Below are positions 1 through 64,000 of a stretch of 64,000 nt of DNA, one piece after another. The DNA is taken from NCBI RefSeq assembly GCF_028823685.1, contig NZ_JAPEHZ010000002.1:1-64000 (forward strand). Direction: 5' to 3'. The first letter of the stretch is position 1; every line of letters begins with the position of its first letter. Below the pieces are notes generated by a model. It was not told the origin of the DNA and searched no databases. It worked only from the letters and a program-made list of their open reading frames with translations. This stretch comes from Tenacibaculum sp. L6. Its GTDB lineage: Bacteria > Bacteroidota > Bacteroidia > Flavobacteriales > Flavobacteriaceae. Made by a program: the position numbers and the translations under genes.

Positions 1-63
1 ACTCTCACACCTCACGGCACTAGATCCTAAGTCTAGCGTGTCTACCAATTCCACCACGCCCGC
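1..63 (-). tRNA. tRNA-Leu (anticodon UAG), 3' end outside the window
   Basis: Read on the minus strand, the sequence starts with the acceptor strand GCGGGCG at 63-57, followed by T8-G9 and a D-arm of the Leu type (GTGGAATTGGTAGACAC). The anticodon arm is CTAGA-CTTAGGA-TCTAG, giving anticodon TAG. The variable arm starts after it with TGCCGTGAGGTGT, a long arm as in class II tRNAs. The T-arm and 3' acceptor strand lie beyond the left edge. The layout closely follows that of E. coli tRNA-Leu(UAG) as I recall it. Confidence 0.93.
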
Positions 64-135
64 GTACTTTTGAAATTGTGGATGCAAATATAAACAATAC
101 TTGCAAACTACCAAGAACAAGTATACTATTTTTCT

Positions 136-143
136 TATTTTTG
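136..143 (+). promoter_or_regulatory. candidate -7 promoter element for the M20 dipeptidase gene
   Basis: TATTTTTG matches the Bacteroidota -7 consensus TAnnTTTG and lies 21 bases before the ATG at 165. I found no TTG at the usual 17-23 base spacing upstream, so this is only a half-match. It lies just after the divergently oriented tRNA gene. Confidence 0.35.
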
Positions 144-164
144 AAGTTCATTAATATTCAACAC

Positions 165-1553
165 ATGCAAAACGTAAAAGATTACATAGCTCAACATAAA
201 GATCGATTTATTAATGAGCTTATCGATTTATTAAAAATTCCATCAGTAAGTGCAGATCCAGCTTACAATCAAGATGTTTTAAATACTGCTGATGCTGTAA
301 AAGAAAGCTTAGAAAAAGCAGGATGTGATAAAGTAGAAATTTGCGAAACTCCTGGATACCCTATTGTTTATGGAGAAAAAATAATTGACCCTAACTTACC
401 AACGGTTTTAGTATACGGTCATTACGATGTGCAGCCTGCTGACCCAATCGATTTATGGACTTCCCCTCCTTTCGAGCCTATGATTAAAAAAACAGACATT
501 CACCCTGAAGGAGCCATTTTTGCTCGCGGTGCTTGTGATGACAAAGGACAAATGTACATGCATGTTAAAGCATTAGAATACATGACCCATACAGGAAACT
601 TACCTTGTAACGTAAAGTTTATGATTGAAGGTGAAGAAGAAGTAGGTTCAGAAAGCTTAGCATGGTTCGTTCCAAGAAATAAAGAAAAATTAGCAAATGA
701 TGTAATTTTAATTTCTGACACAGGAATGATTGCTAACGACATTCCTTCAATCACCACTGGTTTACGTGGATTAAGTTATGTAGAAGTTGAGGTTACAGGT
801 CCTAATCGTGATTTACACTCTGGCTTATACGGAGGTGCAGTTGCAAATCCAATTAATATTTTAACACAAATGATTGCTTCATTACACGATGAAAACAATC
901 ATATTACCATTCCTGGTTTTTACGATAAAGTAGAAGAATTATCTCGTGAAGAACGTGATGAAATGGCTAAAGCACCTTTCTCTTTAGAAGAATACAAAGC
1001 TGCTTTAGATATTGATGATGTGCATGGAGAAGCTGGTTATACTACGAACGAACGTAACTCTATTCGCCCTACCCTTGATGTAAACGGAATTTGGGGAGGA
1101 TATACTGGTGAAGGTGCAAAAACTGTAATTGCTTCAAAAGCTTATGCAAAAATTTCGATGCGTTTAGTACCAGGACAAGAATGGGAAGAAGTTACAGAAT
1201 TATTCAAAAAGCATTTTGAAAGTATCGCTCCTAAATCAGTAAAAGTAGAAGTAAAACCTCATCATGGAGGACAAGGATATGTAACTCCTATTGACAATAT
1301 TGGTTACCAAGCTGCTAGTAAAGCATATCAAGAAACCTTCGGGGTTACTCCTATTCCACAACGTAGCGGAGGAAGTATTCCTATCGTAGCTTTATTTGAG
1401 CAAGAATTAAAGAGTAAAACTATTTTAATGGGATTCGGATTGAATTCTGATGCAATTCACTCACCTAACGAACATTTCGGGGTGTGGAATTACTTAAAAG
1501 GAATTGAAACCATTCCATATTTCTATCAGTATTTTACTGAGTTATCTAAATAA
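165..1553 (+). CDS. M20-family dipeptidase (metallopeptidase)
   Basis: This 462-residue cytoplasmic zinc peptidase is of the M20 dipeptidase type, which hydrolyses dipeptides or short peptides. The first metal-binding block is GHYDVQP with His86 and Asp88. A second metal Asp lies in ARGACDDKG near residue 125, the GEEEVGSES block (157-164) holds the catalytic Glu and a metal Glu, and a late His lies in DAIHSPNEHFG. The dimerisation domain is intact. The frame is open back to a GTG at 78, but those extra 29 residues look unlike protein and a -7-like promoter lies inside them, so I chose the ATG at 165. It is a single-gene unit ended by a strong hairpin. Confidence 0.93.
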   Translation: MQNVKDYIAQHKDRFINELIDLLKIPSVSADPAYNQDVLNTADAVKESLEKAGCDKVEICETPGYPIVYGEKIIDPNLPTVLVYGHYDVQPADPIDLWTSPPFEPMIKKTDIHPEGAIFARGACDDKGQMYMHVKALEYMTHTGNLPCNVKFMIEGEEEVGSESLAWFVPRNKEKLANDVILISDTGMIANDIPSITTGLRGLSYVEVEVTGPNRDLHSGLYGGAVANPINILTQMIASLHDENNHITIPGFYDKVEELSREERDEMAKAPFSLEEYKAALDIDDVHGEAGYTTNERNSIRPTLDVNGIWGGYTGEGAKTVIASKAYAKISMRLVPGQEWEEVTELFKKHFESIAPKSVKVEVKPHHGGQGYVTPIDNIGYQAASKAYQETFGVTPIPQRSGGSIPIVALFEQELKSKTILMGFGLNSDAIHSPNEHFGVWNYLKGIETIPYFYQYFTELSK

Positions 1554-1562
1554 CAACACTAA

Positions 1563-1592
1563 AAAAGTCATTACAGCTGTAATGACTTTTTT
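1563..1592. terminator. bidirectional rho-independent terminator
   Basis: A perfect 14-bp palindrome (1563-1576 with 1577-1590, AAAAGTCATTACAG and its complement) is followed by T residues on the plus strand and, read from the other side, by T residues on the minus strand. It lies between convergent genes ending at 1553 and 1593 and can serve both. Confidence 0.85.
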
Positions 1593-2249
1593 TTATAAAG
1601 ATATATACCAAGTGGTTCTAAACCATAAAGAGTTTTTCTTCGGTGTATCTAGTAATTTTCCTAAACGATAATCAAGACCAAACTCTAGCTTGTCTTTTTT
1701 TGAAAGTTGATAGCCTAAATATGGCGATAATCTCACTTCTAAATCCTCTTCATTAAACTGCCACAAATATTCATTTGACAATTTTACATACCATTCTTTA
1801 ACATCTACTTTATCTCCTGACAATGCTTTTTCTAACGAGGCTCGATAACGAGTTCTGTATTGAGGTTTTTCACCCGATTCAAAAAATTGTTCAAATCCGA
1901 AGCGATGCCCTAATTTAAGTGCATCAAAACTTTGTACTAAATTAAAATGCTGAACTGTACGATGAATAATATCATCATCTTTAAATCGGAGAATATATCC
2001 TATATTAAAAGATTTATTCACATCTGATTTTATAGAAAAAATACTAGAAATATCTACCAAACTATGAGAGAAAGCGAATTCATCTTCATAAAAAATCTCC
2101 CTAGCCTCTATACTATTTACCCATTTTGTAGTGGATGATGTTTTTGCTGATACCACTACTTTTGGCAACCACCCTGATGTAAAACTTGTTTGTCCTTTAA
2201 CCGACACCACAAACAATACAAGCACTAAAAATACAAGTTCTTTTTTCAT
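1593..2249 (-). CDS. DUF2490 family secreted protein, predicted outer-membrane beta-barrel
   Basis: This 218-residue protein has an N-terminal signal peptide (hydrophobic residues 4-17, cleavage near VKGQ). The rest is strand-rich with alternating polar and aromatic residues and ends in WFRTTWYISL, with an aromatic near the C-terminus as in beta-barrels. The block HRFGFEQF followed by YRTRYRASLEK is typical of DUF2490. Its function is unknown; outer-membrane location is inferred. The start ATG shares one base with the stop of the upstream PepSY-like gene (TAATG), so the two are translationally coupled. Confidence 0.75.
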   Translation of the reverse strand: MKKELVFLVLVLFVVSVKGQTSFTSGWLPKVVVSAKTSSTTKWVNSIEAREIFYEDEFAFSHSLVDISSIFSIKSDVNKSFNIGYILRFKDDDIIHRTVQHFNLVQSFDALKLGHRFGFEQFFESGEKPQYRTRYRASLEKALSGDKVDVKEWYVKLSNEYLWQFNEEDLEVRLSPYLGYQLSKKDKLEFGLDYRLGKLLDTPKKNSLWFRTTWYISL

Positions 2250-2812
2250 TAGAATTCTAAATTTAATGAGTTAGATGGAGCAAACTTTAATTGTTTTATA
2301 ATTGTTCCGTCAGCTTTGATTAACACTTCATATAAACTTGTAGACCCCTCTTTTCTCCCCTTAAGCACTATTTCATAAAGCACATCCGTTTTGTTTTCTT
2401 TATCACCACGGATTAAACCCAACAATGTTTCCTCATCAGATTTCCATTGAACCTGAATTTTTCTAATTGTAAATTTTTCAAACTCCTTTTTCAATGAGTT
2501 TTCTATACTTTTCCTAACAGATGATTCAATCTCCGTCCACTTAATCTTCTTTTCAACATCTAGCACATTGCCTTTCACATCAAATTCTACACTATACTTA
2601 TAATTCTTTTTATAAGATTTAGCTTCAATAGCTTTTCCATCTTGGCTTTCTTCCATGTACCATTTTACTTTTTTATCAAACTCACATTGTTTAATAAAAT
2701 CTTGTGCTTTTTGCGGAACTTCTTCTGCCGAAATTCTAAACTCACGCTCAAACTTTTCTTGAGAAAACCCCGAAAACACACAGAATAATAGAAGTGCTGT
2801 TATAAATTTCAT
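2249..2812 (-). CDS. secreted PepSY-like domain protein of unknown function
   Basis: This 187-residue protein has a signal peptide (MKFITALLLFCVFSGFSQ). The mature part is charged and mixed alpha/beta, with two similar segments: around residues 25-95 (WYMEES...YSVEFDVKGNVLDVEKKI) and 110-180 (VLYEIVLKGR...YEVLIKADGTIIKQ). This is the two-lobed PepSY-like fold often seen in Bacteroidota periplasmic proteins. I see no catalytic motif. It is the first gene of a two-gene unit with the DUF2490 barrel, which suggests a periplasmic partner or a shared envelope role. The family assignment is moderate; the role is unknown. Confidence 0.6.
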   Translation of the reverse strand: MKFITALLLFCVFSGFSQEKFEREFRISAEEVPQKAQDFIKQCEFDKKVKWYMEESQDGKAIEAKSYKKNYKYSVEFDVKGNVLDVEKKIKWTEIESSVRKSIENSLKKEFEKFTIRKIQVQWKSDEETLLGLIRGDKENKTDVLYEIVLKGRKEGSTSLYEVLIKADGTIIKQLKFAPSNSLNLEF

Positions 2813-2895
2813 ACTTTTATTTTTTTCTTCAAAATAACAAATATTTACCTGTTACTTAGATAAGTAATTTATTAATTCTTTATTAAAAACAACAC

Positions 2896-2909
2896 TCTAC
2901 ACTTGTAGA
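2896..2909. promoter_or_regulatory. BlaI/MecI-type operator 1, over the -33 element
   Basis: TCTACACTTGTAGA has perfect 6-bp inverted arms around a 2-base centre and fits the TACAnnTGTA core recognised by BlaI/MecI-family repressors. The TTG at 2903-2905 inside it is at the right distance (19 bases) from TACATTTG at 2925-2932 to serve as the -33 element. Confidence 0.75.
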
Positions 2910-2932
2910 ATTAAAAATTATTTCTACATTTG
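2903..2932 (+). promoter_or_regulatory. promoter of the BlaI-type repressor / M56 sensor operon
   Basis: TTG (2903-2905), a 19-base spacer and TACATTTG (2925-2932) match the Bacteroidota consensus TTG-N17-23-TAnnTTTG. The expected start of transcription is near 2936-2938, leaving a leader of about 20 bases before the ATG at 2958. Both elements lie within repressor-type palindromes, so autorepression is expected. Confidence 0.7.
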
Positions 2933-2936
2933 TAGA
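2923..2936. promoter_or_regulatory. BlaI/MecI-type operator 2, over the -7 element
   Basis: TCTACATTTGTAGA has perfect 6-bp arms and is centred 27 bases from operator 1. It covers the -7 element and the expected transcription start. A weaker third copy, TCTAATTTTGTAGA at 2943-2956, with one intact half-site, ends just before the start codon. Confidence 0.75.
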
Positions 2937-2957
2937 GTTAATTCTAATTTTGTAGAA

Positions 2958-3326
2958 ATGCAGTTGTCAAAAACCGAAGAACAAGTAATGCAATATTTAT
3001 GGAAGCTAAAAACAGCTTTTATGAAAGATATTTTAGCCGAGTTTCCTGAACCGAAACCAGCAACAACAACAGTTGCTACCTTATTAAAAAGGATGAAAGA
3101 CAAAGGTTTTGTAGACTATAAGTTATATGGAAAATCAAGAGAATATTTTCCTGTGGTTAAGAAATCAGATTATTTTTCTAAGCACGTAAACGGGTTGATT
3201 AAAAACTTTTTTAACAATTCGGCAAGTCAATTTGCTTCGTTTTTTACTGAAAAAACAGATTTATCGGTTTCAGAATTAGAAGATTTAAAAAAGATCATTG
3301 ATCAGCAAATTAAAAAGCAACAATAA
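2958..3326 (+). CDS. BlaI/MecI/CopY-family transcriptional repressor
   Basis: This 122-residue protein begins MQLSKTEEQVMQYLWKL, the conserved start of the BlaI/MecI winged-helix family, followed by the recognition-helix region PATTTVATLLKRMKDKGFV and the wing KLYGKSREYFPVV. The C-terminal third (residues 75-122) is the usual helical dimerisation part. Family members bind TACAnnTGTA palindromes and are cleaved when a partner M56 protease is activated. The gene overlaps the M56 gene by one base, and tandem operators cover its promoter. No beta-lactamase lies nearby, so the controlled process is probably envelope stress or housekeeping rather than drug resistance (inference). Confidence 0.9.
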   Translation: MQLSKTEEQVMQYLWKLKTAFMKDILAEFPEPKPATTTVATLLKRMKDKGFVDYKLYGKSREYFPVVKKSDYFSKHVNGLIKNFFNNSASQFASFFTEKTDLSVSELEDLKKIIDQQIKKQQ

Positions 3327-5407
3327 TGGTAACGTATTTAATCAAATCAGGAATTTGTTTAGCCTTGTTGCTTGCCTTTTATCATTTGGTATTAGAGCGA
3401 GAAAAAATGCATCGATTCAACCGATTTTATCTGTTAGGAAGCGTATTGTTTTCATTTTTAGCTCCATTTTATAAAATATATATTGAAGTTGCTCCGCAAG
3501 CTTCCGAAGTATTTGTTCCGATAATTGTAGACAGCAACATAACTACTGAGGTTGTAACTCCTCAAATTGAAGAAGTAAACTACACACAATATCTAATCTT
3601 TGCTTATGTAATAATTTCTTTGATTCTTTTGATTCGTTTTATAAAAAATCTAGTGAGCATTTATCTTAAAATTAAACACCATCAAAAAATTAAAAAGGAA
3701 AAAGCTACGCTTGTTTTAGTTAACGATGTTATTAGTCCTCACACTTTTTGGAACTATATTTTTATCAATAAAGAAGAATACAATTCAAATAAAATAGAAA
3801 CCGAACTTTACACACACGAATTAACACACGCCCTACAAAAACACACTTTTGATGTCTTGCTCATTGAGTTTTTACAAGTGATGTTTTGGATTAATCCGAC
3901 ATTTATATTCCTTAAAAAAGCTATTAAGTTAAATCACGAATTTTTAGCAGATAACGAGGTAATTACAACACATAAAAATACAACCGAGTATCAATATTTA
4001 CTATTAAATAGAGCTGCTTGGAACAACGAATATTACTTGGCCAGTAATTTGAATTATTTATTAACTAAAAAAAGATTACTAATGATGACAAAACAAAGTT
4101 CTCGTACCAAAATCTTACTAAAAAAACTGGCGGTAATACCCGTATTAGCAGGATTTACACTACTTTTTGCTGAAAGAGTAGAAGCCTATGAAAACAATAA
4201 TGAGTTTTTAGACTCTGAAATTACTCAAAGTGAGTTACCCAAAAAACAAATACTTAATGATTCATCCTTGTTAGAAGATATTAAAAACAAGCTTAATCAG
4301 GCAAATTCTCTGAAAATGAGCATTTCGGAAAAGAAAGATACTTTTAATATTAAGCTACCCAATGGAGAATACTTAAAAGTTTGGGAAGATAGAGTTGCTG
4401 ACTACAATAAACTAAACAAAGAATATGAGGAACTTAGAAATCAAAAACCTCATTATATTAAAAGTTCTGAAGAAAGACAAAAGCTATTAAATGACTTGTT
4501 TTCTAAATTAGGCTCTTTATATTTTAACCTATCAAAAACTGATAAAACAAAAGTAAAGAGACCTATACATCCACATAGTCCTTACGTTAGATTAAAAAAA
4601 GATGGTGAAGTTTATTACAAATTAAAAAATGAATTAACTAAAGAAGATAAAAAGTTACTTCCACCTCCTCCTCCAGCTAGTAATAAAACAAAGTACACAT
4701 CAGTAAAAAGTGACTCAATACCAGAGCTAAAAAGAATAGTTAACAGAAAAAATGGAACGTTGACTTATACCACAAAAGACGGTAATGTTATTTCTAAAAA
4801 ATTCTCTGAATTAACTGAGGAAGAAAAGAAAATGATTCCACCACCTCCCCCACCAACTAGATTGAAACAAAAAGCTTTGTCTAATAAATTATTTCAAGAT
4901 TTAAAAAACGCTAAAAAGTATGCCGTTTGGATTGACGGAAAAGCAGTTGACAACAATGTTTTAAACAATTATAAAAACACCGACTTTTATAACTACTCAG
5001 GAAGTTTTGTACATAAAAATGCAAGGAGCAAACGTTTCCCTCAAGAACATCAGTATCAGTTAAACACAAAAGAATATATACAAAAAATAAAAGAGCAACT
5101 TCCACCACCTCCTCCGCCTGCAAAAAATAAAAAAAATGTTAACTCCCAAAAAAAATCTGGCTGGATAGTAGATAATGAAGCACACGAGATTAGCATCTCG
5201 AATAAATTAAATGAAAAGCTTAATATATTTGATATAATTAGTCATGATAAAATTTTAAATAATTATACTACTAAAAGATATTTTTTAAACAACAAAGAAG
5301 TTACAGAGCAACATCTTAAAAAAACAGACTACTTGATTTTAGAAACTACAAGGATGAAAAAGATAAGTGATAAAGAAATTAATGTATACATAACCACAAA
5401 AAAATAA
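3326..5407 (+). CDS. M56 family (BlaR1-like) membrane metallopeptidase with proline-tract C-terminal repeats
   Basis: This 693-residue inner-membrane sensor protease is the partner of the upstream repressor. N-terminal membrane segments lie near residues 5-23, 32-50 and 88-112. The zinc motif is H164-E-L-T-H168, and NHEFLADNE (203-211) supplies Glu205 as the likely third ligand. Another membrane segment lies near 266-282 (LAVIPVLAGFTLLF). The 400-residue C-terminal part, expected in the periplasm, is not a penicillin-binding domain. It holds three proline runs at about residues 446-450, 505-510 and 593-598, the first two preceded by a similar lead-in (ELTKEDKKLLPPPPP, ELTEEEKKMIPPPPPP). The signal it senses is unknown. 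Confidence 0.88.
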   Translation: MVTYLIKSGICLALLLAFYHLVLEREKMHRFNRFYLLGSVLFSFLAPFYKIYIEVAPQASEVFVPIIVDSNITTEVVTPQIEEVNYTQYLIFAYVIISLILLIRFIKNLVSIYLKIKHHQKIKKEKATLVLVNDVISPHTFWNYIFINKEEYNSNKIETELYTHELTHALQKHTFDVLLIEFLQVMFWINPTFIFLKKAIKLNHEFLADNEVITTHKNTTEYQYLLLNRAAWNNEYYLASNLNYLLTKKRLLMMTKQSSRTKILLKKLAVIPVLAGFTLLFAERVEAYENNNEFLDSEITQSELPKKQILNDSSLLEDIKNKLNQANSLKMSISEKKDTFNIKLPNGEYLKVWEDRVADYNKLNKEYEELRNQKPHYIKSSEERQKLLNDLFSKLGSLYFNLSKTDKTKVKRPIHPHSPYVRLKKDGEVYYKLKNELTKEDKKLLPPPPPASNKTKYTSVKSDSIPELKRIVNRKNGTLTYTTKDGNVISKKFSELTEEEKKMIPPPPPPTRLKQKALSNKLFQDLKNAKKYAVWIDGKAVDNNVLNNYKNTDFYNYSGSFVHKNARSKRFPQEHQYQLNTKEYIQKIKEQLPPPPPPAKNKKNVNSQKKSGWIVDNEAHEISISNKLNEKLNIFDIISHDKILNNYTTKRYFLNNKEVTEQHLKKTDYLILETTRMKKISDKEINVYITTKK

Positions 5408-5414
5408 TTCTGTT

Positions 5415-5441
5415 AAAAGCCTCTTAAAAGAGGCTTTTTTT
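5415..5441 (+). terminator. rho-independent terminator after the M56 gene
   Basis: AAAAGCCTCTT pairs with AAGAGGCTTTT around a 2-base centre and is followed by a run of T. It begins about 8 bases after the stop codon of the M56 gene. Confidence 0.85.
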
Positions 5442-5487
5442 GTAACAAAACCTTAAACCACTCGTTATTAACTTATAAGCTTACCCT

Positions 5488-6588
5488 ATGTTAAAACGAT
5501 TTTTCCTTCTTTGTTCGGGGGCAGATTTAGTCTTGCTTGAAAAATGTGCCAACGGAGAGCAAAATAAATATGCGGGTATTGGTGCTACCGTTTTCTTCAC
5601 TGCTTTAATGGCTTCCATTGCTTCTACCTATGCTTTATTTACAGTTTTTGACAATATTTATACAGCTATTTTCTTCGGAATTATTTGGGGACTGCTCATT
5701 TTTAATTTAGATAGATTTATTGTTTCTACCATAAAAAAAAGTGAATCTAAACGAAAAGAACTTATACAGGTGCTTCCAAGATTATTGTTAGCAATGATTA
5801 TTGCTGTAGTAATTTCTAAACCTTTGGAATTAAAAATTTTCGAAAAGGAAATCAACCAAGTGTTGCTGACTGAAAAAAATCAGATGACATTAGATAACAA
5901 AACTCAAATTGCACAACAATTTACTCCTGAAATCGAGAAAATCAATACTGAAATCACTTCTTTAAAAAACGAGATTACCACCAAAGAACAAGAAGTCAAT
6001 ACACTTTATGAAACCTACATTGCCGAAGCTGAAGGAAGAAAGGGAACTAAACTTCTTGGCAAAGGCCCTGTTTATAAAGAGAAAAGAGACAAACACGATG
6101 CTGCTCTTGCCGAATTGAATCTGTTAAAAACTAAAAACACTAACAAGATTCAGCAGAAAGAAGCTACCATAGCCAGTTTACTGGAAAATCAGAAATTGAA
6201 AGAAACACAAACCCAACCTATCATTTCTAATTTTGATGGATTAATGGCTCGCGTTAATGCTTTAAACAAATTACCTTGGCTACCTTCCTTCTTTATATTC
6301 TTGTTGTTTTTAGCAATTGAGACCGCCCCTATTTTTGCGAAACTTATCAGTTCAAAAAGTGAATACGATTATAAGCTAGAAAACCATGAATCTCAAGTAA
6401 AAACTTGGATTCAACAACAAGTTCATCAAAGAGAGGCTATTCTACAAACTGACATAGACCTCAACAATAAAGTCTATTCCGGTTTAAAAACTGAGGAAGA
6501 GCTGTACAACTACAAACAAAAAATGGCTCGTAACTTAATGAAACTACAAGCCGATTCATTTTATAAAAATCAACAAGAAACTTTATAA
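5488..6588 (+). CDS. DUF4407 domain-containing membrane protein
   Basis: This 366-residue protein starts with LLCSGADLVLLEKCANGEQNKYAGIG, a DUF4407 hallmark. Paired membrane helices lie at about residues 30-50 and 57-75, with another at 90-110. A long charged coiled coil runs from about 120 to 245 (repeated EI.SLKNEI, QQKEATIASLLENQK), a fourth membrane helix lies at about 262-282 (PSFFIFLLFLAIETAPIF), and a helical tail follows. The layout suggests a membrane-anchored stalk. No enzymatic motif is visible and the function is unknown. It stands alone between a terminator and the DUF3857 cluster. Confidence 0.82.
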   Translation: MLKRFFLLCSGADLVLLEKCANGEQNKYAGIGATVFFTALMASIASTYALFTVFDNIYTAIFFGIIWGLLIFNLDRFIVSTIKKSESKRKELIQVLPRLLLAMIIAVVISKPLELKIFEKEINQVLLTEKNQMTLDNKTQIAQQFTPEIEKINTEITSLKNEITTKEQEVNTLYETYIAEAEGRKGTKLLGKGPVYKEKRDKHDAALAELNLLKTKNTNKIQQKEATIASLLENQKLKETQTQPIISNFDGLMARVNALNKLPWLPSFFIFLLFLAIETAPIFAKLISSKSEYDYKLENHESQVKTWIQQQVHQREAILQTDIDLNNKVYSGLKTEEELYNYKQKMARNLMKLQADSFYKNQQETL

Positions 6589-6655
6589 AAACTACAATTT
6601 TTATATTCTATTTTTTTATATTTTAGTTTTTTAGAAAACAAAATGAATTAATTGC

Positions 6656-8572
6656 ATGAAAACCAATAAACTCACTATTTTTTTAATAGTGTTAATGCTA
6701 TGTAGTACTATTTTTTCTCAAGAAGAACAAAATCTCTCTTCTCTTTTCATTTCAAAAGAACTAAAAGAAAATGCTAACGCTGTAGTACGATTAAACGAAT
6801 TAGTCATAACAGTAGAAGCCGTAGATCAACTTACAATTAAACAAAAAAGGATTGTTACTGTTCTTAATAAACTAGGTAAAGATCATATTGATGCCTATAA
6901 ACATTATAATAATGATACTAAAATTACTCGTTTATCTGCTATTATTTATGATGCTTTAGGAAATAAAGTGAAGAAATATTCTAAAAACGACTTTCAAGAT
7001 GTTAGTGCTATTGATGGAGGTACTCTATATTCAGACTCTAGAGTTAAATTTTTAGAACATACCCCAACATCATATCCTTATACTGTCGTTTTTGAATCAG
7101 AAGAAAAAAATTCTTCAACAGGTTTTATCCCCAAATGGTTTCCTATTGAAAATTATTATTTAGCTACAGAAAAAAGCGTTTATATTATAAACAATCCTCA
7201 AAACATTCCATTTAGAAAAAGAGAAAAAAACTTCAATGGTTTTTCTATTAAAAACTCTTCTACAGACACTAATTTAAATTACGTACTGACAAACCAACAA
7301 GCTATTAAACCTGAATATTATACTTTAAATTTTGAAGAGTTTGTCCCTAACTTAACTATCGCTTTAAATCAATTTTCTTTAAAGAACATAAAAGGTAAGG
7401 CTAGTAACTGGAAGGAGTTTGGAAAATGGCGCTATGAATATTTGAAAAACGGAAATGATATTGTTTCTGAATCAATTAAATCTGAAGTTAATAATATTAC
7501 TAAAGGAATAAAAGATCCAATACTTAAAGCTAAAGCTATTTATTCTTATATGCAAAACAGAACACGATACATTAGTGTTCAAGAAGGAATTGGTGGGTGG
7601 AAACCGATTCCCGCAAATAAAGTTCATGAGTTAGGGTATGGTGATTGTAAAGGGTTGACCAATTACACTAAAGCTCTTTTAGACGCCGTTGGTGTTGAGT
7701 CACACTACTCTGTTGTTTGGGCTGGAAGTGCAAAGAAAAATGTTTACAGCGATTTTTCTTCTATGCAGGGTAATCATGTTATTTTAAACATCCCTAATAA
7801 TGGAAATGATATTTGGTTAGAATGTACCAGTCAAACTATGCCTTTTGGTTTTTTGGGAGATTTTACTGACGATAGAGATGTGCTTGTAATAACCCCTGAA
7901 GGCGGGGTCATTAAAAGAACATCTGCTTATATTAATAAAGATAATTTACAGGTAACCAAAGCCTCTATTAAGTTATTACCTGAAGGAAGTATTTCAGCTC
8001 AACTTGAAAGAAAATCATACGGAACTCAATATGACAACAAATATCATATTGAAAATTATACTCAAAAAGAACTTAACAAATATTACAAAACTGATGTTTG
8101 GAGTTATAACAATAATTTAGAAATTGAAGATATTAAACATATAAACGACAAAGAAAAGGTTGAATTTACAGAGAGTCTTAATGTCAAAATAGAAAAGTTT
8201 GCTACAGTTAGAGATAGCAGTTATTTGTTTAAACTTAATGTATTTAATAGAGTAACTAGTGTTTCAAAAAAATACAGAAACAGACAGCGTTCCTTAGAAA
8301 TAGAAAGAGGGTTTACAGATAAAGATGAATTCACTTTTAGTATTCCTCAAGGTTACACTACAACCTACCTTCCAGAAAACATAAACATTACAAATAAATT
8401 TGGATCATACAGTATTCATTTTGAAAAAATAGATGATACTTCATTTAAATATATAAGAGAGTTTTCTCTTCTAAAAGGCATTTATCCTAAGGAAGATTAT
8501 GAAGTCTACAGAAAATTTAGAAAAACAGTTGCCAAATACGATAACCTAAGAACAGAATTAACCAAACTATAA
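6656..8572 (+). CDS. secreted DUF3857 / transglutaminase-like protein with intact Cys-His
   Basis: This 638-residue exported protein has a signal peptide (residues 1-21, cleavage near IFSQEE). An N-terminal DUF3857 domain (about 50-240) is followed by a transglutaminase-like core (about 290-420). The core keeps the nucleophile Cys331 in YGDCKGL and His374 in GNHVILNI; the third position is Glu389 in WLECTSQ rather than Asp. The C-terminal 200 residues are strand-rich. Such proteins in Bacteroidota act in the periplasm or at the surface on unknown substrates. It is the first of three related genes, with a 7-base gap to the next, and is the only one of the three with a potentially active centre. 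Confidence 0.85.
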   Translation: MKTNKLTIFLIVLMLCSTIFSQEEQNLSSLFISKELKENANAVVRLNELVITVEAVDQLTIKQKRIVTVLNKLGKDHIDAYKHYNNDTKITRLSAIIYDALGNKVKKYSKNDFQDVSAIDGGTLYSDSRVKFLEHTPTSYPYTVVFESEEKNSSTGFIPKWFPIENYYLATEKSVYIINNPQNIPFRKREKNFNGFSIKNSSTDTNLNYVLTNQQAIKPEYYTLNFEEFVPNLTIALNQFSLKNIKGKASNWKEFGKWRYEYLKNGNDIVSESIKSEVNNITKGIKDPILKAKAIYSYMQNRTRYISVQEGIGGWKPIPANKVHELGYGDCKGLTNYTKALLDAVGVESHYSVVWAGSAKKNVYSDFSSMQGNHVILNIPNNGNDIWLECTSQTMPFGFLGDFTDDRDVLVITPEGGVIKRTSAYINKDNLQVTKASIKLLPEGSISAQLERKSYGTQYDNKYHIENYTQKELNKYYKTDVWSYNNNLEIEDIKHINDKEKVEFTESLNVKIEKFATVRDSSYLFKLNVFNRVTSVSKKYRNRQRSLEIERGFTDKDEFTFSIPQGYTTTYLPENINITNKFGSYSIHFEKIDDTSFKYIREFSLLKGIYPKEDYEVYRKFRKTVAKYDNLRTELTKL

Positions 8573-8579
8573 AATTACT

Positions 8580-10601
8580 ATGAAAAAAGTATTACTCTTA
8601 TTTACCTTAATCTTTGTTTATAATTTAAACGCTCAAGAAATAAAATTTGGAAAAGTATCAAAAGAAGAATTAGAAGAAAGTTTACACCCTATAGATTCTA
8701 CTGCTGATGCTTCTTATCTTTTAAAAGATAGAAGAACTTATTTTAAGTATGATATGGAAGATGGATTCCAAGTTGTAACAGATTATCATGAACGAATCAA
8801 AATATACACAAAAGAAGGTCTTGATTATGCCACTAAAAAAATAACCTATTATACTCCTGATACTGGAGACGCTGAAAAAATCACCTCATTAAAAGCTTAT
8901 ACTTATAATTTAGAAAATGGTAAAATCACAGAGCGAAAGTTATTAAAGAAAGATATTTTTGAAGAGCATTTAAACAAATATAGGAGTCAAAAAAAAATCA
9001 CATTCCCTAATGTTAAAGAAGGAAGTATTATCGACATTAAATATACTTTATCTTCTCCTTATTGGGGTATTCAAACTGTTAACTTTCAATATGGAATACC
9101 TGTTAAGCAACTTAATACTCAAATAGAAATTCCAGAGTATTTTGTTTTCAGTCAAAGAGCTAAAGGTTTTTTTAATATTACCCCAAAACAAACCTCAAAA
9201 GAAGGCTCTATAGATTGGACTTCAAAAACGAGATATAAAACTGGAGTAGGCATGGGCTCTACTACTAAAACTGAATTTACAAATCATAGTAAAAAATTCA
9301 CTGTAAGAATTTATAATTTTGACCATGAAAATATTTCTCCTATAAAAGAAAACGAGCCTTTTTCTGGCAATGTTAATAATTACAGAGGTGGAGTAGAATT
9401 TGAACTTTCAGGTACTCGTTTTCCTAATTCAACATACAAAAATTATGCTACAAGCTGGGAAAGTGTATGTAAAACAATTTATAACTCTTCAGATTTTGGA
9501 AGCGAGCTAGAAAAAAGTAATTATTTCAAGGATGATTTAACTGATTTAATTAGTATCGCTAAAAACGATTCTGATAAAATAGCGCTAATATTCCAATTCG
9601 TTAAATCAAAAGTTAAATGGAATGAATACTATGGAAAATATACAGAGAAAGGAGTTAAAAAAGCCTATAAGGAAGGAGTAGGTAATGTTGCTGAGATTAA
9701 TTTAATGCTAACCTCAATGCTTCGATATGCAGGAGTTAAGGCAAATCCTGTTCTGACAAGCACCAAAAATAATGGAATTCCATTATTTCCAACTAGAGAA
9801 GGCTTTAATTATGTTATTTCCAAAGTTTACTTATCAAATGGTAAATATATTTTATTAGATGCTACTGAAGCTTTATCAGGCTTCAATATACTTCCTTTTA
9901 GAACCTTGAACTGGTACGGAACAGAAATTCTTGAAAATGGAAATTCTCAACAGGTTGAACTTATCCCCTCAACCCTTGCTGAAGAAAATAATATTTTACA
10001 TATAAAAATTGATGAATTAGGAGAAGTAAGCGGAATGTTACGGAAATCTTTAAAAGGGCATTCTGCTATGTTTTACCGCCAAAAGAATAATCTAAAAAAA
10101 GAAGAAGATCTAATAAACTCTATAGAAGATAAATATAATATAGAAATAGAAGATTTTAAAATTTTAAATAAAGAAAACCTATCAAAACCCATTGTTCAAA
10201 ACTTAAAATTTTCTGGCGAAGATTTTATTGAAGAGGTTAACGATAAATTATACTTATCTCCTTTACTTTTCTTAGTAACAAAAGAAAGTCCTTTTAAATC
10301 AAAAGAAAGAAGCTTTCCAATTGATTTTGGTATGCCTTGGCAAGATCAAAATTCTGTTTCAATAATAGTTCCAGAATCTTATTCTATAGAATCTTATCCT
10401 GATGAATTAGCTATCGGTTTACCTGATAACCTAGGAGTGTTTAAATACAAAGTGACAGTACAAAACAATAAAATCAAACTCTTTTCAGTAACCCAATTTA
10501 ATTCTAACATAATAGCTCCTCAACATTATTTAGCAGTAAAAGATCTTTATAATCAACTAATTAAAAAACAAACCGAAAAAATTGTATTAACAAAAATATA
10601 A
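8580..10601 (+). CDS. secreted DUF3857 / transglutaminase-like protein, catalytic Cys and His lost
   Basis: This 673-residue paralogue of the preceding protein has a signal peptide (residues 1-18, cleavage near LNAQE), the DUF3857 domain, a transglutaminase-like fold and a C-terminal strand-rich domain. In the core, GDCK is replaced by GNVAEIN (Val370 at the Cys position) and the His position is Tyr411 in FNYVISK, while Asp427 in LLDATE remains. It is therefore predicted not to be a transglutaminase or cysteine protease and may bind peptide or glycan instead (inference). Its stop shares one base with the start of the third paralogue. Confidence 0.82.
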   Translation: MKKVLLLFTLIFVYNLNAQEIKFGKVSKEELEESLHPIDSTADASYLLKDRRTYFKYDMEDGFQVVTDYHERIKIYTKEGLDYATKKITYYTPDTGDAEKITSLKAYTYNLENGKITERKLLKKDIFEEHLNKYRSQKKITFPNVKEGSIIDIKYTLSSPYWGIQTVNFQYGIPVKQLNTQIEIPEYFVFSQRAKGFFNITPKQTSKEGSIDWTSKTRYKTGVGMGSTTKTEFTNHSKKFTVRIYNFDHENISPIKENEPFSGNVNNYRGGVEFELSGTRFPNSTYKNYATSWESVCKTIYNSSDFGSELEKSNYFKDDLTDLISIAKNDSDKIALIFQFVKSKVKWNEYYGKYTEKGVKKAYKEGVGNVAEINLMLTSMLRYAGVKANPVLTSTKNNGIPLFPTREGFNYVISKVYLSNGKYILLDATEALSGFNILPFRTLNWYGTEILENGNSQQVELIPSTLAEENNILHIKIDELGEVSGMLRKSLKGHSAMFYRQKNNLKKEEDLINSIEDKYNIEIEDFKILNKENLSKPIVQNLKFSGEDFIEEVNDKLYLSPLLFLVTKESPFKSKERSFPIDFGMPWQDQNSVSIIVPESYSIESYPDELAIGLPDNLGVFKYKVTVQNNKIKLFSVTQFNSNIIAPQHYLAVKDLYNQLIKKQTEKIVLTKI

Positions 10602-12553
10602 TGAAAATCATATTATTTACTTTTACTTGCCTATTCTTCATTAATAGTTTTTCTCAACAGGAAAAATCCACAAGAATAGGGAATGTAGATATACAAGAGC
10701 TAAACATGAATCGGTATGAGAAAGACACAACCGCAAATGCTGTTGTTTTATACGAACATGCCAATTACTATATAGATGAAAGTAGAGACTACAAAAAAAC
10801 TACTGATTATTACTTTAAAATAAAAATATTAAAAAAAGAAGGCACTAATAAAGCCACTGTACAAATTCCTTTTTATGGAGGTGAAAAAGTACATTCAATA
10901 AAAGGAATAACTTATAACATCTCTGAAAACAATACGATTCTTAAAAATCATTTAATTGATACGCAAGTTTATACAAAAGATCTCTATGGGGAATGGAAGG
11001 AAGTTACATTTACCTTACCGAACATTAAAGAAGGAAGTGTAATCGAGTATACATACTCTGTTACTTCTCCTTACTCTAAAATTGATGATTGGCATTTTCA
11101 ATCTGACATTCCTAAAATTAAAAGTGATTTTACTGCAGCAATTTTAGGTAACTGGAAATATAACATAAGACTTGTAGGGTTTCTTGAATTGAAAAGAAGT
11201 GATGCTTCTATTAAAAAAGGTTGTGTTTATATTCCTGGACTTGGTGATGGGGCTTGTTTGATTTTAGATTATGGAATAGACGATATTCCTGCTTTTAAAG
11301 AAGAAGATTACATGTTAAGCAAAGAAAACTTTATTTCTAAACTTTGTTTTGATTTAGAATCTTTTCAAAACCCTAGAGGTGGAGTTGACAAGTATACTAA
11401 AACATGGAAAGATGCTGACAAAAGTTTAAAATATGATTTCTTAGACAATCAAACCTCAAAAAAAAGTTTCTTTAAAAACAACTTACCTCCTGCTCTTCTT
11501 TTAATTAACGATGATTTAGAAAGAGCAAAAAAAGTTTATTACTTTATTCAAGATTATTTTACTTGGAATGAAAAATACTGGCCATCAAAAAAAGTAAGAA
11601 TTAAAGACGCTTTTGAAAACAAAACAGGCAATGTTTTTGATGTTAATTTATCATTATACAACTCTTTAAAAGCAGCAAATATTGAAAGTTATCTTGTTTT
11701 AACCTCAACAAGAAACAAGGCTATTCCTACAAGACTACACCCTATAATTGATGACTTTAATTATTTACTAGTTAAAGCTACTATAAACAATAAAACATAC
11801 TTTCTAGATGCTACAAACAAACAATTGCCTTTTGGCCTAGTACAACATGAATCGTTAAATGGTGACGGCAGAAATATGGATTTTGCTAGTGGTAGCTATT
11901 GGGAAAACATAAAACTACAGAGAAAAAGCTTTAGAAATATTAAAGCCCAATTATCTTTTAATCAAGAAAATCGTTTAAGTGGAAATTTAATGATTTCGAG
12001 TGATGGTTTCTACGCTGTAAATGATAGAGAAAATTTAAACTCTACAGATATTGAAAGTTATATTGAAAATTTTGAATCTAAACACCCCAATCTTGAAGTA
12101 GAAAATTTAGAACATCAAAACTTAGACGAGAAAGAAAACACACTACATCAAATTTATGAAATCACAACTGATCATATAAATTTTGACACAAAACTTAGAA
12201 TTAATCCTTTTTTAATAGACAGGTATACTCAAAATCCTTTCAAACTTAATCAAAGAGATTATCCTGTTGATTATGGGTATCCTAGAAATCATACCTATAT
12301 GCTCTCTTTAAAATTACCCGATGGATATACTGTGAACAATTTACCCGAAAATAAAGCTTTATCTCTACCAAATAAGGGAGGAAGGTTTATTATTAATTTT
12401 AAAAACTTAAATAATGTAATTAGTGTATACTCTAGAGTTAACCTAAATAAAAGAGTATATAGTAGTGAAGAATATTATTACCTAAAAGAGTTTTACAATC
12501 AAATAATAAAAGCACAAGATGTTTTTATCGAAATTGAAAAAGCGAGTAATTAA
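10601..12553 (+). CDS. secreted DUF3857 / transglutaminase-like protein, catalytic Cys and His lost
   Basis: This 650-residue third paralogue has a signal peptide ending near NSFSQQ, the DUF3857 domain and a transglutaminase-like core in which the Cys motif reads GNVFDVN (Val345) and the His position is Tyr388 in FNYLLVK. Asp403 in FLDATN is kept. It follows the second paralogue with a 1-base ATG/TAA overlap, so the three are surely cotranscribed. The same substitutions in the second and third copies suggest that they shared an inactive ancestor before duplication. The stop codon lies inside the terminator stem. Confidence 0.82.
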   Translation: MKIILFTFTCLFFINSFSQQEKSTRIGNVDIQELNMNRYEKDTTANAVVLYEHANYYIDESRDYKKTTDYYFKIKILKKEGTNKATVQIPFYGGEKVHSIKGITYNISENNTILKNHLIDTQVYTKDLYGEWKEVTFTLPNIKEGSVIEYTYSVTSPYSKIDDWHFQSDIPKIKSDFTAAILGNWKYNIRLVGFLELKRSDASIKKGCVYIPGLGDGACLILDYGIDDIPAFKEEDYMLSKENFISKLCFDLESFQNPRGGVDKYTKTWKDADKSLKYDFLDNQTSKKSFFKNNLPPALLLINDDLERAKKVYYFIQDYFTWNEKYWPSKKVRIKDAFENKTGNVFDVNLSLYNSLKAANIESYLVLTSTRNKAIPTRLHPIIDDFNYLLVKATINNKTYFLDATNKQLPFGLVQHESLNGDGRNMDFASGSYWENIKLQRKSFRNIKAQLSFNQENRLSGNLMISSDGFYAVNDRENLNSTDIESYIENFESKHPNLEVENLEHQNLDEKENTLHQIYEITTDHINFDTKLRINPFLIDRYTQNPFKLNQRDYPVDYGYPRNHTYMLSLKLPDGYTVNNLPENKALSLPNKGGRFIINFKNLNNVISVYSRVNLNKRVYSSEEYYYLKEFYNQIIKAQDVFIEIEKASN

Positions 12554-12568
12554 TTACTCGCTTTTTTT
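12537..12568. terminator. bidirectional terminator overlapping the stop codon of the third DUF3857 gene
   Basis: AGCGAGTAATT and its complement form a perfect 22-base palindrome (12541-12562), flanked by A residues on the left and T residues on the right. It works for the plus-strand operon and for the minus-strand Lrp gene that ends at 12567. Confidence 0.85.
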
Positions 12569-13025
12569 ATAAAGCTATTGCTATAGAGTTTTTAACTTCT
12601 CCAATAGTAAAAATACTGTGGGTACTTCCTATATGTTTTAAAACTGTAAGTTTATTTACCATAAACTCACGATATTCATCCATATCTTCTACATAGATTT
12701 TTAAAATATAATCGTAGTCGCCACTTACATGAAAACATTCGGTTACCTCTTCTAACTTATTAATTTCTCTTTCAAAAACATCAATATATTCTTTGGTATG
12801 CTTTTCTAATCGAATATGGCAAAACACCAAAAACGATTTTCCAATTTTGTTCTTATTTACTAAGGCAACATATTGTTTAATAACATCTTCTTTTTCAAGT
12901 TTTTTTATTCGCTCATAAACTGCAGTAACCGATAACCCCAAGTGCAAAGACAACTGCTTAGTTGTTTGTTTACTATCAACTTGAAGTAACTCCAACAATT
13001 TCCTATCTATTTTATCTAATTTCAT
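12567..13025 (-). CDS. Lrp/AsnC family transcriptional regulator
   Basis: This 152-residue regulator has an N-terminal helix-turn-helix (LDKIDRKLLELLQVDSKQTTKQLS...VTAVYERIKKLEKEDVI, residues 2-46) and a C-terminal RAM/effector-binding domain (about 65-145) with CFHVSGDYDYILKIYV, the Gly-Asp-Tyr-Asp signature of amino-acid-responsive Lrp proteins. It is divergent from the methionine gamma-lyase-like gene across a 220-base intergenic region, the usual layout for a local regulator of amino-acid breakdown. The likely effector is an amino acid, perhaps methionine (inference from context). Confidence 0.9.
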   Translation of the reverse strand: MKLDKIDRKLLELLQVDSKQTTKQLSLHLGLSVTAVYERIKKLEKEDVIKQYVALVNKNKIGKSFLVFCHIRLEKHTKEYIDVFEREINKLEEVTECFHVSGDYDYILKIYVEDMDEYREFMVNKLTVLKHIGSTHSIFTIGEVKNSIAIAL

Positions 13026-13063
13026 TTGAATCGGTTTTAATTAATTATTCTGATTTACTTAAT

Positions 13064-13076
13064 CCCTCTAGGAGGG
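13064..13076. promoter_or_regulatory. small inverted repeat in the Lrp / gamma-lyase divergent region
   Basis: CCCTC-TAG-GAGGG is a 5-bp GC-rich inverted repeat in an otherwise AT-rich 220-base divergent promoter region, 39 bases upstream of the Lrp start codon. It could be an operator or a leader hairpin of the Lrp mRNA. There is no direct evidence for either. Confidence 0.3.
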
Positions 13077-13245
13077 TTCATCTGAAAAAAAATCTATTTA
13101 ATTCAGCTTCACTATAATAAACATCGAAATAAAATCCAAAAACTACCACAAATTTAGTTTAAAAAACCATAAAAAGCATCTTCTATTGATTTTTTAACCC
13201 ATAATACTGATTTTAGTAGTCATTAAATAACTAATTCAATTCAAC

Positions 13246-14445
13246 ATGAAATTTAAACCTGCAAACAACATACAAGACCTACAATATTTTGGAGAATTCG
13301 GCGGTGTAAACCCTTCAATTTCTGATTCTTCTACATACACTTTCTTATCAGCAAAAACAATGTTTGATACTTTTGAAGGAAATACAGACGGTTGCTATTT
13401 ATATTCTCGTCACTCTTCTCCTTCAAACTTATATTTAGCAGAAGCTCTTGCTGCTATGGAAGGAACAGAAACAGCCAATGTTGCTGCTACGGGTATGGGA
13501 GCGATCACGCCAACTATTTTACAAATTTGCGGTGCGGGCGATCATATAGTTTCTAGTAGAACTATTTATGGCGGAACCTATGCTTTTTTGAAGAATTTTA
13601 CTCCTAAAATGGGAATTGAAACCTCATTTGTAGATATCACTAAACTAGACATCGTTGAAGCTGCTATTAACAAAAATACTAAAATGATTTACTGCGAAAC
13701 TGTAAGTAACCCACTTTTAGAGGTAGCAGATATTAAAGCATTAGCCACAATTGCAAAAAAACATAATTTACAGTTGGTTGTTGATAATACCTTTTCTCCA
13801 TTATCAATCTCTCCAGCTCAATTAGGTGCTGATATCGTAGTTCATAGTTTAACAAAATTCATAAACGGTTCGTCGGATACTATGGGCGGCGTTGTTTGTG
13901 GAACTACAGATTTTATCAATTCACAAAAAAGCGTTATTGATGGCGCAAGTATGCTACTAGGAGCTTCTATGGACTCTTTACGCGCTTCATCTATCTTAAA
14001 AAATATGAGAACCCTTCATATTCGCATGAAACAACACAGTAAAAATGCTAGCTATTTAGCCGAGAAGTTTGAAGCTGATGGTTTAAAAACAGTATATCCT
14101 GGATTAAAATCACATCCATCTCATGAAGTTTTTAAATCGATGATGAATGAAGAATACGGATTTGGTGGTATGTTAACTATTGATGCAGGTTCTTTAGACA
14201 AAGCCAATACTTTAATGGAACTAATGCAAGATAGAAACTTAGGATATTTAGCTGTAAGTTTAGGTTTTTATAAAACCTTATTCTCGGCTCCAGGCACTTC
14301 AACTTCATCAGAAATTCCTTTAGATGAACAAAAAGAAATGGGATTAACCGATGGATTAATCCGTTTTTCTATCGGATTAGACAATGATATTGAACGCACT
14401 TATCAAATGATGAAAGAGTGTATGAAAGAGGTTGGTGTACTGTAA
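13246..14445 (+). CDS. Cys/Met-metabolism PLP enzyme, probably methionine gamma-lyase
   Basis: This 399-residue fold-type I PLP enzyme belongs to the trans-sulfuration family. The PLP lysine is Lys204 in VVHSLTKFINGSSD. The N-terminal block YSRHSSPSNLYLAEALAAMEGTE, the phosphate-binding region ATGMGAITPT, and the C-terminal RFSIGLDNDIE are all present. Relatives include methionine gamma-lyase (methionine to methanethiol, 2-oxobutanoate and ammonia), cystathionine gamma-lyase and O-acylhomoserine sulfhydrylase, which are hard to separate by sequence alone. The divergent Lrp gene and the downstream NhaC-type transporter favour a degradative role on methionine (inference). Confidence 0.8.
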   Translation: MKFKPANNIQDLQYFGEFGGVNPSISDSSTYTFLSAKTMFDTFEGNTDGCYLYSRHSSPSNLYLAEALAAMEGTETANVAATGMGAITPTILQICGAGDHIVSSRTIYGGTYAFLKNFTPKMGIETSFVDITKLDIVEAAINKNTKMIYCETVSNPLLEVADIKALATIAKKHNLQLVVDNTFSPLSISPAQLGADIVVHSLTKFINGSSDTMGGVVCGTTDFINSQKSVIDGASMLLGASMDSLRASSILKNMRTLHIRMKQHSKNASYLAEKFEADGLKTVYPGLKSHPSHEVFKSMMNEEYGFGGMLTIDAGSLDKANTLMELMQDRNLGYLAVSLGFYKTLFSAPGTSTSSEIPLDEQKEMGLTDGLIRFSIGLDNDIERTYQMMKECMKEVGVL

Positions 14446-14471
14446 AAACCTCTATGTTATATTTTTAGACG

Positions 14472-14527
14472 TGTCATTTTAAATAATGTGAAAATTATCA
14501 ACTTCTTTTACGTTATTTAAAATGACA
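14472..14527. repeat. 15-bp perfect inverted repeat between the gamma-lyase and NhaC genes
   Basis: TGTCATTTTAAATAA (14472-14486) is the exact complement of TTATTTAAAATGACA (14513-14527), with a 26-base loop, and partial pairing extends inward. A short T run follows on the plus strand (ATTTTTG), so it may be a weak terminator. It could equally be a small inverted-repeat element or an mRNA-stabilising hairpin. Confidence 0.6.
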
Positions 14528-14639
14528 TTTTTGTTTATCTGTCATTTCTTTTCAATTTTTCTTAAAGAAAGTCATTAACTGATTCGATTTGTGTAATTCT
14601 ATTCAAAATCGTAACATTACAATCCGAAAAACACTACAC

Positions 14640-16130
14640 ATGCAAGACGATAAAAACCTTTCAGAAATCAAAGTTGAAGACCAAAAAATAATCCAAAATA
14701 AAGAATTGACTATTTGGGAAGCACTGATTCCTGTTTTTGCTCTAATTGCAATGTTAGCGTACAATGTATATGTTTTTGGTGATGATGCTTTAAGCGGCAG
14801 TAACCAATTTATCTTATTAATGGGTGGTGCTGTAGCGGCAATTATAGGTTTTAAAAACAAGGTTTCTTATGAAAGAATGATCGAAGAAGTTGCCGAGAAC
14901 ATTAAATCTACCGCAGGAGCCATTTTAATACTTTTAATGGTAGGGTCTTTAGCTGGAACATGGCTTATAAGCGGTATTATTCCTTCAATGATTTATTACG
15001 GACTTCAAATTTTAAATCCGACAATATTTTTAGTAGCATGTTTAATAATTTGTGCAGTGATTTCTATTTCAACAGGAAGTTCTTGGACAACCTCAGCAAC
15101 TGTAGGTATTGCTTTAATAGGTATTGGAGAAGCCTTAGGAATTTCTTTAGGAATGACTGCTGGCGCTGTTTTATCAGGAGCTTATTTTGGAGATAAAATG
15201 TCACCAATGTCTGATACTACAAACTTAGCTCCTGCCATGGCAGGAACCGACTTATTTACGCACATAAGATACATGGCGTTCACCACAGTTCCAACATTTA
15301 TAATTACCATTATCTTCTTTATCATACTTGGATTTACACAAACAACAACTGGTGAAGCTAACACATTACAAATGCTAACCGATATTAACAAAGCATTTAA
15401 CATTACTCCGTGGTTATTTATAGTACCTGTATTGGTTATTATTTTAATCATTAAAAAAACACCTCCATTAATTGCTCTTTTAGCGGGTACAATTTTAGGG
15501 GGTATTTTCGCTTTAATCTTTCAGCCACATGTGGTAACACAAGTTGCAGGGGTTGAAAAATTAAATTTTGAAGCTGCTTACAAAGGAGTAATGCAAGCCA
15601 TTACTGTTGAAACCTCTGTTGCTACAGAAAACGAGGTTTTAAAAGATTTATTTACTGCAGGAGGAATGAAAAAAATGCTAGGAACCGTATGGTTGATTTT
15701 ATTAGCGATGGTTTTTGGTGGAGTAATGGATGCTATCGGAGCTTTAGCTAAAATTAGTAGCTTTATGTTAAGTTTATTTGACTCTGTATTTGGTTTATTT
15801 GCTAGTACAGTTGCTACTTGTATCGGATTAAATTTCACAGCTTCTGATCAGTACTTAGCAATTGTTGTTCCAGGAAAAATGTATGCGCAAGCCTATAGAG
15901 ATGAAGGTTTAGCTCCTGAAAATTTAAGTAGAACACTAGAAGATTCTGGTACAGTAACTTCTGTTTTAATCCCATGGAATACCTGTGGAGCTTACCATTC
16001 GGGAGTATTAGGAGTTCCTGTTATAGACTATGCTATTTATGCTATGTTTAACTGGTTAAGCCCGTTTACAACCTTAGTATATGCTGCTTTCAGAATTAAA
16101 ATAAAACAATTAACAACTTCATCTAAATAA
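14640..16130 (+). CDS. NhaC-superfamily Na+-coupled antiporter/symporter, possibly a methionine transporter
   Basis: This 496-residue inner-membrane protein has about 11-13 hydrophobic segments. The NhaC-type block SSWTTSATVGIALIGIGEALGI and the block SGAYFGDKMSPMSDTTNLAPA are characteristic of the family. It includes Na+/H+ antiporters, arginine/ornithine-type exchangers and MetT-type methionine transporters. The adjacent methionine gamma-lyase-like gene and Lrp regulator favour amino-acid, perhaps methionine, transport. The frame is open upstream to a TTG at 14589, but I chose the ATG at 14640, which opens a normal cytoplasmic N-terminus (MQDDKNLSEI). Confidence 0.85.
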   Translation: MQDDKNLSEIKVEDQKIIQNKELTIWEALIPVFALIAMLAYNVYVFGDDALSGSNQFILLMGGAVAAIIGFKNKVSYERMIEEVAENIKSTAGAILILLMVGSLAGTWLISGIIPSMIYYGLQILNPTIFLVACLIICAVISISTGSSWTTSATVGIALIGIGEALGISLGMTAGAVLSGAYFGDKMSPMSDTTNLAPAMAGTDLFTHIRYMAFTTVPTFIITIIFFIILGFTQTTTGEANTLQMLTDINKAFNITPWLFIVPVLVIILIIKKTPPLIALLAGTILGGIFALIFQPHVVTQVAGVEKLNFEAAYKGVMQAITVETSVATENEVLKDLFTAGGMKKMLGTVWLILLAMVFGGVMDAIGALAKISSFMLSLFDSVFGLFASTVATCIGLNFTASDQYLAIVVPGKMYAQAYRDEGLAPENLSRTLEDSGTVTSVLIPWNTCGAYHSGVLGVPVIDYAIYAMFNWLSPFTTLVYAAFRIKIKQLTTSSK

Positions 16131-16167
16131 ATAATAAAACCTCTATTTTTTGCAGATTTTATTATTT
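16129..16167 (+). terminator. AT-only hairpin after the NhaC-type gene, weak terminator candidate
   Basis: AAATAATAAAA (16129-16139) is complementary to TTTTATTATTT (16157-16167). The stem is entirely A-T and no T run follows, so it is a weak candidate. It ends just before the start codon of the acetyltransferase gene. Confidence 0.3.
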
Positions 16168-16169
16168 GT

Positions 16170-16622
16170 ATGATTACAAAAGCTAACGCGCTAGATGCGG
16201 ATTCGCTAACTAACATTGCCTTAAAATCGAAAGCTTATTGGGGCTATACTGAAGAACAAATAGAAAGTTGGCGCCATGATTTAACCATTACGGAAAACAT
16301 CATGGAAAATATGTTTGTGTATAAATATATTTTAGAAGACACTATAGCTGGATTTTATATTTTAAATCAGCCTAAAAACGATGCTATTGAGCTAGAATTT
16401 CTATTTATTTTACCTGAATTTATAGGAAAGGGAATCGGTAAAAAATTATTGGAAGATTCTTATATAAAAGCGAAACAGCTCAATGCTACTACCATGACAT
16501 TATTAGCCGACCCAAATGCTAAATCGTTTTACGAAAGTCAAGGATTTCTTTATTTCGGAGAAAAAGAAAGCAGTATTCCTAATCGATTTTGCCCTTTAAT
16601 GAAAAAAGATTTAACACTATAG
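16170..16622 (+). CDS. GNAT family N-acetyltransferase
   Basis: This 150-residue protein has the GNAT fold. Beta strands 4-5 read AIELEFLFILPEFIGKGIGKKLLEDSY, with the acetyl-CoA pyrophosphate loop Q/RxxGxG/A present as FIGKGIGKKL. The C-terminal FYESQGFLYFGEKES is the usual end of the domain. The acceptor substrate cannot be deduced. The 3' end overlaps the convergent small membrane-protein gene (16579-16827) by 44 bases, so the two transcripts are antisense to each other there. Confidence 0.85.
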   Translation: MITKANALDADSLTNIALKSKAYWGYTEEQIESWRHDLTITENIMENMFVYKYILEDTIAGFYILNQPKNDAIELEFLFILPEFIGKGIGKKLLEDSYIKAKQLNATTMTLLADPNAKSFYESQGFLYFGEKESSIPNRFCPLMKKDLTL

Positions 16623-16827
16623 AAATCAATAAGAGTATCCATGGAGTTCCGTGTAGAAATACGTCAAACCAATCCATAAACTTCATAGCGTGCTCTCCTG
16701 AAAAAGCATTTCCACCAGCAATCCATTCTAACTTTCCTACAATATGTGGCGGTTTAAAAGGAGCTAAACCTAAAGTTAAGCTTGCTAGTAAAAATAACTT
16801 CCAGTTTTGTTGTAATTTTTCTTTCAT
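16579..16827 (-). CDS. small two-helix membrane protein of unknown function
   Basis: This 82-residue protein begins MKEKLQQNWKLFLLASLTLGLAPF. It has hydrophobic segments at about residues 10-23 and 58-75 (TPWILLLISIVLNLFSL), separated by an amphipathic part with aromatic residues. I do not recognise the family. It starts 4 bases after the stop of the putative porin gene and is therefore cotranscribed with it. The frame extends upstream inside the porin gene, but the ATG at 16827 gives a sensible start. Its 3' end overlaps the convergent GNAT gene by 44 bases. Confidence 0.6.
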   Translation of the reverse strand: MKEKLQQNWKLFLLASLTLGLAPFKPPHIVGKLEWIAGGNAFSGEHAMKFMDWFDVFLHGTPWILLLISIVLNLFSLKGKID

Positions 16828-16831
16828 ACTA

Positions 16832-18793
16832 TTAAATAAACCAATTCCAAACCACTCCAAAACGAATTACAAAATCTCTATACGGGTAATTTGGTGCTGA
16901 ATAATAATTCTTTTTAAAAGCAAAAGAACTAACATTGTCTGCTTTAAAATAAATTCGAGTTCTTCTTACGCGTGCATTAAAAAATAAATCGACTGTTGGA
17001 TAGCCAATTTCAGTATCATTTTGTAGCGTAAATTCTGCTAATAACGGATTGTAGGCATTTGCCTTGTACTCTGTAAAATACTTAAACGTAGCTCCTATTT
17101 GCACCAATAGAGGTTTTCCTTTAAACCACTCATCAGTATAATACAGTGTATTACGAGTAACAAATTCAGGTACTCTAAAAACACTTTCTCCGCTGGCTAC
17201 TTTTTGATACATCAACGTGTTATCTAAAGCAAATTTCCCGAAGGTAACCTCTTTAGATACTTTCGCTTTTAAATAATTAACATCTCCTGAAAACTGTTTC
17301 GGTTGTCCGTTTTCGTCAAAATAAGTATAATTGCTAATATTGGTAATATCAACAGATGCATTTCCCCATTTAGAATCAATTACTCCTCCTAAACTATGGG
17401 TTCCTATTTGAGAAAAATTGTTTTCCCAATTATAATCATCATAACTACTTTGATGCAGTAAGAAGTTAAAGTTAGGTGATTTGTTACTGATTCCTAACCT
17501 ACCTTTTACAGTTAGCACACTATCTTTTTTATAAAAAGCTTCTCCTGAAAATTGATTTCCTGATAAACGTCCGCTTCCTGGAGTAAGACTTCCCGAAGCA
17601 TTTACGTGAAAGTTCCCTATACGTCCGTTCCAATCAGCTCCAAACGAAACAGCATCACCTTTTAATTTGTTTTTAGTAATTCCAACTGTGTTATTTTGTA
17701 AGTTTTCGTATCCGTAGTTATATGAAGTTACTCCTGTTTTAACGCGAAACTTCCCTAAAACATACTTAGAATTAAAATCTAAAAACAACTGATTATCATA
17801 CAGCAAATATTTCGTCTTGTTATTTATTCCGCTAGAAATATTAGCATTTCCAAATACATCTGATGTCACAGTTCCTTGATTAAAACGATAGAATTTAGAA
17901 TCTCTCGTAAATGAGTGTCCTAATTTTAGATTTGAAAAATCTCTTTGAGTCACGCTATCTTTTGATGAAAGCAGTTTGAATGTATGCTCAAAATACAAGC
18001 GTTTTGCATCTAAATTGTTTTCAGCATTATTTAAAACCACATCCATCCTACCTCTATTAGTACTAAAGTTAGGATCATCGTTTATAAAAGCTGTTAAAGA
18101 GGTTTCTGTTAACCCTCCGCTTTCCTGATTAAAAAAATCTTGATTTACAACTTGTCCTCTTATCCCATATTGCCCTTTCGGAGTTTCATAACTAAAACTC
18201 ACTCTAAAATTACCTGTACTTACTAAAGAACGTCGGTATTTCCCTAACGAACGAAGCCCTTTATAGGCGATTGCTAAATTAAATCGTTTAGAAAAGTTTG
18301 TGGTAAACAATGCATCTACAACTTGACCTTGCTCCAAACCTGTTCTGTACATAATTTCGGATGTTGGTGTAGGCACATGGTAATAATTCACATCTTCTAC
18401 ATCCATATAACCGAACATTTTAGCTCTAAAACCAATATCCGGAAATTGTGAAATATTCGTGAAATCGTATGCTAAATTATTAAATGTTTGCCCTTGGTTA
18501 TGAAAAGCCAACAATTCAAAATTATCTTTTCGTAAAAAGTTAAACTTATATTCTTTTTGAAGGGTAAGTGTCGTGTCTATAATTGTAGTATCGTTCTTGT
18601 GCGATATAATTTTATAATCGGTATATTTTGTATTTCCACTTAACCTTACATTAATTTCGCCATTGGAAAGTGAATCTAAATTTTGATTAAATCCTCCTGT
18701 AGGTCTAGATAACCCCCTGTCAAGAGATCTTTTCTGAGCAAAAAATACCTGAACACTAATCAAACAAAAGAATACTAAAAGATTTTTCTTCAT
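16832..18793 (-). CDS. putative porin (Bacteroidota outer-membrane beta-barrel)
   Basis: This 653-residue protein has a signal peptide (MKKNLLVFFCLISVQVFFAQ). It shows the features of the Bacteroidota putative porin family: a short N-terminal region, then many amphipathic strands, including NVNYYHVPTPTSEIMYRTG near residue 135, and a C-terminus ending with aromatic residues (FVIRFGVVWNWFI). It probably forms an outer-membrane channel. The substrate is unknown. It is followed 4 bases later by a small membrane-protein gene and is divergent from rnhB. Confidence 0.8.
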   Translation of the reverse strand: MKKNLLVFFCLISVQVFFAQKRSLDRGLSRPTGGFNQNLDSLSNGEINVRLSGNTKYTDYKIISHKNDTTIIDTTLTLQKEYKFNFLRKDNFELLAFHNQGQTFNNLAYDFTNISQFPDIGFRAKMFGYMDVEDVNYYHVPTPTSEIMYRTGLEQGQVVDALFTTNFSKRFNLAIAYKGLRSLGKYRRSLVSTGNFRVSFSYETPKGQYGIRGQVVNQDFFNQESGGLTETSLTAFINDDPNFSTNRGRMDVVLNNAENNLDAKRLYFEHTFKLLSSKDSVTQRDFSNLKLGHSFTRDSKFYRFNQGTVTSDVFGNANISSGINNKTKYLLYDNQLFLDFNSKYVLGKFRVKTGVTSYNYGYENLQNNTVGITKNKLKGDAVSFGADWNGRIGNFHVNASGSLTPGSGRLSGNQFSGEAFYKKDSVLTVKGRLGISNKSPNFNFLLHQSSYDDYNWENNFSQIGTHSLGGVIDSKWGNASVDITNISNYTYFDENGQPKQFSGDVNYLKAKVSKEVTFGKFALDNTLMYQKVASGESVFRVPEFVTRNTLYYTDEWFKGKPLLVQIGATFKYFTEYKANAYNPLLAEFTLQNDTEIGYPTVDLFFNARVRRTRIYFKADNVSSFAFKKNYYSAPNYPYRDFVIRFGVVWNWFI

Positions 18794-18863
18794 AACAGCA
18801 AAAGTAAAATAATTTAACGATTAATTTTAAGTTTAATTTCTTTGAAAACTGTTAATTTGTAGC

Positions 18864-19463
18864 ATGTTGAAATTAAACTTTAGCGGACATAAATTAGAAG
18901 CTGGTACTGATGAAGCTGGTAGAGGATGCTTATCAGGTCCTGTTGTAGCTGCCGCGGTTATTTTGCCCGATAATTTTCAACACGAATTACTAAACGACTC
19001 TAAACAACTTTCTGAAAAAAAAAGACAAGAGCTTCGCCCGTATATTGAAGAACACGCTTTGGCTTACGGAGTATCCTTTATTCATCAAGAAGAAGTGGAT
19101 GAATTAAATGTTCTACAAGCTTCAATCGCTGGCATGCATCGTTCTATTCAACTATTAAATATTCAACCAGAATTTATTATTGTTGATGGAAATAAATTCA
19201 AACCGTATGAAGAAGTCCCTCATCAAACCATTGTAAAAGGTGATGCTAAATTTATGAGTATAGCTGCAGCTTCTGTACTGGCAAAAACATACAGAGATGA
19301 ATATATGGAGAAAATTCATCAAGAATTTCCGCAGTATAATTGGCAAAAAAACAAAGGATATCCTACCAAAGAACATCGCGAAGCTATTCGACAATTTGGC
19401 GCAACAATCTACCACAGAAAATCATTTAAATTGTTACCTGAACAATTGAAATTAGAATTGTAA
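18864..19463 (+). CDS. rnhB: ribonuclease HII
   Basis: This 199-residue cytoplasmic enzyme cleaves RNA in RNA/DNA hybrids and at misincorporated ribonucleotides. The catalytic acidic residues are visible: Asp16-Glu17 in [20 protein letters not shown], Asp108 in FIIVDGNKF, and Asp127 in [19 protein letters not shown]. The length is typical of RNase HII. The promoter of the next gene appears to lie in its 3' end. Confidence 0.96.
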
Positions 19464-19477
19464 TTTTTCTATTTTTG
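19446..19477 (+). promoter_or_regulatory. promoter of the nucleoid-associated protein gene, inside the rnhB 3' end
   Basis: TTG (19446-19448), 21 bases, then TATTTTTG (19470-19477) fits TTG-N17-23-TAnnTTTG. The -33 element lies in the rnhB coding region and the -7 element just after its stop. The ATG follows at 19497. Confidence 0.5.
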
Positions 19478-19496
19478 TCTTCCAATTTTTTAGAAG

Positions 19497-20552
19497 ATGA
19501 TTAAAAGAACTCGTACCGAAATTAACAAATGTATCATTCATAAAGTCGCTAATAAATACAATAGCGGACAAAATGCTTTTTCTGAAAGTTTAGTGCGTTT
19601 TGATGAAGAAAGTTACGAATTGCTACTTCCTTTTTTACTAAAACCATTTGGTTCGGTTACGCAGAGTTATCGTTTTAGCCATCATGCAGATGTTCGCTTA
19701 AACGAAATCAACAAATACACTTCAGATATTTTTGAAGATGATAGCAATGAGGTCTTCATCCAACATTCTAAAAACATTGTTAATCACTTATACGAGCAAT
19801 CAAATTCTGCCAATATTAAAACGGGTGATGTAATTGTTGCTTATTTTGAAGGTATCGAATATAAAGATGTTTTAACCGAAGCCGTTGGAATTTTTAAAAT
19901 TGAAAGTAAAGTAGACTTCTTCCAAACCTATTTAGACGATGAAAGTTTTGATGTGGTTGTTCAAAAAGGAATTTCTACCAAAAGATTAGATAAAGGTTGT
20001 TTAATTTTAAACTCTTCTGATACAGAAGGAACGGTAGTTTTATCAGTTGACAATAACAATTATGATGCCCAATACTGGATTAAAAACTTTTTAAGCGTAA
20101 AGTATGCCGATGATCGTAATTTACACACGCAAAATTACTTAGAAATGTGTAAGGAGTTTTCTGAAGAAGTGATTAAACCTGAATTTGGAAAACAAGAACA
20201 AAGCAACTTCTTAGCCAATACAGTTGATTATTTTAAAGAACACGAAAATGTAGATTATCACAACTTTAAAGATGAAATCTTTGAAGAAGATAAACACAAA
20301 AATTTGTTTGAAGACTATAAACAACACTTTGAGAAATTGAACGATGTATTAATTCGTAATAACTTTGAAGTATCTGATGTTGTCTTAAAAAAGGAAAAAA
20401 GCAAGTTCAAAACCGAAATAAAGCTAGACACCAATATTCAGATTAAGATTGATGTAGATGCTCCTGATGCTTCTGCTGAATATTTAGAACAAGGGTACGA
20501 CGAAGAGAAGAAAATGAAGTTCTATAAAGTGTATTATAATACTGAAAAGTAA
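19497..20552 (+). CDS. 37-kDa nucleoid-associated protein (NdpA/YejK family)
   Basis: This 351-residue protein resembles the nucleoid-associated NdpA family: the N-terminus reads IHKVANKYNSGQNAFSES, followed by a core with the KYTSDIFEDD region and C-terminal acidic alpha/beta segments. E. coli YejK associates with the nucleoid; the molecular role is poorly known. The protein is acidic overall and has no signal peptide. It is preceded by its own promoter inside rnhB and converges on the minus-strand membrane-protein gene that ends 3 bases after its stop. Confidence 0.82.
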   Translation: MIKRTRTEINKCIIHKVANKYNSGQNAFSESLVRFDEESYELLLPFLLKPFGSVTQSYRFSHHADVRLNEINKYTSDIFEDDSNEVFIQHSKNIVNHLYEQSNSANIKTGDVIVAYFEGIEYKDVLTEAVGIFKIESKVDFFQTYLDDESFDVVVQKGISTKRLDKGCLILNSSDTEGTVVLSVDNNNYDAQYWIKNFLSVKYADDRNLHTQNYLEMCKEFSEEVIKPEFGKQEQSNFLANTVDYFKEHENVDYHNFKDEIFEEDKHKNLFEDYKQHFEKLNDVLIRNNFEVSDVVLKKEKSKFKTEIKLDTNIQIKIDVDAPDASAEYLEQGYDEEKKMKFYKVYYNTEK

Positions 20553-20555
20553 CAA

Positions 20556-20909
20556 TTAATCCAACTCTGAAATTTCCTTCTCTAATCTTTTTTCTAGTTT
20601 TTTTAATTCTTTTAATTTCTTTTTATCCTGATACCTACTTGATAAATGATAAAGAATACATAAAACCATATAAACAGATGCACAAAGCATTACTAATTTT
20701 AAATAGGTATAATCAGTTTTTTCAAGTATAGACACCCTTTTCGAAGAGTAATGCCCTTGCATATAGGTAGGAGCCCAAAAACTAAAAACAATACCAGCAG
20801 CAATTACTTTCCATCTATGTCTCGACAAAAAATCTTGCTGCCTGATAACGTTTTCTATTTTATATCTTGTTGCTTGTAAGTGTTTTTCTTTATAATATTT
20901 AGCAGACAT
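20556..20909 (-). CDS. small membrane protein with C-terminal coiled coil, unknown function
   Basis: This 117-residue protein has two hydrophobic segments, at about residues 34-52 (VIAAGIVFSFWAPTYMQG) and 69-90 (LKLVMLCASVYMVLCILYHLS). A strongly charged helix follows (KKKLKELKKLEKRLEKEISELD) that should form a coiled coil. The first 30 residues are basic and polar. I do not recognise a family. It lies 26 bases downstream of the PhnA gene on the same strand and is probably cotranscribed with it. Confidence 0.6.
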   Translation of the reverse strand: MSAKYYKEKHLQATRYKIENVIRQQDFLSRHRWKVIAAGIVFSFWAPTYMQGHYSSKRVSILEKTDYTYLKLVMLCASVYMVLCILYHLSSRYQDKKKLKELKKLEKRLEKEISELD

Positions 20910-20935
20910 TTTTCTCTTTCTTGAAGCTAGGATTA

Positions 20936-21526
20936 TTACTCCTTTTCAGCCATTTTCTTAACGTAATCGGTAATAATCACGATTTGAGTACCTTCTACTT
21001 TTCCTTCTATATATTTAGCATTTTCAGGATCTAATGAAATTCTACGTACTGCAGTACCTTGTTTAGCTACCATACTAGAACCTTTTACCTTTAAATCTTT
21101 AATCAACACCACATTATCTCCCGCTTGTAAAATGGCTCCGTTCACATCACGATGAATAATTTTTTCACTTTCATCTAAATGTTCACCTGTTGCTTCTGCA
21201 AAACGCACATCTTCATCTTCTAAATAAAGCATATCCAATAAATCTTGCGACCAACCATCCTTTTTAACACGGTGTAACATTCTCCAAGCTACAACTTTTA
21301 CCGCTCTGAATTCACTCCACATACTATCGTTTAAACAACGCCAGTGATTTGCGTCTGTAACCTCAGGATTTTCTATTTGCTCAACACAAGTGCTACAAGC
21401 CAGTAAACTACCATCTACTCCACCAGTAGAAATTGGTGGCACTTCATAAATCGATAAGTCATCTTTTGATGCACATAGCTCGCATTGATTTCCGCTTCTA
21501 TCTTGTAATTCTTGTAATAAACTCAT
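20936..21526 (-). CDS. PhnA domain-containing zinc-ribbon protein
   Basis: This 196-residue protein has an N-terminal zinc ribbon with two Cys pairs (CELC near residues 15-18 and CSTC near 43-46). The PhnA/YjdM C-terminal domain includes DVNGAILQAGDNVVLIKDLKVKGSS and a segment resembling IEGKVEGTQIVIITDYVKK. Despite the name, the family has no proven role in phosphonate use and its function is unclear. It is preceded by a divergent acetyltransferase gene and followed by the small membrane-protein gene. Confidence 0.88.
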   Translation of the reverse strand: MSLLQELQDRSGNQCELCASKDDLSIYEVPPISTGGVDGSLLACSTCVEQIENPEVTDANHWRCLNDSMWSEFRAVKVVAWRMLHRVKKDGWSQDLLDMLYLEDEDVRFAEATGEHLDESEKIIHRDVNGAILQAGDNVVLIKDLKVKGSSMVAKQGTAVRRISLDPENAKYIEGKVEGTQIVIITDYVKKMAEKE

Positions 21527-21577
21527 TTTGTTATTTTTTTGCTTCGCAAAAGTACATTTTTAATTTATATTTAAACC

Positions 21578-22081
21578 ATGTTATTAGAAAGCGAACGATT
21601 AATCATACGAGATGCGCTAGTAAGTGATGCTCCTTTTTACTTTGAGTTATTCAACGACCCTGATTGGATTCAGTTTATAGGAGACAAAAACCTAAAATCT
21701 ATTGAAGAAACCGAGGTCTATTTAAAAGACATTTTATTTAAAAATTCAAAATTAGGCGGATTGGGATTTTTCACGGTTATTTTAAAAGAAACCAACAGAC
21801 CTATTGGTGCATCTACCGCATTACAAAGAGACACTCTTGATTTTATTGATATTGGCTACGCTTTTTTACCTATCGGAAGAGGAAAAGGTTATGCTACTGA
21901 AGCTACAAAACTGATTATAGAATACGTTCGAACAAAATTCAAACAAGAAAAAGTATTGGCTTTAACCATGCCTAAAAACGAAAAATCTCAAAAACTGCTA
22001 AAAAACTTAGGTTTTAATTACGTAGGAATGCAACAGGTTTTTGAAAGCGGAGAAGATTGTGTGTTTGAATATATTTTTTAG
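21578..22081 (+). CDS. GNAT family N-acetyltransferase (RimJ/RimL-like)
   Basis: This 167-residue protein has the RimJ/RimL-like layout: the start LLESERLIIRDALVSDAPFYFELFNDP, the acetyl-CoA-binding motif GRGKGYATEATKLIIEYV near residues 107-124, and the final N-x-x-S-x-K-L-L-x-x-L-G-F block (NEKSQKLLKNLGFNYVG). Relatives acetylate ribosomal-protein N-termini, amines or antibiotics; the substrate here is not deducible. The gene stands alone, 52 bases from the divergent PhnA gene. Confidence 0.88.
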   Translation: MLLESERLIIRDALVSDAPFYFELFNDPDWIQFIGDKNLKSIEETEVYLKDILFKNSKLGGLGFFTVILKETNRPIGASTALQRDTLDFIDIGYAFLPIGRGKGYATEATKLIIEYVRTKFKQEKVLALTMPKNEKSQKLLKNLGFNYVGMQQVFESGEDCVFEYIF

Positions 22082-22378
22082 AGTCCGAAATCATCCAGAT
22101 TTCTTTTTTTTCTCAAAAACAAACTTCAAAAAAAACAAATTAAACAACTAATAAACAGTTGACTATATTTCAAAAACACACTTCATAATATTCTGGACGA
22201 TTCTGTACTCTTATCCGTAAAGTTTTACCTATTTTAGCACTGCTTTAACAAAGCGTTATTAATATTTTCGCTTCGACAGCATTCCCCTACCCCTAAATAT
22301 CTAATTCTTTTTAAAAAAAGAACTGAATTTTCTTGTTGTATTACACGTAAAAAATTTTACTCAATTAAACAAAAGGAA
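22082..22378. other. non-coding AT-rich stretch, no clear feature
   Basis: These 297 bases are A/T-rich and contain stop codons in all frames. I see no tRNA, no strong hairpin, no repeat and no good TAnnTTTG promoter. Its right end is the presumed leader of the small gene at 22379. Confidence 0.5.
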
Positions 22379-22612
22379 ATGAAAATTAACCTAAAACCCT
22401 CTCAAAAAAGGATAAAAAGGAAAGCAAGCCGCTTTTTATTCTTCCCTTTAATTTTTAAAGGAGAATTGTATTGGCTAGAAAGAGTTATTGTTAAAAGAAA
22501 CTTTAACGGTAGAAGCCTTCAAATAACTGATGTTATAAGATCGAAAGACCTGATTGAAAAAGAAATAAACAAACCACATTATAAATTAAAAGTTGTAAAA
22601 GAAGCTGTTTAA
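22379..22612 (+). CDS. small basic protein of unknown function
   Basis: This 77-residue protein is strongly basic (KINLKPSQKRIKRKASRFLF at the start) with a short strand-rich centre (GELYWLERVIVKRNFNGRSLQ). It has no signal peptide or membrane segment. The start codon is preceded by AAAAGGAA, an unusually good ribosome-binding sequence for this genome. A strong terminator follows. I do not recognise it; the base composition and the flanking signals support a real gene. Confidence 0.55.
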   Translation: MKINLKPSQKRIKRKASRFLFFPLIFKGELYWLERVIVKRNFNGRSLQITDVIRSKDLIEKEINKPHYKLKVVKEAV

Positions 22613-22640
22613 ATTAAACAGCTTTAGATAAAAAAAATGA

Positions 22641-22665
22641 GGAAGGATAACTCCTTCCGTTTTTT
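22641..22665. terminator. terminator between the small basic-protein gene and rimM
   Basis: GGAAGGA (22641-22647) pairs with TCCTTCC (22652-22658) around TAAC and is followed by GTTTTTT, making a good plus-strand terminator. On the minus strand the same stem is followed by TCATTTTTTTT and can end the rpsP-rimM transcript. A second perfect 11-bp stem (22602-22612 with 22614-22624) overlaps the stop codon just upstream. Confidence 0.8.
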
Positions 22666-22697
22666 ATACTATCTCATTGAAGCATCTCTAAAAAATA

Positions 22698-23228
22698 TTA
22701 TTCTAAATACAACTCAATTAATCCTTCTGGTGTATTTACTTCAATTACTTGATTTTCTCTATCTACCTTTTTAATAAAATCATCTATCATAGGAATAAAA
22801 ATTTCTTTACCCTCTCTATCAATTTCAAATAAAGGTTGTGCAGAAGCATCGTTGATGCTCACTATAGTTCCAACTTCACCAAAAGCATCATCAACAACCG
22901 TAAAACCAATAACTTCATGGTAATAAAACTTATTTCCAGAAAGTTTTGGAAGCAAATCTAAAGGTAAATACACTTCTGAACGCAAAATAGCTTCTGCATC
23001 AGCTTCAGTATCTACATCTTCAAATTTTACTCTAAACATAGTTCCTTTACTCAATGAAGATTTTTCAATAAAAAAAGGAACCAGATTATTGCCTAAATCG
23101 ACAAAAACTGATTCCAAATTTTCGTAAAGATCGGGTTCATCAGTATCTAACTTAATAACTACCTCACCCTTAAAACTATGTTTTTTAACGATTTTGCCAA
23201 GATAAAAGCAATCTTCTTTTTGCATCAT
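22698..23228 (-). CDS. rimM: 16S rRNA processing / 30S maturation protein RimM
   Basis: This 176-residue protein aids late 30S assembly and binds ribosomal protein S19. The N-terminal RimM domain begins FYLGKIVKKHSFKGEVVIKLDTDEP, and the C-terminal PRC-barrel part includes YYHEVIGFTVVD and IFIPMIDDFIKKVD. Two adjacent ATG codons are possible starts. It lies 14 bases downstream of rpsP, the conserved rpsP-rimM arrangement. Confidence 0.95.
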   Translation of the reverse strand: MMQKEDCFYLGKIVKKHSFKGEVVIKLDTDEPDLYENLESVFVDLGNNLVPFFIEKSSLSKGTMFRVKFEDVDTEADAEAILRSEVYLPLDLLPKLSGNKFYYHEVIGFTVVDDAFGEVGTIVSINDASAQPLFEIDREGKEIFIPMIDDFIKKVDRENQVIEVNTPEGLIELYLE

Positions 23229-23242
23229 CGTAGTACACGTTT

Positions 23243-23746
23243 TTATTCTTCGCTATCAGCACCTGTTTCAGCAACAGCAGCATCCTCGCTATCAGTAGCA
23301 GGAACAGCAGCAGCAATACGTGCTTCGTTTACAGCTTTTTCAGCTTCTAAAGCTTTAGCTTTAGCCTCTTCTTTAGCTTTCGCTAAACCATCAGCTTTAC
23401 CAGCTACTTTTGATGCTTTTTCTTCTAACCAAGCAGTAAATTTAGCTTCTGCTTGCTCTTCAGTTAAAGCTCCTTTTTTTACTCCACCAGCTAAGTGATT
23501 CTTTAATAAAGCTCCTTTGTAAGATAAGATAGCTCTAGCAGTATCAGTTGGTTGAGCACCATTTTGCAACCACTTTACAGCTCCATCAACATCTAAATCG
23601 ATAGTTGCAGGGTTCGTGTTTGGATTGTAAGTTCCGATTTTTTCTAAGAAACGACCGTCTCTTTTAGCTCTAGAATCAGCAGCTACTACCCAATAAAATG
23701 GTTTTCCTTTTTTACCGTGTCTTTGTAATCTAATTTTTACAGGCAT
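23243..23746 (-). CDS. rpsP: 30S ribosomal protein S16 with alanine-rich C-terminal extension
   Basis: The first 80 residues are canonical bS16 ([20 protein letters not shown], then [20 protein letters not shown]). The remaining 85-90 residues are an Ala/Glu/Lys-rich helical tail ([17 protein letters not shown]) ending in an acidic region. Long tails of this kind are usual in Bacteroidota S16, which reaches about twice the length seen in E. coli. It is the first gene of an operon with rimM, behind a leader containing two hairpins. Confidence 0.96.
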
Positions 23747-23760
23747 AATGTTTAATTTTT

Positions 23761-23808
23761 AAGGTTCGCGACCTTGATTATTAATAAATCTTATCATCTC
23801 GTGATAAG
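23761..23808 (-). promoter_or_regulatory. structured 5' leader of rpsP (two hairpins)
   Basis: The minus-strand leader of rpsP holds two short hairpins: CTTATCA/TGATAAG around a 5-base loop (23790-23808) and AAGGT/ACCTT around a CG-rich loop (23761-23775), the latter 15-29 bases before the start codon. Such structure just upstream of a ribosomal-protein start suggests autoregulation. As I recall, a candidate r-protein leader for S16 has been described in Flavobacteria; a covariance-model match is needed to confirm that this is it. Confidence 0.45.
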
Positions 23809-23866
23809 TGGGCGCAAATTTATGAAATCTTTTTCATTAAAAAGCAAAAAACCTATTTTATTAAAC

Positions 23867-23894
23867 TAAAAAAGAGCCTGTAAAACAGACTCTT
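23867..23894 (-). terminator. terminator of the cold-shock protein gene
   Basis: On the minus strand AAGAGTCTGT pairs with ACAGGCTCTT with one mismatch around TTT, followed by a T run. It lies 26 bases after the stop codon. Confidence 0.75.
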
Positions 23895-23919
23895 AAGAAA
23901 AATAAATTACTAAGGTATA

Positions 23920-24111
23920 TTATAATACTCTAACGCTAACAGCGTTTAATCCTTTTCTTCCTTCTTTTAACTCAAATTCTACGTTATCACCTTCTTTAAT
24001 CTCATCGATTAAACCTGATACGTGTACAAAGTGCTCTGTGTTTGAGTTTGATTCGATAATAAATCCAAAACCTTTAGATTCATTGAAGAACTTTACTGTT
24101 CCTTCTTTCAT
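23920..24111 (-). CDS. cold-shock (CspA-type) protein
   Basis: This 63-residue single cold-shock domain has RNP-1 GFGFI in FFNESKGFGFIIE and RNP-2 in HFVHVSGL (the usual form is VFVHFS). It binds single-stranded nucleic acid and probably acts as an RNA chaperone. I chose the ATG at 24111 because the longer frame would add a non-homologous segment that contains the promoter. The gene is monocistronic. Confidence 0.93.
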   Translation of the reverse strand: MKEGTVKFFNESKGFGFIIESNSNTEHFVHVSGLIDEIKEGDNVEFELKEGRKGLNAVSVRVL

Positions 24112-24135
24112 TGTAAAAAAAATTATATTAAAGTA

Positions 24136-24164
24136 CAAATGTAATCTTATTAATTGATTGTCAA
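24136..24164 (-). promoter_or_regulatory. promoter of the cold-shock protein gene
   Basis: On the minus strand TTG (24164-24162), 18 bases, then TACATTTG (24143-24136) matches the Bacteroidota consensus perfectly. The predicted leader is about 20 bases. Confidence 0.75.
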
Positions 24165-24349
24165 TCACTTTTTATCATATTTATTTTTAAATTAATCTAC
24201 ACTTAACACAATATTTAGTTACAGTCAACCAATCAAGCCTTTACCTCTACTCAAAAACACTCGTTAATAACTTCTCTCTCTAGCAATCTAAATTCTTCGT
24301 ATTTTTACACTTTGTTTTACTCAAAAAACACTTCAAGTAATTTTTGCCC

Positions 24350-27300
24350 ATGTATTTAATTTTCGATACCGAAACTACTGGATTACCTAAAAGCTGGAAC
24401 GCTCCAATAACCGATACCGATAACTGGCCTAGAGCCATACAAATTGCATGGCAATTACATGATGAATTAGGAAACCTGGTTGAACACAACGATTTCTTAA
24501 TTCAACCTGACGGATTTAACATTCCGTACGACGCAGAACGTATTCATGGAATCTCTACCGATTTAGCTATTGAACAAGGAATTCAATTGAGTGAAGGACT
24601 AGAATTATTCAAGAATGCTTTACAAAAAACAAAGTTTATTGTTGGTCAAAATGTTGGGTTCGATGTCAACATTATGGGATGTGAATTCCATCGTTTAGGG
24701 GTAGAAAACAACCTAACTGAATTGCCAGTTTTAGATACCTGTACCGAACATACCGCAGAAATGTGTCAAATTCCTGGAGGTCGGGGAGGAAAATTCAAGC
24801 TTCCTACCCTTACCGAATTACACAATCACTTATTCGGAACTGGTTTTGGCGAAGCTCACAACGCTACTGCCGATGTTGAAGCTACAACTCGTTGTTTCTT
24901 AGAATTAATTCGTTTACGTCAATATACCGAAGAACAATTAGATGTTCCTTCAGATTATTTTAAACGTTATACAGAGGCAAATCCTAATCCAATTCAAGTT
25001 ATCGGACTTAAACACTTAAACCTTAAAAAGGAAAGTGAAAAAATCCGTAAAAGAAAATCTTCAGAAACTGAAGAAGCTACTACCATTTCTACTGCAGAAG
25101 GTTTAGCAGAGCTTAAAGGAGTTAAATTTGCCCATTTACACAACCATACACAATACTCAATTCTACAGTCTACCATCCAAATTGGTAATATTGTAAATGC
25201 AGCTGCAAAAGACAATATGTCGGCAGTTGCTATGACCGATACTGGGAACATGATGGCTGCCTTTCATTTTGTACAAGCAGTTCTAGGACATAACAAAGCA
25301 GCAGAAGCCGCTAATCAAGAAGCTATAGAGAAAGGTGAAACACCTACAGAAACTATTTTAAAACCTATTGTAGGCTGTGAGTTTAATATTTGTGAAGATC
25401 ACACAAATAAAAGCCAAAAAGATAATGGATATCAAGTTGTGTTACTTGCCAAAAATAAAAATGGATATCACAACTTAGCAAAAATGTCTTCCATCGCCTT
25501 TGTAGATGGTTTTTACTACGTTCCAAGAATTGATAAAAAAATCATTGAACAATACAAAGAAGATGTAATTGTTCTAACAGGGAATTTATACGGAGAAGTT
25601 CCTAGTAAAATATTAAATGTTGGTGAAGCCCAAGCTGAGGAAGCCTTACTTTGGTGGAAAGAGCAATTTGGTGACGATTTGTACATCGAATTAATGCGTC
25701 ATGGACAAGAAGACGAAAGAGTGGTGAATGAAACCCTTTTAGAGTTTTCAAAAAAACATAACGTAAAAATTGTTGCTACCAACAACACCTTTTATTTAGA
25801 AAAAGAAGATGCCAACGCACACGATATTTTATTGTGTGTAAAAGATGGAGAAAAACAAGCTACTCCGAAAGGTAGAGGAAGAGGTTATCGTTACGGTTTA
25901 CCTAACGATGAGTACTACTTTAAATCTACCGAAGAGATGAAAAAGCTCTTTGCTGATTTACCAGAAGCCATTATCAATATTCAAGAAATTGTAGATAAGG
26001 TTGAGCCTTTTGGTTTAGCTCGTGATGTATTATTACCTGCCTTTGATATTCCTGAGGAATTTAGAGATGAAAAAGATTTAGAAGATGGAGGAAAACGCGG
26101 AGAGAATAATTTTTTACGTCACTTAACCTACGAAGGAGCCAAAAAACGATATGGTGAAATTACAGATAGCATTCGAGAACGTTTAGATTTTGAGCTGGAT
26201 GTAATTGCCAAAACAGGATACCCTGGATACTTCTTAATTGTAGAAGACTTTATTCGAGAGGCTCGTAATATGGATGTATCAGTAGGTCCTGGACGTGGAT
26301 CTGCTGCTGGTTCGGTAGTTGCCTATTGTTTATGGATTACCAATATTGATCCTATTAAATACGACCTACTTTTTGAGCGTTTCTTAAATCCTGAACGTGT
26401 ATCGATGCCCGATATCGATATTGATTTTGATGATGAAGGTCGTGGGAGAGTAATGGATTATGTAATCCAAAAATATGGAGCCAACCAAGTAGCACAAATT
26501 ATTACCTACGGAACCATGGCTGCTAAATCATCTGTTCGTGATACTGCTCGAGTGCTTGATTTACCTCTTTTTGAAGCCGATAGAATTGCCAAGTTAATCC
26601 CAGGAATGAAATTGGCTAAAATATTCTCTTTGGATGAAGCTGAATTAAAAGCCAAACTTCGTTCCGAAGAAATTGAAATGGTAAACGAATTAAAAGCCAT
26701 TGCCGATGGTAGTGGACTAGAAGCGGAAACCATTAACAAAGCTCGAATTTTAGAAGGTTCTGTTCGTAACACAGGTATTCATGCCTGTGGGGTAATTATT
26801 ACTCCTGATGATATTACCAAATTCGTACCTGTATCGGTTGCAAAAGATTCCGACATGTATGTTACTCAGTTTGATAACTCGGTCGTAGAAAGTGCGGGAT
26901 TATTAAAAATGGATTTCTTGGGATTAAAAACCTTAACCCTGATTAAGGATACGGTAAAAATTGTAAAAGCACGTCACGGAGTAGAACTCGACCCAGAAAG
27001 TTTTCCTATCGATGATAAAGAAACATATGCTTTATTCCAGCGTGGAGAAACCGTAGGTATTTTCCAATACGAATCTCCTGGAATGCAAAAATACATGCGT
27101 GAGTTAAAACCTACGGTTTTTGCCGACTTAATTGCAATGAATGCCTTATATCGTCCAGGTCCTTTGGAATATATTCCTTCATTTATTCGAAGAAAACATG
27201 GTGATGAAGAGATTCAATACGACCTTCCTGCCATGGAAGAATATTTAGCTGAAACCTACGGGATTACGGTATATCAGGAGCAAGTAATGCTACTTTCGCA

Positions 27301-28723
27301 AAAACTAGCTGATTTTACCAAAGGTGAAGCCGATGTATTACGTAAAGCAATGGGTAAAAAGCAAGCAGCGGTACTTGCTAAAATGAAACCTAAGTTTGTG
27401 AATCAAGCGAAAGCTAACGGACATGATGAAAAAGCCTTAGAAAAAATTTGGAAAGACTGGGAGGCATTTGCATCCTATGCTTTCAACAAATCGCACTCAA
27501 CTTGTTATGCGTGGATTGCCTATCAAACTGCCTATTTAAAAGCTCACTACCCTGCCGAATATATGGCTGCGGTTCTTTCAAACAACATGAACGATATTAA
27601 ATCTGTTTCATTTTTTATGGAAGAATGTAAGCATATGGGCTTAGAAGTATTAGGACCAGATGTAAATGAATCATATGCTAAGTTTTCTGTAAATAAAGAT
27701 GGCGCTGTTCGTTTTGGTATGGCTGCAATTAAAGGTGTTGGTGGTTCTGCTGTAAAAGCTATTATTGATGAACGTAAAGAAAACGGACATTATTCTTCTG
27801 TTTTTGATGTAGCAAAACGTGTGGATTTACGTGTAGCAAACAAAAAAGCTTTTGAAGGATTAGTCTTAGCTGGAGGGTTTGATTCATTTACGAGTACACA
27901 TCGTGCTCAATATTATGTAAAAGACGAAAAAGGGCAAACTTTCTTAGAGAAAGCCATCCGTTTTGGAAATAAATATCAAGAAAATCAAAACTCCTCTCAA
28001 GTTTCTCTGTTTGGAGAAGCCTCTGAAGTTGATTTACCAGAACCTCAGGTTCCGGTATGTGAAACATGGGGAACTATGGAACTTTTAGCTCGCGAGAAAG
28101 AAGTGGTAGGAATGTATATTTCTGCGCATCCGTTGGATGATTTTAAAAATGAAATGAACTTTTGCAACGCTACCCTAGCACATTTTAAAAATATTGCTCA
28201 ATACGAAGGTTTAGGATTGTCTTTTGCCGGTATTGTTACCGATGTGCAACACCGTGTATCTAAAGCCGGAAAAGGGTGGGCTTCTTTTATTATAGAGGAT
28301 TACAATGACAGCTACGAGTTCAGAATTTTTGGGGAAGATTACTTAAAATTCAAGCACTTTTTGGTTCCAAATTCATTCTTGTTTATCAAAACAACTATCA
28401 AACCTGGGTGGACTAACAAAGAAGGAGTTAAAGGTGAACCTAGAATTGGATTTAATGAATTTTTATTATTACACGACATCATGGACAAAATGTGTAAAAA
28501 ACTAACCATTAAAATTCCGTTACAAGAAGTAAAAGAAAACACGATTAAGGAGTTACAACACTTATTTGCTACCAATAAAGGTTCTCAAAGCTTATACTTT
28601 ACTATTTGGGATACTGAAGAAAAAATTGAGCTAAGTTTACCAAGTAGAACTACTAAAATTAAAGTGTCTAGTGAATTTTTAAAAGCTTTAGACGAGCAAT
28701 TTATTGATTACAAATTGAATTAA
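24350..28723 (+). CDS. dnaE: DNA polymerase III alpha subunit with N-terminal 3'-5' exonuclease domain
   Basis: This 1457-residue replicative polymerase opens with a DEDDh exonuclease domain (residues 1-200): FDTETTG at 5-11 and a late HNATADVEAT block. A linker rich in Lys and Glu follows, then the PHP domain (from about 258, with His262-x-His264-x-His266). The polymerase palm has Asp688 and Asp690 in MPDIDIDFDDEGRG and Asp855 in LKMDFLGLKTL. A helix-hairpin-helix/OB region lies near 1285-1350. The TTG six bases upstream is in frame, but ATG is the natural start. The exonuclease is fused at the N-terminus, unlike PolC, where it sits inside the PHP domain, so proofreading may be intrinsic here. 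Confidence 0.95.
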   Translation: MYLIFDTETTGLPKSWNAPITDTDNWPRAIQIAWQLHDELGNLVEHNDFLIQPDGFNIPYDAERIHGISTDLAIEQGIQLSEGLELFKNALQKTKFIVGQNVGFDVNIMGCEFHRLGVENNLTELPVLDTCTEHTAEMCQIPGGRGGKFKLPTLTELHNHLFGTGFGEAHNATADVEATTRCFLELIRLRQYTEEQLDVPSDYFKRYTEANPNPIQVIGLKHLNLKKESEKIRKRKSSETEEATTISTAEGLAELKGVKFAHLHNHTQYSILQSTIQIGNIVNAAAKDNMSAVAMTDTGNMMAAFHFVQAVLGHNKAAEAANQEAIEKGETPTETILKPIVGCEFNICEDHTNKSQKDNGYQVVLLAKNKNGYHNLAKMSSIAFVDGFYYVPRIDKKIIEQYKEDVIVLTGNLYGEVPSKILNVGEAQAEEALLWWKEQFGDDLYIELMRHGQEDERVVNETLLEFSKKHNVKIVATNNTFYLEKEDANAHDILLCVKDGEKQATPKGRGRGYRYGLPNDEYYFKSTEEMKKLFADLPEAIINIQEIVDKVEPFGLARDVLLPAFDIPEEFRDEKDLEDGGKRGENNFLRHLTYEGAKKRYGEITDSIRERLDFELDVIAKTGYPGYFLIVEDFIREARNMDVSVGPGRGSAAGSVVAYCLWITNIDPIKYDLLFERFLNPERVSMPDIDIDFDDEGRGRVMDYVIQKYGANQVAQIITYGTMAAKSSVRDTARVLDLPLFEADRIAKLIPGMKLAKIFSLDEAELKAKLRSEEIEMVNELKAIADGSGLEAETINKARILEGSVRNTGIHACGVIITPDDITKFVPVSVAKDSDMYVTQFDNSVVESAGLLKMDFLGLKTLTLIKDTVKIVKARHGVELDPESFPIDDKETYALFQRGETVGIFQYESPGMQKYMRELKPTVFADLIAMNALYRPGPLEYIPSFIRRKHGDEEIQYDLPAMEEYLAETYGITVYQEQVMLLSQKLADFTKGEADVLRKAMGKKQAAVLAKMKPKFVNQAKANGHDEKALEKIWKDWEAFASYAFNKSHSTCYAWIAYQTAYLKAHYPAEYMAAVLSNNMNDIKSVSFFMEECKHMGLEVLGPDVNESYAKFSVNKDGAVRFGMAAIKGVGGSAVKAIIDERKENGHYSSVFDVAKRVDLRVANKKAFEGLVLAGGFDSFTSTHRAQYYVKDEKGQTFLEKAIRFGNKYQENQNSSQVSLFGEASEVDLPEPQVPVCETWGTMELLAREKEVVGMYISAHPLDDFKNEMNFCNATLAHFKNIAQYEGLGLSFAGIVTDVQHRVSKAGKGWASFIIEDYNDSYEFRIFGEDYLKFKHFLVPNSFLFIKTTIKPGWTNKEGVKGEPRIGFNEFLLLHDIMDKMCKKLTIKIPLQEVKENTIKELQHLFATNKGSQSLYFTIWDTEEKIELSLPSRTTKIKVSSEFLKALDEQFIDYKLN

Positions 28724-28727
28724 CTGA

Positions 28728-29084
28728 ATGCTACCTAGCTATCAAAATAGCGCTGATTTACTGAGTAGTGTCGCTAACACCAAGTTGTATAAAGATCTTA
28801 TTATTCAACTTAACAAAGATCTTAACCTAACTGGTATTGATGCTAATTTTTCTGAAGTCAGTAGCCCTTTAGAATTAAAAGAAGCGCTTCAAAAAACGAT
28901 AAGAGAATTAATCCTGCGTGATTTTAATTCTTACACCAATCTTTTATATTGCATTGATGTTTCTGAAAAGGAAATACAAAATATAACATCAAGTGATATT
29001 GATAAGTATTCTGAAAATGCTACTTTTTTAATTTTAAAAAGAGTTTGGAAAAAAGTGTGGTTTAAACATCAGTTTTCTGGGTAG
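28728..29084 (+). CDS. small protein of unknown function downstream of dnaE
   Basis: This 118-residue acidic, mostly helical protein (KDLIIQLNKDLNL, LKEALQKTIRELILRDF) has a basic tail (LKRVWKKVWFKHQF). It has no signal peptide or membrane helix and no motif I recognise. It starts 4 bases after the dnaE stop and is probably cotranscribed. Its last 23 bases overlap the convergent gldA gene. Conservation next to dnaE in relatives would be the best test that it is real. Confidence 0.5.
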   Translation: MLPSYQNSADLLSSVANTKLYKDLIIQLNKDLNLTGIDANFSEVSSPLELKEALQKTIRELILRDFNSYTNLLYCIDVSEKEIQNITSSDIDKYSENATFLILKRVWKKVWFKHQFSG

Positions 29085-29970
29085 TCAACTCCCTAAACAA
29101 GCTTTCTAAGTTTTTGTTTTCGGTATTTAGTCCTAAAATTTTCAAGCCGTTTTCTTGAGCAAAATCGAAAATTACTGGACGCATATCTTCCGAAGTATCA
29201 AAGGTTAAAATCCAGTTGTTTTCTACGGTGTTTTTAAAGGCTTTAATATTTGGTAATCGTTTGATAAACTGTTCTTCTAATTTGTAATCAAACGTTACTC
29301 GTATCACTTGTTCCGTATCTGTTTTTAATTCAGATATCGGCTTGTCAATTACTATTTCTCCTTTATTAATAATGATTACACGATCGCAAACAGCTTCTAC
29401 TTCTTGCATAATATGAGTAGACAGTAAAACCGTTTTATCTTTGCCTAATTCTTTAATCAATTCGCGAATTTCAACCAATTGATTCGGGTCTAACCCTGTG
29501 GTAGGCTCGTCTAAAATCAATACTTCAGGATTGTGTAAAATAGCGGCTGCCAATCCTACACGTTGACGGTATCCTTTAGATAATTGATTGATTTTTTTAT
29601 GCGCTTCTACCGATAATCCTACTTGCTCAATTACCTCTGCAACTTTTGCCTTATCAATTTTATGTAAAGAAGCCTGAAATTGTAAGTATTCCTTAACATA
29701 CATATCTAAATACAACGGATTATGCTCCGGTAAATACCCTATCTTTTTTTGAGCTTCGATAGGATTTGTAATTACATCTATACCACTTACCAAAACACTT
29801 CCTGCTGATGGCTGAATAAAACCTGTTAAGATTTTCATCGTAGTTGATTTTCCTGCTCCATTTGGACCCAAAAACCCAACAATTTCTCCTTTGTTTGCTT
29901 CAAAAGAAATAGTATTTACTGCTTTTTGTGCTCCGTAAGTTTTTGATATTCCTGTAAGTTGTATTGACAT
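29062..29970 (-). CDS. gldA: gliding-motility ABC transporter ATP-binding protein GldA
   Basis: This 302-residue ABC ATPase has Walker A GPNGAGKS at residues 35-42, the signature region LSKGYRQRVGL, Walker B VLILDEPTTGLDP, and the switch His in LLSTHIMQEVEAVCDR. The 80-residue tail after the ATPase core is typical of GldA. In Flavobacterium johnsoniae, GldA works with the permeases GldF and GldG in gliding. Neither permease gene is visible here. The assignment to GldA rather than another ABC-2-type ATPase is by resemblance. Confidence 0.82.
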   Translation of the reverse strand: MSIQLTGISKTYGAQKAVNTISFEANKGEIVGFLGPNGAGKSTTMKILTGFIQPSAGSVLVSGIDVITNPIEAQKKIGYLPEHNPLYLDMYVKEYLQFQASLHKIDKAKVAEVIEQVGLSVEAHKKINQLSKGYRQRVGLAAAILHNPEVLILDEPTTGLDPNQLVEIRELIKELGKDKTVLLSTHIMQEVEAVCDRVIIINKGEIVIDKPISELKTDTEQVIRVTFDYKLEEQFIKRLPNIKAFKNTVENNWILTFDTSEDMRPVIFDFAQENGLKILGLNTENKNLESLFRELTTQKTDV

Positions 29971-30037
29971 ACTTTTAGTTAGATTGATAGATTTTTAGAT
30001 AAAAGATTCAAGGTTTATTTACTTTAACCTTATATCC

Positions 30038-30529
30038 TTAATCTTTTCTCTTTTCGTAAGAAACGAAACTGTAATCATATTTATTTTTCTCATCTGCTTT
30101 AAAATCTTCTCTAGCTACTTCTTTCCAAACAGTTTTGTCTATCTCTGAAAAAAAAGCATCTGCTTCAAATTCGTGATGCACAATAGTAATATCCAAACGA
30201 TCTACTAAGTCTTGTTCTAAAGCTTGCTTATAAATTTGAGCTCCTCCAAGAATGAAAGCATCATTTCCTTCTGCTAACTCAATTGCCTGCTCAATACTAT
30301 TGGCTATAAGACATCCATCTTTAAAATAATCGTTATTTCTGGTAATAATGATAGAAGTACGATTAGGCAACGGTTTTCCAATACTTTCAAAAGTATTACG
30401 CCCCATTAAAATATGATGACCTGATGTAATTTGTTTAAACCTTTTTAGGTCGGCTGGTAAATGCCAAATTAAGTCGTTATCTTTTCCTAAAGCATTGTTT
30501 TTTGCAATGGCAGCAATAAGTGTAATCAT
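30038..30529 (-). CDS. folA: dihydrofolate reductase
   Basis: This 163-residue enzyme reduces dihydrofolate to tetrahydrofolate with NADPH. It begins MITLIAAIAKNNALGKDNDLIWHLPADLKRF, with the substrate-binding Trp and acidic region of the DHFR fold. It has the NADPH-binding ILMGRNTFESIGKPLPNR and the FILGGAQIYKQAL block. It is the last gene of a cluster starting with thyA, which makes dihydrofolate when it methylates dUMP, so the two are functionally linked. Confidence 0.96.
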   Translation of the reverse strand: MITLIAAIAKNNALGKDNDLIWHLPADLKRFKQITSGHHILMGRNTFESIGKPLPNRTSIIITRNNDYFKDGCLIANSIEQAIELAEGNDAFILGGAQIYKQALEQDLVDRLDITIVHHEFEADAFFSEIDKTVWKEVAREDFKADEKNKYDYSFVSYEKRKD

Positions 30530-30547
30530 AAATCTTAGTTGAAGGGT

Positions 30548-30733
30548 TTACATACTTTTAACCCACTCTTTAATATATCCTGTAAGATCTCTTTTCTCTG
30601 TAATAGCCTCTTCTAATTCTTCTGTACTAATATTATCCACTAAAGTATGAATAGCTCTTAATACATTTTCATTTTGAATATCGGCTATTTTTTCATAGAG
30701 AGCGTCCTTTAAAGTATCGATATCTGTGGTCAT
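30548..30733 (-). CDS. small acidic protein between thyA and folA
   Basis: This 61-residue protein is almost entirely helical and acidic (DIDTLKDALYEKIADIQNEN, STEELEEAITEK), without membrane segment or signal peptide. It resembles small antitoxin-like or addiction-module-component proteins in length and charge, but I cannot place it in a family and no toxin gene is next to it. It lies 64 bases after thyA and 18 bases before folA on the same strand, so it is probably in the same transcript. Confidence 0.5.
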   Translation of the reverse strand: MTTDIDTLKDALYEKIADIQNENVLRAIHTLVDNISTEELEEAITEKRDLTGYIKEWVKSM

Positions 30734-30797
30734 TTTTTATAGATTTTAGCTGGTTTTCTACAAATTTACTAAACAAACTACAAAAAATAAAGTTAAA

Positions 30798-31622
30798 TTA
30801 TACAGCTACAATTCCTTTGATATGAGGATGTGGGTTATAATCAATCAACTCAAAATCGTCAAAAGTAAAATCTTCTATATTCTTTATTTCTGGATTGATT
30901 TTCATCTTCGGAAGTGGTCTTGGATCACGTGATAATTGTAACTCTAACTGCTCTAAATGGTTGTTATAGATATGTGCATCGCCAAAAGTATGAATAAACT
31001 CTCCTGCTTCATAACCACAAACTTGAGCTACCATCATGGTGAACAACGCATATGATGCAATGTTAAACGGAACTCCTAAAAAGATATCCGCGCTACGCTG
31101 ATACAGTTGACATGATAATTTTCCATCAGCTACATAAAACTGAAAAAAAGCATGACATGGTGGAAGCGCTGCTTTCCCATTCGCTACATTAACTGAAAAT
31201 GACTTAGAAGTATCTGGTAACACTGACGGATTCCATGCTGATATCAACATTCTACGGCTATTCGGATTCGTTTTTAGTGTTTCTATCACTTCTTTTAACT
31301 GATCTATTTCATCACTATTCCAATTACGCCATTGATGACCATAGACAGGTCCTAAATCGCCATTTTCATCTGCCCATTCATTCCAAATACGAACACCATT
31401 TTCCTGAAGATATTTAACATTAGTATCACCTTTTATAAACCACAATAACTCATAAATAATCGACTTTAAATGTAACTTTTTTGTCGTTACCATCGGAAAA
31501 CCTTCACTTAAATCAAATCGCATTTGATAACCAAAAACACTTTTGGTTCCCGTTCCTGTTCTGTCTCCTTTTTCGTTTCCGTTGTCTAAAACGTGTTGTA
31601 CTAAATCTAAATACTGCTTCAT
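30798..31622 (-). CDS. thyA: thymidylate synthase
   Basis: This 274-residue enzyme converts dUMP and methylene-tetrahydrofolate to dTMP and dihydrofolate. The nucleophile is Cys156 in [12 protein letters not shown]. The phosphate-binding [10 protein letters not shown], the [18 protein letters not shown] block and the C-terminal KGIVAV are all intact. A segment before the active site ([14 protein letters not shown]) is about ten residues longer than in E. coli ThyA. It heads the thyA/small ORF/folA cluster. Confidence 0.97.
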
Positions 31623-31673
31623 CCTTCTCCGTTTAATCGTTAAACTTTCGTATTAAATAATCAAGGTAAAAAT

Positions 31674-31706
31674 AAAAAAGCATCTACATAAAATGTAAAT
31701 GCTTTT
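31674..31706 (-). terminator. terminator of the nucleoside-transporter operon
   Basis: AAAAAGCAT-C-TACAT and ATGTA-A-ATGCTTTTT pair around a 3-base loop with a single mismatch. On the minus strand the stem is followed by TTTTTTATTTTT. It lies between the transporter gene (ends at 31755) and thyA (starts at 31622). Confidence 0.75.
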
Positions 31707-31754
31707 TAAAATTATATTAATAAGTTATTAACTTTTTGTTTCTAATAATCGTCA

Positions 31755-33500
31755 CTAACCTATAATCATTCCCGCAATAGTTGCTGACATTAACGAAGCA
31801 ATAGTACCTCCAATTAATGCTTTCATTCCGAATTCAGATAAGTTTTTACGCTGACCTGGCGCTAAAGAACCAATACCTCCAATTTGAATACCAATTGAAG
31901 CAAAGTTTGCGAATCCGCATAACATATACGTTGCCATAATGATAGACTTATTATATGTTAAATGTGTAGCGCTCGCTGCATTTTTTAAATCTGCTAACTG
32001 AATATATCCTACAAACTCACTTGCTGCTAACTTAACACCTAATAACTGTCCCATTAACGCCATATCTTCTTTTGCAACACCAATTAACCACATTAATGGC
32101 GCAAATACATACCCTAAAATAAACTCTAACGACAATGCTTCATAAGGCGTTGCTCCTGCAATTAACTCGTTTAACGAAGTGAATTTCCAGTTAAAATATT
32201 CGATTCCATCAAAGCTTCCTGCTGTTCCTAAAATTCCATTAATCATAGCGATAAAAGCAATAAATACTAATAACATCGCTGCAACATTCATTGCCAACTG
32301 CAACCCTTCTGTTGTTCCATTAGCAATAGCATCTAAAATATTTGAACCAATTTTTTCTGATGATACTTGCACATCAGTATTTACTTCTTCCGTTTGTGGA
32401 TATAATATTTTTGAAATAATAATTGCTCCAGGTGCTGCCATTACCGATGCTGCCAATAAATGTTTCGCATATAATAAACGTAATGCTTCATCATCACCTC
32501 CTAAGAAACCTATATAGGCAGCTAACACTGCTCCTGCTACGGTTGCCATTCCTCCTATCATTACCAATAAGATTTCAGAACGGTTCATTTTCTCTAAATA
32601 TGCTTTAATTAACAAAGGTGCTTCTGTTTGTCCTAAGAAAATATTTCCTGCCACAGATAAACTTTCTGCTCCTGAAATTTTTAATCCTTTAGATAATAAC
32701 CATGCCAATCCTTTTACTACTTTTTGAATAACTCCTAAGTAAAATAAAAGTGAGGTTAATGCAGAGAAGAAAATAATCGTAGGCAATACTTGAAATGCGA
32801 AAATGAACCCGAAAGAATCCATATCTGCTACCAAACCACTGAATAAAAACTCACTTCCTGCGCGAGTAAAATCTAAAACGCTTACAAATAAACTTCCTAT
32901 TAATTCAAATGTTTTTTGAACAAATGACACTTTTAAAACCCCAATAGCAATTAACAATTGAAATGCTAATCCTAATCCGACTGTCTTCCAATCTATTCCT
33001 CTGCGGTTCGCACTAAATAAAAAAGCAATGATTAATAAGGAAACCATCCCTAAAGCTCCTCTCCATAAACTTTGGAAAGAAAAACCTTGACTCGGAATTA
33101 TTTCACTCTCTTTTTGTTCAGCTTCTTCAGCTTCAATAACTGAACCTGCTACTGGCTCTGTTGTAAACTTATACAACATATTTTTCTCAGAAAGTATTAA
33201 TCCGTCTTCTGCTAATTCAACCACATTGTAATAGCGAACAGTATCGTTAGGTTGGTCGTAATTAAAAATTAATAAGTTGTTTTGGTGAATATAGTTTCCT
33301 GAAGCTTGTAAACTATCTTTATCAACTAATGAGTAGTTGAATTTTCCTTCTGACAGATTAAGAACATCTGCAGAGTTTATCGTAACAATTGAATCTCCTT
33401 CAGTTGTTGTGATTGATGAGAAATTCCACTTTTTTTCAATGCTTTGACCAAAAGTTATCATCGTAACGCAAAGCATTATGAAAGTAAATAGTTTCTTCAT
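31755..33500 (-). CDS. concentrative nucleoside transporter (CNT/NupC family) with periplasmic N-terminal domain
   Basis: This 581-residue inner-membrane protein has a signal peptide (MKKLFTFIMLCVTMITFG) followed by a lipocalin-like strand-rich domain (residues about 20-115). The CNT transporter part runs from about 145 on, with FGFIFAFQVLPTIIFFSALTSLL, GQTEAPLLIKAYLEKMNRSE and FANFASIGIQIGGIGSLAP. It should import nucleosides with Na+ or H+. Standard NupC proteins have about 400 residues; the extra N-terminal domain accounts for the difference. It is cotranscribed with the upstream bifunctional-nuclease gene (15-base gap). Confidence 0.9.
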   Translation of the reverse strand: MKKLFTFIMLCVTMITFGQSIEKKWNFSSITTTEGDSIVTINSADVLNLSEGKFNYSLVDKDSLQASGNYIHQNNLLIFNYDQPNDTVRYYNVVELAEDGLILSEKNMLYKFTTEPVAGSVIEAEEAEQKESEIIPSQGFSFQSLWRGALGMVSLLIIAFLFSANRRGIDWKTVGLGLAFQLLIAIGVLKVSFVQKTFELIGSLFVSVLDFTRAGSEFLFSGLVADMDSFGFIFAFQVLPTIIFFSALTSLLFYLGVIQKVVKGLAWLLSKGLKISGAESLSVAGNIFLGQTEAPLLIKAYLEKMNRSEILLVMIGGMATVAGAVLAAYIGFLGGDDEALRLLYAKHLLAASVMAAPGAIIISKILYPQTEEVNTDVQVSSEKIGSNILDAIANGTTEGLQLAMNVAAMLLVFIAFIAMINGILGTAGSFDGIEYFNWKFTSLNELIAGATPYEALSLEFILGYVFAPLMWLIGVAKEDMALMGQLLGVKLAASEFVGYIQLADLKNAASATHLTYNKSIIMATYMLCGFANFASIGIQIGGIGSLAPGQRKNLSEFGMKALIGGTIASLMSATIAGMIIG

Positions 33501-33515
33501 TTTAAATGATTTTAA

Positions 33516-34133
33516 TTAAGAACGTTTGCTGATTTCATCACGGATTCTGGCCGCCAACTCATAATTTTCGTTCGCTACAGCATCGTTAAGTTGTTCGTGC
33601 AATTCTTCTAAAGATAAGTTTGAATAGTAATCTTCTTCTTTTTCATCCTCATCAAAAGAAAATTCTATTTCATCTTCTTCATCCGACTCCAAATCTTCTT
33701 CAATAGTTAACTCTTCATCCATTTTCAGATAAATACCCGCTTTATCTAAAATATTCTCATACGTATAAATTGGCGCTTCAAAACGAACCGCTAATGCAAT
33801 AGCGTCTGATGTTCGCGTATCTATCACTTCTTCTACTCCTTCTCGCTCGCAAATTAAACTTGAATAAAACACGCCATCAACCAATTTATGAATGATAACT
33901 TGTTTAATTACGATAGAAAATCTGTCTGCAAATGTTTTAAATAAATCGTGGGTAAGAGGTCTTGGTGGTCGAATTTCTTTTTCTAAAGCTATGGCAATTG
34001 ATTGTGCTTCGAAAGCCCCTATAATAATAGGTAGCGTTCTAGTTCCTTCCATCTCACTTAGCACTAAAGCATATGCCCCACTTTGTGTTTGGCTATACGA
34101 AATCCCTTTTATAGTTAGTTTAATTAAACTCAT
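33516..34133 (-). CDS. bifunctional nuclease-family (DUF151) protein with UVR-type C-terminal motif
   Basis: This 205-residue protein has an N-terminal bifunctional nuclease (BFN/DUF151) domain: residues up to about 130 include LPIIIGAFEAQSIAIALE, RPLTHDL and RTSDAIALAVRFEAPIYTYE. An acidic linker follows, then a C-terminal UvrB/UvrC-type motif (LEELHEQLNDAVANENYELAARIRDEI). The family may have nuclease activity, but its role is poorly defined in bacteria. I chose the ATG at 34133 over the TTG two codons upstream. It is the first gene of a unit with the nucleoside transporter, and the pairing suggests nucleic-acid breakdown products as a common theme (inference). Confidence 0.88.
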   Translation of the reverse strand: MSLIKLTIKGISYSQTQSGAYALVLSEMEGTRTLPIIIGAFEAQSIAIALEKEIRPPRPLTHDLFKTFADRFSIVIKQVIIHKLVDGVFYSSLICEREGVEEVIDTRTSDAIALAVRFEAPIYTYENILDKAGIYLKMDEELTIEEDLESDEEDEIEFSFDEDEKEEDYYSNLSLEELHEQLNDAVANENYELAARIRDEISKRS

Positions 34134-34157
34134 GTACAATCAATCATCATAAAATAC

Positions 34158-34203
34158 AAAAAAACTGTCTAAATTTAGGCCTTTTGCTTAAAAATTTAGA
34201 CAG
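34158..34203 (-). terminator. terminator of the etfBA operon
   Basis: CTGTCTAAATTT (34165-34176) is the exact complement of AAATTTAGACAG (34192-34203). On the minus strand the stem is followed by seven T residues. It lies after etfA and before the start of the nuclease-family gene. Confidence 0.8.
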
Positions 34204-34281
34204 CCTTCTAAAGTGGGCACAATTTACTAAAAATTATGAGTTGTACTCTAATTTCTAGCAAAAGAAAAAATTACCCCTATT

Positions 34282-35235
34282 TTATGCTTGTTTAAAAGCT
34301 TTTAATTTCTCTACTAATTGAGGCACAACTTCAAAAGCATCACCAACAATACCGTAATCTGCAGCTTTAAAGAAAGGTGCTTCAGGATCTGTGTTGATTA
34401 CTACTTTTACTTTTGATGCGTTAATACCTGCTAAGTGCTGAATTGCTCCAGAAATACCGATAGCAATGTATAAGTTTGAAGCTACTGGCTTACCTGTTTG
34501 ACCAACGTGCTCGCTATGAGGACGCCATCCTAAATCAGACACTGGTTTAGAACATGCTGTTGCAGCTCCTAAAACCTCTGCTAACTCTTCTACCATTCCC
34601 CAGTTTTCTGGTCCTTTTAAACCTCTACCTGCAGAAACAACGATATCAGCATCAGCAATAGTAACTTTACCAGTTGCTCTACTGATACTTTCAGATTTCA
34701 CTCCTAATTCTGGCAATGCAGCATCGAAACTTTCAGTTGATCCACTTACTGCATTTTCATGGGCTCCGTAAGAATTTTTAGCTACACCAACTACTTTTTT
34801 CTCTGTTGAAATTTCAGTATTGTTAAATCCTTTGTTAGAAAATGCTTTTCTCTTCACTACAAAAGGACTTGTGCTACTTGGTAACGCTACTGCATTTGAA
34901 GCATATCCTGCTTCTAAAGCTACTGCCACTAAAGGCGCTACTGTTAATCCGTCAACGCTAGAATCGATAATTACAGTATTTGCTCCCTTCGCCTCAGCAA
35001 CTTGTTTAATAATTGAAGCATATGCTTTAGCATTAAATGACGACAAATCATTCTTTACTTCAACAACTTTCTCTGCTCCGTAAGTATATAATTCAGAAGC
35101 ATCTCCTCCATTAATAGTTAACACTACTAAATCGCTTCCTAATTGTTCTGCTACTTTTTTTCCGTATGAAACAACTTCAAAAGCTGTTTTTTTGAATTTC
35201 CCTTCCGATGAATCGGCAAAAACTAATACAGACAT
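34282..35235 (-). CDS. etfA: electron transfer flavoprotein alpha subunit
   Basis: This 317-residue subunit binds FAD through its C-terminal domain, shown by the block near residues 235-275 (GQTGKPVASNLYIAIGISGA, then QHLAGINASKVKVVINTDPEAPFF). It passes electrons from acyl-CoA dehydrogenases to the respiratory chain together with EtfB. The N-terminal domain starts MSVLVFADSSEGKFKKTAFE, as in many bacterial EtfA proteins. It lies 126 bases downstream of etfB and ends in a strong terminator. Confidence 0.96.
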   Translation of the reverse strand: MSVLVFADSSEGKFKKTAFEVVSYGKKVAEQLGSDLVVLTINGGDASELYTYGAEKVVEVKNDLSSFNAKAYASIIKQVAEAKGANTVIIDSSVDGLTVAPLVAVALEAGYASNAVALPSSTSPFVVKRKAFSNKGFNNTEISTEKKVVGVAKNSYGAHENAVSGSTESFDAALPELGVKSESISRATGKVTIADADIVVSAGRGLKGPENWGMVEELAEVLGAATACSKPVSDLGWRPHSEHVGQTGKPVASNLYIAIGISGAIQHLAGINASKVKVVINTDPEAPFFKAADYGIVGDAFEVVPQLVEKLKAFKQA

Positions 35236-35361
35236 ATTTATTTAAGTTTTTAGTCGTTAGTGGTTAGTTTTTAGTTGTAAACACTAACAAATATTTTTAT
35301 TTTTTCTTTTGGACTTTGTTAAAAGAATTCAACAGTTAAACAAATCAACGTTTAAACTTTA

Positions 35362-36102
35362 TTAAATCACTTTTGCTTCGTTGTGTAATAAATTGATTAA
35401 ATCATCAACATTATCAACTAACTTCACTGCTCCTTTTGGCGCTGGTTTCTCAAAGTTTTGAGTTGCTGTTGCCGCTGCTGCTCCAGTTGGATCAACTATA
35501 CTTAATGGTTTTTTACGAGCCATCATAATTCCACGCATATTAGGAATACGTAAATCTTTTTCTTCTACGATTCCTTTTTGTCCTGCAATCACCATTGGTA
35601 AAGTTGAAGAAACTTTTTCTTCACCTCCATCAATTTCTCTACTTAACGTTACGTTTGTTCCGTCTACTTCAACACCAACACAACCATTAACAAAGTTAAA
35701 ATCTAATAACGACGCTAGCATACCAGGAACCATTTGCCCGTTATAATCTGCAGACTCTTTTCCTGCTAATACTAAATCGAAACCTCCATTCTTAACAACT
35801 TCAGCTAATTCTTTAGCTACCATTAACCCATCTGTAGGTTCAGCATTTACACGAATAGCGTCATCTGCACCAATCGCCAATGCTTTACGTAATGTTGGCT
35901 CTGTAGAAGCTCCTCCTACATTTACAACTGTTACACTTGCTCCTTGTTTTTCTTTAAACCACATAGCACGAGTTAAACTAAACTCATCGTATGGATTTAT
36001 TACGTATTGAACTCCGTTAGTATCAAACTTTGTGTCATTATCAGTAAAGTTGATTTTTGAAGTAGTATCAGGTACATGACTGATACAAACTAATATTTTC
36101 AT
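35362..36102 (-). CDS. etfB: electron transfer flavoprotein beta subunit
   Basis: This 246-residue subunit binds AMP. Recognisable parts are MKILVCISHVPDTTSKINF, the INPYDEFSLTRAMWFKEK region and the AGKESADYNGQMVPGMLAS block. The C-terminal MARKKPLSIVDPTG is typical of EtfB. It pairs with EtfA in fatty-acid and amino-acid oxidation. It is divergent from the pyruvate dehydrogenase beta gene across 212 bases. Confidence 0.96.
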   Translation of the reverse strand: MKILVCISHVPDTTSKINFTDNDTKFDTNGVQYVINPYDEFSLTRAMWFKEKQGASVTVVNVGGASTEPTLRKALAIGADDAIRVNAEPTDGLMVAKELAEVVKNGGFDLVLAGKESADYNGQMVPGMLASLLDFNFVNGCVGVEVDGTNVTLSREIDGGEEKVSSTLPMVIAGQKGIVEEKDLRIPNMRGIMMARKKPLSIVDPTGAAAATATQNFEKPAPKGAVKLVDNVDDLINLLHNEAKVI

Positions 36103-36275
36103 ATATCGTTGTTTTAAAGAAACTTAATTTTGTGCGACGAAGTTAAGCATTTTTTTTAATTTACTATGCGTGCATAATAAATTTTTTACTCAACCTTAAT
36201 CTGTCTCAAATTTAAGGTATTAATATGACTTAATCATTTGTTGTTTTAAAGCTACAATATTACTCGTATTTTTAT

Positions 36276-36283
36276 TATTTTTG
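36276..36283 (+). promoter_or_regulatory. candidate -7 element for the pyruvate dehydrogenase E1 beta gene
   Basis: TATTTTTG matches TAnnTTTG and lies 31 bases before the ATG at 36315. No TTG is found at the expected spacing, so the match is partial. Confidence 0.35.
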
Positions 36284-36314
36284 CACTCTTGATAAACAAC
36301 TACTTATAAAACGT

Positions 36315-37295
36315 ATGAAAACAGTACAATTTAGAGAAGCCGTTTGCGAAGCAATGAGCGAAGAAATGCGTAGAGATGAAAGCATTTATTTGATTGGTGA
36401 AGAAGTTGCCGAGTACAACGGAGCATATAAAGCCAGTAAAGGAATGTTAGACGAATTCGGGGCTAAACGTGTAATTGATGCTCCTATTGCCGAATTAGGT
36501 TTTGGTGGTATTGCTGTAGGATCGGCAATGAATGGTAACCGTCCTATTGTTGAATATATGACTTTCAATTTCTCATTAGTGGGTATTGATCAAATTATTA
36601 ACAACGCAGCTAAGATTCGTCAAATGAGTGGAGGACAATTTAACTGTCCTATCGTTTTCCGTGGACCAACAGCTTCTGCAGGTCAATTAGCAGCAACACA
36701 CTCACAAGCTTTTGAAAGTTGGTATGCTAACTGTCCTGGATTAAAAGTAATTGTTCCTTCGAACCCTTACGATGCTAAAGGATTATTAAAAGCAGCTATT
36801 CGTGATGACGATCCAGTAATTTTTATGGAGTCTGAGCAGATGTATGGTGATAAAATGGAAATCCCAGAAGGAGAATATATCATTCCTATTGGAGTTGCTG
36901 ATATTAAAAGAGAAGGTACTGACGTAACTGTGGTTTCTTTCGGTAAAATCATTAAAGAAGCGTATAAGGCTGCTGATGAATTAGCTAAAGAAGGAATTTC
37001 GGTAGAAATTATCGATTTACGTACCGTTCGTCCAATGGATCATAAAGCTATTTTAGATTCTGTAAAGAAAACTAATCGATTAGTAATTTTAGAAGAAGCA
37101 TGGCCTTTCGGAAGTGTATCTTCAGAAATTACTTTTAGAGTACAAGACGAGGCATTTGATTATTTAGATGCTCCTATTAAAAGAATTACAACTGCCGATA
37201 CACCAGCACCATATTCTCCAGTTTTATTAGAAGAATGGTTACCAAACGCTGATGACGTAATTACCGCTGTTAAAGAAGTAATGTATCGTAAGTAA
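36315..37295 (+). CDS. pdhB: pyruvate dehydrogenase complex E1 component, beta subunit
   Basis: This 326-residue protein is the beta chain of a thiamine-diphosphate-dependent 2-oxo-acid dehydrogenase E1. It begins TVQFREAVCEAMSEEMRRDE. Recognisable blocks are GEEVAEYNGAYKASKGM, EYMTFNFSLVGIDQIINNAAK, ATHSQAFESWYANCPGLKVIVP and IDLRTVRPMDHKAI. The alpha subunit, E2 and E3 are not visible here. Pyruvate rather than branched-chain keto acid is the likely substrate, judging by similarity of the start region. It ends in a strong hairpin. Confidence 0.92.
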   Translation: MKTVQFREAVCEAMSEEMRRDESIYLIGEEVAEYNGAYKASKGMLDEFGAKRVIDAPIAELGFGGIAVGSAMNGNRPIVEYMTFNFSLVGIDQIINNAAKIRQMSGGQFNCPIVFRGPTASAGQLAATHSQAFESWYANCPGLKVIVPSNPYDAKGLLKAAIRDDDPVIFMESEQMYGDKMEIPEGEYIIPIGVADIKREGTDVTVVSFGKIIKEAYKAADELAKEGISVEIIDLRTVRPMDHKAILDSVKKTNRLVILEEAWPFGSVSSEITFRVQDEAFDYLDAPIKRITTADTPAPYSPVLLEEWLPNADDVITAVKEVMYRK

Positions 37296-37323
37296 TTAAA
37301 ATAAAAAGAAATTGAAAACACAT

Positions 37324-37355
37324 AAAATCCTTTTGGCGCTCGTCAAAAGGATTTT
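37324..37355 (+). terminator. hairpin after pdhB
   Basis: AAAATCCTTTTG (37324-37335) pairs perfectly with CAAAAGGATTTT (37344-37355) around an 8-base loop, just upstream of the DUF5686 gene. The T run lies within the 3' arm (ATTTTG). Confidence 0.7.
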
Positions 37356-37370
37356 GTAGTAAGTACACAA

Positions 37371-39875
37371 ATGAAAAATCTGTTAACACTACTATTACTT
37401 CTAACAACCAGCTATTTAAGTGCTCAAATAACACTGCAAGGTAGAATTGTTGATGAATTTAACACTCCCTTACCTTTTGTTAATGTAGTTTTAAAAAACA
37501 CCACTTTTGGTACAACCACCGATGATGAAGGGAAATTCTATTTAAAAACTCCAAAAAATAGAGGTCTCTTAGAAATTTCATTTGTAGGTTTTCAAAAACA
37601 AGCAATCAAAGTCAATCAAAAAACAAAATTCTTAAATGTTGTTTTAAGAGAAGAAAGTAATCAATTAGACGAGGTTGTTATTGTTACAAAACCCAAAAAA
37701 CGCTTAAAAAAGAAAGAAAATCCTGCTTATAAAATTCTAAAAGAAGTATGGAAACGTAAAAGAAAAAACGGACTGGATTTAGTTGACCACTATCAATACA
37801 AAAAGAACACTTCTACAGAAATTGGCCTAAATAACCTAGACACGCTTTTTTTAAGAAAATTATTTAAAGACGAATACGAACAAGCTATTAACCAAGTTCA
37901 ATACGATAGTGACGGAATTAATTATTACATCCCTATTTATATAAATGAACAGGTTTCTAATATTTATGGCAACAATGTAACTAAAGCTGTAAGAGAAGAT
38001 ATTGAAGCTGAAAAATCAGAAGGATTGAACGCTCAAGGATTTGTTTTTGATAGAATGGCTAACACTTTTCAAAATATTGATGTGTTTCAAAATGACATTA
38101 CGTTATTACGCAAGTCATTTGTAAGCCCACTATCTACAGATGGTTTTTCTACTTACGACTATGTTTTATACGATAGTATTGTTGACAACAACAAAAAACT
38201 ATACAACATATATTTCTTTCCCAGAAGAGATGGTGATTTAGCATTTCAAGGGAATTTATGGATTGCAGACAAAAGCTTTTCTATAAAAAAGCTAAAAATG
38301 AAAGTTCATAAAAGTATCAATCTAAACTTTGTAAGAGGATTAACTTTTGAAAAAGAATTCGAAGTTAGAAACGATAGTATTTACATTCCTACTAAAAATG
38401 CTTACGAAGGAGATTTTACTTTTATTGATAAAAACGACAGTAATAAAGGTTTAACTATTAAGAAAAACACTACGTTTGAAAACTACATTTTAAACAAACC
38501 TCTTTCTGAAAATTTCTACGAAGAAAAAATTGAAAAAATAAGACCTAATCAGTATGAAAAAGAAGACACATACTGGGAGTCTGTTCAGAGTGATGAAAGC
38601 AAAAAAACGTATGAGTTAATTAAAAACGTTAAAAAGAAAAAGCAAATAAAAAACATCACGGTGCTTATTAATACGGTCTCTAGCGGATACGTAAACACCA
38701 ATTTAGGTTTTCAAGTTGGCCCTTTATGGACCATTTTTGCCAACAACCAAGTTGAAGGATTTAGAACCAAATTAGGTTTTAGAACTTTTGTAACCAAAGA
38801 TGATCGATTTCGTTTAACAGGTCATGTTGCCTACGGTTTTAAAGACAAAAAAGTAAAATATGCTGCCGAGGGTCGTTATTTATTGTCCTACAAGCCTAGA
38901 ATAGCAGTAGGTGCTGCTTACCAAAAAGATATTGAGCAATTAGGAAGCTCTTTATTAAACACTACCCAACTTTTAGGTAGAAGTTTTGGTACGGCTGCTG
39001 TATTTTCTAGAGGCGACAACTACTTTTTATCCAATGTAGAAAAGATTGCTACAAATTTTGATTATCAAATTCAACAAAATTTACACTTTGGAATTAATCT
39101 TTCTCATGCAAAAATTTCTTCTGCTGACGAACGATATTTCTCTATGGATTATATTGACGAAAACGGAGATATTCAATCAAAATTAACAGATGTAGCTTCT
39201 GATGTTTACCTTACTTATACTCCAGGTAGATTTGTGTATGGTTTAGGAGTAGAAAGACGTTTTGGTAATAATCTTTTCCCTACCTTGGTTTTAAACTACC
39301 GTAAAGGATACAAAGACGTTTTCAACGGCACACATAACTATGACAAAATCCAGTTCAAATACAACCAACCTATTTTACTAAGTAAGTTTGGTGTTTTAGA
39401 TGCTACTTTTGAAGCTGGAAAAACTTTCGGAAATGTACCAATCGCTTTATTAAGTCCGGTACCTGCTAACCAATCTTTTTCTTTAGTGAAAGATACTTTT
39501 ACCTTACTAAATTATTACGATTTTGTTACTGATGAATATTTAGCAGGACATTTTGAGCATCACTTTAATGGTTATATTTTAAATAGAATTCCATTATTGA
39601 AAAAACTAAAACTACGAAGTTTAGTAACTTTTAGAGCCGCTTACGGAACAATTTCAGCAGAAAACAGAGCAATGAACGCTGGAAATGTTAATTACAATGC
39701 TCCAAATAAAGTGTACTATGAATATGGTTTTGGACTAGAAAATATAGGATACGGAAACTTACGTTTTCTTAGAGTTGATGCTATTTGGAGAAGTAATTAC
39801 ACACCTCCAGTAGGTTCTACAGTTGCTCCAACCCCGAAGTTCGCTATTCGTATAGGAATTAAACCTGGCTTATAA
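37371..39875 (+). CDS. DUF5686 outer-membrane protein with carboxypeptidase-regulatory-like domain
   Basis: This 834-residue protein has a signal peptide (MKNLLTLLLLLTTSYLSAQ). A carboxypeptidase D regulatory-like domain (about 20-110) includes LQGRIVDEFNTPLPFVNVVL and the Gly-Phe motif SFVGFQKQ, as in TonB-dependent receptors. The DUF5686 body contains KEVWKRKRKNGLDLVDHYQY. The C-terminal half is strand-rich and ends KFAIRIGIKPGL, suggesting an outer-membrane barrel. The function of this Bacteroidota family is unknown. A link with surface structures is inferred. Confidence 0.85.
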   Translation: MKNLLTLLLLLTTSYLSAQITLQGRIVDEFNTPLPFVNVVLKNTTFGTTTDDEGKFYLKTPKNRGLLEISFVGFQKQAIKVNQKTKFLNVVLREESNQLDEVVIVTKPKKRLKKKENPAYKILKEVWKRKRKNGLDLVDHYQYKKNTSTEIGLNNLDTLFLRKLFKDEYEQAINQVQYDSDGINYYIPIYINEQVSNIYGNNVTKAVREDIEAEKSEGLNAQGFVFDRMANTFQNIDVFQNDITLLRKSFVSPLSTDGFSTYDYVLYDSIVDNNKKLYNIYFFPRRDGDLAFQGNLWIADKSFSIKKLKMKVHKSINLNFVRGLTFEKEFEVRNDSIYIPTKNAYEGDFTFIDKNDSNKGLTIKKNTTFENYILNKPLSENFYEEKIEKIRPNQYEKEDTYWESVQSDESKKTYELIKNVKKKKQIKNITVLINTVSSGYVNTNLGFQVGPLWTIFANNQVEGFRTKLGFRTFVTKDDRFRLTGHVAYGFKDKKVKYAAEGRYLLSYKPRIAVGAAYQKDIEQLGSSLLNTTQLLGRSFGTAAVFSRGDNYFLSNVEKIATNFDYQIQQNLHFGINLSHAKISSADERYFSMDYIDENGDIQSKLTDVASDVYLTYTPGRFVYGLGVERRFGNNLFPTLVLNYRKGYKDVFNGTHNYDKIQFKYNQPILLSKFGVLDATFEAGKTFGNVPIALLSPVPANQSFSLVKDTFTLLNYYDFVTDEYLAGHFEHHFNGYILNRIPLLKKLKLRSLVTFRAAYGTISAENRAMNAGNVNYNAPNKVYYEYGFGLENIGYGNLRFLRVDAIWRSNYTPPVGSTVAPTPKFAIRIGIKPGL

Positions 39876-39977
39876 TCATACAATTAACCATAAAATAAAC
39901 CAGTTTTTTCTTAAAAAAAAGTAATAAATCGTTACTTTTGCAAACCGATTTTAGAAACGAAGAAAAGTTAAGAATAT

Positions 39978-40505
39978 ATGACCGCAAAAGAGAGAAAAAC
40001 AGTAGATGTTTTAATTGAAATTCCAAAAGGAAGTAGAAATAAGTACGAATACGATTTTGATTTAGGAAAAATTCGTTTTGATAGAATGTTATTCTCATCA
40101 ATGATGTATCCTGGTGATTATGGATTCATTCCTCAAACTTTAGCATTAGATGGAGATCCATTAGACGTATTAGTTTTAGGAGCAGAACCAACTTTTCCTA
40201 TGTGTGTTATGGAAGTAAAGCCAATTGGTGTTTTCCATATGGCTGATGAAAAAGGTCCAGATGAAAAAATCGTTTGTGTACCAGTATCTGACCCAATCTG
40301 GAACAAATACAATGATTTATCTGACTTAAACCCACACCGTCAACAAGAAATCACTCACTTCTTCCAAGTTTACAAAGACTTAGAAAAAAAGAAAGTAGAT
40401 ATCGGAGATTGGGGTAACGCAGATGAAGCTTACGAAATCTTAGATAAATGTTTAGAGCGTTATGAAAATAGCGAGCACAAAACAAATGGAGATTTTACTA
40501 TTTAA
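39978..40505 (+). CDS. ppa: inorganic pyrophosphatase (soluble, family I)
   Basis: This 175-residue cytoplasmic enzyme hydrolyses diphosphate to phosphate. The family I signature is present: LIEIPKGSRNKYEYD at the start, YPGDYGFIPQTLALDGDPLDVLVLG with the metal-binding aspartates, and the late KKVDIGDWGNADEA. The length matches bacterial enzymes. It is followed by a strong terminator and then by the membrane pyrophosphatase gene. Confidence 0.96.
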   Translation: MTAKERKTVDVLIEIPKGSRNKYEYDFDLGKIRFDRMLFSSMMYPGDYGFIPQTLALDGDPLDVLVLGAEPTFPMCVMEVKPIGVFHMADEKGPDEKIVCVPVSDPIWNKYNDLSDLNPHRQQEITHFFQVYKDLEKKKVDIGDWGNADEAYEILDKCLERYENSEHKTNGDFTI

Positions 40506-40531
40506 TACGTAAAACTCACTATAAAATTAAA

Positions 40532-40563
40532 AAAACCTCTCAGTTACAACTGAGAGGTTTTTT
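40532..40563 (+). terminator. terminator after the soluble pyrophosphatase gene
   Basis: AAAACCTCTCAGTT pairs with AACTGAGAGGTTTT around AC, followed by more T residues. It separates the transcripts of the two pyrophosphatase genes. Confidence 0.9.
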
Positions 40564-40622
40564 GTTTAGTTATTGATTTTGTTATATTTACGAACACTTA
40601 TAACTAATCAAATAACAATAAC

Positions 40623-43061
40623 ATGAAACAAAACATGATGTACGTGCCTATTATTTTGGCACTTTTAGGACTCATTTTTATGTATACAAAAATGGTCTGG
40701 GTTAGAAAGCAAGACGCAGGGAATGATAAAATGAAAGCTATTTCTAAAAGTATTAAAGAAGGAGCCCTTGCTTTTTTAACTGCTGAATATCGATTGTTAT
40801 TAATCTTCGTAATTATAGCTTCACTAGCGCTATTCGGTATTTCACAATTAGTAGAAACCACAAGTATAATGATTGTTCCTGCCTTTATCATAGGAGCAAT
40901 TTTCTCTGCCTTAGCTGGTAACATAGGAATGCGAATTGCAACTGATGCAAATGCAAGAACAGCTGAAGCTGCCAAAACCAGTTTGCCACAAGCTTTAAAA
41001 GTGTCTTTTGGAGGAGGAACCGTAATGGGTCTTGGAGTTGCTGGTTTAGCTGTACTAGGATTAAGTTTATTCTTCCTTATTTTTATTGGTCAATTTATTA
41101 CTGAAGGAGGAAACTTCTACAATGAAATGACCGTTGTTTTAGAAGCTTTAGCTGGATTTTCTCTAGGAGCCGAATCAATTGCTTTGTTTGCTCGTGTAGG
41201 TGGTGGTATTTACACCAAAGCTGCCGACGTAGGAGCTGATTTGGTTGGAAAAGTAGAAGCAGGAATTCCTGAAGACGATCCACGTAACCCTGCTACTATT
41301 GCCGACAATGTAGGTGATAATGTAGGTGACGTTGCAGGTATGGGAGCCGATTTATTCGGTTCGTACGTAGCAACCGTTTTAGCTGCCATGGTGTTAGGAA
41401 ACTATGTAATTAGAGACATGTCAATAACCTCACAGTTCACTGATGACTTTAACGGAATGGGACCTATTTTACTTCCTTTGGTTATTGCTGGAGTTGGTAT
41501 CGTAGCTTCTATTATTGGAACTTTTTTAGTGGGGATTAAAGATAACTCTGCAAAAGAAGCTCAGGTTCAAAAAGCGTTAGATACTGGTAACTGGACAGCT
41601 ATTATATTAACTTTAGCAGCAAGTTTCTTTTTAATTAAATGGATGTTACCTGAAACCATGCGCATGAATTTCTTTGGTGAAGGCATTCAAGAAGTTTCTT
41701 CTATAAATGTATTCTGGGCTGCTTGTATCGGTTTAGCGGTTGGAGCCTTAATTTCTATGGTAACTTCTTACTACACTAGCTTAGGTAAAAAACCTGTATT
41801 AGACATCGTTCAAAACAGTGCTACTGGCGCAGGAACCAACATTATTGCTGGTTTAGCAGTAGGAATGAAATCTACTTTTCTATCAGTTTTATTATTTGCA
41901 GCTGCAATTTATGGTTCATATTATTTCGCTGGGTTTTATGGTGTAGCCTTAGCTGCTTCTGCAATGATGGCTACTACCGCAATGCAATTAGCTATTGATG
42001 CTTTCGGACCAATTGCTGACAACGCTGGTGGAGTTGCTGAAATGAGCGAATTAGAAGATCATGTACGTGAACGTACTGATATATTAGATTCTGTTGGAAA
42101 TACTACTGCTGCGGTTGGTAAAGGTTTTGCCATTGCTTCTGCTGCGTTAACTGCTTTAGCGCTATTTGCCGCTTATGTTACTTTTACAGGAATTGACGGT
42201 ATTAACATTTTTAAAGCAGATGTATTAGCTATGTTATTTGTTGGAGGAATGATTCCTGTAATATTTTCTGCCTTAGCAATGCAATCTGTTGGAAAAGCAG
42301 CTATGGAAATGGTACATGAAGTTCGTCGTCAGTTTAGAGAAATTCCAGGAATTATGGAAGGAACTGGCACTCCTGAATATGCAAAATGTGTAGATATTTC
42401 AACAAAAGCAGCCTTAAAAGAAATGATTTTACCTGGGTTAATAACTATCATCACCCCTATTATTATAGGCTTAGTTTTCGGAGCAGAACCTTTAGGTGGT
42501 TATATGGCTGGTGTGTGTGTATCAGGTGTTATGTGGGCTATTTTCCAAAACAACGCAGGTGGTGCTTGGGATAATGCAAAAAAATCGTTTGAAGCAGGGG
42601 TTGAAATTAACGGAGAGATGACCTACAAAGGTTCAGACGCACATAAAGCTGCTGTTACAGGAGATACGGTTGGAGATCCTTTTAAAGATACTTCTGGACC
42701 ATCAATGAATATTTTAATTAAACTTACGTGTTTAGTTGGTTTAGTTATTGCTCCAATATTAGGCGGGCACGCTTCTTCTGAAACACATGAAAAGACGGAG
42801 GAAATTAAAGTCTGGATTGACGACAATGGTGAAAAACACGAAATAAAACTTTCTACTGATACTGAATTTACTACAGAGAACAAGTTAGAAAACATCGTTA
42901 AAGTAAATATTGAAAAGAATGATGATGGTACTGCTAAAGCTACTATTACTACTACAATTATTAAAAACGGTGAAGAAACAACTGAAGAAAAAATTTTTGA
43001 AGGAACTTTAGAAGAAGTTGAACAGAAAATTAAAGAGTACGAAAACTCAAAAAAAGAATAA
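40623..43061 (+). CDS. hppA: membrane-bound ion-pumping pyrophosphatase with acidic C-terminal tail
   Basis: This 812-residue inner-membrane pump couples diphosphate hydrolysis to H+ or Na+ export. The substrate site is the block around residues 204-248 ([36 protein letters not shown]). Ala496 in [10 protein letters not shown] occupies the position that is Lys in K+-independent enzymes, so this is probably a K+-dependent type. H+ versus Na+ specificity is not resolved. After the last membrane helix (near 718-735) it carries an 80-residue charged tail ([38 protein letters not shown]) that standard enzymes lack. Confidence 0.94.
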
Positions 43062-43083
43062 CCCTCAAAATTATATAAAACTC

Positions 43084-43113
43084 AAACCCGATAGTAGTAT
43101 TTCTATCGGGTTT
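43084..43113 (+). terminator. terminator after the membrane pyrophosphatase gene
   Basis: AAACCCGATAG pairs perfectly with CTATCGGGTTT around an 8-base loop, in the 67-base gap before pabB. Confidence 0.8.
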
Positions 43114-43115
43114 CT

Positions 43116-43123
43116 TATTTTTG
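43116..43123 (+). promoter_or_regulatory. candidate -7 element immediately before the pabB ATG
   Basis: TATTTTTG matches TAnnTTTG and ends only 5 bases before the ATG at 43129. The expected transcription start therefore falls at or next to the ATG, implying a leaderless mRNA. No clear TTG -33 element is visible. Confidence 0.4.
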
Positions 43124-43128
43124 TAGCG

Positions 43129-44454
43129 ATGTCAAGAACTGTCCGTATTTTTTCTATAGAGGAGCCAAATAAATTCAAACAAAAGCTGTTTGTTTGGGCT
43201 AAACAATTTGAAACTGCTATTTGGCTAGATTCTAACAATTACGAGCAGCATTACAGTTCTTTTGATTGCGCGTTAGCTGTAGAAGAATTCACTTCAATTA
43301 AAACCGATTATCACGGAGCTTTTGAACAACTAAAAGAATATCAATCGTATACTAAAGATTATATCTTCGGATATATTTCCTACGACGTAAAAAACGATGT
43401 AGAAAAACTGACTTCTAATAACTTTGACGGACTACATTTTCCTGATATCTATTTTTTTCAACCTCAAAAATTAATATTCATTAAAAACGACACTGTCGAA
43501 TTTCATTATTTACAAATGATTGATGATGAATTAGAGGAAGATTTTGAAGACATTATTGAAACTAATCCAAACTTTAATTCGAAAGAAGTTAATAATCATT
43601 CTGATGAAAACGAACTTAAAATTAAGCTTCGTATTCATAAAGATGAGTATCATCAAAAAGTAGAAAAAGTATTAGAACATATTCACCGAGGCGATATTTA
43701 CGAAGCTAATTTTTGTCACGAATTTTATGCTGAAAACGCAGAAATCAATCCGTATGAAGTATACACTCATTTAAATGCTATATCAGAACCGCCTTTTGCT
43801 ACTTTTTTTAGAAATGACAATCATTATTTGCTATCAGCCACTCCTGAAAGATATGTAAGAAAAAAAGGAACTAAAATTATTTCTCAACCTATAAAGGGGA
43901 CAGCAAAACGTTTGATTAACCCAATTGAAGATGAAAAAATAGCTTTTGATTTAGCACGAGACGAGAAAGAGCGCTCTGAAAACATCATGATTGTTGATTT
44001 AGTTCGCAACGACTTATCTAGAACCGCAAAAAAAGGAAGTGTTCAAGTAGAAGAATTGTGCAAAGTGTATTCTTTTAAACAAGTACATCAAATGATTTCA
44101 ACGGTAGTTTCAGAAATTGACAACAATACTCACCCTGTTGATGTAATTAAAGATACTTTTCCGATGGGAAGTATGACAGGTGCTCCAAAAATATCGGCTA
44201 TGGAAATTATCGAAAAACTAGAAGAAACAAAACGCGGATTGTATTCTGGTACTGTAGGCTATTTCACTCCTGATGGTGATTTCGATTTTAACGTAGTTAT
44301 CCGAAGTATTTTATACAATTCAGAAAACAAATACGTTTCCTATTCAGTAGGTGGTGCCATTACTGCAAAGTCTACTCCAGAAAAAGAATACGAAGAATGT
44401 TTGCTAAAAGCAAAGGCTATGAAGTATGTTTTAACGCATACTAACAAAAGTTAA
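43129..44454 (+). CDS. pabB: anthranilate synthase component I-like enzyme, probably aminodeoxychorismate synthase component I
   Basis: This 441-residue chorismate-binding enzyme has the core blocks IHRGDIYEANFCHEF, the ADC/anthranilate synthase motif KGTAKR, DLVRNDLSRTAKKGSV, and PMGSMTGAPKISAMEIIE near the active site. PabB makes 4-amino-4-deoxychorismate for folate synthesis; TrpE is the nearest alternative. The N-terminal half is divergent and short for TrpE, which favours PabB. No glutamine amidotransferase gene is adjacent. I chose the ATG at 43129 because the longer frame overlaps hppA and the terminator. Confidence 0.82.
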   Translation: MSRTVRIFSIEEPNKFKQKLFVWAKQFETAIWLDSNNYEQHYSSFDCALAVEEFTSIKTDYHGAFEQLKEYQSYTKDYIFGYISYDVKNDVEKLTSNNFDGLHFPDIYFFQPQKLIFIKNDTVEFHYLQMIDDELEEDFEDIIETNPNFNSKEVNNHSDENELKIKLRIHKDEYHQKVEKVLEHIHRGDIYEANFCHEFYAENAEINPYEVYTHLNAISEPPFATFFRNDNHYLLSATPERYVRKKGTKIISQPIKGTAKRLINPIEDEKIAFDLARDEKERSENIMIVDLVRNDLSRTAKKGSVQVEELCKVYSFKQVHQMISTVVSEIDNNTHPVDVIKDTFPMGSMTGAPKISAMEIIEKLEETKRGLYSGTVGYFTPDGDFDFNVVIRSILYNSENKYVSYSVGGAITAKSTPEKEYEECLLKAKAMKYVLTHTNKS

Positions 44455-44520
44455 CTATATTTATAGCAAATACTCGTAACTTGTATTTTACAATCAAAAA
44501 TCTATTAAAAAAATAAAGAA

Positions 44521-45030
44521 ATGAAAAACACCTTTAAAATTTTTCTTTTTATCGCTGTTATTGCTACAGCTGCTTCTTGTAAATCAAACAAATATTCATT
44601 TTTAAATGAGTATCCTACTAAAACAGTGCCTTTAGTTGACAGTACAAACTTTAGCAATCATGCAGAAGGAAAACTATTAACCAAATCACAACAAGAGCTT
44701 TTAAAATTACCTTCAATTTTTGATGATCAATTAACTGAAGAAAGTAAAATAGGTGTTTCGTACCTTCCAGAATTATCAGAAAATTTTCAATCGGTTGTTT
44801 ATTATTTTTATCCAAACAACAATGAACTTATTTCAATGCTAGTAACTTACGACAAGCAATTCAATATAATTAACAGTCAAGTATTGGCTTATGATGAAAT
44901 TGCGGAAGGAATGTTAAAAACCACCTCTACTCTTAATAAAAATAGCATTGAATTAGTAGAATATATTTCTGATTCTCCTTCTACTATTATTTTTAATATT
45001 TTAGAAGACGGAAACATTACCAGAGACTAA
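44521..45030 (+). CDS. predicted lipoprotein of unknown function
   Basis: This 169-residue protein has a lipoprotein signal (MKNTFKIFLFIAVIATAASC) with the lipid-anchored Cys at residue 20. The mature part is mixed, with strands such as SVVYYFYPNNNELISMLVTY. I do not recognise a family. Its stop codon shares one base with the start of the alpha/beta hydrolase gene, so the two are translationally coupled, and it may be a periplasmic or surface partner of a lipid-related process (inference). Confidence 0.65.
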   Translation: MKNTFKIFLFIAVIATAASCKSNKYSFLNEYPTKTVPLVDSTNFSNHAEGKLLTKSQQELLKLPSIFDDQLTEESKIGVSYLPELSENFQSVVYYFYPNNNELISMLVTYDKQFNIINSQVLAYDEIAEGMLKTTSTLNKNSIELVEYISDSPSTIIFNILEDGNITRD

Positions 45031-45854
45031 TGACACATCATACGTTTACATTCGATTTTCAAAAGGCTACGTTTTTTGGTCAATATTGGCAACCTGAAAC
45101 CGTTAAAGCTGTAGTTGTTATTGTTCACGGAATGGGAGAACATTCTGGTAGATACGAGCATGTAGCGCAAAAATTAACCGATAACAATTTTGGTGTAATT
45201 GCTTTTGATCACTTCGGACATGGAAAAACAACTGGAAAAAGAGGTCACAATCCAGGATTTGAGTATGTCTTAGAAAGTGTAACCAAACTTATTGAAAAAG
45301 CTAAAGAGGTTTTTGGTGACAAACCTATCTTTTTATATGGACATTCTATGGGGGGAAATACTGTAATTAATTACACCCTAAGAAAAGAACATAATCTACA
45401 AGGAACTATAGCTACAAGTCCGTTTTTACGATTAGCTTTTGAGCCGCCCGCTTGGAAACTATCACTAGGAAAAATTATGCAAAAAATTGCTCCTTCAATA
45501 ACTTTAGGCAATGAGTTAGATGTTAATGATGTATCTCGAGATCCTGTTGAAATTCAAAAATATGTTGATGATCCATTGGTGCATGATAAAGTGAGCCCTA
45601 ATTTCTCGTTATCTTTTATTGATGCTGGTGAATGGGCTATTGAAAATGCTAGTTCCTTAAAAATACCTATGTTATTGCTACACGGTACAGGTGATAAAAT
45701 TATTGATTATAAAGGAACAGAAGCTTTTGCCAACAATAGCTCGAAAGCTAGCTTAAAATTATACGAAGGCGGATATCATGAGTTACAAAATGACTTATGT
45801 AAAGAAGAAATGCTACAAGACGTAGTAAACTGGTTAAACACTCAATTACAATAG
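45030..45854 (+). CDS. alpha/beta hydrolase, monoacylglycerol-lipase-like
   Basis: This 274-residue hydrolase has the oxyanion block VVIVHGMGEHSGRYEHVA, the nucleophile elbow GHSMGG (Ser near residue 107), an acidic residue in LLLHGTGDKIIDYKG and the catalytic His near the end (YHELQNDL). The pattern matches serine aminopeptidase S33/monoacylglycerol lipases, which cleave monoglycerides or similar esters. It has no signal peptide and is therefore cytoplasmic. It overlaps the upstream lipoprotein gene by one base and is followed 17 bases later by tilS. Confidence 0.87.
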   Translation: MTHHTFTFDFQKATFFGQYWQPETVKAVVVIVHGMGEHSGRYEHVAQKLTDNNFGVIAFDHFGHGKTTGKRGHNPGFEYVLESVTKLIEKAKEVFGDKPIFLYGHSMGGNTVINYTLRKEHNLQGTIATSPFLRLAFEPPAWKLSLGKIMQKIAPSITLGNELDVNDVSRDPVEIQKYVDDPLVHDKVSPNFSLSFIDAGEWAIENASSLKIPMLLLHGTGDKIIDYKGTEAFANNSSKASLKLYEGGYHELQNDLCKEEMLQDVVNWLNTQLQ

Positions 45855-45871
45855 TTCCTACTGTTTTTTTT

Positions 45872-47185
45872 ATGCTCAAAGAATTAGCTAAACATATTGA
45901 CGAACATTTTTCTTTTTTAAAAAGTAAAAAGCTACTCATCGCTATTTCTGGGGGAGTTGACAGCGTAGTACTAACACATTTATTACATCAACTTAACTTT
46001 GATATTTCCTTAGCACATTGTAACTTTCAACTAAGAGGAAAAGAAAGTGATAAAGATGAAGAATTTGTTAAAAACTTAGGAAAAAAACTAGGGATTAACA
46101 CCTATGTAACCCGTTTTGACACGAATGAATATGCTGACAGTAATAAACTATCAACACAATTAGCTGCGAGAGAACTCCGCTACAATTGGTTTGATAAATT
46201 AAGTAAAGAATATTCTTTCGAACACTTACTTACAGCTCATCATGCTGATGATAATTTAGAAACTTTTTTAATCAACCTTACTAGAGGCACAGGGTTAGAA
46301 GGACTAACAGGCATCCCTCCTATTAATGGAAACATTGTTCGTCCGTTGCTTGTTTTTTCTCGCGAGGAAATTTTAAACTACGCTAAACAAAATAATATTG
46401 AATGGCGTGAAGATGAAAGTAATTCGGAAACCAAATATCTTCGAAATAAAATACGGCATCAAGTTACACCTATATTAAAAGAACTGAATGCTAGTGTTTT
46501 AAAAAACTTCAATAAAACAATTGATCATTTAAAAGAATCTCAACAAATTATTGATGATAAAATAGAGGACATTACCTACGAAATCATTTCAAAAGAGGGT
46601 GATTTGTTAAAAATCAACATTGAAAAACTGTTAAAGTTATCCAACCCTAAAGCTTACCTCTATCAGCTGCTAAAGCCTTATGAATTCAGGGAATGGAACG
46701 ATGTTCACAACCTTATTTATGCGCAATCTGGAAAGCAGATTTTAACAAAAAATTATACTTTGTTGAAAGACAGAGATTTTTTATTACTTTTACGCACTAG
46801 TGAAAAATCCTCTATTAAAGAGGAGGTTTACACTATTAGGGAGGAAAACAAAGAAATTACAGTTCCTATTAGGCTGTTACTAAAAAGGGTTCAAGAAAAA
46901 ACAGATACTAATCAAAAAAGTATTTATGTTGATAATGAACTTCTTAGTTATCCCCTAAAGCTTAGACGGTGGAATTCCGGCGATTTTTTTTATCCTACAG
47001 GAATGCTAGGAAAGAAAAAAATAAGTAAGTATTTTAAAGACGAGAAAATATCAATTATAAATAAAAATAAAATTTGGTTCCTCTGTTCTAGTAAAAATGA
47101 GATTATTTGGATTATAGGAAAACGACAAGACAGACGCTTTTTACCAACAGAAAAAACGACCAAACTATTACAAATTAGTATTTAA
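45872..47185 (+). CDS. tilS: tRNA(Ile)-lysidine synthetase
   Basis: This 437-residue enzyme modifies C34 of the tRNA-Ile CAU anticodon to lysidine with ATP and lysine. The PP-loop is ISGGVDSVVL (residues 25-34), followed by HCNFQLRGKESDKDEEFV, the LTAHHADDNLETFLINLTRGTGLEGL motif and LRRWNSGDFFYPTGM in the C-terminal domain. Its length is normal. It lies between the hydrolase and the dsbD-type gene, close enough (17 and 23 bases) to be cotranscribed with them. Confidence 0.96.
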   Translation: MLKELAKHIDEHFSFLKSKKLLIAISGGVDSVVLTHLLHQLNFDISLAHCNFQLRGKESDKDEEFVKNLGKKLGINTYVTRFDTNEYADSNKLSTQLAARELRYNWFDKLSKEYSFEHLLTAHHADDNLETFLINLTRGTGLEGLTGIPPINGNIVRPLLVFSREEILNYAKQNNIEWREDESNSETKYLRNKIRHQVTPILKELNASVLKNFNKTIDHLKESQQIIDDKIEDITYEIISKEGDLLKINIEKLLKLSNPKAYLYQLLKPYEFREWNDVHNLIYAQSGKQILTKNYTLLKDRDFLLLLRTSEKSSIKEEVYTIREENKEITVPIRLLLKRVQEKTDTNQKSIYVDNELLSYPLKLRRWNSGDFFYPTGMLGKKKISKYFKDEKISIINKNKIWFLCSSKNEIIWIIGKRQDRRFLPTEKTTKLLQISI

Positions 47186-47208
47186 TTAACCCCATCAAAC
47201 TACATAGA

Positions 47209-49173
47209 ATGAAAAAATTCTTTACTCTATTTTTATTATTCATAGGTTTAGCGGTCTATTCTCAATCTGATGATAACCCCGTAGTTGTTACTCCTAAGGT
47301 AGAAAAAATCTCTGATACCGAGTACGACCTTATTTTTGACGTATTAATAGCTGAAGACTGGCACTTATACTCTCAGTATAACCCAGAAGATGCTTCTTTA
47401 CCTATGACAATTTCTCCTGCAGAAGGACAAACTGGATACACCCTAAACGGTAAAGCTAAAGAAAGTGAAACTGAAACACAGTTTAGTGAAATTTGGGGAA
47501 AAGACGAGATCTTTTTCGTTGAAGAAGGTAAATTAGTACAACGAATTACTGTTTCTGACTCTACATTAACAAAGGTAACTTTAAATCTTGATGCTCAAGT
47601 TTGTAAAGAATACTGTTTACCTTTTGATGAAGATTTTACATTCTCTTTAACAGGAGAAGTAGTAGAACAAACTGTTGCTGAAGTAGATGATAAAAGTAAA
47701 GAATTATCTCAATCGTTAAATTTAGATTTAAAAAACACTGTTTTATTAAAAAGCTCTACAGACACTAGTGTTGATGGAGAAGAAAAAGATAACAGTTTAT
47801 TAAATATTTTCTTATTAGGTTTTGTTGGTGGATTATTAGCATTTTTAACTCCATGTGTATTCCCAATGGTTCCTTTAACGGTATCTTTCTTTACAAAACG
47901 TACCGAGAAAAGAGGTAAAGGTATTGGTAGTGCAATTTTATACGGATTCTTTATCGTATTAATTTACGGATTAATAAGTCTTCCTTTCCATTTCTTAGAC
48001 TCTTTAGATCCAGAGATTTTAAATAACATCTCTACCAATATTTGGTTAAACTTATTCTTCTTTGTTGTTCTAATATTCTTTGCGGGTTCTTTCTTCGGAT
48101 TCTACGAATTAACGTTACCTAGCTCTTGGAGTAATAAAGCAGACAGTGCTTCTAACGTTGGAGGATTTATTGGAATATTCTTCATGGCGTTAACATTAGC
48201 TATTGTATCATTCTCTTGTACTGGACCGATTTTAGGTTCTTTATTAGCAGGATCTTTAAGTGGTGGTGCTATGCAGTTATCTGTAGGTATGGTAGGATTT
48301 GGTTTAGCTTTAGCATTACCATTCGCTTTATTTGCAATGTTCCCTAACTGGTTAAACACTTTACCAAAATCTGGTGGATGGTTAAACACAGTTAAAGTTG
48401 TTTTAGGATTTATTGAATTAGCTTTCGCTTTCAAATTCTTATCAAATGCAGACTTAGTTGGTCACTGGGGATTATTAAAGAGAGAAATCTTTATCGGTAT
48501 CTGGGCTTTAATTGCATTCCTATTAGCTCTTTACTTATTCGGATTTATTGGAAAAAAGTATGGAAAAATGACGCTTTTCAGAGTGTTAGTAGGTATAGGT
48601 GCATTAGCTTTATCTGTGTATTTAGCTCCTGGAGTAATGGAAAAACCAGCTTGGAATCAAAATGAATTATTAAGTGGCTTTGCTCCGCCTAAATTCCATA
48701 GTATATATGAAAAAGACAACCACTGTCCTCTTAACTTAAACTGTTTTAAAGATTTTGACGAAGGTATTGCTTACGCTAAATCTGTAAATAAACCAGTATT
48801 ATTAGATTTTACAGGGTGGGCTTGTGTTAACTGTCGTAAAATGGAAGAAAATATTTGGAGTCAACCAAACATCTATTCTTTAATCAATGATGATTATGTA
48901 TTAATTTCTTTATACGTAGATGATCACCAAAGAATGTTACCAGAAGAAGAGCAATTCGATTTTATCAAATCTAACGGTAAAGTAAAAAGAATTAGAACCT
49001 ATGGTGATAAGTGGGCTACCTTACAAGCAGCAAACTTTAAAACTGCTTCTCAACCATTCTATGTATTAATGAGTCCTGAGTTAGAAGTATTAAACTCACC
49101 TCAACAGTATACAGACCACACAACATATTACAATTGGTTAAAAACTGGTTTAGACCGTTTCAACAACAACTAA
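47209..49173 (+). CDS. dsbD: DsbD-type thiol:disulfide interchange protein
   Basis: This 654-residue inner-membrane protein carries reducing power to the periplasm. It has a signal peptide (MKKFFTLFLLFIGLAVYS), an N-terminal periplasmic alpha domain with Cys132 and Cys136 (CKEYC), eight or so membrane helices with the redox cysteines Cys216 (TPCVFPM) and Cys337 (SCTGPI), and a C-terminal thioredoxin-like domain with Cys539 and Cys542 in WACVNCRKM. All three redox pairs are intact. It supplies electrons for disulfide isomerisation or cytochrome c maturation. A terminator follows. Confidence 0.93.
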   Translation: MKKFFTLFLLFIGLAVYSQSDDNPVVVTPKVEKISDTEYDLIFDVLIAEDWHLYSQYNPEDASLPMTISPAEGQTGYTLNGKAKESETETQFSEIWGKDEIFFVEEGKLVQRITVSDSTLTKVTLNLDAQVCKEYCLPFDEDFTFSLTGEVVEQTVAEVDDKSKELSQSLNLDLKNTVLLKSSTDTSVDGEEKDNSLLNIFLLGFVGGLLAFLTPCVFPMVPLTVSFFTKRTEKRGKGIGSAILYGFFIVLIYGLISLPFHFLDSLDPEILNNISTNIWLNLFFFVVLIFFAGSFFGFYELTLPSSWSNKADSASNVGGFIGIFFMALTLAIVSFSCTGPILGSLLAGSLSGGAMQLSVGMVGFGLALALPFALFAMFPNWLNTLPKSGGWLNTVKVVLGFIELAFAFKFLSNADLVGHWGLLKREIFIGIWALIAFLLALYLFGFIGKKYGKMTLFRVLVGIGALALSVYLAPGVMEKPAWNQNELLSGFAPPKFHSIYEKDNHCPLNLNCFKDFDEGIAYAKSVNKPVLLDFTGWACVNCRKMEENIWSQPNIYSLINDDYVLISLYVDDHQRMLPEEEQFDFIKSNGKVKRIRTYGDKWATLQAANFKTASQPFYVLMSPELEVLNSPQQYTDHTTYYNWLKTGLDRFNNN

Positions 49174-49196
49174 TAATAGTATTATCATAATATTTT

Positions 49197-49225
49197 AAAA
49201 GCCTCTTTTTTAAAAGGGGCTTTTT
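49197..49225 (+). terminator. terminator after dsbD
   Basis: AAAAGCCTCTTTT and AAAAGGGGCTTTT pair with one G-T wobble around TT, followed by a T run. Confidence 0.85.
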
Positions 49226-49247
49226 TTATATCTTACATTAAAAAAAG

Positions 49248-49832
49248 ATGAGTCCAGAAACAATCATCAGTATCTTTTTAGGGATCGGGCTTGCCGCTTC
49301 GGTCGGATTTCGAGTTTTCCTGCCTTTGTTTGCTTTAAGTTTAGCTGGTTATTACCAAGCTATCCCTTTAAACGAGAACTGGATGTGGGTTGCAAGTTCT
49401 CCTGCTATTATCACATTAGGAGTCGCAACTTTATTGGAAATATTTGCTTATTACATTCCTTGGTTTGACAACGTACTCGATACTATAGCAATTCCGTTAG
49501 CTGCCATTGCGGGTACAGCTGTAATGGTTTCAACTGTTGCCGATTTATCTCCCGTAATTACTTGGGCACTGGCAATTATTGCTGGTGGAGGAACAGCAAC
49601 AGCAATAAAAGGAACTACAGCTTCTGCTCGTTTAACTTCAACAGCTACGACAGCTGGAGTTGCAAATCCTATAATTTCAACAGTAGAAACAGGCACCTCC
49701 GTGGTAATGTCTGCTTTTTCTATCTTCTTGCCTATACTCGCTATCGTTTTTGTTGTTTTTATATTCTTAAGCATGCGAAAGTTATACAGGTTTGTTTTTC
49801 CATCGCTAAAAAAAGACGAAGAACAAGCATAA
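49248..49832 (+). CDS. DUF4126 family membrane protein
   Basis: This 194-residue protein has membrane segments at about residues 4-35, 47-70, 78-105, 115-135 and 150-180, with glycine-rich patches (GLAASVGFRVFLPLFAL, AIIAGGGTATAIKG). A conserved charged segment in the middle (YIPWFDNVLDTIAIPLAAIAG) is typical of DUF4126. Its function is unknown. It follows the dsbD terminator and is separated from the yifB gene by 59 bases. Confidence 0.8.
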   Translation: MSPETIISIFLGIGLAASVGFRVFLPLFALSLAGYYQAIPLNENWMWVASSPAIITLGVATLLEIFAYYIPWFDNVLDTIAIPLAAIAGTAVMVSTVADLSPVITWALAIIAGGGTATAIKGTTASARLTSTATTAGVANPIISTVETGTSVVMSAFSIFLPILAIVFVVFIFLSMRKLYRFVFPSLKKDEEQA

Positions 49833-49891
49833 CTAAATCAAACGTAATAGCTTAACATATTTTTTATATCTTTAACAGAAAGAGGAAAAAT

Positions 49892-51427
49892 ATGCTAGTA
49901 AAAGTTTACGGAAGTGCTGTTTTTGGTATAGAAGCTACTACAATTACTGTTGAAGTAAATATTGATAAAGGAATAGGTTATCATTTGGTAGGATTACCCG
50001 ATAAAGCCGTAAGTGAAAGTTCGTACAGAATTTCAGCTGCTTTAGCCAATAACAACTATAAACTTCCTGGTAAGAAAATCATAATAAATATGGCTCCTGC
50101 CGATATTAGAAAAGAAGGTGCCGCTTATGATTTAACCTTAGCTGTTGGAATTTTAGCAGCCTCTAATCAAATACAATCTGAAAACATAGAAGATTATATA
50201 ATTATGGGAGAACTTTCTTTAGACGGAAGTTTACAACCTATTAAAGGCGCATTACCAATCGCTATTAAAGCCCGTGAAGAAGGCTTTAAACACTTAATTC
50301 TTCCTAAAGAAAATGCAAAAGAAGCTGCTATTGTTAATGACTTAAATGTTTTGGGAGCTGATAATATTATGGAAGTTATCAATCATTTTGATGGTAGTAA
50401 ACTAATTGAACCTACAACCGTTGACACCCGCGCTGAGTTTTATAAACACATGGATTTTCCTGAATTTGATTTTTCAGATGTAAAAGGACAAGAATCAATT
50501 AAACGCTGTATGGAAATTGCTGCTGCTGGCGGACATAACATTATATTAATTGGCCCTCCAGGTGCAGGAAAAACAATGTTAGCCAAACGACTTCCATCAA
50601 TTTTACCTCCAATGACATTACATGAAGCCTTAGAAACCACTAAAATACATTCCGTTGTTGGAAAAGTAAAGAATACTGGCTTAATGTATCAACGCCCCTT
50701 TCGTAGCCCTCATCATACAATTTCGGACGTTGCATTAGTTGGCGGCGGACAATATCCGCAACCGGGTGAAATTTCATTAGCCCACAACGGTGTATTATTT
50801 TTAGATGAGCTTCCTGAGTTTAAACGAACAGTATTAGAAGTCATGCGTCAACCTTTAGAAGATAGAGAAGTTACGATTTCTCGTGCTCGTTTTACTGTGA
50901 ATTATCCTAGTAGTTTTATGTTAGTCGCAAGTATGAATCCTAGTCCGTCAGGATATTTTAATAACTCAGACGCTCCTATTACCTCCTCTCCTGCTGAAAT
51001 GCAACGTTATTTAAGCAAAATATCGGGTCCGCTATTAGACAGAATCGATATTCATATTGAAGTAACTCCTGTTCCTTTTGAAAAACTCTCTGAAGAACGC
51101 AAAGGAGAAAGTAGCGTAGATATTAGAAAGCGTGTTACCAAAGCTAGAGAGCTACAAACAGAACGATTTAAAGATTTTGAAAACATTCATTACAATGCTC
51201 AAATGAGTGTAAAGCAAATACGTAAATTCTGTAAAATTTCTGAAGAAAGTAAACATCTTTTAAAAATAGCGATGGAAAAATTAAATCTTTCTGCTCGAGC
51301 CTATGACCGAATTTTAAAAGTATCTCGTACCATTGCCGATTTGGCAAATTCAAAAGATATTCAATCAGAACATATTACTGAAGCTATTCAGTATCGTAGT
51401 TTAGACAGAGAAGGTTGGTTAAATTAA
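49892..51427 (+). CDS. YifB/ComM family Mg-chelatase-like AAA ATPase
   Basis: This 511-residue protein has an N-terminal ribosomal protein S5/Lon-like domain (VNIDKGIGYHLVGLPDKAVSES, residues about 1-165). The AAA part has Walker A (GPPGAGKT near 228), Walker B VLFLDELPEF, and sensor region SFMLVASMNPSPSGYF, and a C-terminal ChlI-type helical domain follows. ComM relatives are hexameric helicases that extend branch migration during natural transformation; the role here is inferred from homology. It appears to be a single-gene unit. Confidence 0.9.
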   Translation: MLVKVYGSAVFGIEATTITVEVNIDKGIGYHLVGLPDKAVSESSYRISAALANNNYKLPGKKIIINMAPADIRKEGAAYDLTLAVGILAASNQIQSENIEDYIIMGELSLDGSLQPIKGALPIAIKAREEGFKHLILPKENAKEAAIVNDLNVLGADNIMEVINHFDGSKLIEPTTVDTRAEFYKHMDFPEFDFSDVKGQESIKRCMEIAAAGGHNIILIGPPGAGKTMLAKRLPSILPPMTLHEALETTKIHSVVGKVKNTGLMYQRPFRSPHHTISDVALVGGGQYPQPGEISLAHNGVLFLDELPEFKRTVLEVMRQPLEDREVTISRARFTVNYPSSFMLVASMNPSPSGYFNNSDAPITSSPAEMQRYLSKISGPLLDRIDIHIEVTPVPFEKLSEERKGESSVDIRKRVTKARELQTERFKDFENIHYNAQMSVKQIRKFCKISEESKHLLKIAMEKLNLSARAYDRILKVSRTIADLANSKDIQSEHITEAIQYRSLDREGWLN

Positions 51428-51601
51428 CCTAAGAAAAAAGAAATATATTGTAAGGCAACAGGCAATTAGCAATGCTTTACTCAAAAAAACCTCGTTAATA
51501 CTGGTAAAAAAGAACATTGTGTAAACGATTAATAGTTTTTTAACACTTGTTCTTTGAATAATATTTATAAATTTACAGACTACTATAAAAAATTTTTATA
51601 A

Positions 51602-52609
51602 ATGAAAAAATTTATCTATTCATCGCTTTTAGCGCTATCTATCGTTGCATGTAGCAAAGAATCAAAAGATTATGTTACTTTTTCTGGAAAAATAACAAAT
51701 AAAAATTCAGATTCTGTTGTAATATCTAACCCTCAATTTAAATTCAACAGAGTAATAAAAGTTGATGAAAATGGTATGTTTAAAGATACTATGAATGTAA
51801 AAGATGGCTTTTACAGACTTTTTGATGGGAAAGAATACGCTACTTTATACTTAAAAAACGGAGCTGATATTAACATGACTCTTGATACGAATGAGTTTGA
51901 TGAAACTATCACTTTTACAGGAGAAGGCTCTAAAGAAAGTGCTTTCATCGCTAAATCTTCTATGGAGCAAGAAAAATTATTTGGAGATAAAGAATTAATG
52001 GATTTACCAGAATTAGACTTTAGAGCTAAAGTTTCTGAATTTGTTGATGGATTTAACAAAAGAGTTGATGAAGCTGCTTTAGATTCTACATTTGCTGCAA
52101 ACCAAAAACAAAGTATTACTGGTTTAGAAAAATACTTAACTAAAGTATACGGTGATAAACAATACGCTGCTAAAAACTTAGCAAAAGGTATGGCATCTCC
52201 TAAGTTCGTTGACTACGAAAACAATGCTGGAGGTACTACTTCTTTAGATGATTTAAAAGGAAAATACGTGTATATCGATTTATGGGCTACTTGGTGTCAG
52301 CCTTGTAAAAACGAAATCCCTTTCTTAAAGCAAGTTGAAGCAAAATATCACAATAAAAATATCGAGTTTGTAAGTATTTCTGTTGACAGACAAAAAGATT
52401 ATGAAACTTGGAAACAAATGATTGTTGACAAAGAATTAACAGGAGTTCAATTATACGCTAAAGAAGATAAGTCTTTCATGGATGCTTATAGAGTTTCTGG
52501 AATTCCAAGATTTATCTTATTAGATCCTCAAGGAAACATTGTAGATGCTAACGCTCCAAGACCTTCTAATCCTAAATTAGTTGAGTTATTCGAATCATTA
52601 AACATCTAA
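51602..52609 (+). CDS. thioredoxin-fold lipoprotein with DUF4369-like N-terminus (TlpA/ResA-like)
   Basis: This 335-residue protein has a lipoprotein signal (FIYSSLLALSIVACSKE, Cys17), a DUF4369-like strand-rich domain (residues about 25-110), a helical linker and a C-terminal AhpC/TSA-thioredoxin domain with Cys232 and Cys235 in WATWCQPCKNE. It is a probable periplasmic thiol-disulfide oxidoreductase, perhaps reduced by DsbD, whose gene lies 2.4 kb upstream. A strong terminator follows. Confidence 0.88.
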   Translation: MKKFIYSSLLALSIVACSKESKDYVTFSGKITNKNSDSVVISNPQFKFNRVIKVDENGMFKDTMNVKDGFYRLFDGKEYATLYLKNGADINMTLDTNEFDETITFTGEGSKESAFIAKSSMEQEKLFGDKELMDLPELDFRAKVSEFVDGFNKRVDEAALDSTFAANQKQSITGLEKYLTKVYGDKQYAAKNLAKGMASPKFVDYENNAGGTTSLDDLKGKYVYIDLWATWCQPCKNEIPFLKQVEAKYHNKNIEFVSISVDRQKDYETWKQMIVDKELTGVQLYAKEDKSFMDAYRVSGIPRFILLDPQGNIVDANAPRPSNPKLVELFESLNI

Positions 52610-52636
52610 TTAGAAAATCATTAGAAGTTTAGATAT

Positions 52637-52674
52637 AAAAAAATCCCGCAACGTTAATGTTGCGGGATTTTTTT
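52637..52674 (+). terminator. terminator after the TlpA-like gene
   Basis: AAATCCCGCAAC (52641-52652) pairs with GTTGCGGGATTT (52659-52670) around a 6-base loop, flanked by A and T runs. The same 12-base stem recurs after the ferritin gene. Confidence 0.9.
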
Positions 52675-52687
52675 AACTCCTTTATCC

Positions 52688-52718
52688 TTGTTTAGATTCA
52701 TTAAAAATAATATATTTG
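52688..52718 (+). promoter_or_regulatory. promoter of the 97-residue protein gene, apparently leaderless
   Basis: TTG (52688-52690), 20 bases, then TATATTTG (52711-52718) matches the Bacteroidota consensus fully. The ATG is at 52723, so transcription is expected to start at or within a base or two of the start codon. Confidence 0.65.
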
Positions 52719-52722
52719 CCGA

Positions 52723-53016
52723 ATGAATTTTTTCGTAGAAGATGTATCGTTTAAAATATCTTGCGGTGGCAGAAATTGTTACCAACTAGATTTAGGCTAT
52801 AAAATAATTGACTTTACTTTTTGTCAGCTATTAGCTTTCAGAAAAAAAGTACTAGAATACGCTTCTTACGAATCATTAGAAAACATCATTAACGGCGATA
52901 ATTTCGTACTCCTTTTCGCTGCAGACAACAAGCATGTTTTATTCTTAGAAGTACCTCAACTTATCGAGCTAAGAGAACTGCTATTAGCTGTTTTCAACCA
53001 GAAAACTCTTTACTAA
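52723..53016 (+). CDS. small protein of unknown function
   Basis: This 97-residue cytoplasmic protein contains Cys14, Cys19 and Cys34, in ISCGGRNCYQLDLGYKI and FTFCQL. The rest is mixed helix and strand (LAFRKKVLEYASYESLENII, LLFAADNKHVLFLEVPQLI). It has no signal peptide or membrane helix and I cannot name a family. Its own consensus promoter and position between two terminators support a real gene. A metal-related role near the ferritin gene is possible, but the cysteines do not form a known motif. Confidence 0.6.
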   Translation: MNFFVEDVSFKISCGGRNCYQLDLGYKIIDFTFCQLLAFRKKVLEYASYESLENIINGDNFVLLFAADNKHVLFLEVPQLIELRELLLAVFNQKTLY

Positions 53017-53098
53017 GACTAGCTTTAAATTAGAGCCTTCATTCTTTTTAACGTCTTATAATCTGTATCTTTATAGTATTAAAACTAAACAAAATATT

Positions 53099-53605
53099 AT
53101 GGAAACAGCAATAAGAAGAGACATGATTTTAGATGTGGAAGTAGTTGATTTGCTAAACCACCAAATCATGATGGAACAATATGCTTCTTCTAAGTACTTA
53201 GCTATGGCGTCTTGGTGCGACCAAAGAGAACTTAGAAACAGTGCTACTTATTTTTATAAGCAAGCTGAAGAAGAAAGAGCTCACATGATGAAGATTTTTA
53301 AATTTGTAAACGATAATGGTGGTAGTGCCATCTCTCCTACTGTAACAGAAGTAGCGCATGAATTTGAAAGCTTACGAGCTATTTTTGAAGCTTCTTTAGA
53401 TGCCGAAATAGAAGTTACTAAAGCTATTCATAACGTATTTAAAACCGCAAGAAAAGTAGGCGATTTCACTTCTGAAATCTTTTTACAATGGTTTGTTACA
53501 GAACAAGCTGAGGAAGAAGAAAAAGTAAGAGATATTCTTGACTTAATTAATTTAATGGAAGATATGCCTTTAAAAATGATTGATGAGCGTATTCCTACTG
53601 AATAA
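53099..53605 (+). CDS. ferritin (FtnA-type)
   Basis: This 168-residue four-helix iron-storage protein forms a 24-subunit shell. Ferroxidase residues are visible: Glu26 in QIMMEQYASSKYLAMASWC, Glu58/Glu59 and His62 in QAEEERAHMMKIF, and Glu residues in WFVTEQAEEEEKV. It lacks the haem-binding Met region of bacterioferritin. It stands alone, followed by a strong terminator that shares its stem with the one 1 kb upstream. Confidence 0.94.
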   Translation: METAIRRDMILDVEVVDLLNHQIMMEQYASSKYLAMASWCDQRELRNSATYFYKQAEEERAHMMKIFKFVNDNGGSAISPTVTEVAHEFESLRAIFEASLDAEIEVTKAIHNVFKTARKVGDFTSEIFLQWFVTEQAEEEEKVRDILDLINLMEDMPLKMIDERIPTE

Positions 53606-53628
53606 AACAAAACGTTTATAAAAAGCAT

Positions 53629-53662
53629 AAAAAAATCCCGCAACAATGTTGCGGGATTTTTT
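53629..53662 (+). terminator. terminator after the ferritin gene
   Basis: AAATCCCGCAAC pairs with GTTGCGGGATTT around a 3-base loop AAT, flanked by A and T runs. The arms are identical to those of the terminator at 52637-52674. Confidence 0.9.
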
Positions 53663-53683
53663 GTGTCTTGACTCTTGATTCTA

Positions 53684-53710
53684 AAATCTCAAATCTCAAA
53701 TCTCAAATCT
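53684..53710. repeat. tandem heptamer repeat (AAATCTC, nearly four copies)
   Basis: Three exact copies of AAATCTC (53684-53704) are followed by AAATCT (53705-53710), just beyond the end of ahcY. The copies are perfect, suggesting a recent or unstable tandem array. Confidence 0.85.
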
Positions 53711-53715
53711 ATAAT

Positions 53716-55032
53716 CTAGTATCTATAGTGTTCTGGCTTGTATGGACCTTCAACAGTTACACCAATATATTTCGCTTGGTCTTCACGTAACTCAGTTAAC
53801 TCTACACCAATCTTAGCTAAGTGCAATTTTGCTACTTTTTCATCTAAATGTTTTGGTAACATGTACACCTCATTTTTATACGCATCAGAATTATTCCATA
53901 ACTCGATTTGCGCTAAAGTTTGATTTGTAAATGAGTTAGACATTACAAAACTTGGGTGACCTGTAGCACAACCTAAGTTTACTAAACGTCCTTCAGCTAA
54001 TACGATAATATCGTTTCCTTTAACTGTATACTTATCAACCTGAGGCTTAATTTCAACCTTAGTATCTCCGTAAGTATCGTTTAACCAAGCCATTTGGATT
54101 TCGTTATCAAAGTGACCGATGTTACAAACGATAGTCTTATCTTTCATTGCTTCGAAGTGCTCAGAACGTACGATATCTTTGTTACCAGTAGTAGTAATTA
54201 CGATATCAGCCTTACCTACAACAGTTTCTAATTTCTTTACTTCAAAACCATCCATAGCAGCTTGTAACGCACAAATAGGATCAATTTCAGTAACAGTAAC
54301 GATAGAACCAGCTCCACGGAAAGAAGCCGCAGTACCTTTACCTACATCACCATAACCACAAACCACTACTCTTTTACCAGCTAACATTACATCAGTAGCA
54401 CGACGAATTGCATCTACAGCAGATTCTTTACATCCGTACTTATTGTCAAACTTCGATTTAGTAACCGAGTCATTTACGTTAATAGCAGGCATTGGTAACG
54501 TTCCGTTTTTCATACGCTCGTATAAACGGTGTACCCCTGTAGTAGTTTCTTCAGATAAACCTTTAATTCCAGGAGCTAACTCAGGATATTTATCTAATAC
54601 CATGTTTGTTAAATCTCCACCATCATCTAAAATCATGTTTAATGGCTTACGGTCTTCACCAAAGAATAACGTTTGCTCAATACACCAATCAAACTCTTCT
54701 TCGTTCATACCTTTCCAAGCATATACAGGAGTTCCTGCAGCTGCAATTGCCGCAGCAGCTTGATCTTGTGTAGAGAAAATATTACAAGAACTCCAAGTAA
54801 CCTCAGCTCCTAAAGCTTGTAATGTTTCAATTAAAACCGCAGTTTGAATCGTCATGTGTAAACATCCTGCAATTCTTGCTCCTTTTAAAGGTTGCTCCTC
54901 TTTGTATTCTTCACGTAAACTCATTAACCCAGGCATTTCTGCCTCTGCCAATTCAATCTCTTTTCTTCCCCAATCGGCTAAAGAAATATCTTTAACTTTG
55001 TAAGGAACATATGTAACGGTTTTTGTGCTCAT
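53716..55032 (-). CDS. ahcY: adenosylhomocysteinase
   Basis: This 438-residue enzyme hydrolyses S-adenosylhomocysteine to adenosine and homocysteine. It contains [25 protein letters not shown] (shown in part), the NAD-binding [39 protein letters not shown] and the C-terminal [10 protein letters not shown]. The length matches bacterial enzymes. Together with ahcY, the methionine gamma-lyase-like gene indicates active methionine turnover, though the two are 40 kb apart. It is divergent from the phosphopantetheinyl transferase gene with overlapping promoter elements. Confidence 0.97.
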
Positions 55033-55054
55033 ATTTTTGTATATTTATATATCT

Positions 55055-55062
55055 TAAATTTG
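55055..55062 (+). promoter_or_regulatory. -7 element for the phosphopantetheinyl transferase gene
   Basis: TAAATTTG matches TAnnTTTG, 32 bases before the ATG at 55095. The nearest TTG upstream (55037-55039) gives only a 15-base spacer, slightly short. It lies beside a minus-strand -7 element for ahcY. Confidence 0.4.
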
Positions 55063-55067
55063 AGTCG

Positions 55068-55075
55068 CAAAATTA
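55068..55075 (-). promoter_or_regulatory. -7 element for ahcY
   Basis: On the minus strand TAATTTTG matches TAnnTTTG, about 35 bases before the ahcY start codon. No clear -33 TTG at standard spacing is seen. It lies only 5 bases from the divergent plus-strand element. Confidence 0.4.
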
Positions 55076-55094
55076 CGAAATAACTTTCTAAAAT

Positions 55095-55721
55095 ATGCCT
55101 CTTCACAAAACATTAACGGTAAACAACCACGCTAAAGCGTTGATTTGGAAGATAGATGAACCTTTTGAAGAACTTTCAAAAGGGGTATTTCTTACAGATG
55201 AAAATCAGCAACGAGTAAATGGTATGAAATCCGATTTGCATCAAAGAGGTTTTTTAAGTGTGCGCCATTTACTAAAAGAAATTGGTTATACTGATAATGA
55301 TTTGGTGTATGATGAGTATGGAAAACCACATTTAAAAGATGGAAATTTTATTTCGATTACGCATTCATTCATCTTTTCGGCCATTATTATTTCTACAGAA
55401 CAACCTGTTGGTATTGATATTGAAATGCAGCGAGACAAGATTGTAAAAATTGCCCATAAGTTTACTCCTATTGAAGAATACAAATCGATTGCCAACCACG
55501 ATGCTTTGGTAAGCAAACTCACCATTGTTTGGGGCGCCAAAGAAAGTTTGTATAAAATCTACGGAAAGAAAAAACTCCGCTTCTTAGAAAACATTTATAT
55601 TGAAGATTTCTCTTTTGACACCAATGAAACTACAGGTAAAATTTTGTACGAAGGTGAAACTTCTGACTACGATATTCGCTTCTTAGAAATGGAAGGGTTT
55701 ACTTGTGTATATGCATACTAA
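55095..55721 (+). CDS. 4'-phosphopantetheinyl transferase superfamily protein (Sfp/AcpT-like)
   Basis: This 208-residue enzyme transfers phosphopantetheine from CoA to carrier proteins. The metal-binding motif is VGIDIEMQ, and the second signature is WGAKESLYKIYGKKKL. The short length is intermediate between AcpS and Sfp types and the two-half Sfp fold is visible. The carrier protein it serves is not in this window; it may be the fatty-acid acyl carrier protein or a lipid-synthesis protein. Confidence 0.88.
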   Translation: MPLHKTLTVNNHAKALIWKIDEPFEELSKGVFLTDENQQRVNGMKSDLHQRGFLSVRHLLKEIGYTDNDLVYDEYGKPHLKDGNFISITHSFIFSAIIISTEQPVGIDIEMQRDKIVKIAHKFTPIEEYKSIANHDALVSKLTIVWGAKESLYKIYGKKKLRFLENIYIEDFSFDTNETTGKILYEGETSDYDIRFLEMEGFTCVYAY

Positions 55722-55795
55722 GGAACTATTCTATTAAAACACCTTAAACAATTTTGAAACTTTGTAACTTTGTTTCTTTTCAATAAAAAAGAACA

Positions 55796-56056
55796 ATGAA
55801 AATCTCTGTAGAACTTACCCTAAGTCCACTTCAAAACGAATTTGAAGAACCTATTATCAACTTCATTAAAAAGTTACGTGCTTCTGGTTTAACTATATTG
55901 GAAAATCCATTAAGTACCCAAGTATATGGTGACTATGACACCGTAATGAATTTGATTACTTCTGAGTTAAAAAACACGTTTGAATTAATAGATAATGGAT
56001 TGCTATTTATGAAAATTGTAAAAACGGATCGTAGCGATTATGAACCAACTTTTTGA
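55796..56056 (+). CDS. thiamine-binding (YkoF/MTH1187-like) protein
   Basis: This 86-residue cytoplasmic protein begins KISVELTLSPLQNEFEEPII. It resembles the small ferredoxin-like-fold thiamine-binding family (beta-alpha-beta with a TLSPL-like motif and a final strand FMKIVKTDR). Members such as YkoF bind thiamine or hydroxymethylpyrimidine. Its 3' end overlaps the pnuC gene by 17 bases, so the pair is translationally coupled. The family call rests on pattern and size. Confidence 0.7.
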   Translation: MKISVELTLSPLQNEFEEPIINFIKKLRASGLTILENPLSTQVYGDYDTVMNLITSELKNTFELIDNGLLFMKIVKTDRSDYEPTF

Positions 56057-56672
56057 TTTCCTTTTCGGTCAATATGCCAACTATAATCCCATAGATGTTT
56101 GGCTAGAAATTATTGCCGTAATTTTTGGTTTTTTATCGGTTTGGTATTCTAAGCAGAATAAAATTTGGGTGTTCCCTACGGGGATGATAAGCACTGCTAT
56201 TTTTGTGTACCTCTTGTTAAAATGGGAACTATTAGGCGATATGATGATTAACGGCTACTATTTTAGCATGAGTGTATACGGTTGGTATATCTGGACGCGT
56301 AAAGTAGATGCCTCTCACGTTACACCAATTTCTAGAACCACACCAAAAGAGAAAAAAATAAGCATCGCTATTTTTTTAGCAACCCTAATTTTTGTGTATG
56401 TTGTGTACACAAGTTTCGACAAATGGACTAACTGGACTGCCTATGTTGATACCGTTACCACAGCTATTTTCTTTGTGGGAATGTGGCTCATGGCAAAACG
56501 AAAAATAGAGAACTGGATTTATTGGATTATCGGAGATATCATTTCCGTTCCTTTGTACTTTTATAAAGGATTTACCTTTACCAGTTTTCAATATTTAATT
56601 TTTACTTTTATAGCAATTGCAGGATATTTAGCATGGAAAAAGCACTTAAACAACAACCTATCAACCTTGTAA
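56040..56672 (+). CDS. pnuC: PnuC-family vitamin transporter (nicotinamide riboside or thiamine)
   Basis: This 210-residue inner-membrane protein has about seven hydrophobic helices. Recognisable blocks are IIAVIFGFLSVWYSKQNKIW, NGYYFSMSVYGWYIWTRK and the signature ENWIYWIIGDIISVPLYFYKG. PnuC carries nicotinamide riboside by facilitated diffusion and is trapped by a kinase; the related PnuT carries thiamine. The operon has a thiamine-binding protein upstream and a NadR-like kinase downstream, so the substrate is uncertain. The gene overlaps both neighbours (17 and 40 bases). Confidence 0.88.
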   Translation: MNQLFDFLFGQYANYNPIDVWLEIIAVIFGFLSVWYSKQNKIWVFPTGMISTAIFVYLLLKWELLGDMMINGYYFSMSVYGWYIWTRKVDASHVTPISRTTPKEKKISIAIFLATLIFVYVVYTSFDKWTNWTAYVDTVTTAIFFVGMWLMAKRKIENWIYWIIGDIISVPLYFYKGFTFTSFQYLIFTFIAIAGYLAWKKHLNNNLSTL

Positions 56673-57289
56673 AGGTAGTTTTATTTGGACCTGAAAGTAC
56701 GGGAAAAACTACCCTTTCTAGTCAGTTAGCACGCCATTACAATACGGTTTGGGCTCCCGAATTTGCTCGGGAATATTTACAAGACAAATGGAATAACGAA
56801 CGTAAAACCTGTGAACAAAGCGATTTAATTCCGATTGCTGAAGGACAAATGGGTTTGGAAAACGAATTGGCTAGAAAAGCAGATAAAGTCTTGGTTTGTG
56901 ACACCGATTTGCTAGAAACTAAAGTATATTCTGAAGAGTATTATGGCGGATTCGTAGATCCGAAATTAGATGAGGCTGCCATTGCAAACACTTACGATAT
57001 TTATTTTTTAACCTATATCGATACTCCTTGGGAGGCCGATGATTTACGCGACAGACCCGAGCAACGTTTGGAAATGTTTAAAGCCTTTGAAAATGCGTTA
57101 AAAAAATACAATCGCCCTTATTTGTTATTAAAAGGTGATAAAGAAACCCGCTTAAAAAAAGCAGTAGCAATTATTGATGCGTTACTCGCTGAAAAAGAAA
57201 ACTTGTATTCTTTTTCGGATACCCTTACCGATGTAGACATGCATTTTATGCATCAAGATTTAGGAACACCCGATTACCCAATTGACTAA
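56633..57289 (+). CDS. NadR-like ribosylnicotinamide kinase / P-loop ATPase
   Basis: This 218-residue protein has a P-loop at GPESTGKTT near residues 19-27, the block VWAPEFAREYLQDKW typical of the NadR kinase domain, and VCDTDLLETKVYSEEYYG. In NadR this domain phosphorylates nicotinamide riboside to NMN. The adenylyltransferase and DNA-binding domains of full NadR are absent. Phosphorylation would trap the vitamin imported by PnuC. A thiamine-directed activity is possible given the upstream thiamine-binding gene (inference). It overlaps pnuC by 40 bases. Confidence 0.87.
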   Translation: MEKALKQQPINLVKVVLFGPESTGKTTLSSQLARHYNTVWAPEFAREYLQDKWNNERKTCEQSDLIPIAEGQMGLENELARKADKVLVCDTDLLETKVYSEEYYGGFVDPKLDEAAIANTYDIYFLTYIDTPWEADDLRDRPEQRLEMFKAFENALKKYNRPYLLLKGDKETRLKKAVAIIDALLAEKENLYSFSDTLTDVDMHFMHQDLGTPDYPID

Positions 57290-57312
57290 TGAATAAATAC
57301 ATTAAAGAAAAC

Positions 57313-57467
57313 TGTCAATTCGAGTGAATTTTGCGATTGAAAAGAGCATAATTTGTATCGAGAATTTAGGACTTAGACGCTGGAATAGTTCTCGATAGCT
57401 CTGCTGAGCGTAGCCGAAGTAAAATTTTCATCTCGTTATCACTTGATAAAAACCACTCGAACTGACA
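57313..57467. repeat. 155-bp inverted-repeat element (MITE-like)
   Basis: TGTCAATTCGAGTG (57313-57326) and CACTCGAACTGACA (57454-57467) are inverted copies with one mismatch. The interior is more G/C-rich than the flanks, has internal CGAGAA and TCTCGATAGCTC-type short repeats, and is non-coding. No transposase gene is near. As far as I recall, related TGTCA-TTCGAG intergenic repeats are common in flavobacterial genomes. Confidence 0.7.
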
Positions 57468-57494
57468 TTAGAAATTAATGCATTCACAAACACC

Positions 57495-57896
57495 ATGAAC
57501 AAAGAACAACTACTAAAAGAACTCAATTTTAAAGCCGTACGAAGCTCTGGTGCGGGCGGACAGCATGTAAACAAGGTTTCCTCAAAAGTAGAATTGACGT
57601 TTACTATCGAAAGTTCTGAAGGACTCACCGAAGAGGAAAAAGAATTGTTGCTTAAAAACCTAGACAACAGATTGTCTAAAGACAATGTTTTAACCCTAAG
57701 CTCTCAAGAAAGCCGCTCACAACACCGCAATAAAGAATTGGTAACTGAACGCTTTTTTAACCTCTTAGAACAAGCTTTAGTAGTACCTAAAGTACGTAAA
57801 GCTACTAAACCTAAAAAAGCAGCGATCACCAAACGTTTAGACGAAAAAAAACAACACTCAGAAAAAAAAGAAAACCGAAAAAAGTTTCGGTTTTAG
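57495..57896 (+). CDS. arfB: alternative ribosome-rescue factor ArfB (peptidyl-tRNA hydrolase)
   Basis: This 133-residue protein has the GGQ motif at residues 21-23 in SSGAGGQHVNKVSSKVELTF, as in release factors. A basic C-terminal tail follows (KATKPKKAAITKRLDEKKQH) that threads into the mRNA channel. ArfB rescues stalled ribosomes without release factor 1 or 2. The gene stands alone, downstream of the 155-bp repeat. Its stop lies within an inverted repeat that also acts on the minus strand. Confidence 0.94.
   Translation: MNKEQLLKELNFKAVRSSGAGGQHVNKVSSKVELTFTIESSEGLTEEEKELLLKNLDNRLSKDNVLTLSSQESRSQHRNKELVTERFFNLLEQALVVPKVRKATKPKKAAITKRLDEKKQHSEKKENRKKFRF
57864..57894 (-). terminator. terminator of the acyl-CoA carboxylase operon (within the arfB 3' end)
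   Basis: AAAACCGAAA and TTTCGGTTTT pair around AAAG (57871-57894). On the minus strand the stem is followed by a run of T residues, so it can end the carboxylase transcript. It overlaps the arfB stop codon. Confidence 0.6.
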
Positions 57897-57901
57897 AATA
57901 T

Positions 57902-57936
57902 AAAAAGTTAAAAACACTATTACCTTTAACTTTTTT
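57902..57936. terminator. AT-rich terminator between arfB and the carboxyltransferase gene
   Basis: AAAAAGTTAAA (57902-57912) pairs with TTTAACTTTTT (57925-57935) around a 12-base loop, followed by T. On the plus strand it can end the arfB transcript. Confidence 0.6.
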
Positions 57937-57950
57937 ACTTAAATCTTTTC

Positions 57951-59492
57951 TTACAACGGAATATTCCCATGTTTTCTATTAGGTCGTTCTACCTTTTTAC
58001 CTTCTAACATAGCAAAGGCTTTAATCAGTTTTCTACGGGTGTTTTGTGGCAAAATAACCTCATCTACAAATCCGCGTTCTGCTGCTCGGTACGGATTCGC
58101 AAATTTATCAGCATACTCCGCTTCTTTCTCCGCTAGTTTCGCTTCGTGATCGTCTGCTTCGGCAATTTCCTTTTTAAAGATAATTTCACTCGCTCCTTTT
58201 GCTCCCATTACCGCAATTTCTGCACTAGGCCATGCAAAATTCATATCGGCTCCAATGTGTTTTGAATTCATTACGTCATAGGCTCCACCATAAGCTTTAC
58301 GGGTAATTACACTTACTCTTGGCACGGTAGCTTCACTCAACGCATATAATAGTTTTGCTCCATTGGTAATAATAGCGTTCCATTCTTGGTCAGTTCCTGG
58401 TAAAAATCCTGGTACATCTACCAACACTAATAACGGAATATTAAAGCAATCACAAAAACGAGTGAATCGTGCTGCTTTTTTAGAACTGTTTACATCCAAA
58501 CATCCGGCTAAACTCATCGGTTGGTTGGCAACAATCCCAACACTTCTTCCTCCTAAACGCGCAAACCCAACCACGATATTATCAGCATAATCTTTATGGA
58601 TTTCAAAAAACGAATCAGCATCAGCAATACCATCAATTACTGCACGCATATCGTACGGCTTGTTGGCATTATCTGGAACTATATTGGCTAATTCTTCTCT
58701 AATTTCATCGCCTAATTCAAATGGTAACTTTGCTGTAGTTTCTTGATTGTTCTGTGGCATATAGCTCAACAATGTTTTAATATCTTCCAAACATTGTACA
58801 TCGTTCGCTGCCGTTAAATGCGTAACTCCCGATTTGGTTGCATGCGTACTCGCTCCTCCTAATTCTTCTGAAGTTACTTCTTCATTGGTTACTGTTTTTA
58901 CTACGTTAGGTCCCGTAACAAACATATAACTTGAATTTTCTACCATAACGGTAAAATCGGTCATCGCTGGTGAATATACTGCTCCACCTGCACAAGGTCC
59001 CATAATTGCTGAGATTTGTGGAATTACTCCTGATGCTTGTACATTTCTGTAAAAAATATCGGCATAACCACCTAACGAACGTACTCCTTCTTGAATACGC
59101 GCTCCACCAGAATCGTTCAATCCGATTAATGGCGCTCCTACTTTTACCGCTAAATCCATAATCTTACAGATTTTTTCGGCGTGTGTTTCCGATAACGAAC
59201 CTCCAAACACCGTAAAGTCTTGTGCAAACACATATACTAAACGTCCGTTTACAGTTCCGTATCCTGTTACCACTCCGTCACCATAAAACTTCTGATTTTC
59301 CATTCCAAAATCGGTCGTTCTATGGGTTACTAAAATGCCGACTTCTTCAAAAGAACCTTCATCTAAGAAATAATCGATTCGCTCACGAGCGGTTAATTTT
59401 CCTTTTTGATGATGACGGTCGGTACGTTGTTGTCCGCCTCCTAACTTTGCTTCGGTAAGTTTATGTTGTAATTCTTCTATTTTAGATTTCAT
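57951..59492 (-). CDS. acyl-CoA carboxylase carboxyltransferase (beta) subunit
   Basis: This 513-residue protein transfers CO2 from carboxybiotin to propionyl-CoA, acetyl-CoA or methylcrotonyl-CoA. Typical blocks are [56 protein letters not shown] and [20 protein letters not shown]. The substrate is not settled; propionyl-CoA is usual for such three-gene sets. It is the last gene of an operon with the biotin carrier and biotin carboxylase, but a repeat element sits between it and the biotin carboxylase gene. Confidence 0.92.
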
Positions 59493-59507
59493 CTATATTC
59501 TTTTTTT

Positions 59508-59615
59508 GGGCGTTCCCCAAGGGTCGGGCTTTCCGCTATATCTTTTGTTGGTTCTCGATACTTGCTTCGCAAACTCGAACTGACAACAAAAGGATGCCGC
59601 TGCAATCCCTAACGC
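59508..59615. repeat. composite intergenic repeat (large imperfect hairpin with an inner element)
   Basis: An outer imperfect inverted repeat joins GGGCGTT...TATCTTTTGTTG (59508-59550) to CAACAAAAGGAT...AACGC (59584-59615). Its loop holds an inner segment, GGTTCTCGATAC...ACTCGAACTGACA (59550-59585), whose end matches the right arm of the 155-bp element at 57313-57467. It looks like one repeat nested in another, inside the carboxylase operon. Related sequences are frequent in flavobacterial intergenic regions, as I recall. Confidence 0.6.
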
Positions 59616-59625
59616 ACATGATGTA

Positions 59626-61063
59626 TTAACAAGTTTTTAAAATACGTTGCTCTTTTAAATACTGCTGTAAGGCTACTTGTGCAGCAATCTTTGCTTCTTT
59701 TTCGTATCCTGCTTTTAACAACTCAGGCGTATAATATTTCTTTACAAAATGAGTATCGAAATTCCCTGAGGTGAAAGCTTCGTGTTCGCATACGAACTTT
59801 CCGAACGGCAACGTAGTTTCTATTCCTTTTACCTTATAATTACTAATCGCACTGTTTCATTAACTCAATAGCTTCTTCGCGTGTATTTCCGTAGGTAATC
59901 AATTTAGAAATCATCGGGTCGTAATAAATAGGAATTTCCATTCCTTCTTCAAAACCATCATCTACTCGAATATTTTCTCCTTTCGGATGTTGGTAGGTTT
60001 CCAACACTCCAATACTCGGTGCAAAATTGTCTAAAGGATCTTCGGCATATACACGTAACTCTAGCGCGTGTCCGTTAATTTGTAAATCGTCTTGGGTGAA
60101 TGATAGCTCCTCTCCTCTTGCTATTTTTATTTGTTGCTCTACTAAGTCTACTCCCGTAATGAGTTCAGTAACTGGATGCTCTACTTGTAAACGTGTATTC
60201 ATTTCTAGGAAGTAGAAGTTTTTGTTTTCGTCTAGTAAGAACTCCACTGTTCCAGCTCCTAAATAATCACAAGCTTTCGCAACTCTTACAGCTGCAGCCC
60301 CCATGGCTTCTCTAATTTCTGGAGTCAACACACTCGATGGTGCTTCTTCTACTACTTTTTGGTGGCGACGTTGTACCGAACATTCTCGTTCAAATAAGTG
60401 TACTACGTTTCCATGAGCATCTGCCAATACTTGGATTTCGATATGACGTGGTGACCCTACATATTTTTCTATAAATACAGAACCATCTCCAAAAGCTGAT
60501 TCTGCCTCTGAAATTGCACGCTGCATTTGTTCTTTAATATCGGCTTCTTTTTCAACAACACGCATTCCTTTTCCTCCGCCTCCTGCTGAGGCTTTGATTA
60601 AAATCGGATATCCTATTTCATTCGCTACTTTCGAAGCATATTCTACATCGGTTACCGCTTCGTCAATACCTGGAACCATCGGAATATCATAGGCTTTTAC
60701 TGCATCTTTTGCAGCCAATTTACTTCCCATAACTTCAATAGCATGAGTTTTCGGCCCTATAAATACAATTCCTGATTTTGCTACGGCTTCTCCAAAGGCT
60801 GCGTTTTCACTTAAAAATCCGTATCCTGGGTGAATTCCATCTACATCTAACTCTTTCGCTACTTCAATAATTTTATCGCCTAATAAATACGATTGGTTAG
60901 AAGGTGCAGGACCAATACATACTGCTTCGTCTGCAAAAGTTACGTGTGGTGAGTTCCTATCTGCTTCTGAAAAAACCGCTACCGTTTTAATTCCCATCTT
61001 TTTTGCTGTACGCATTACACGCAAGGCAATTTCTCCTCTATTTGCTACTAATATCTTTTTCAT
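59626..61063 (-). pseudogene. acyl-CoA carboxylase biotin carboxylase subunit, frameshifted
   Basis: The main frame (59843-61063) codes for 406 residues: RGEIALRVMRTAKKMGIKTV, the ATP-grasp KASAGGGGKGMRVVEK, and the EMNTRLQVEHPVTE catalytic region. It ends abruptly as ELMKQ-Cys-Asp-stop. Dropping one base at 59851 (A on the plus strand, T in the coding strand) lets it continue A-I-S-N-Y-K-V and then TLPFGKFVCEHEAFTSGNFD (see 59626-59811), giving a normal 478-residue protein. The last 70 residues of the biotin-carboxylase C-terminal domain are therefore lost. No homopolymer surrounds the site. The cause could be a real mutation, programmed frameshifting or an assembly error. Confidence 0.85.
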
Positions 61064-61064
61064 C

Positions 61065-61550
61065 TTATTCCATTTCTATTAAAACCGTATTCTTTTCTAC
61101 CTTGTCTCCTGCTTGAATCGCTATCGATTTTACGACTCCGTCTCTTGGTGCTTGTAAGGTATTTTCCATTTTCATGGCTTCTAATACCAAAATTCCGTCA
61201 CCTTCTTTTACTTCTTGACCAATTTCAACATCAACAGAAACAATTAACCCAGGCATTGGTGCCTTGATATCGTTTTCTTTTTTCTCTGCAGCTACTTCTA
61301 ACCCTAACTCATCAATTAACATATCTAATTCATCAGCAATATTTACCTCGTAAGTATTTCCGTTGATTTGAATGGTGTATGTTTTTTTGTTGAAATTTGT
61401 TTGGAGTATGGTAGCTTGATACGATTGGTTACCATCAAGTACATGGTAGTTATTTTTTGATTTTTCTACTATATCTAACGCCTCTATTTGCGCTTCAGTA
61501 AAATCAAAATCATGCGTTTTATTAACTCTAGTTTTAAAAGATTTACTCAT
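61065..61550 (-). CDS. biotin carboxyl carrier subunit of acyl-CoA carboxylase
   Basis: This 161-residue protein has a C-terminal biotinyl domain with Lys127 in EAMKMENTLQAP, preceded by KAPMPGLIVSVDVEIGQEV. The N-terminal half is a variable region with strands (YTIQINGNTYEVNIADE). Biotin ligase modifies Lys127, which shuttles carboxyl groups from the biotin carboxylase to the carboxyltransferase. It is the first gene of the operon and lies 1 base before the biotin carboxylase ATG. Confidence 0.93.
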   Translation of the reverse strand: MSKSFKTRVNKTHDFDFTEAQIEALDIVEKSKNNYHVLDGNQSYQATILQTNFNKKTYTIQINGNTYEVNIADELDMLIDELGLEVAAEKKENDIKAPMPGLIVSVDVEIGQEVKEGDGILVLEAMKMENTLQAPRDGVVKSIAIQAGDKVEKNTVLIEME

Positions 61551-61726
61551 AAATATCTGATATTTTCACCACTAAAATATTAAAATTACAACGGAATGCG
61601 TGTGTTAAATCTATAAATTGATTTAGAATGTTTTTTTACTTTCTTAATTACTTCCTATTCATTTACAAGCAACCCTAGAAAAACCTACTATTTATCGCTC
61701 TTAATTCATATTTCATATTTACCTTT
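61551..61726. other. AT-rich stretch between the carboxylase operon and the riboswitch
   Basis: This 176-base stretch holds no ORF, tRNA or repeat that I can support. It must contain the promoter of the biotin-carrier operon on the minus strand and that of the riboswitch transcript on the plus strand, but no convincing TAnnTTTG element is visible. Confidence 0.4.
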
Positions 61727-61883
61727 GCTCCGTTCTCATAAAGGGGTGCCTTTTTGAGTTATTAGTGTTTAATGAATAGTTATTAGTTAACTTAAAATTT
61801 AACATTTACAACTCATAGTTAAAAATAGGCTGAGATCATACCCAACGAACCTGGAACAGGTAATGCTGTTTAGGGAAGCGAGC
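61727..61883 (+). promoter_or_regulatory. TPP (thiamine pyrophosphate) riboswitch, THI element
   Basis: The conserved parts are present in order: GGGGTGCC (61743-61750), GGCTGAGATCATACCC (61828-61843), AACCTGGAACAGGTAATGCT (61848-61867) and AGGGAA (61872-61877). P1 can form between GCTCCGTTC (61727-61735) and GAAGCGAGC (61875-61883) with a 2x2 internal loop. The insert between the two halves is long and AT-rich (an extended P3 arm). It controls the TonB-dependent receptor gene at 62014, so that uptake is switched off when TPP is plentiful. Confidence 0.93.
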
Positions 61884-61889
61884 GTAAAT

Positions 61890-61911
61890 AAAAGGTCTGG
61901 TAGACCTTTTT
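61890..61911 (+). terminator. rho-independent terminator in the TPP riboswitch expression platform
   Basis: AAAAGGTCT (61890-61898) pairs with AGACCTTTT (61902-61910) around a 3-base loop, with more T. It starts 7 bases after the aptamer, where a riboswitch-controlled terminator is expected. A further hairpin GTAAAGC/GCTTTAC lies at 61925-61941. Confidence 0.8.
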
Positions 61912-62013
61912 AGCGAGTGCAAAAGTAAAGCTACGCTTTACGCTCATAATTTAATTATTCAATGTTTAACTAAAGAATAATTACCTCTTTTTATTCGATT
62001 TTGTTTTTTATAA

Positions 62014-64000
62014 ATGAGACCGATGTCTTTTCGTAAAAAAGTGAAGATAGTAACTTTTTTACTCGTAGTATTCACAACATTAACAACAAGCGCACAAACG
62101 TTTATTTTATCTGGTAAAGTAGTTGATGGAAATCAAGAACCTTTAGTGGGTGCAACCGTTGCTGTTAGAAATCAAACCAAAGGAACTTCTACCGATTTTG
62201 AAGGTAAATTCAAATTAAACTTACCAAAAGGAACACATGTTATTGAGGTTTCTTATGTGGGGTTTAAAAGCCTTTCACAAGAAGTTAAACTTACCAACAA
62301 CCAACAAATTACCTTTCAATTAATTTCTATCGAAACAGTGTTAGATGAAGTGCTGGTTTCTGCTGTTCGTGTAAAAGCAGATGCGCCTGTAACACACTCT
62401 AACCTTAGCAAACAAGAAATAGAAAAACGTAATTTAGGACAGGATATTCCTGTATTATTAAACTATTTACCTTCGGTAACATCCTCATCAGATGCGGGTG
62501 CTGGTATTGGATACACCTATATTCGTGTACGTGGTTCGGATGCTTCTCGTGTAAATGTTACCATTAACGGAATTCCGTATAACGATGCTGAGAGTCAAGG
62601 AACTTTTTGGGTTAATATGGGAGATTTTGCTTCTTCTACCCAAAGTTTACAATTACAACGTGGTGTAGGAACTTCTACGAACGGTTCTGGAGCCTTTGGA
62701 GCTAGTTTAAACATCTTAACCGATGCTGTTTCAGAGGAAGCTGGTGGAGAAATTTCAAACGCTTTTGGTTCATACGGAACAAGAAAACACACCGTAAAAT
62801 TTACTACTGGAAAATTAAACGATCATTTTGAGTTTGCAGGACGTTTATCTAACATTTACTCTGATGGATACGTTGATAGAGCTTTTACCGATTTAAAATC
62901 GTATTTCTTACAAGGTAGTTATACTGATGACAATACGTTGATTAAAGCCTTAGCTTTTGGAGGAAAAGAAAGAACGTACCAAGCTTGGTATGGCTTAAGT
63001 GCTGAGGAGTTACAAGAAAATCGTCGCCAGAACCCGTATACCTACGATAATGAAACCGATAATTATTGGCAAGATCATTACCAATTACATTGGAATGAGA
63101 AACTCTCTGATAACTGGTCTACCAATATTGGTTTAAATTATACCAAAGGAGAAGGGTATTTTGAGCAATTTAAAGAAGACAGTGCTGTATCAAAATATGA
63201 TGGTATTGTAGAAGCGACAGGAACTGACTGGTATGGTTCTCCGGCTACAGATTTAATTGTTCGTCGTTGGTTAGACAATGACTTTTATGTGGCTAATGCT
63301 AACGTAACTTATAAAACTGAAAAGTTCGAGTTAATATCTGGTGCTTCTTATAGTAATTATACAGGAGATCATTTTGGAGAAGTTATTTGGGCTAAAGAAT
63401 TTGCTGATGGAGCTAGTATTAGAGATCATTATTATTTTAGTGATGCTAAAAAAGATGATTTTAGTGTTTTTTCTAAGGCTACTTTTAATGTTTTTGATAA
63501 CCTAAAAGCTTTTGTTGATCTACAAGGTAGATTTATTGATTATCAAACTAACGGATTAACTTCAGATAGAAACCCTTTAAATGTTGATACTTCGTTTAGC
63601 TTCTTTAATCCTAAGCTAGGGGTTACTTACACCATCAATAAAGAAAACAGTATTTATGCATCGTATGCGCGTGCGAACAGAGAACCGAACCGTGATGATT
63701 TTCAAAACGGTATCAACGTACAACATGAAACCTTAGATGATTTTGAACTTGGATGGCGTTTACACAATAAAACAGTTCAATTGAATACTAATATCTACTA
63801 TATGTCTTACGACAATCAACTAATTCAAACAGGTGGATTAAATGATGTAGGAGAATATTTACGTGAAAACGTTAAAGATAGCTATCGTTTAGGAGTAGAA
63901 ATTGATGCTAATATTAACGTTTCAGACAAGTTTAGCATTAACCAAAACCTTACGGTAAGTAGTAATAAAATCAACAATTTCATGTTAGATCGTGATGGTG
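62014..64000 (+). CDS. TonB-dependent receptor, putative thiamine uptake (3' end outside the window)
   Basis: At least 662 residues are coded before the window ends, with no stop. A signal peptide ends near TTSAQT and a carboxypeptidase-regulatory-like domain follows (SGKVVDGNQEPLVGATVAVR, with a YVGFKSL motif). The plug domain contains DEVLVSAVR near the TonB box and YIRVRGSDASRVNVTINGIP, and a strand-rich barrel follows. Control by the upstream TPP riboswitch indicates thiamine or a precursor as ligand. The ATG at 62014 or the in-frame ATG at 62023 could be the start. Confidence 0.93.
   Translation, partial: MRPMSFRKKVKIVTFLLVVFTTLTTSAQTFILSGKVVDGNQEPLVGATVAVRNQTKGTSTDFEGKFKLNLPKGTHVIEVSYVGFKSLSQEVKLTNNQQITFQLISIETVLDEVLVSAVRVKADAPVTHSNLSKQEIEKRNLGQDIPVLLNYLPSVTSSSDAGAGIGYTYIRVRGSDASRVNVTINGIPYNDAESQGTFWVNMGDFASSTQSLQLQRGVGTSTNGSGAFGASLNILTDAVSEEAGGEISNAFGSYGTRKHTVKFTTGKLNDHFEFAGRLSNIYSDGYVDRAFTDLKSYFLQGSYTDDNTLIKALAFGGKERTYQAWYGLSAEELQENRRQNPYTYDNETDNYWQDHYQLHWNEKLSDNWSTNIGLNYTKGEGYFEQFKEDSAVSKYDGIVEATGTDWYGSPATDLIVRRWLDNDFYVANANVTYKTEKFELISGASYSNYTGDHFGEVIWAKEFADGASIRDHYYFSDAKKDDFSVFSKATFNVFDNLKAFVDLQGRFIDYQTNGLTSDRNPLNVDTSFSFFNPKLGVTYTINKENSIYASYARANREPNRDDFQNGINVQHETLDDFELGWRLHNKTVQLNTNIYYMSYDNQLIQTGGLNDVGEYLRENVKDSYRLGVEIDANINVSDKFSINQNLTVSSNKINNFMLDRDG

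Follow-up and report, generated by a model that had tools for sequence, protein, structure and literature searches.

An extra base splitting a biotin carboxylase gene in a draft Flavobacteriaceae genome is probably an assembly error

When a biotin carboxylase gene is broken by a single extra base and its operon partners remain open, three kinds of answer present themselves: the enzyme has been lost, the enzyme is made in spite of the break, or the break does not exist in the organism. The gene in question lies on the minus strand in the last 7 kb of the window, the term used here for the whole stretch of 64,000 nucleotides that was analyzed, which by its sequence appears to belong to a Tenacibaculum-like member of the Flavobacteriaceae. 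A preliminary description of this locus placed the extra base at position 59851 and followed the other frame to 59626; both coordinates are right. Its biological readings of the break are weighed below.

The upstream part of the split gene (59843..61063, minus strand) starts at 61063 and runs for 406 codons to a TAG at 59845-59843, with the frame shift at 59851. The position of the extra base was taken from alignment to the intact gene of the closest relative, G017. On the minus strand, the letters are CAG (59854-59852), the extra T (59851), and then GCG ATT AGT AAT TAT in the other frame, while the original frame reads CAG TGC GAT TAG. The C-terminal remainder (59626..59850, minus strand) is 74 codons plus a stop in the shifted frame, in which 59850-59626 reads AISNYKVKGIETTLPFGKF...ILKTC*, and 73 of its 74 residues are as in G017. 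Direct reading of the sequence bears out the earlier statement that 59851 lies in no homopolymer and in no classic slippery heptamer (X-XXY-YYZ). The codon beside the extra base is CAG in the window and CAA in the four nearest relatives (G017, G022, G027, and G028), and CAG is the minor glutamine codon, used 33 times in 254 across 13 window ORFs; the local difference may therefore be a two-base change rather than a pure insertion. This hints at one compound change, which is compatible either with a real complex mutation or with a consensus error. An effect of a contig end was considered and rejected, as the nearest end is 18.9 kb from 59851.

The identity of the gene, already given as biotin carboxylase, is confirmed by matches to PF00289, PF02786, and PF02785. 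All three domains of the enzyme (N-terminal, ATP-grasp, and C-terminal) are present, the last one spanning the two frames: positions 1-70 of the 108 positions of Pfam Biotin_carb_C (PF02785) precede the break, and positions 71-107 follow it. The 406-aa product, which passes only the subfamily PRK08591 cut-off among the 25 of 42 NCBIfam matches listed, is therefore without 38 of the 108 positions of the C-terminal domain, and without the tail. The isolated downstream piece scores 28.9 bits against Biotin_carb_C, under the cut-off of 32.4. The most improbable reading of the locus is that of a split functional enzyme, in which the truncated protein works alone or is joined by a C-terminal piece re-initiated at a TTG at 59811. 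A 61-aa ORF with this TTG start does span 59626-59811; however, the break interrupts a conserved domain, the 13 residues from the break up to the TTG would be lost, and the gene is split in none of the relatives examined.

The operon consists of genes for a biotin carrier, the biotin carboxylase, and a carboxyltransferase, and the two partner genes are intact, as had been reported. The biotin carboxyl carrier protein (61065..61550, minus strand; 161 aa) is encoded by the first gene of the operon, which is open and matches PF00364 (Biotin_lipoyl, E 2.3e-19). The carboxyltransferase subunit (57951..59492, minus strand; 513 aa) is also open and is MmdA/PCCB-like (PF01039, E 5.4e-206), its best NCBIfam match being MmdA, below the cut-off of that family. 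A biotin carboxylase encoded together with both a biotin carrier and a carboxyltransferase is the arrangement by which a subunit of an acyl-CoA carboxylase is recognized. Between the biotin carboxylase and carboxyltransferase genes lies a Flavo-1 RNA element (RF01705; 59518..59618, minus strand; 50.8 bits, gathering threshold 42). Transcriptome data for Flavobacterium psychrophilum gave no real clue to the function of Flavo-1, according to the accessible part of PMC9723704. Elsewhere in the window, an S16-Flavobacteria ribosomal protein leader (RF03138) is found at 23751-23785 (minus strand), just upstream of the ORF at 23243-23746.

The best solved-structure matches of the intact G017 protein (478 aa) are alpha subunits of propionyl-CoA carboxylase, namely 6ybp (E 4.4e-157, aligned over residues 2-449 of the 478) and the human 7ybu. 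The genome of the window also has genes for methylmalonyl-CoA epimerase (over the family cut-off) and methylmalonyl-CoA mutase. The closest structures and the epimerase and mutase genes together suggest that the likely activity of the enzyme is that of a propionyl-CoA carboxylase. The living organism probably has an unbroken gene for an ordinary biotin carboxylase of about 478 aa, which would work with the carrier encoded upstream and the carboxyltransferase encoded downstream as an acyl-CoA carboxylase, probably for propionyl-CoA, and would feed the epimerase and the mutase. A second intact copy of the gene elsewhere in the genome was considered and rejected: the only other full-length match to the biotin carboxylase is 54% identical and lies on a different contig. 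By its length and identity, this other gene is probably accC.

The break is present in this assembly and was not seen in any of the relatives examined. Orthologs, defined by at least 65% identity, were sought in 59 genomes (that of the window and 58 others). All 18 other genomes with an ortholog have it in one open frame, which measures 482-512 codons; in the genome of the window the frame has 410. The gene was read through the break site in eight of nine relatives, the ninth, G003, being known from its ortholog-search frame alone (488), and in G017 a single 478-aa frame passes through the site. Among loci from named genomes, 80 of 80 further ones (the best 80 of at least 592 candidates) keep one frame, to 477-500 residues, and the best match among these 80 is from Tenacibaculum sp. 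SG-28 (86%). A search for near matches found no close relative of the gene on a plasmid record. The operon is patchy in the genus, as an ortholog at 77% identity or more occurs in eight of 35 genomes of the same genus, some of which are incomplete. The operon is thus dispensable in the genus, and a real loss would be tolerated.

This distribution bears directly on programmed or tolerated ribosomal frameshifting, in which a +1 slip before the TAG would give the full-length enzyme. The other frame does preserve the C-terminal part, and a ribosome slipping at the stop would yield a product of normal length. Yet none of the 18 other genomes with an ortholog shows the transition, nor does any of the 80 loci (the best 80 of at least 592), and the site has no slippery heptamer; to our knowledge, the stop context CAG TGC GAT TAG matches no +1 signal. 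In the accessible part of a study of frame transitions in prokaryotes (PMC3711429), the calling of a programmed frameshift needs a conserved site and a cluster of at least five genes, and the present transition has neither. With the transition in no relative examined and no slip signal seen, programmed frameshifting was rejected as an explanation and is considered very improbable.

If the gene had been broken for long, amino-acid changes would be expected to accumulate, and few are seen. In comparison with G017, there are 55 synonymous and one non-synonymous codon differences in the 403 codons before the break, and nine synonymous and one non-synonymous in the 75 codons after it (stop included). 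In comparison with G027, the corresponding numbers are 78 and three before the break and four and three after it. The non-synonymous share after and before the break is 1/10 versus 1/56 with G017, a difference that is not significant (Fisher p 0.28, small numbers), and 3/7 versus 3/81 with G027, where numbers are likewise small. The nominally higher share after the break would be compatible with a slight relaxation of constraint, given these small numbers. Because amino-acid changes are so few, the break is either very young or false, and an old pseudogene was rejected for the same reason.

The choice between a young break and a false one turns on the behavior of the rest of the assembly. When the G017 ORFs are compared with the window, the biotin carboxylase is the only gene found in two pieces in different frames. 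The reverse comparison also finds the window ORFs 23178-23498 (plus strand) and 39859-40101 (minus strand) in two pieces; both overlap longer ORFs and are taken as chance frames. A further difference between the two genomes is a 6-kb stretch of the window (6590-12560, plus strand) that is absent from the syntenic place in G017 and holds three consecutive ORFs of 638, 673, and 650 aa; each of these has a DUF3857 domain, and a transglutaminase-like core is present in two of them. Since the biotin carboxylase was the sole two-piece gene in the window, the comparison was extended to 356 kb of the 2.55-Mb assembly, a non-random sample that took in the whole contig of the window and eight further contigs, entire or in part (the tiny contigs C100 and C50 being left out), each set against the matching stretch of G017.

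For 287 G017 ORFs an ortholog is present in these 356 kb, and in the assembly of the window an indel splits 10 of them, among which is the biotin carboxylase. In the opposite direction, 4 of 287 were flagged; their coordinates show three of them to be breaks already counted, viewed from the other genome, and the fourth to be a break in G017. The excess of split genes, 10 of 287 (one of unclear side) versus 1 of 287 in G017, gives a Fisher p of 0.011 for 10 versus 1. The aligned coding sequence that holds the ten splits amounts to 289,257 bases, which gives one split per 29 kb; at this rate, about two such breaks would be expected in a 64-kb window. Ten further short matches were kept out of the count: four lie at contig or stretch ends (C171, C196, C170, and C180), in two the difference is confined to the gene start, and the remaining four (C5:45069-45986, C5:48504-48860, C5:86540-87388, and C5:41751-42587) are uninspected. 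The one split gene of G017 itself (L150, C5:185749-186181) shows an 11-base deletion together with another difference in length, and corresponds to an open 155-aa frame in the genome of the window. Indel-split genes were observed in the stretches L128, L131, L132, L143, L160, L163, and L164.

The nine other split genes are diverse in kind. Two are the only copies found in the assembly, namely yidC (+2; 97 codons versus 623 in G017) and dnaG (-59; 440 codons versus 669). The others are clpP (+4), a photolyase-related gene (+2), a TPM-domain gene (+2), a methyltransferase-like gene (+22; 261 codons versus 256, with a changed tail), a winged-helix gene (-16; 146 codons versus 151), an ankyrin-like gene (+5), and an algH/yqgE-family gene (+14); the names of the methyltransferase-like, ankyrin-like, and algH/yqgE-family genes come from matches below the curated cut-off. 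For the TPM-domain and methyltransferase-like genes, G022, G027, and G028 agree with G017, whereas none of these three genomes has a close counterpart of the winged-helix gene, and the side on which that gene is broken is unclear. The frame is shorter than in G017 in 8 of the 10 split genes, the methyltransferase-like gene with its changed tail being the ninth. Half of the ten indels are short tandem duplications (of 2, 4, 5, 14, and 22 bases), and a deletion of 16 bases is flanked by direct repeats. Such duplications, together with a deletion between direct repeats, would be the footprint of wrongly merged overlaps. Outside the ten, and below the threshold for counting, a 5-base tandem duplication near the end of the gene for the mutase small subunit displaces its last codons. 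Open frame 1137 had suggested that the mutase subunits are fused; this was rejected, as the stop is present.

Bacteria cannot live without YidC and DnaG, the products of yidC and dnaG, and a living cell cannot carry an indispensable gene in broken form. Both genes are broken here, and genes are split at one per 29 kb, so the assembly very probably contains false indels. It is improbable in the extreme that the indels are instead real and that the lineage is an unusual indel mutator, prone to short tandem duplications, whose ribosomes or RNA polymerase slip so frequently that full-length proteins are still made from the broken genes for yidC, dnaG, clpP, and the carboxylase and the cells survive.

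An excess of indels in the assembly does not by itself speak for every base, and a genuine, very recent frameshift may be set against it, one that killed the biotin carboxylase in this strain and left a dead carboxylase with undecayed partners in a dispensable operon. Several observations fit such a knock-out: the operon is patchy enough in the genus for its loss to be tolerable; the gene has one clean break, and was alone in giving two pieces in different frames when the window was set against the ORFs of G017; the segment lost is part of a conserved domain; and the non-synonymous share is nominally higher after the break, if not significantly so with G017. The base at 59851 is also far from the contig ends, and it is a single base with a neighboring substitution and no tandem duplication, unlike half of the other indels, which is a caveat to any reading as an error. 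Against a knock-out stand the nine further split genes of 287 in the same assembly, some of them needed for life. The partner genes, the epimerase gene, and the gene for the mutase large subunit are still open, and constraint is not clearly relaxed, although a very recent break would look alike. On balance, a real knock-out is unlikely, with a small but appreciable chance of being correct.

There is high confidence, by comparison, that the extra base at 59851 is an assembly or consensus error in a fragmented draft genome, a judgment drawn from the general behavior of the assembly. The error is the likeliest source of the break because the same assembly has nine further split genes, including yidC and dnaG, each in the only copy found, and we infer that base 59851 belongs to the same class of error as the other indels. 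The accessible part of PMC11017572 describes many frameshift pseudogenes in public bacterial genomes as assembly errors, caused by assembler, platform, and coverage. Likewise, in the part of PMC3711429 available, homology-validated frame transitions that are singletons are expected to stem from sequencing errors and not from real indels, and the break in the biotin carboxylase is a singleton of the kind described there. The preliminary description had offered a lost carboxylase activity, a working truncated enzyme, or ribosomal slippage. These readings are not supported, given a frameshift that is absent from 18 genomes with an ortholog and from 80 loci (the best 80 of at least 592), in an assembly with nine further split genes of 287 that include yidC and dnaG. 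The assembly error that it named as fatal to its own finding is now the likeliest explanation.

The extra base at 59851 is thus most likely not a real feature, and the finding is of little interest as biology and mainly a caution. A naive annotation would call the propionyl-CoA-type carboxylase dead and deduce a missing pathway step, though the evidence favors an error of the draft assembly. The split rate of 10 in 287 suggests that a single frameshift in this assembly is no basis for inferring the loss of a gene, and the assembly calls for caution throughout.

Three known systems offer comparisons. The split gene resembles prfB and other programmed frameshift genes in retaining its two halves in two frames, but differs from them in that the transition is not conserved and no signal is seen. 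The biotin carboxylase part of propionyl-CoA carboxylase alpha subunits (PDB 6ybp and 7ybu) gives the best structure matches of the intact G017 protein, and the carboxyltransferase partner is MmdA/PCCB-like; however, the biotin carrier is here a separate protein encoded upstream rather than fused, and the window copy is cut at 406 aa. False frameshifts in draft assemblies, as treated in the accessible part of PMC11017572, differ in that the cause proposed for base 59851 is drawn from the assembly and not from reads. They resemble the present case in that the break occurs in one assembly only, is accompanied by little amino-acid change, and is found together with further broken genes.
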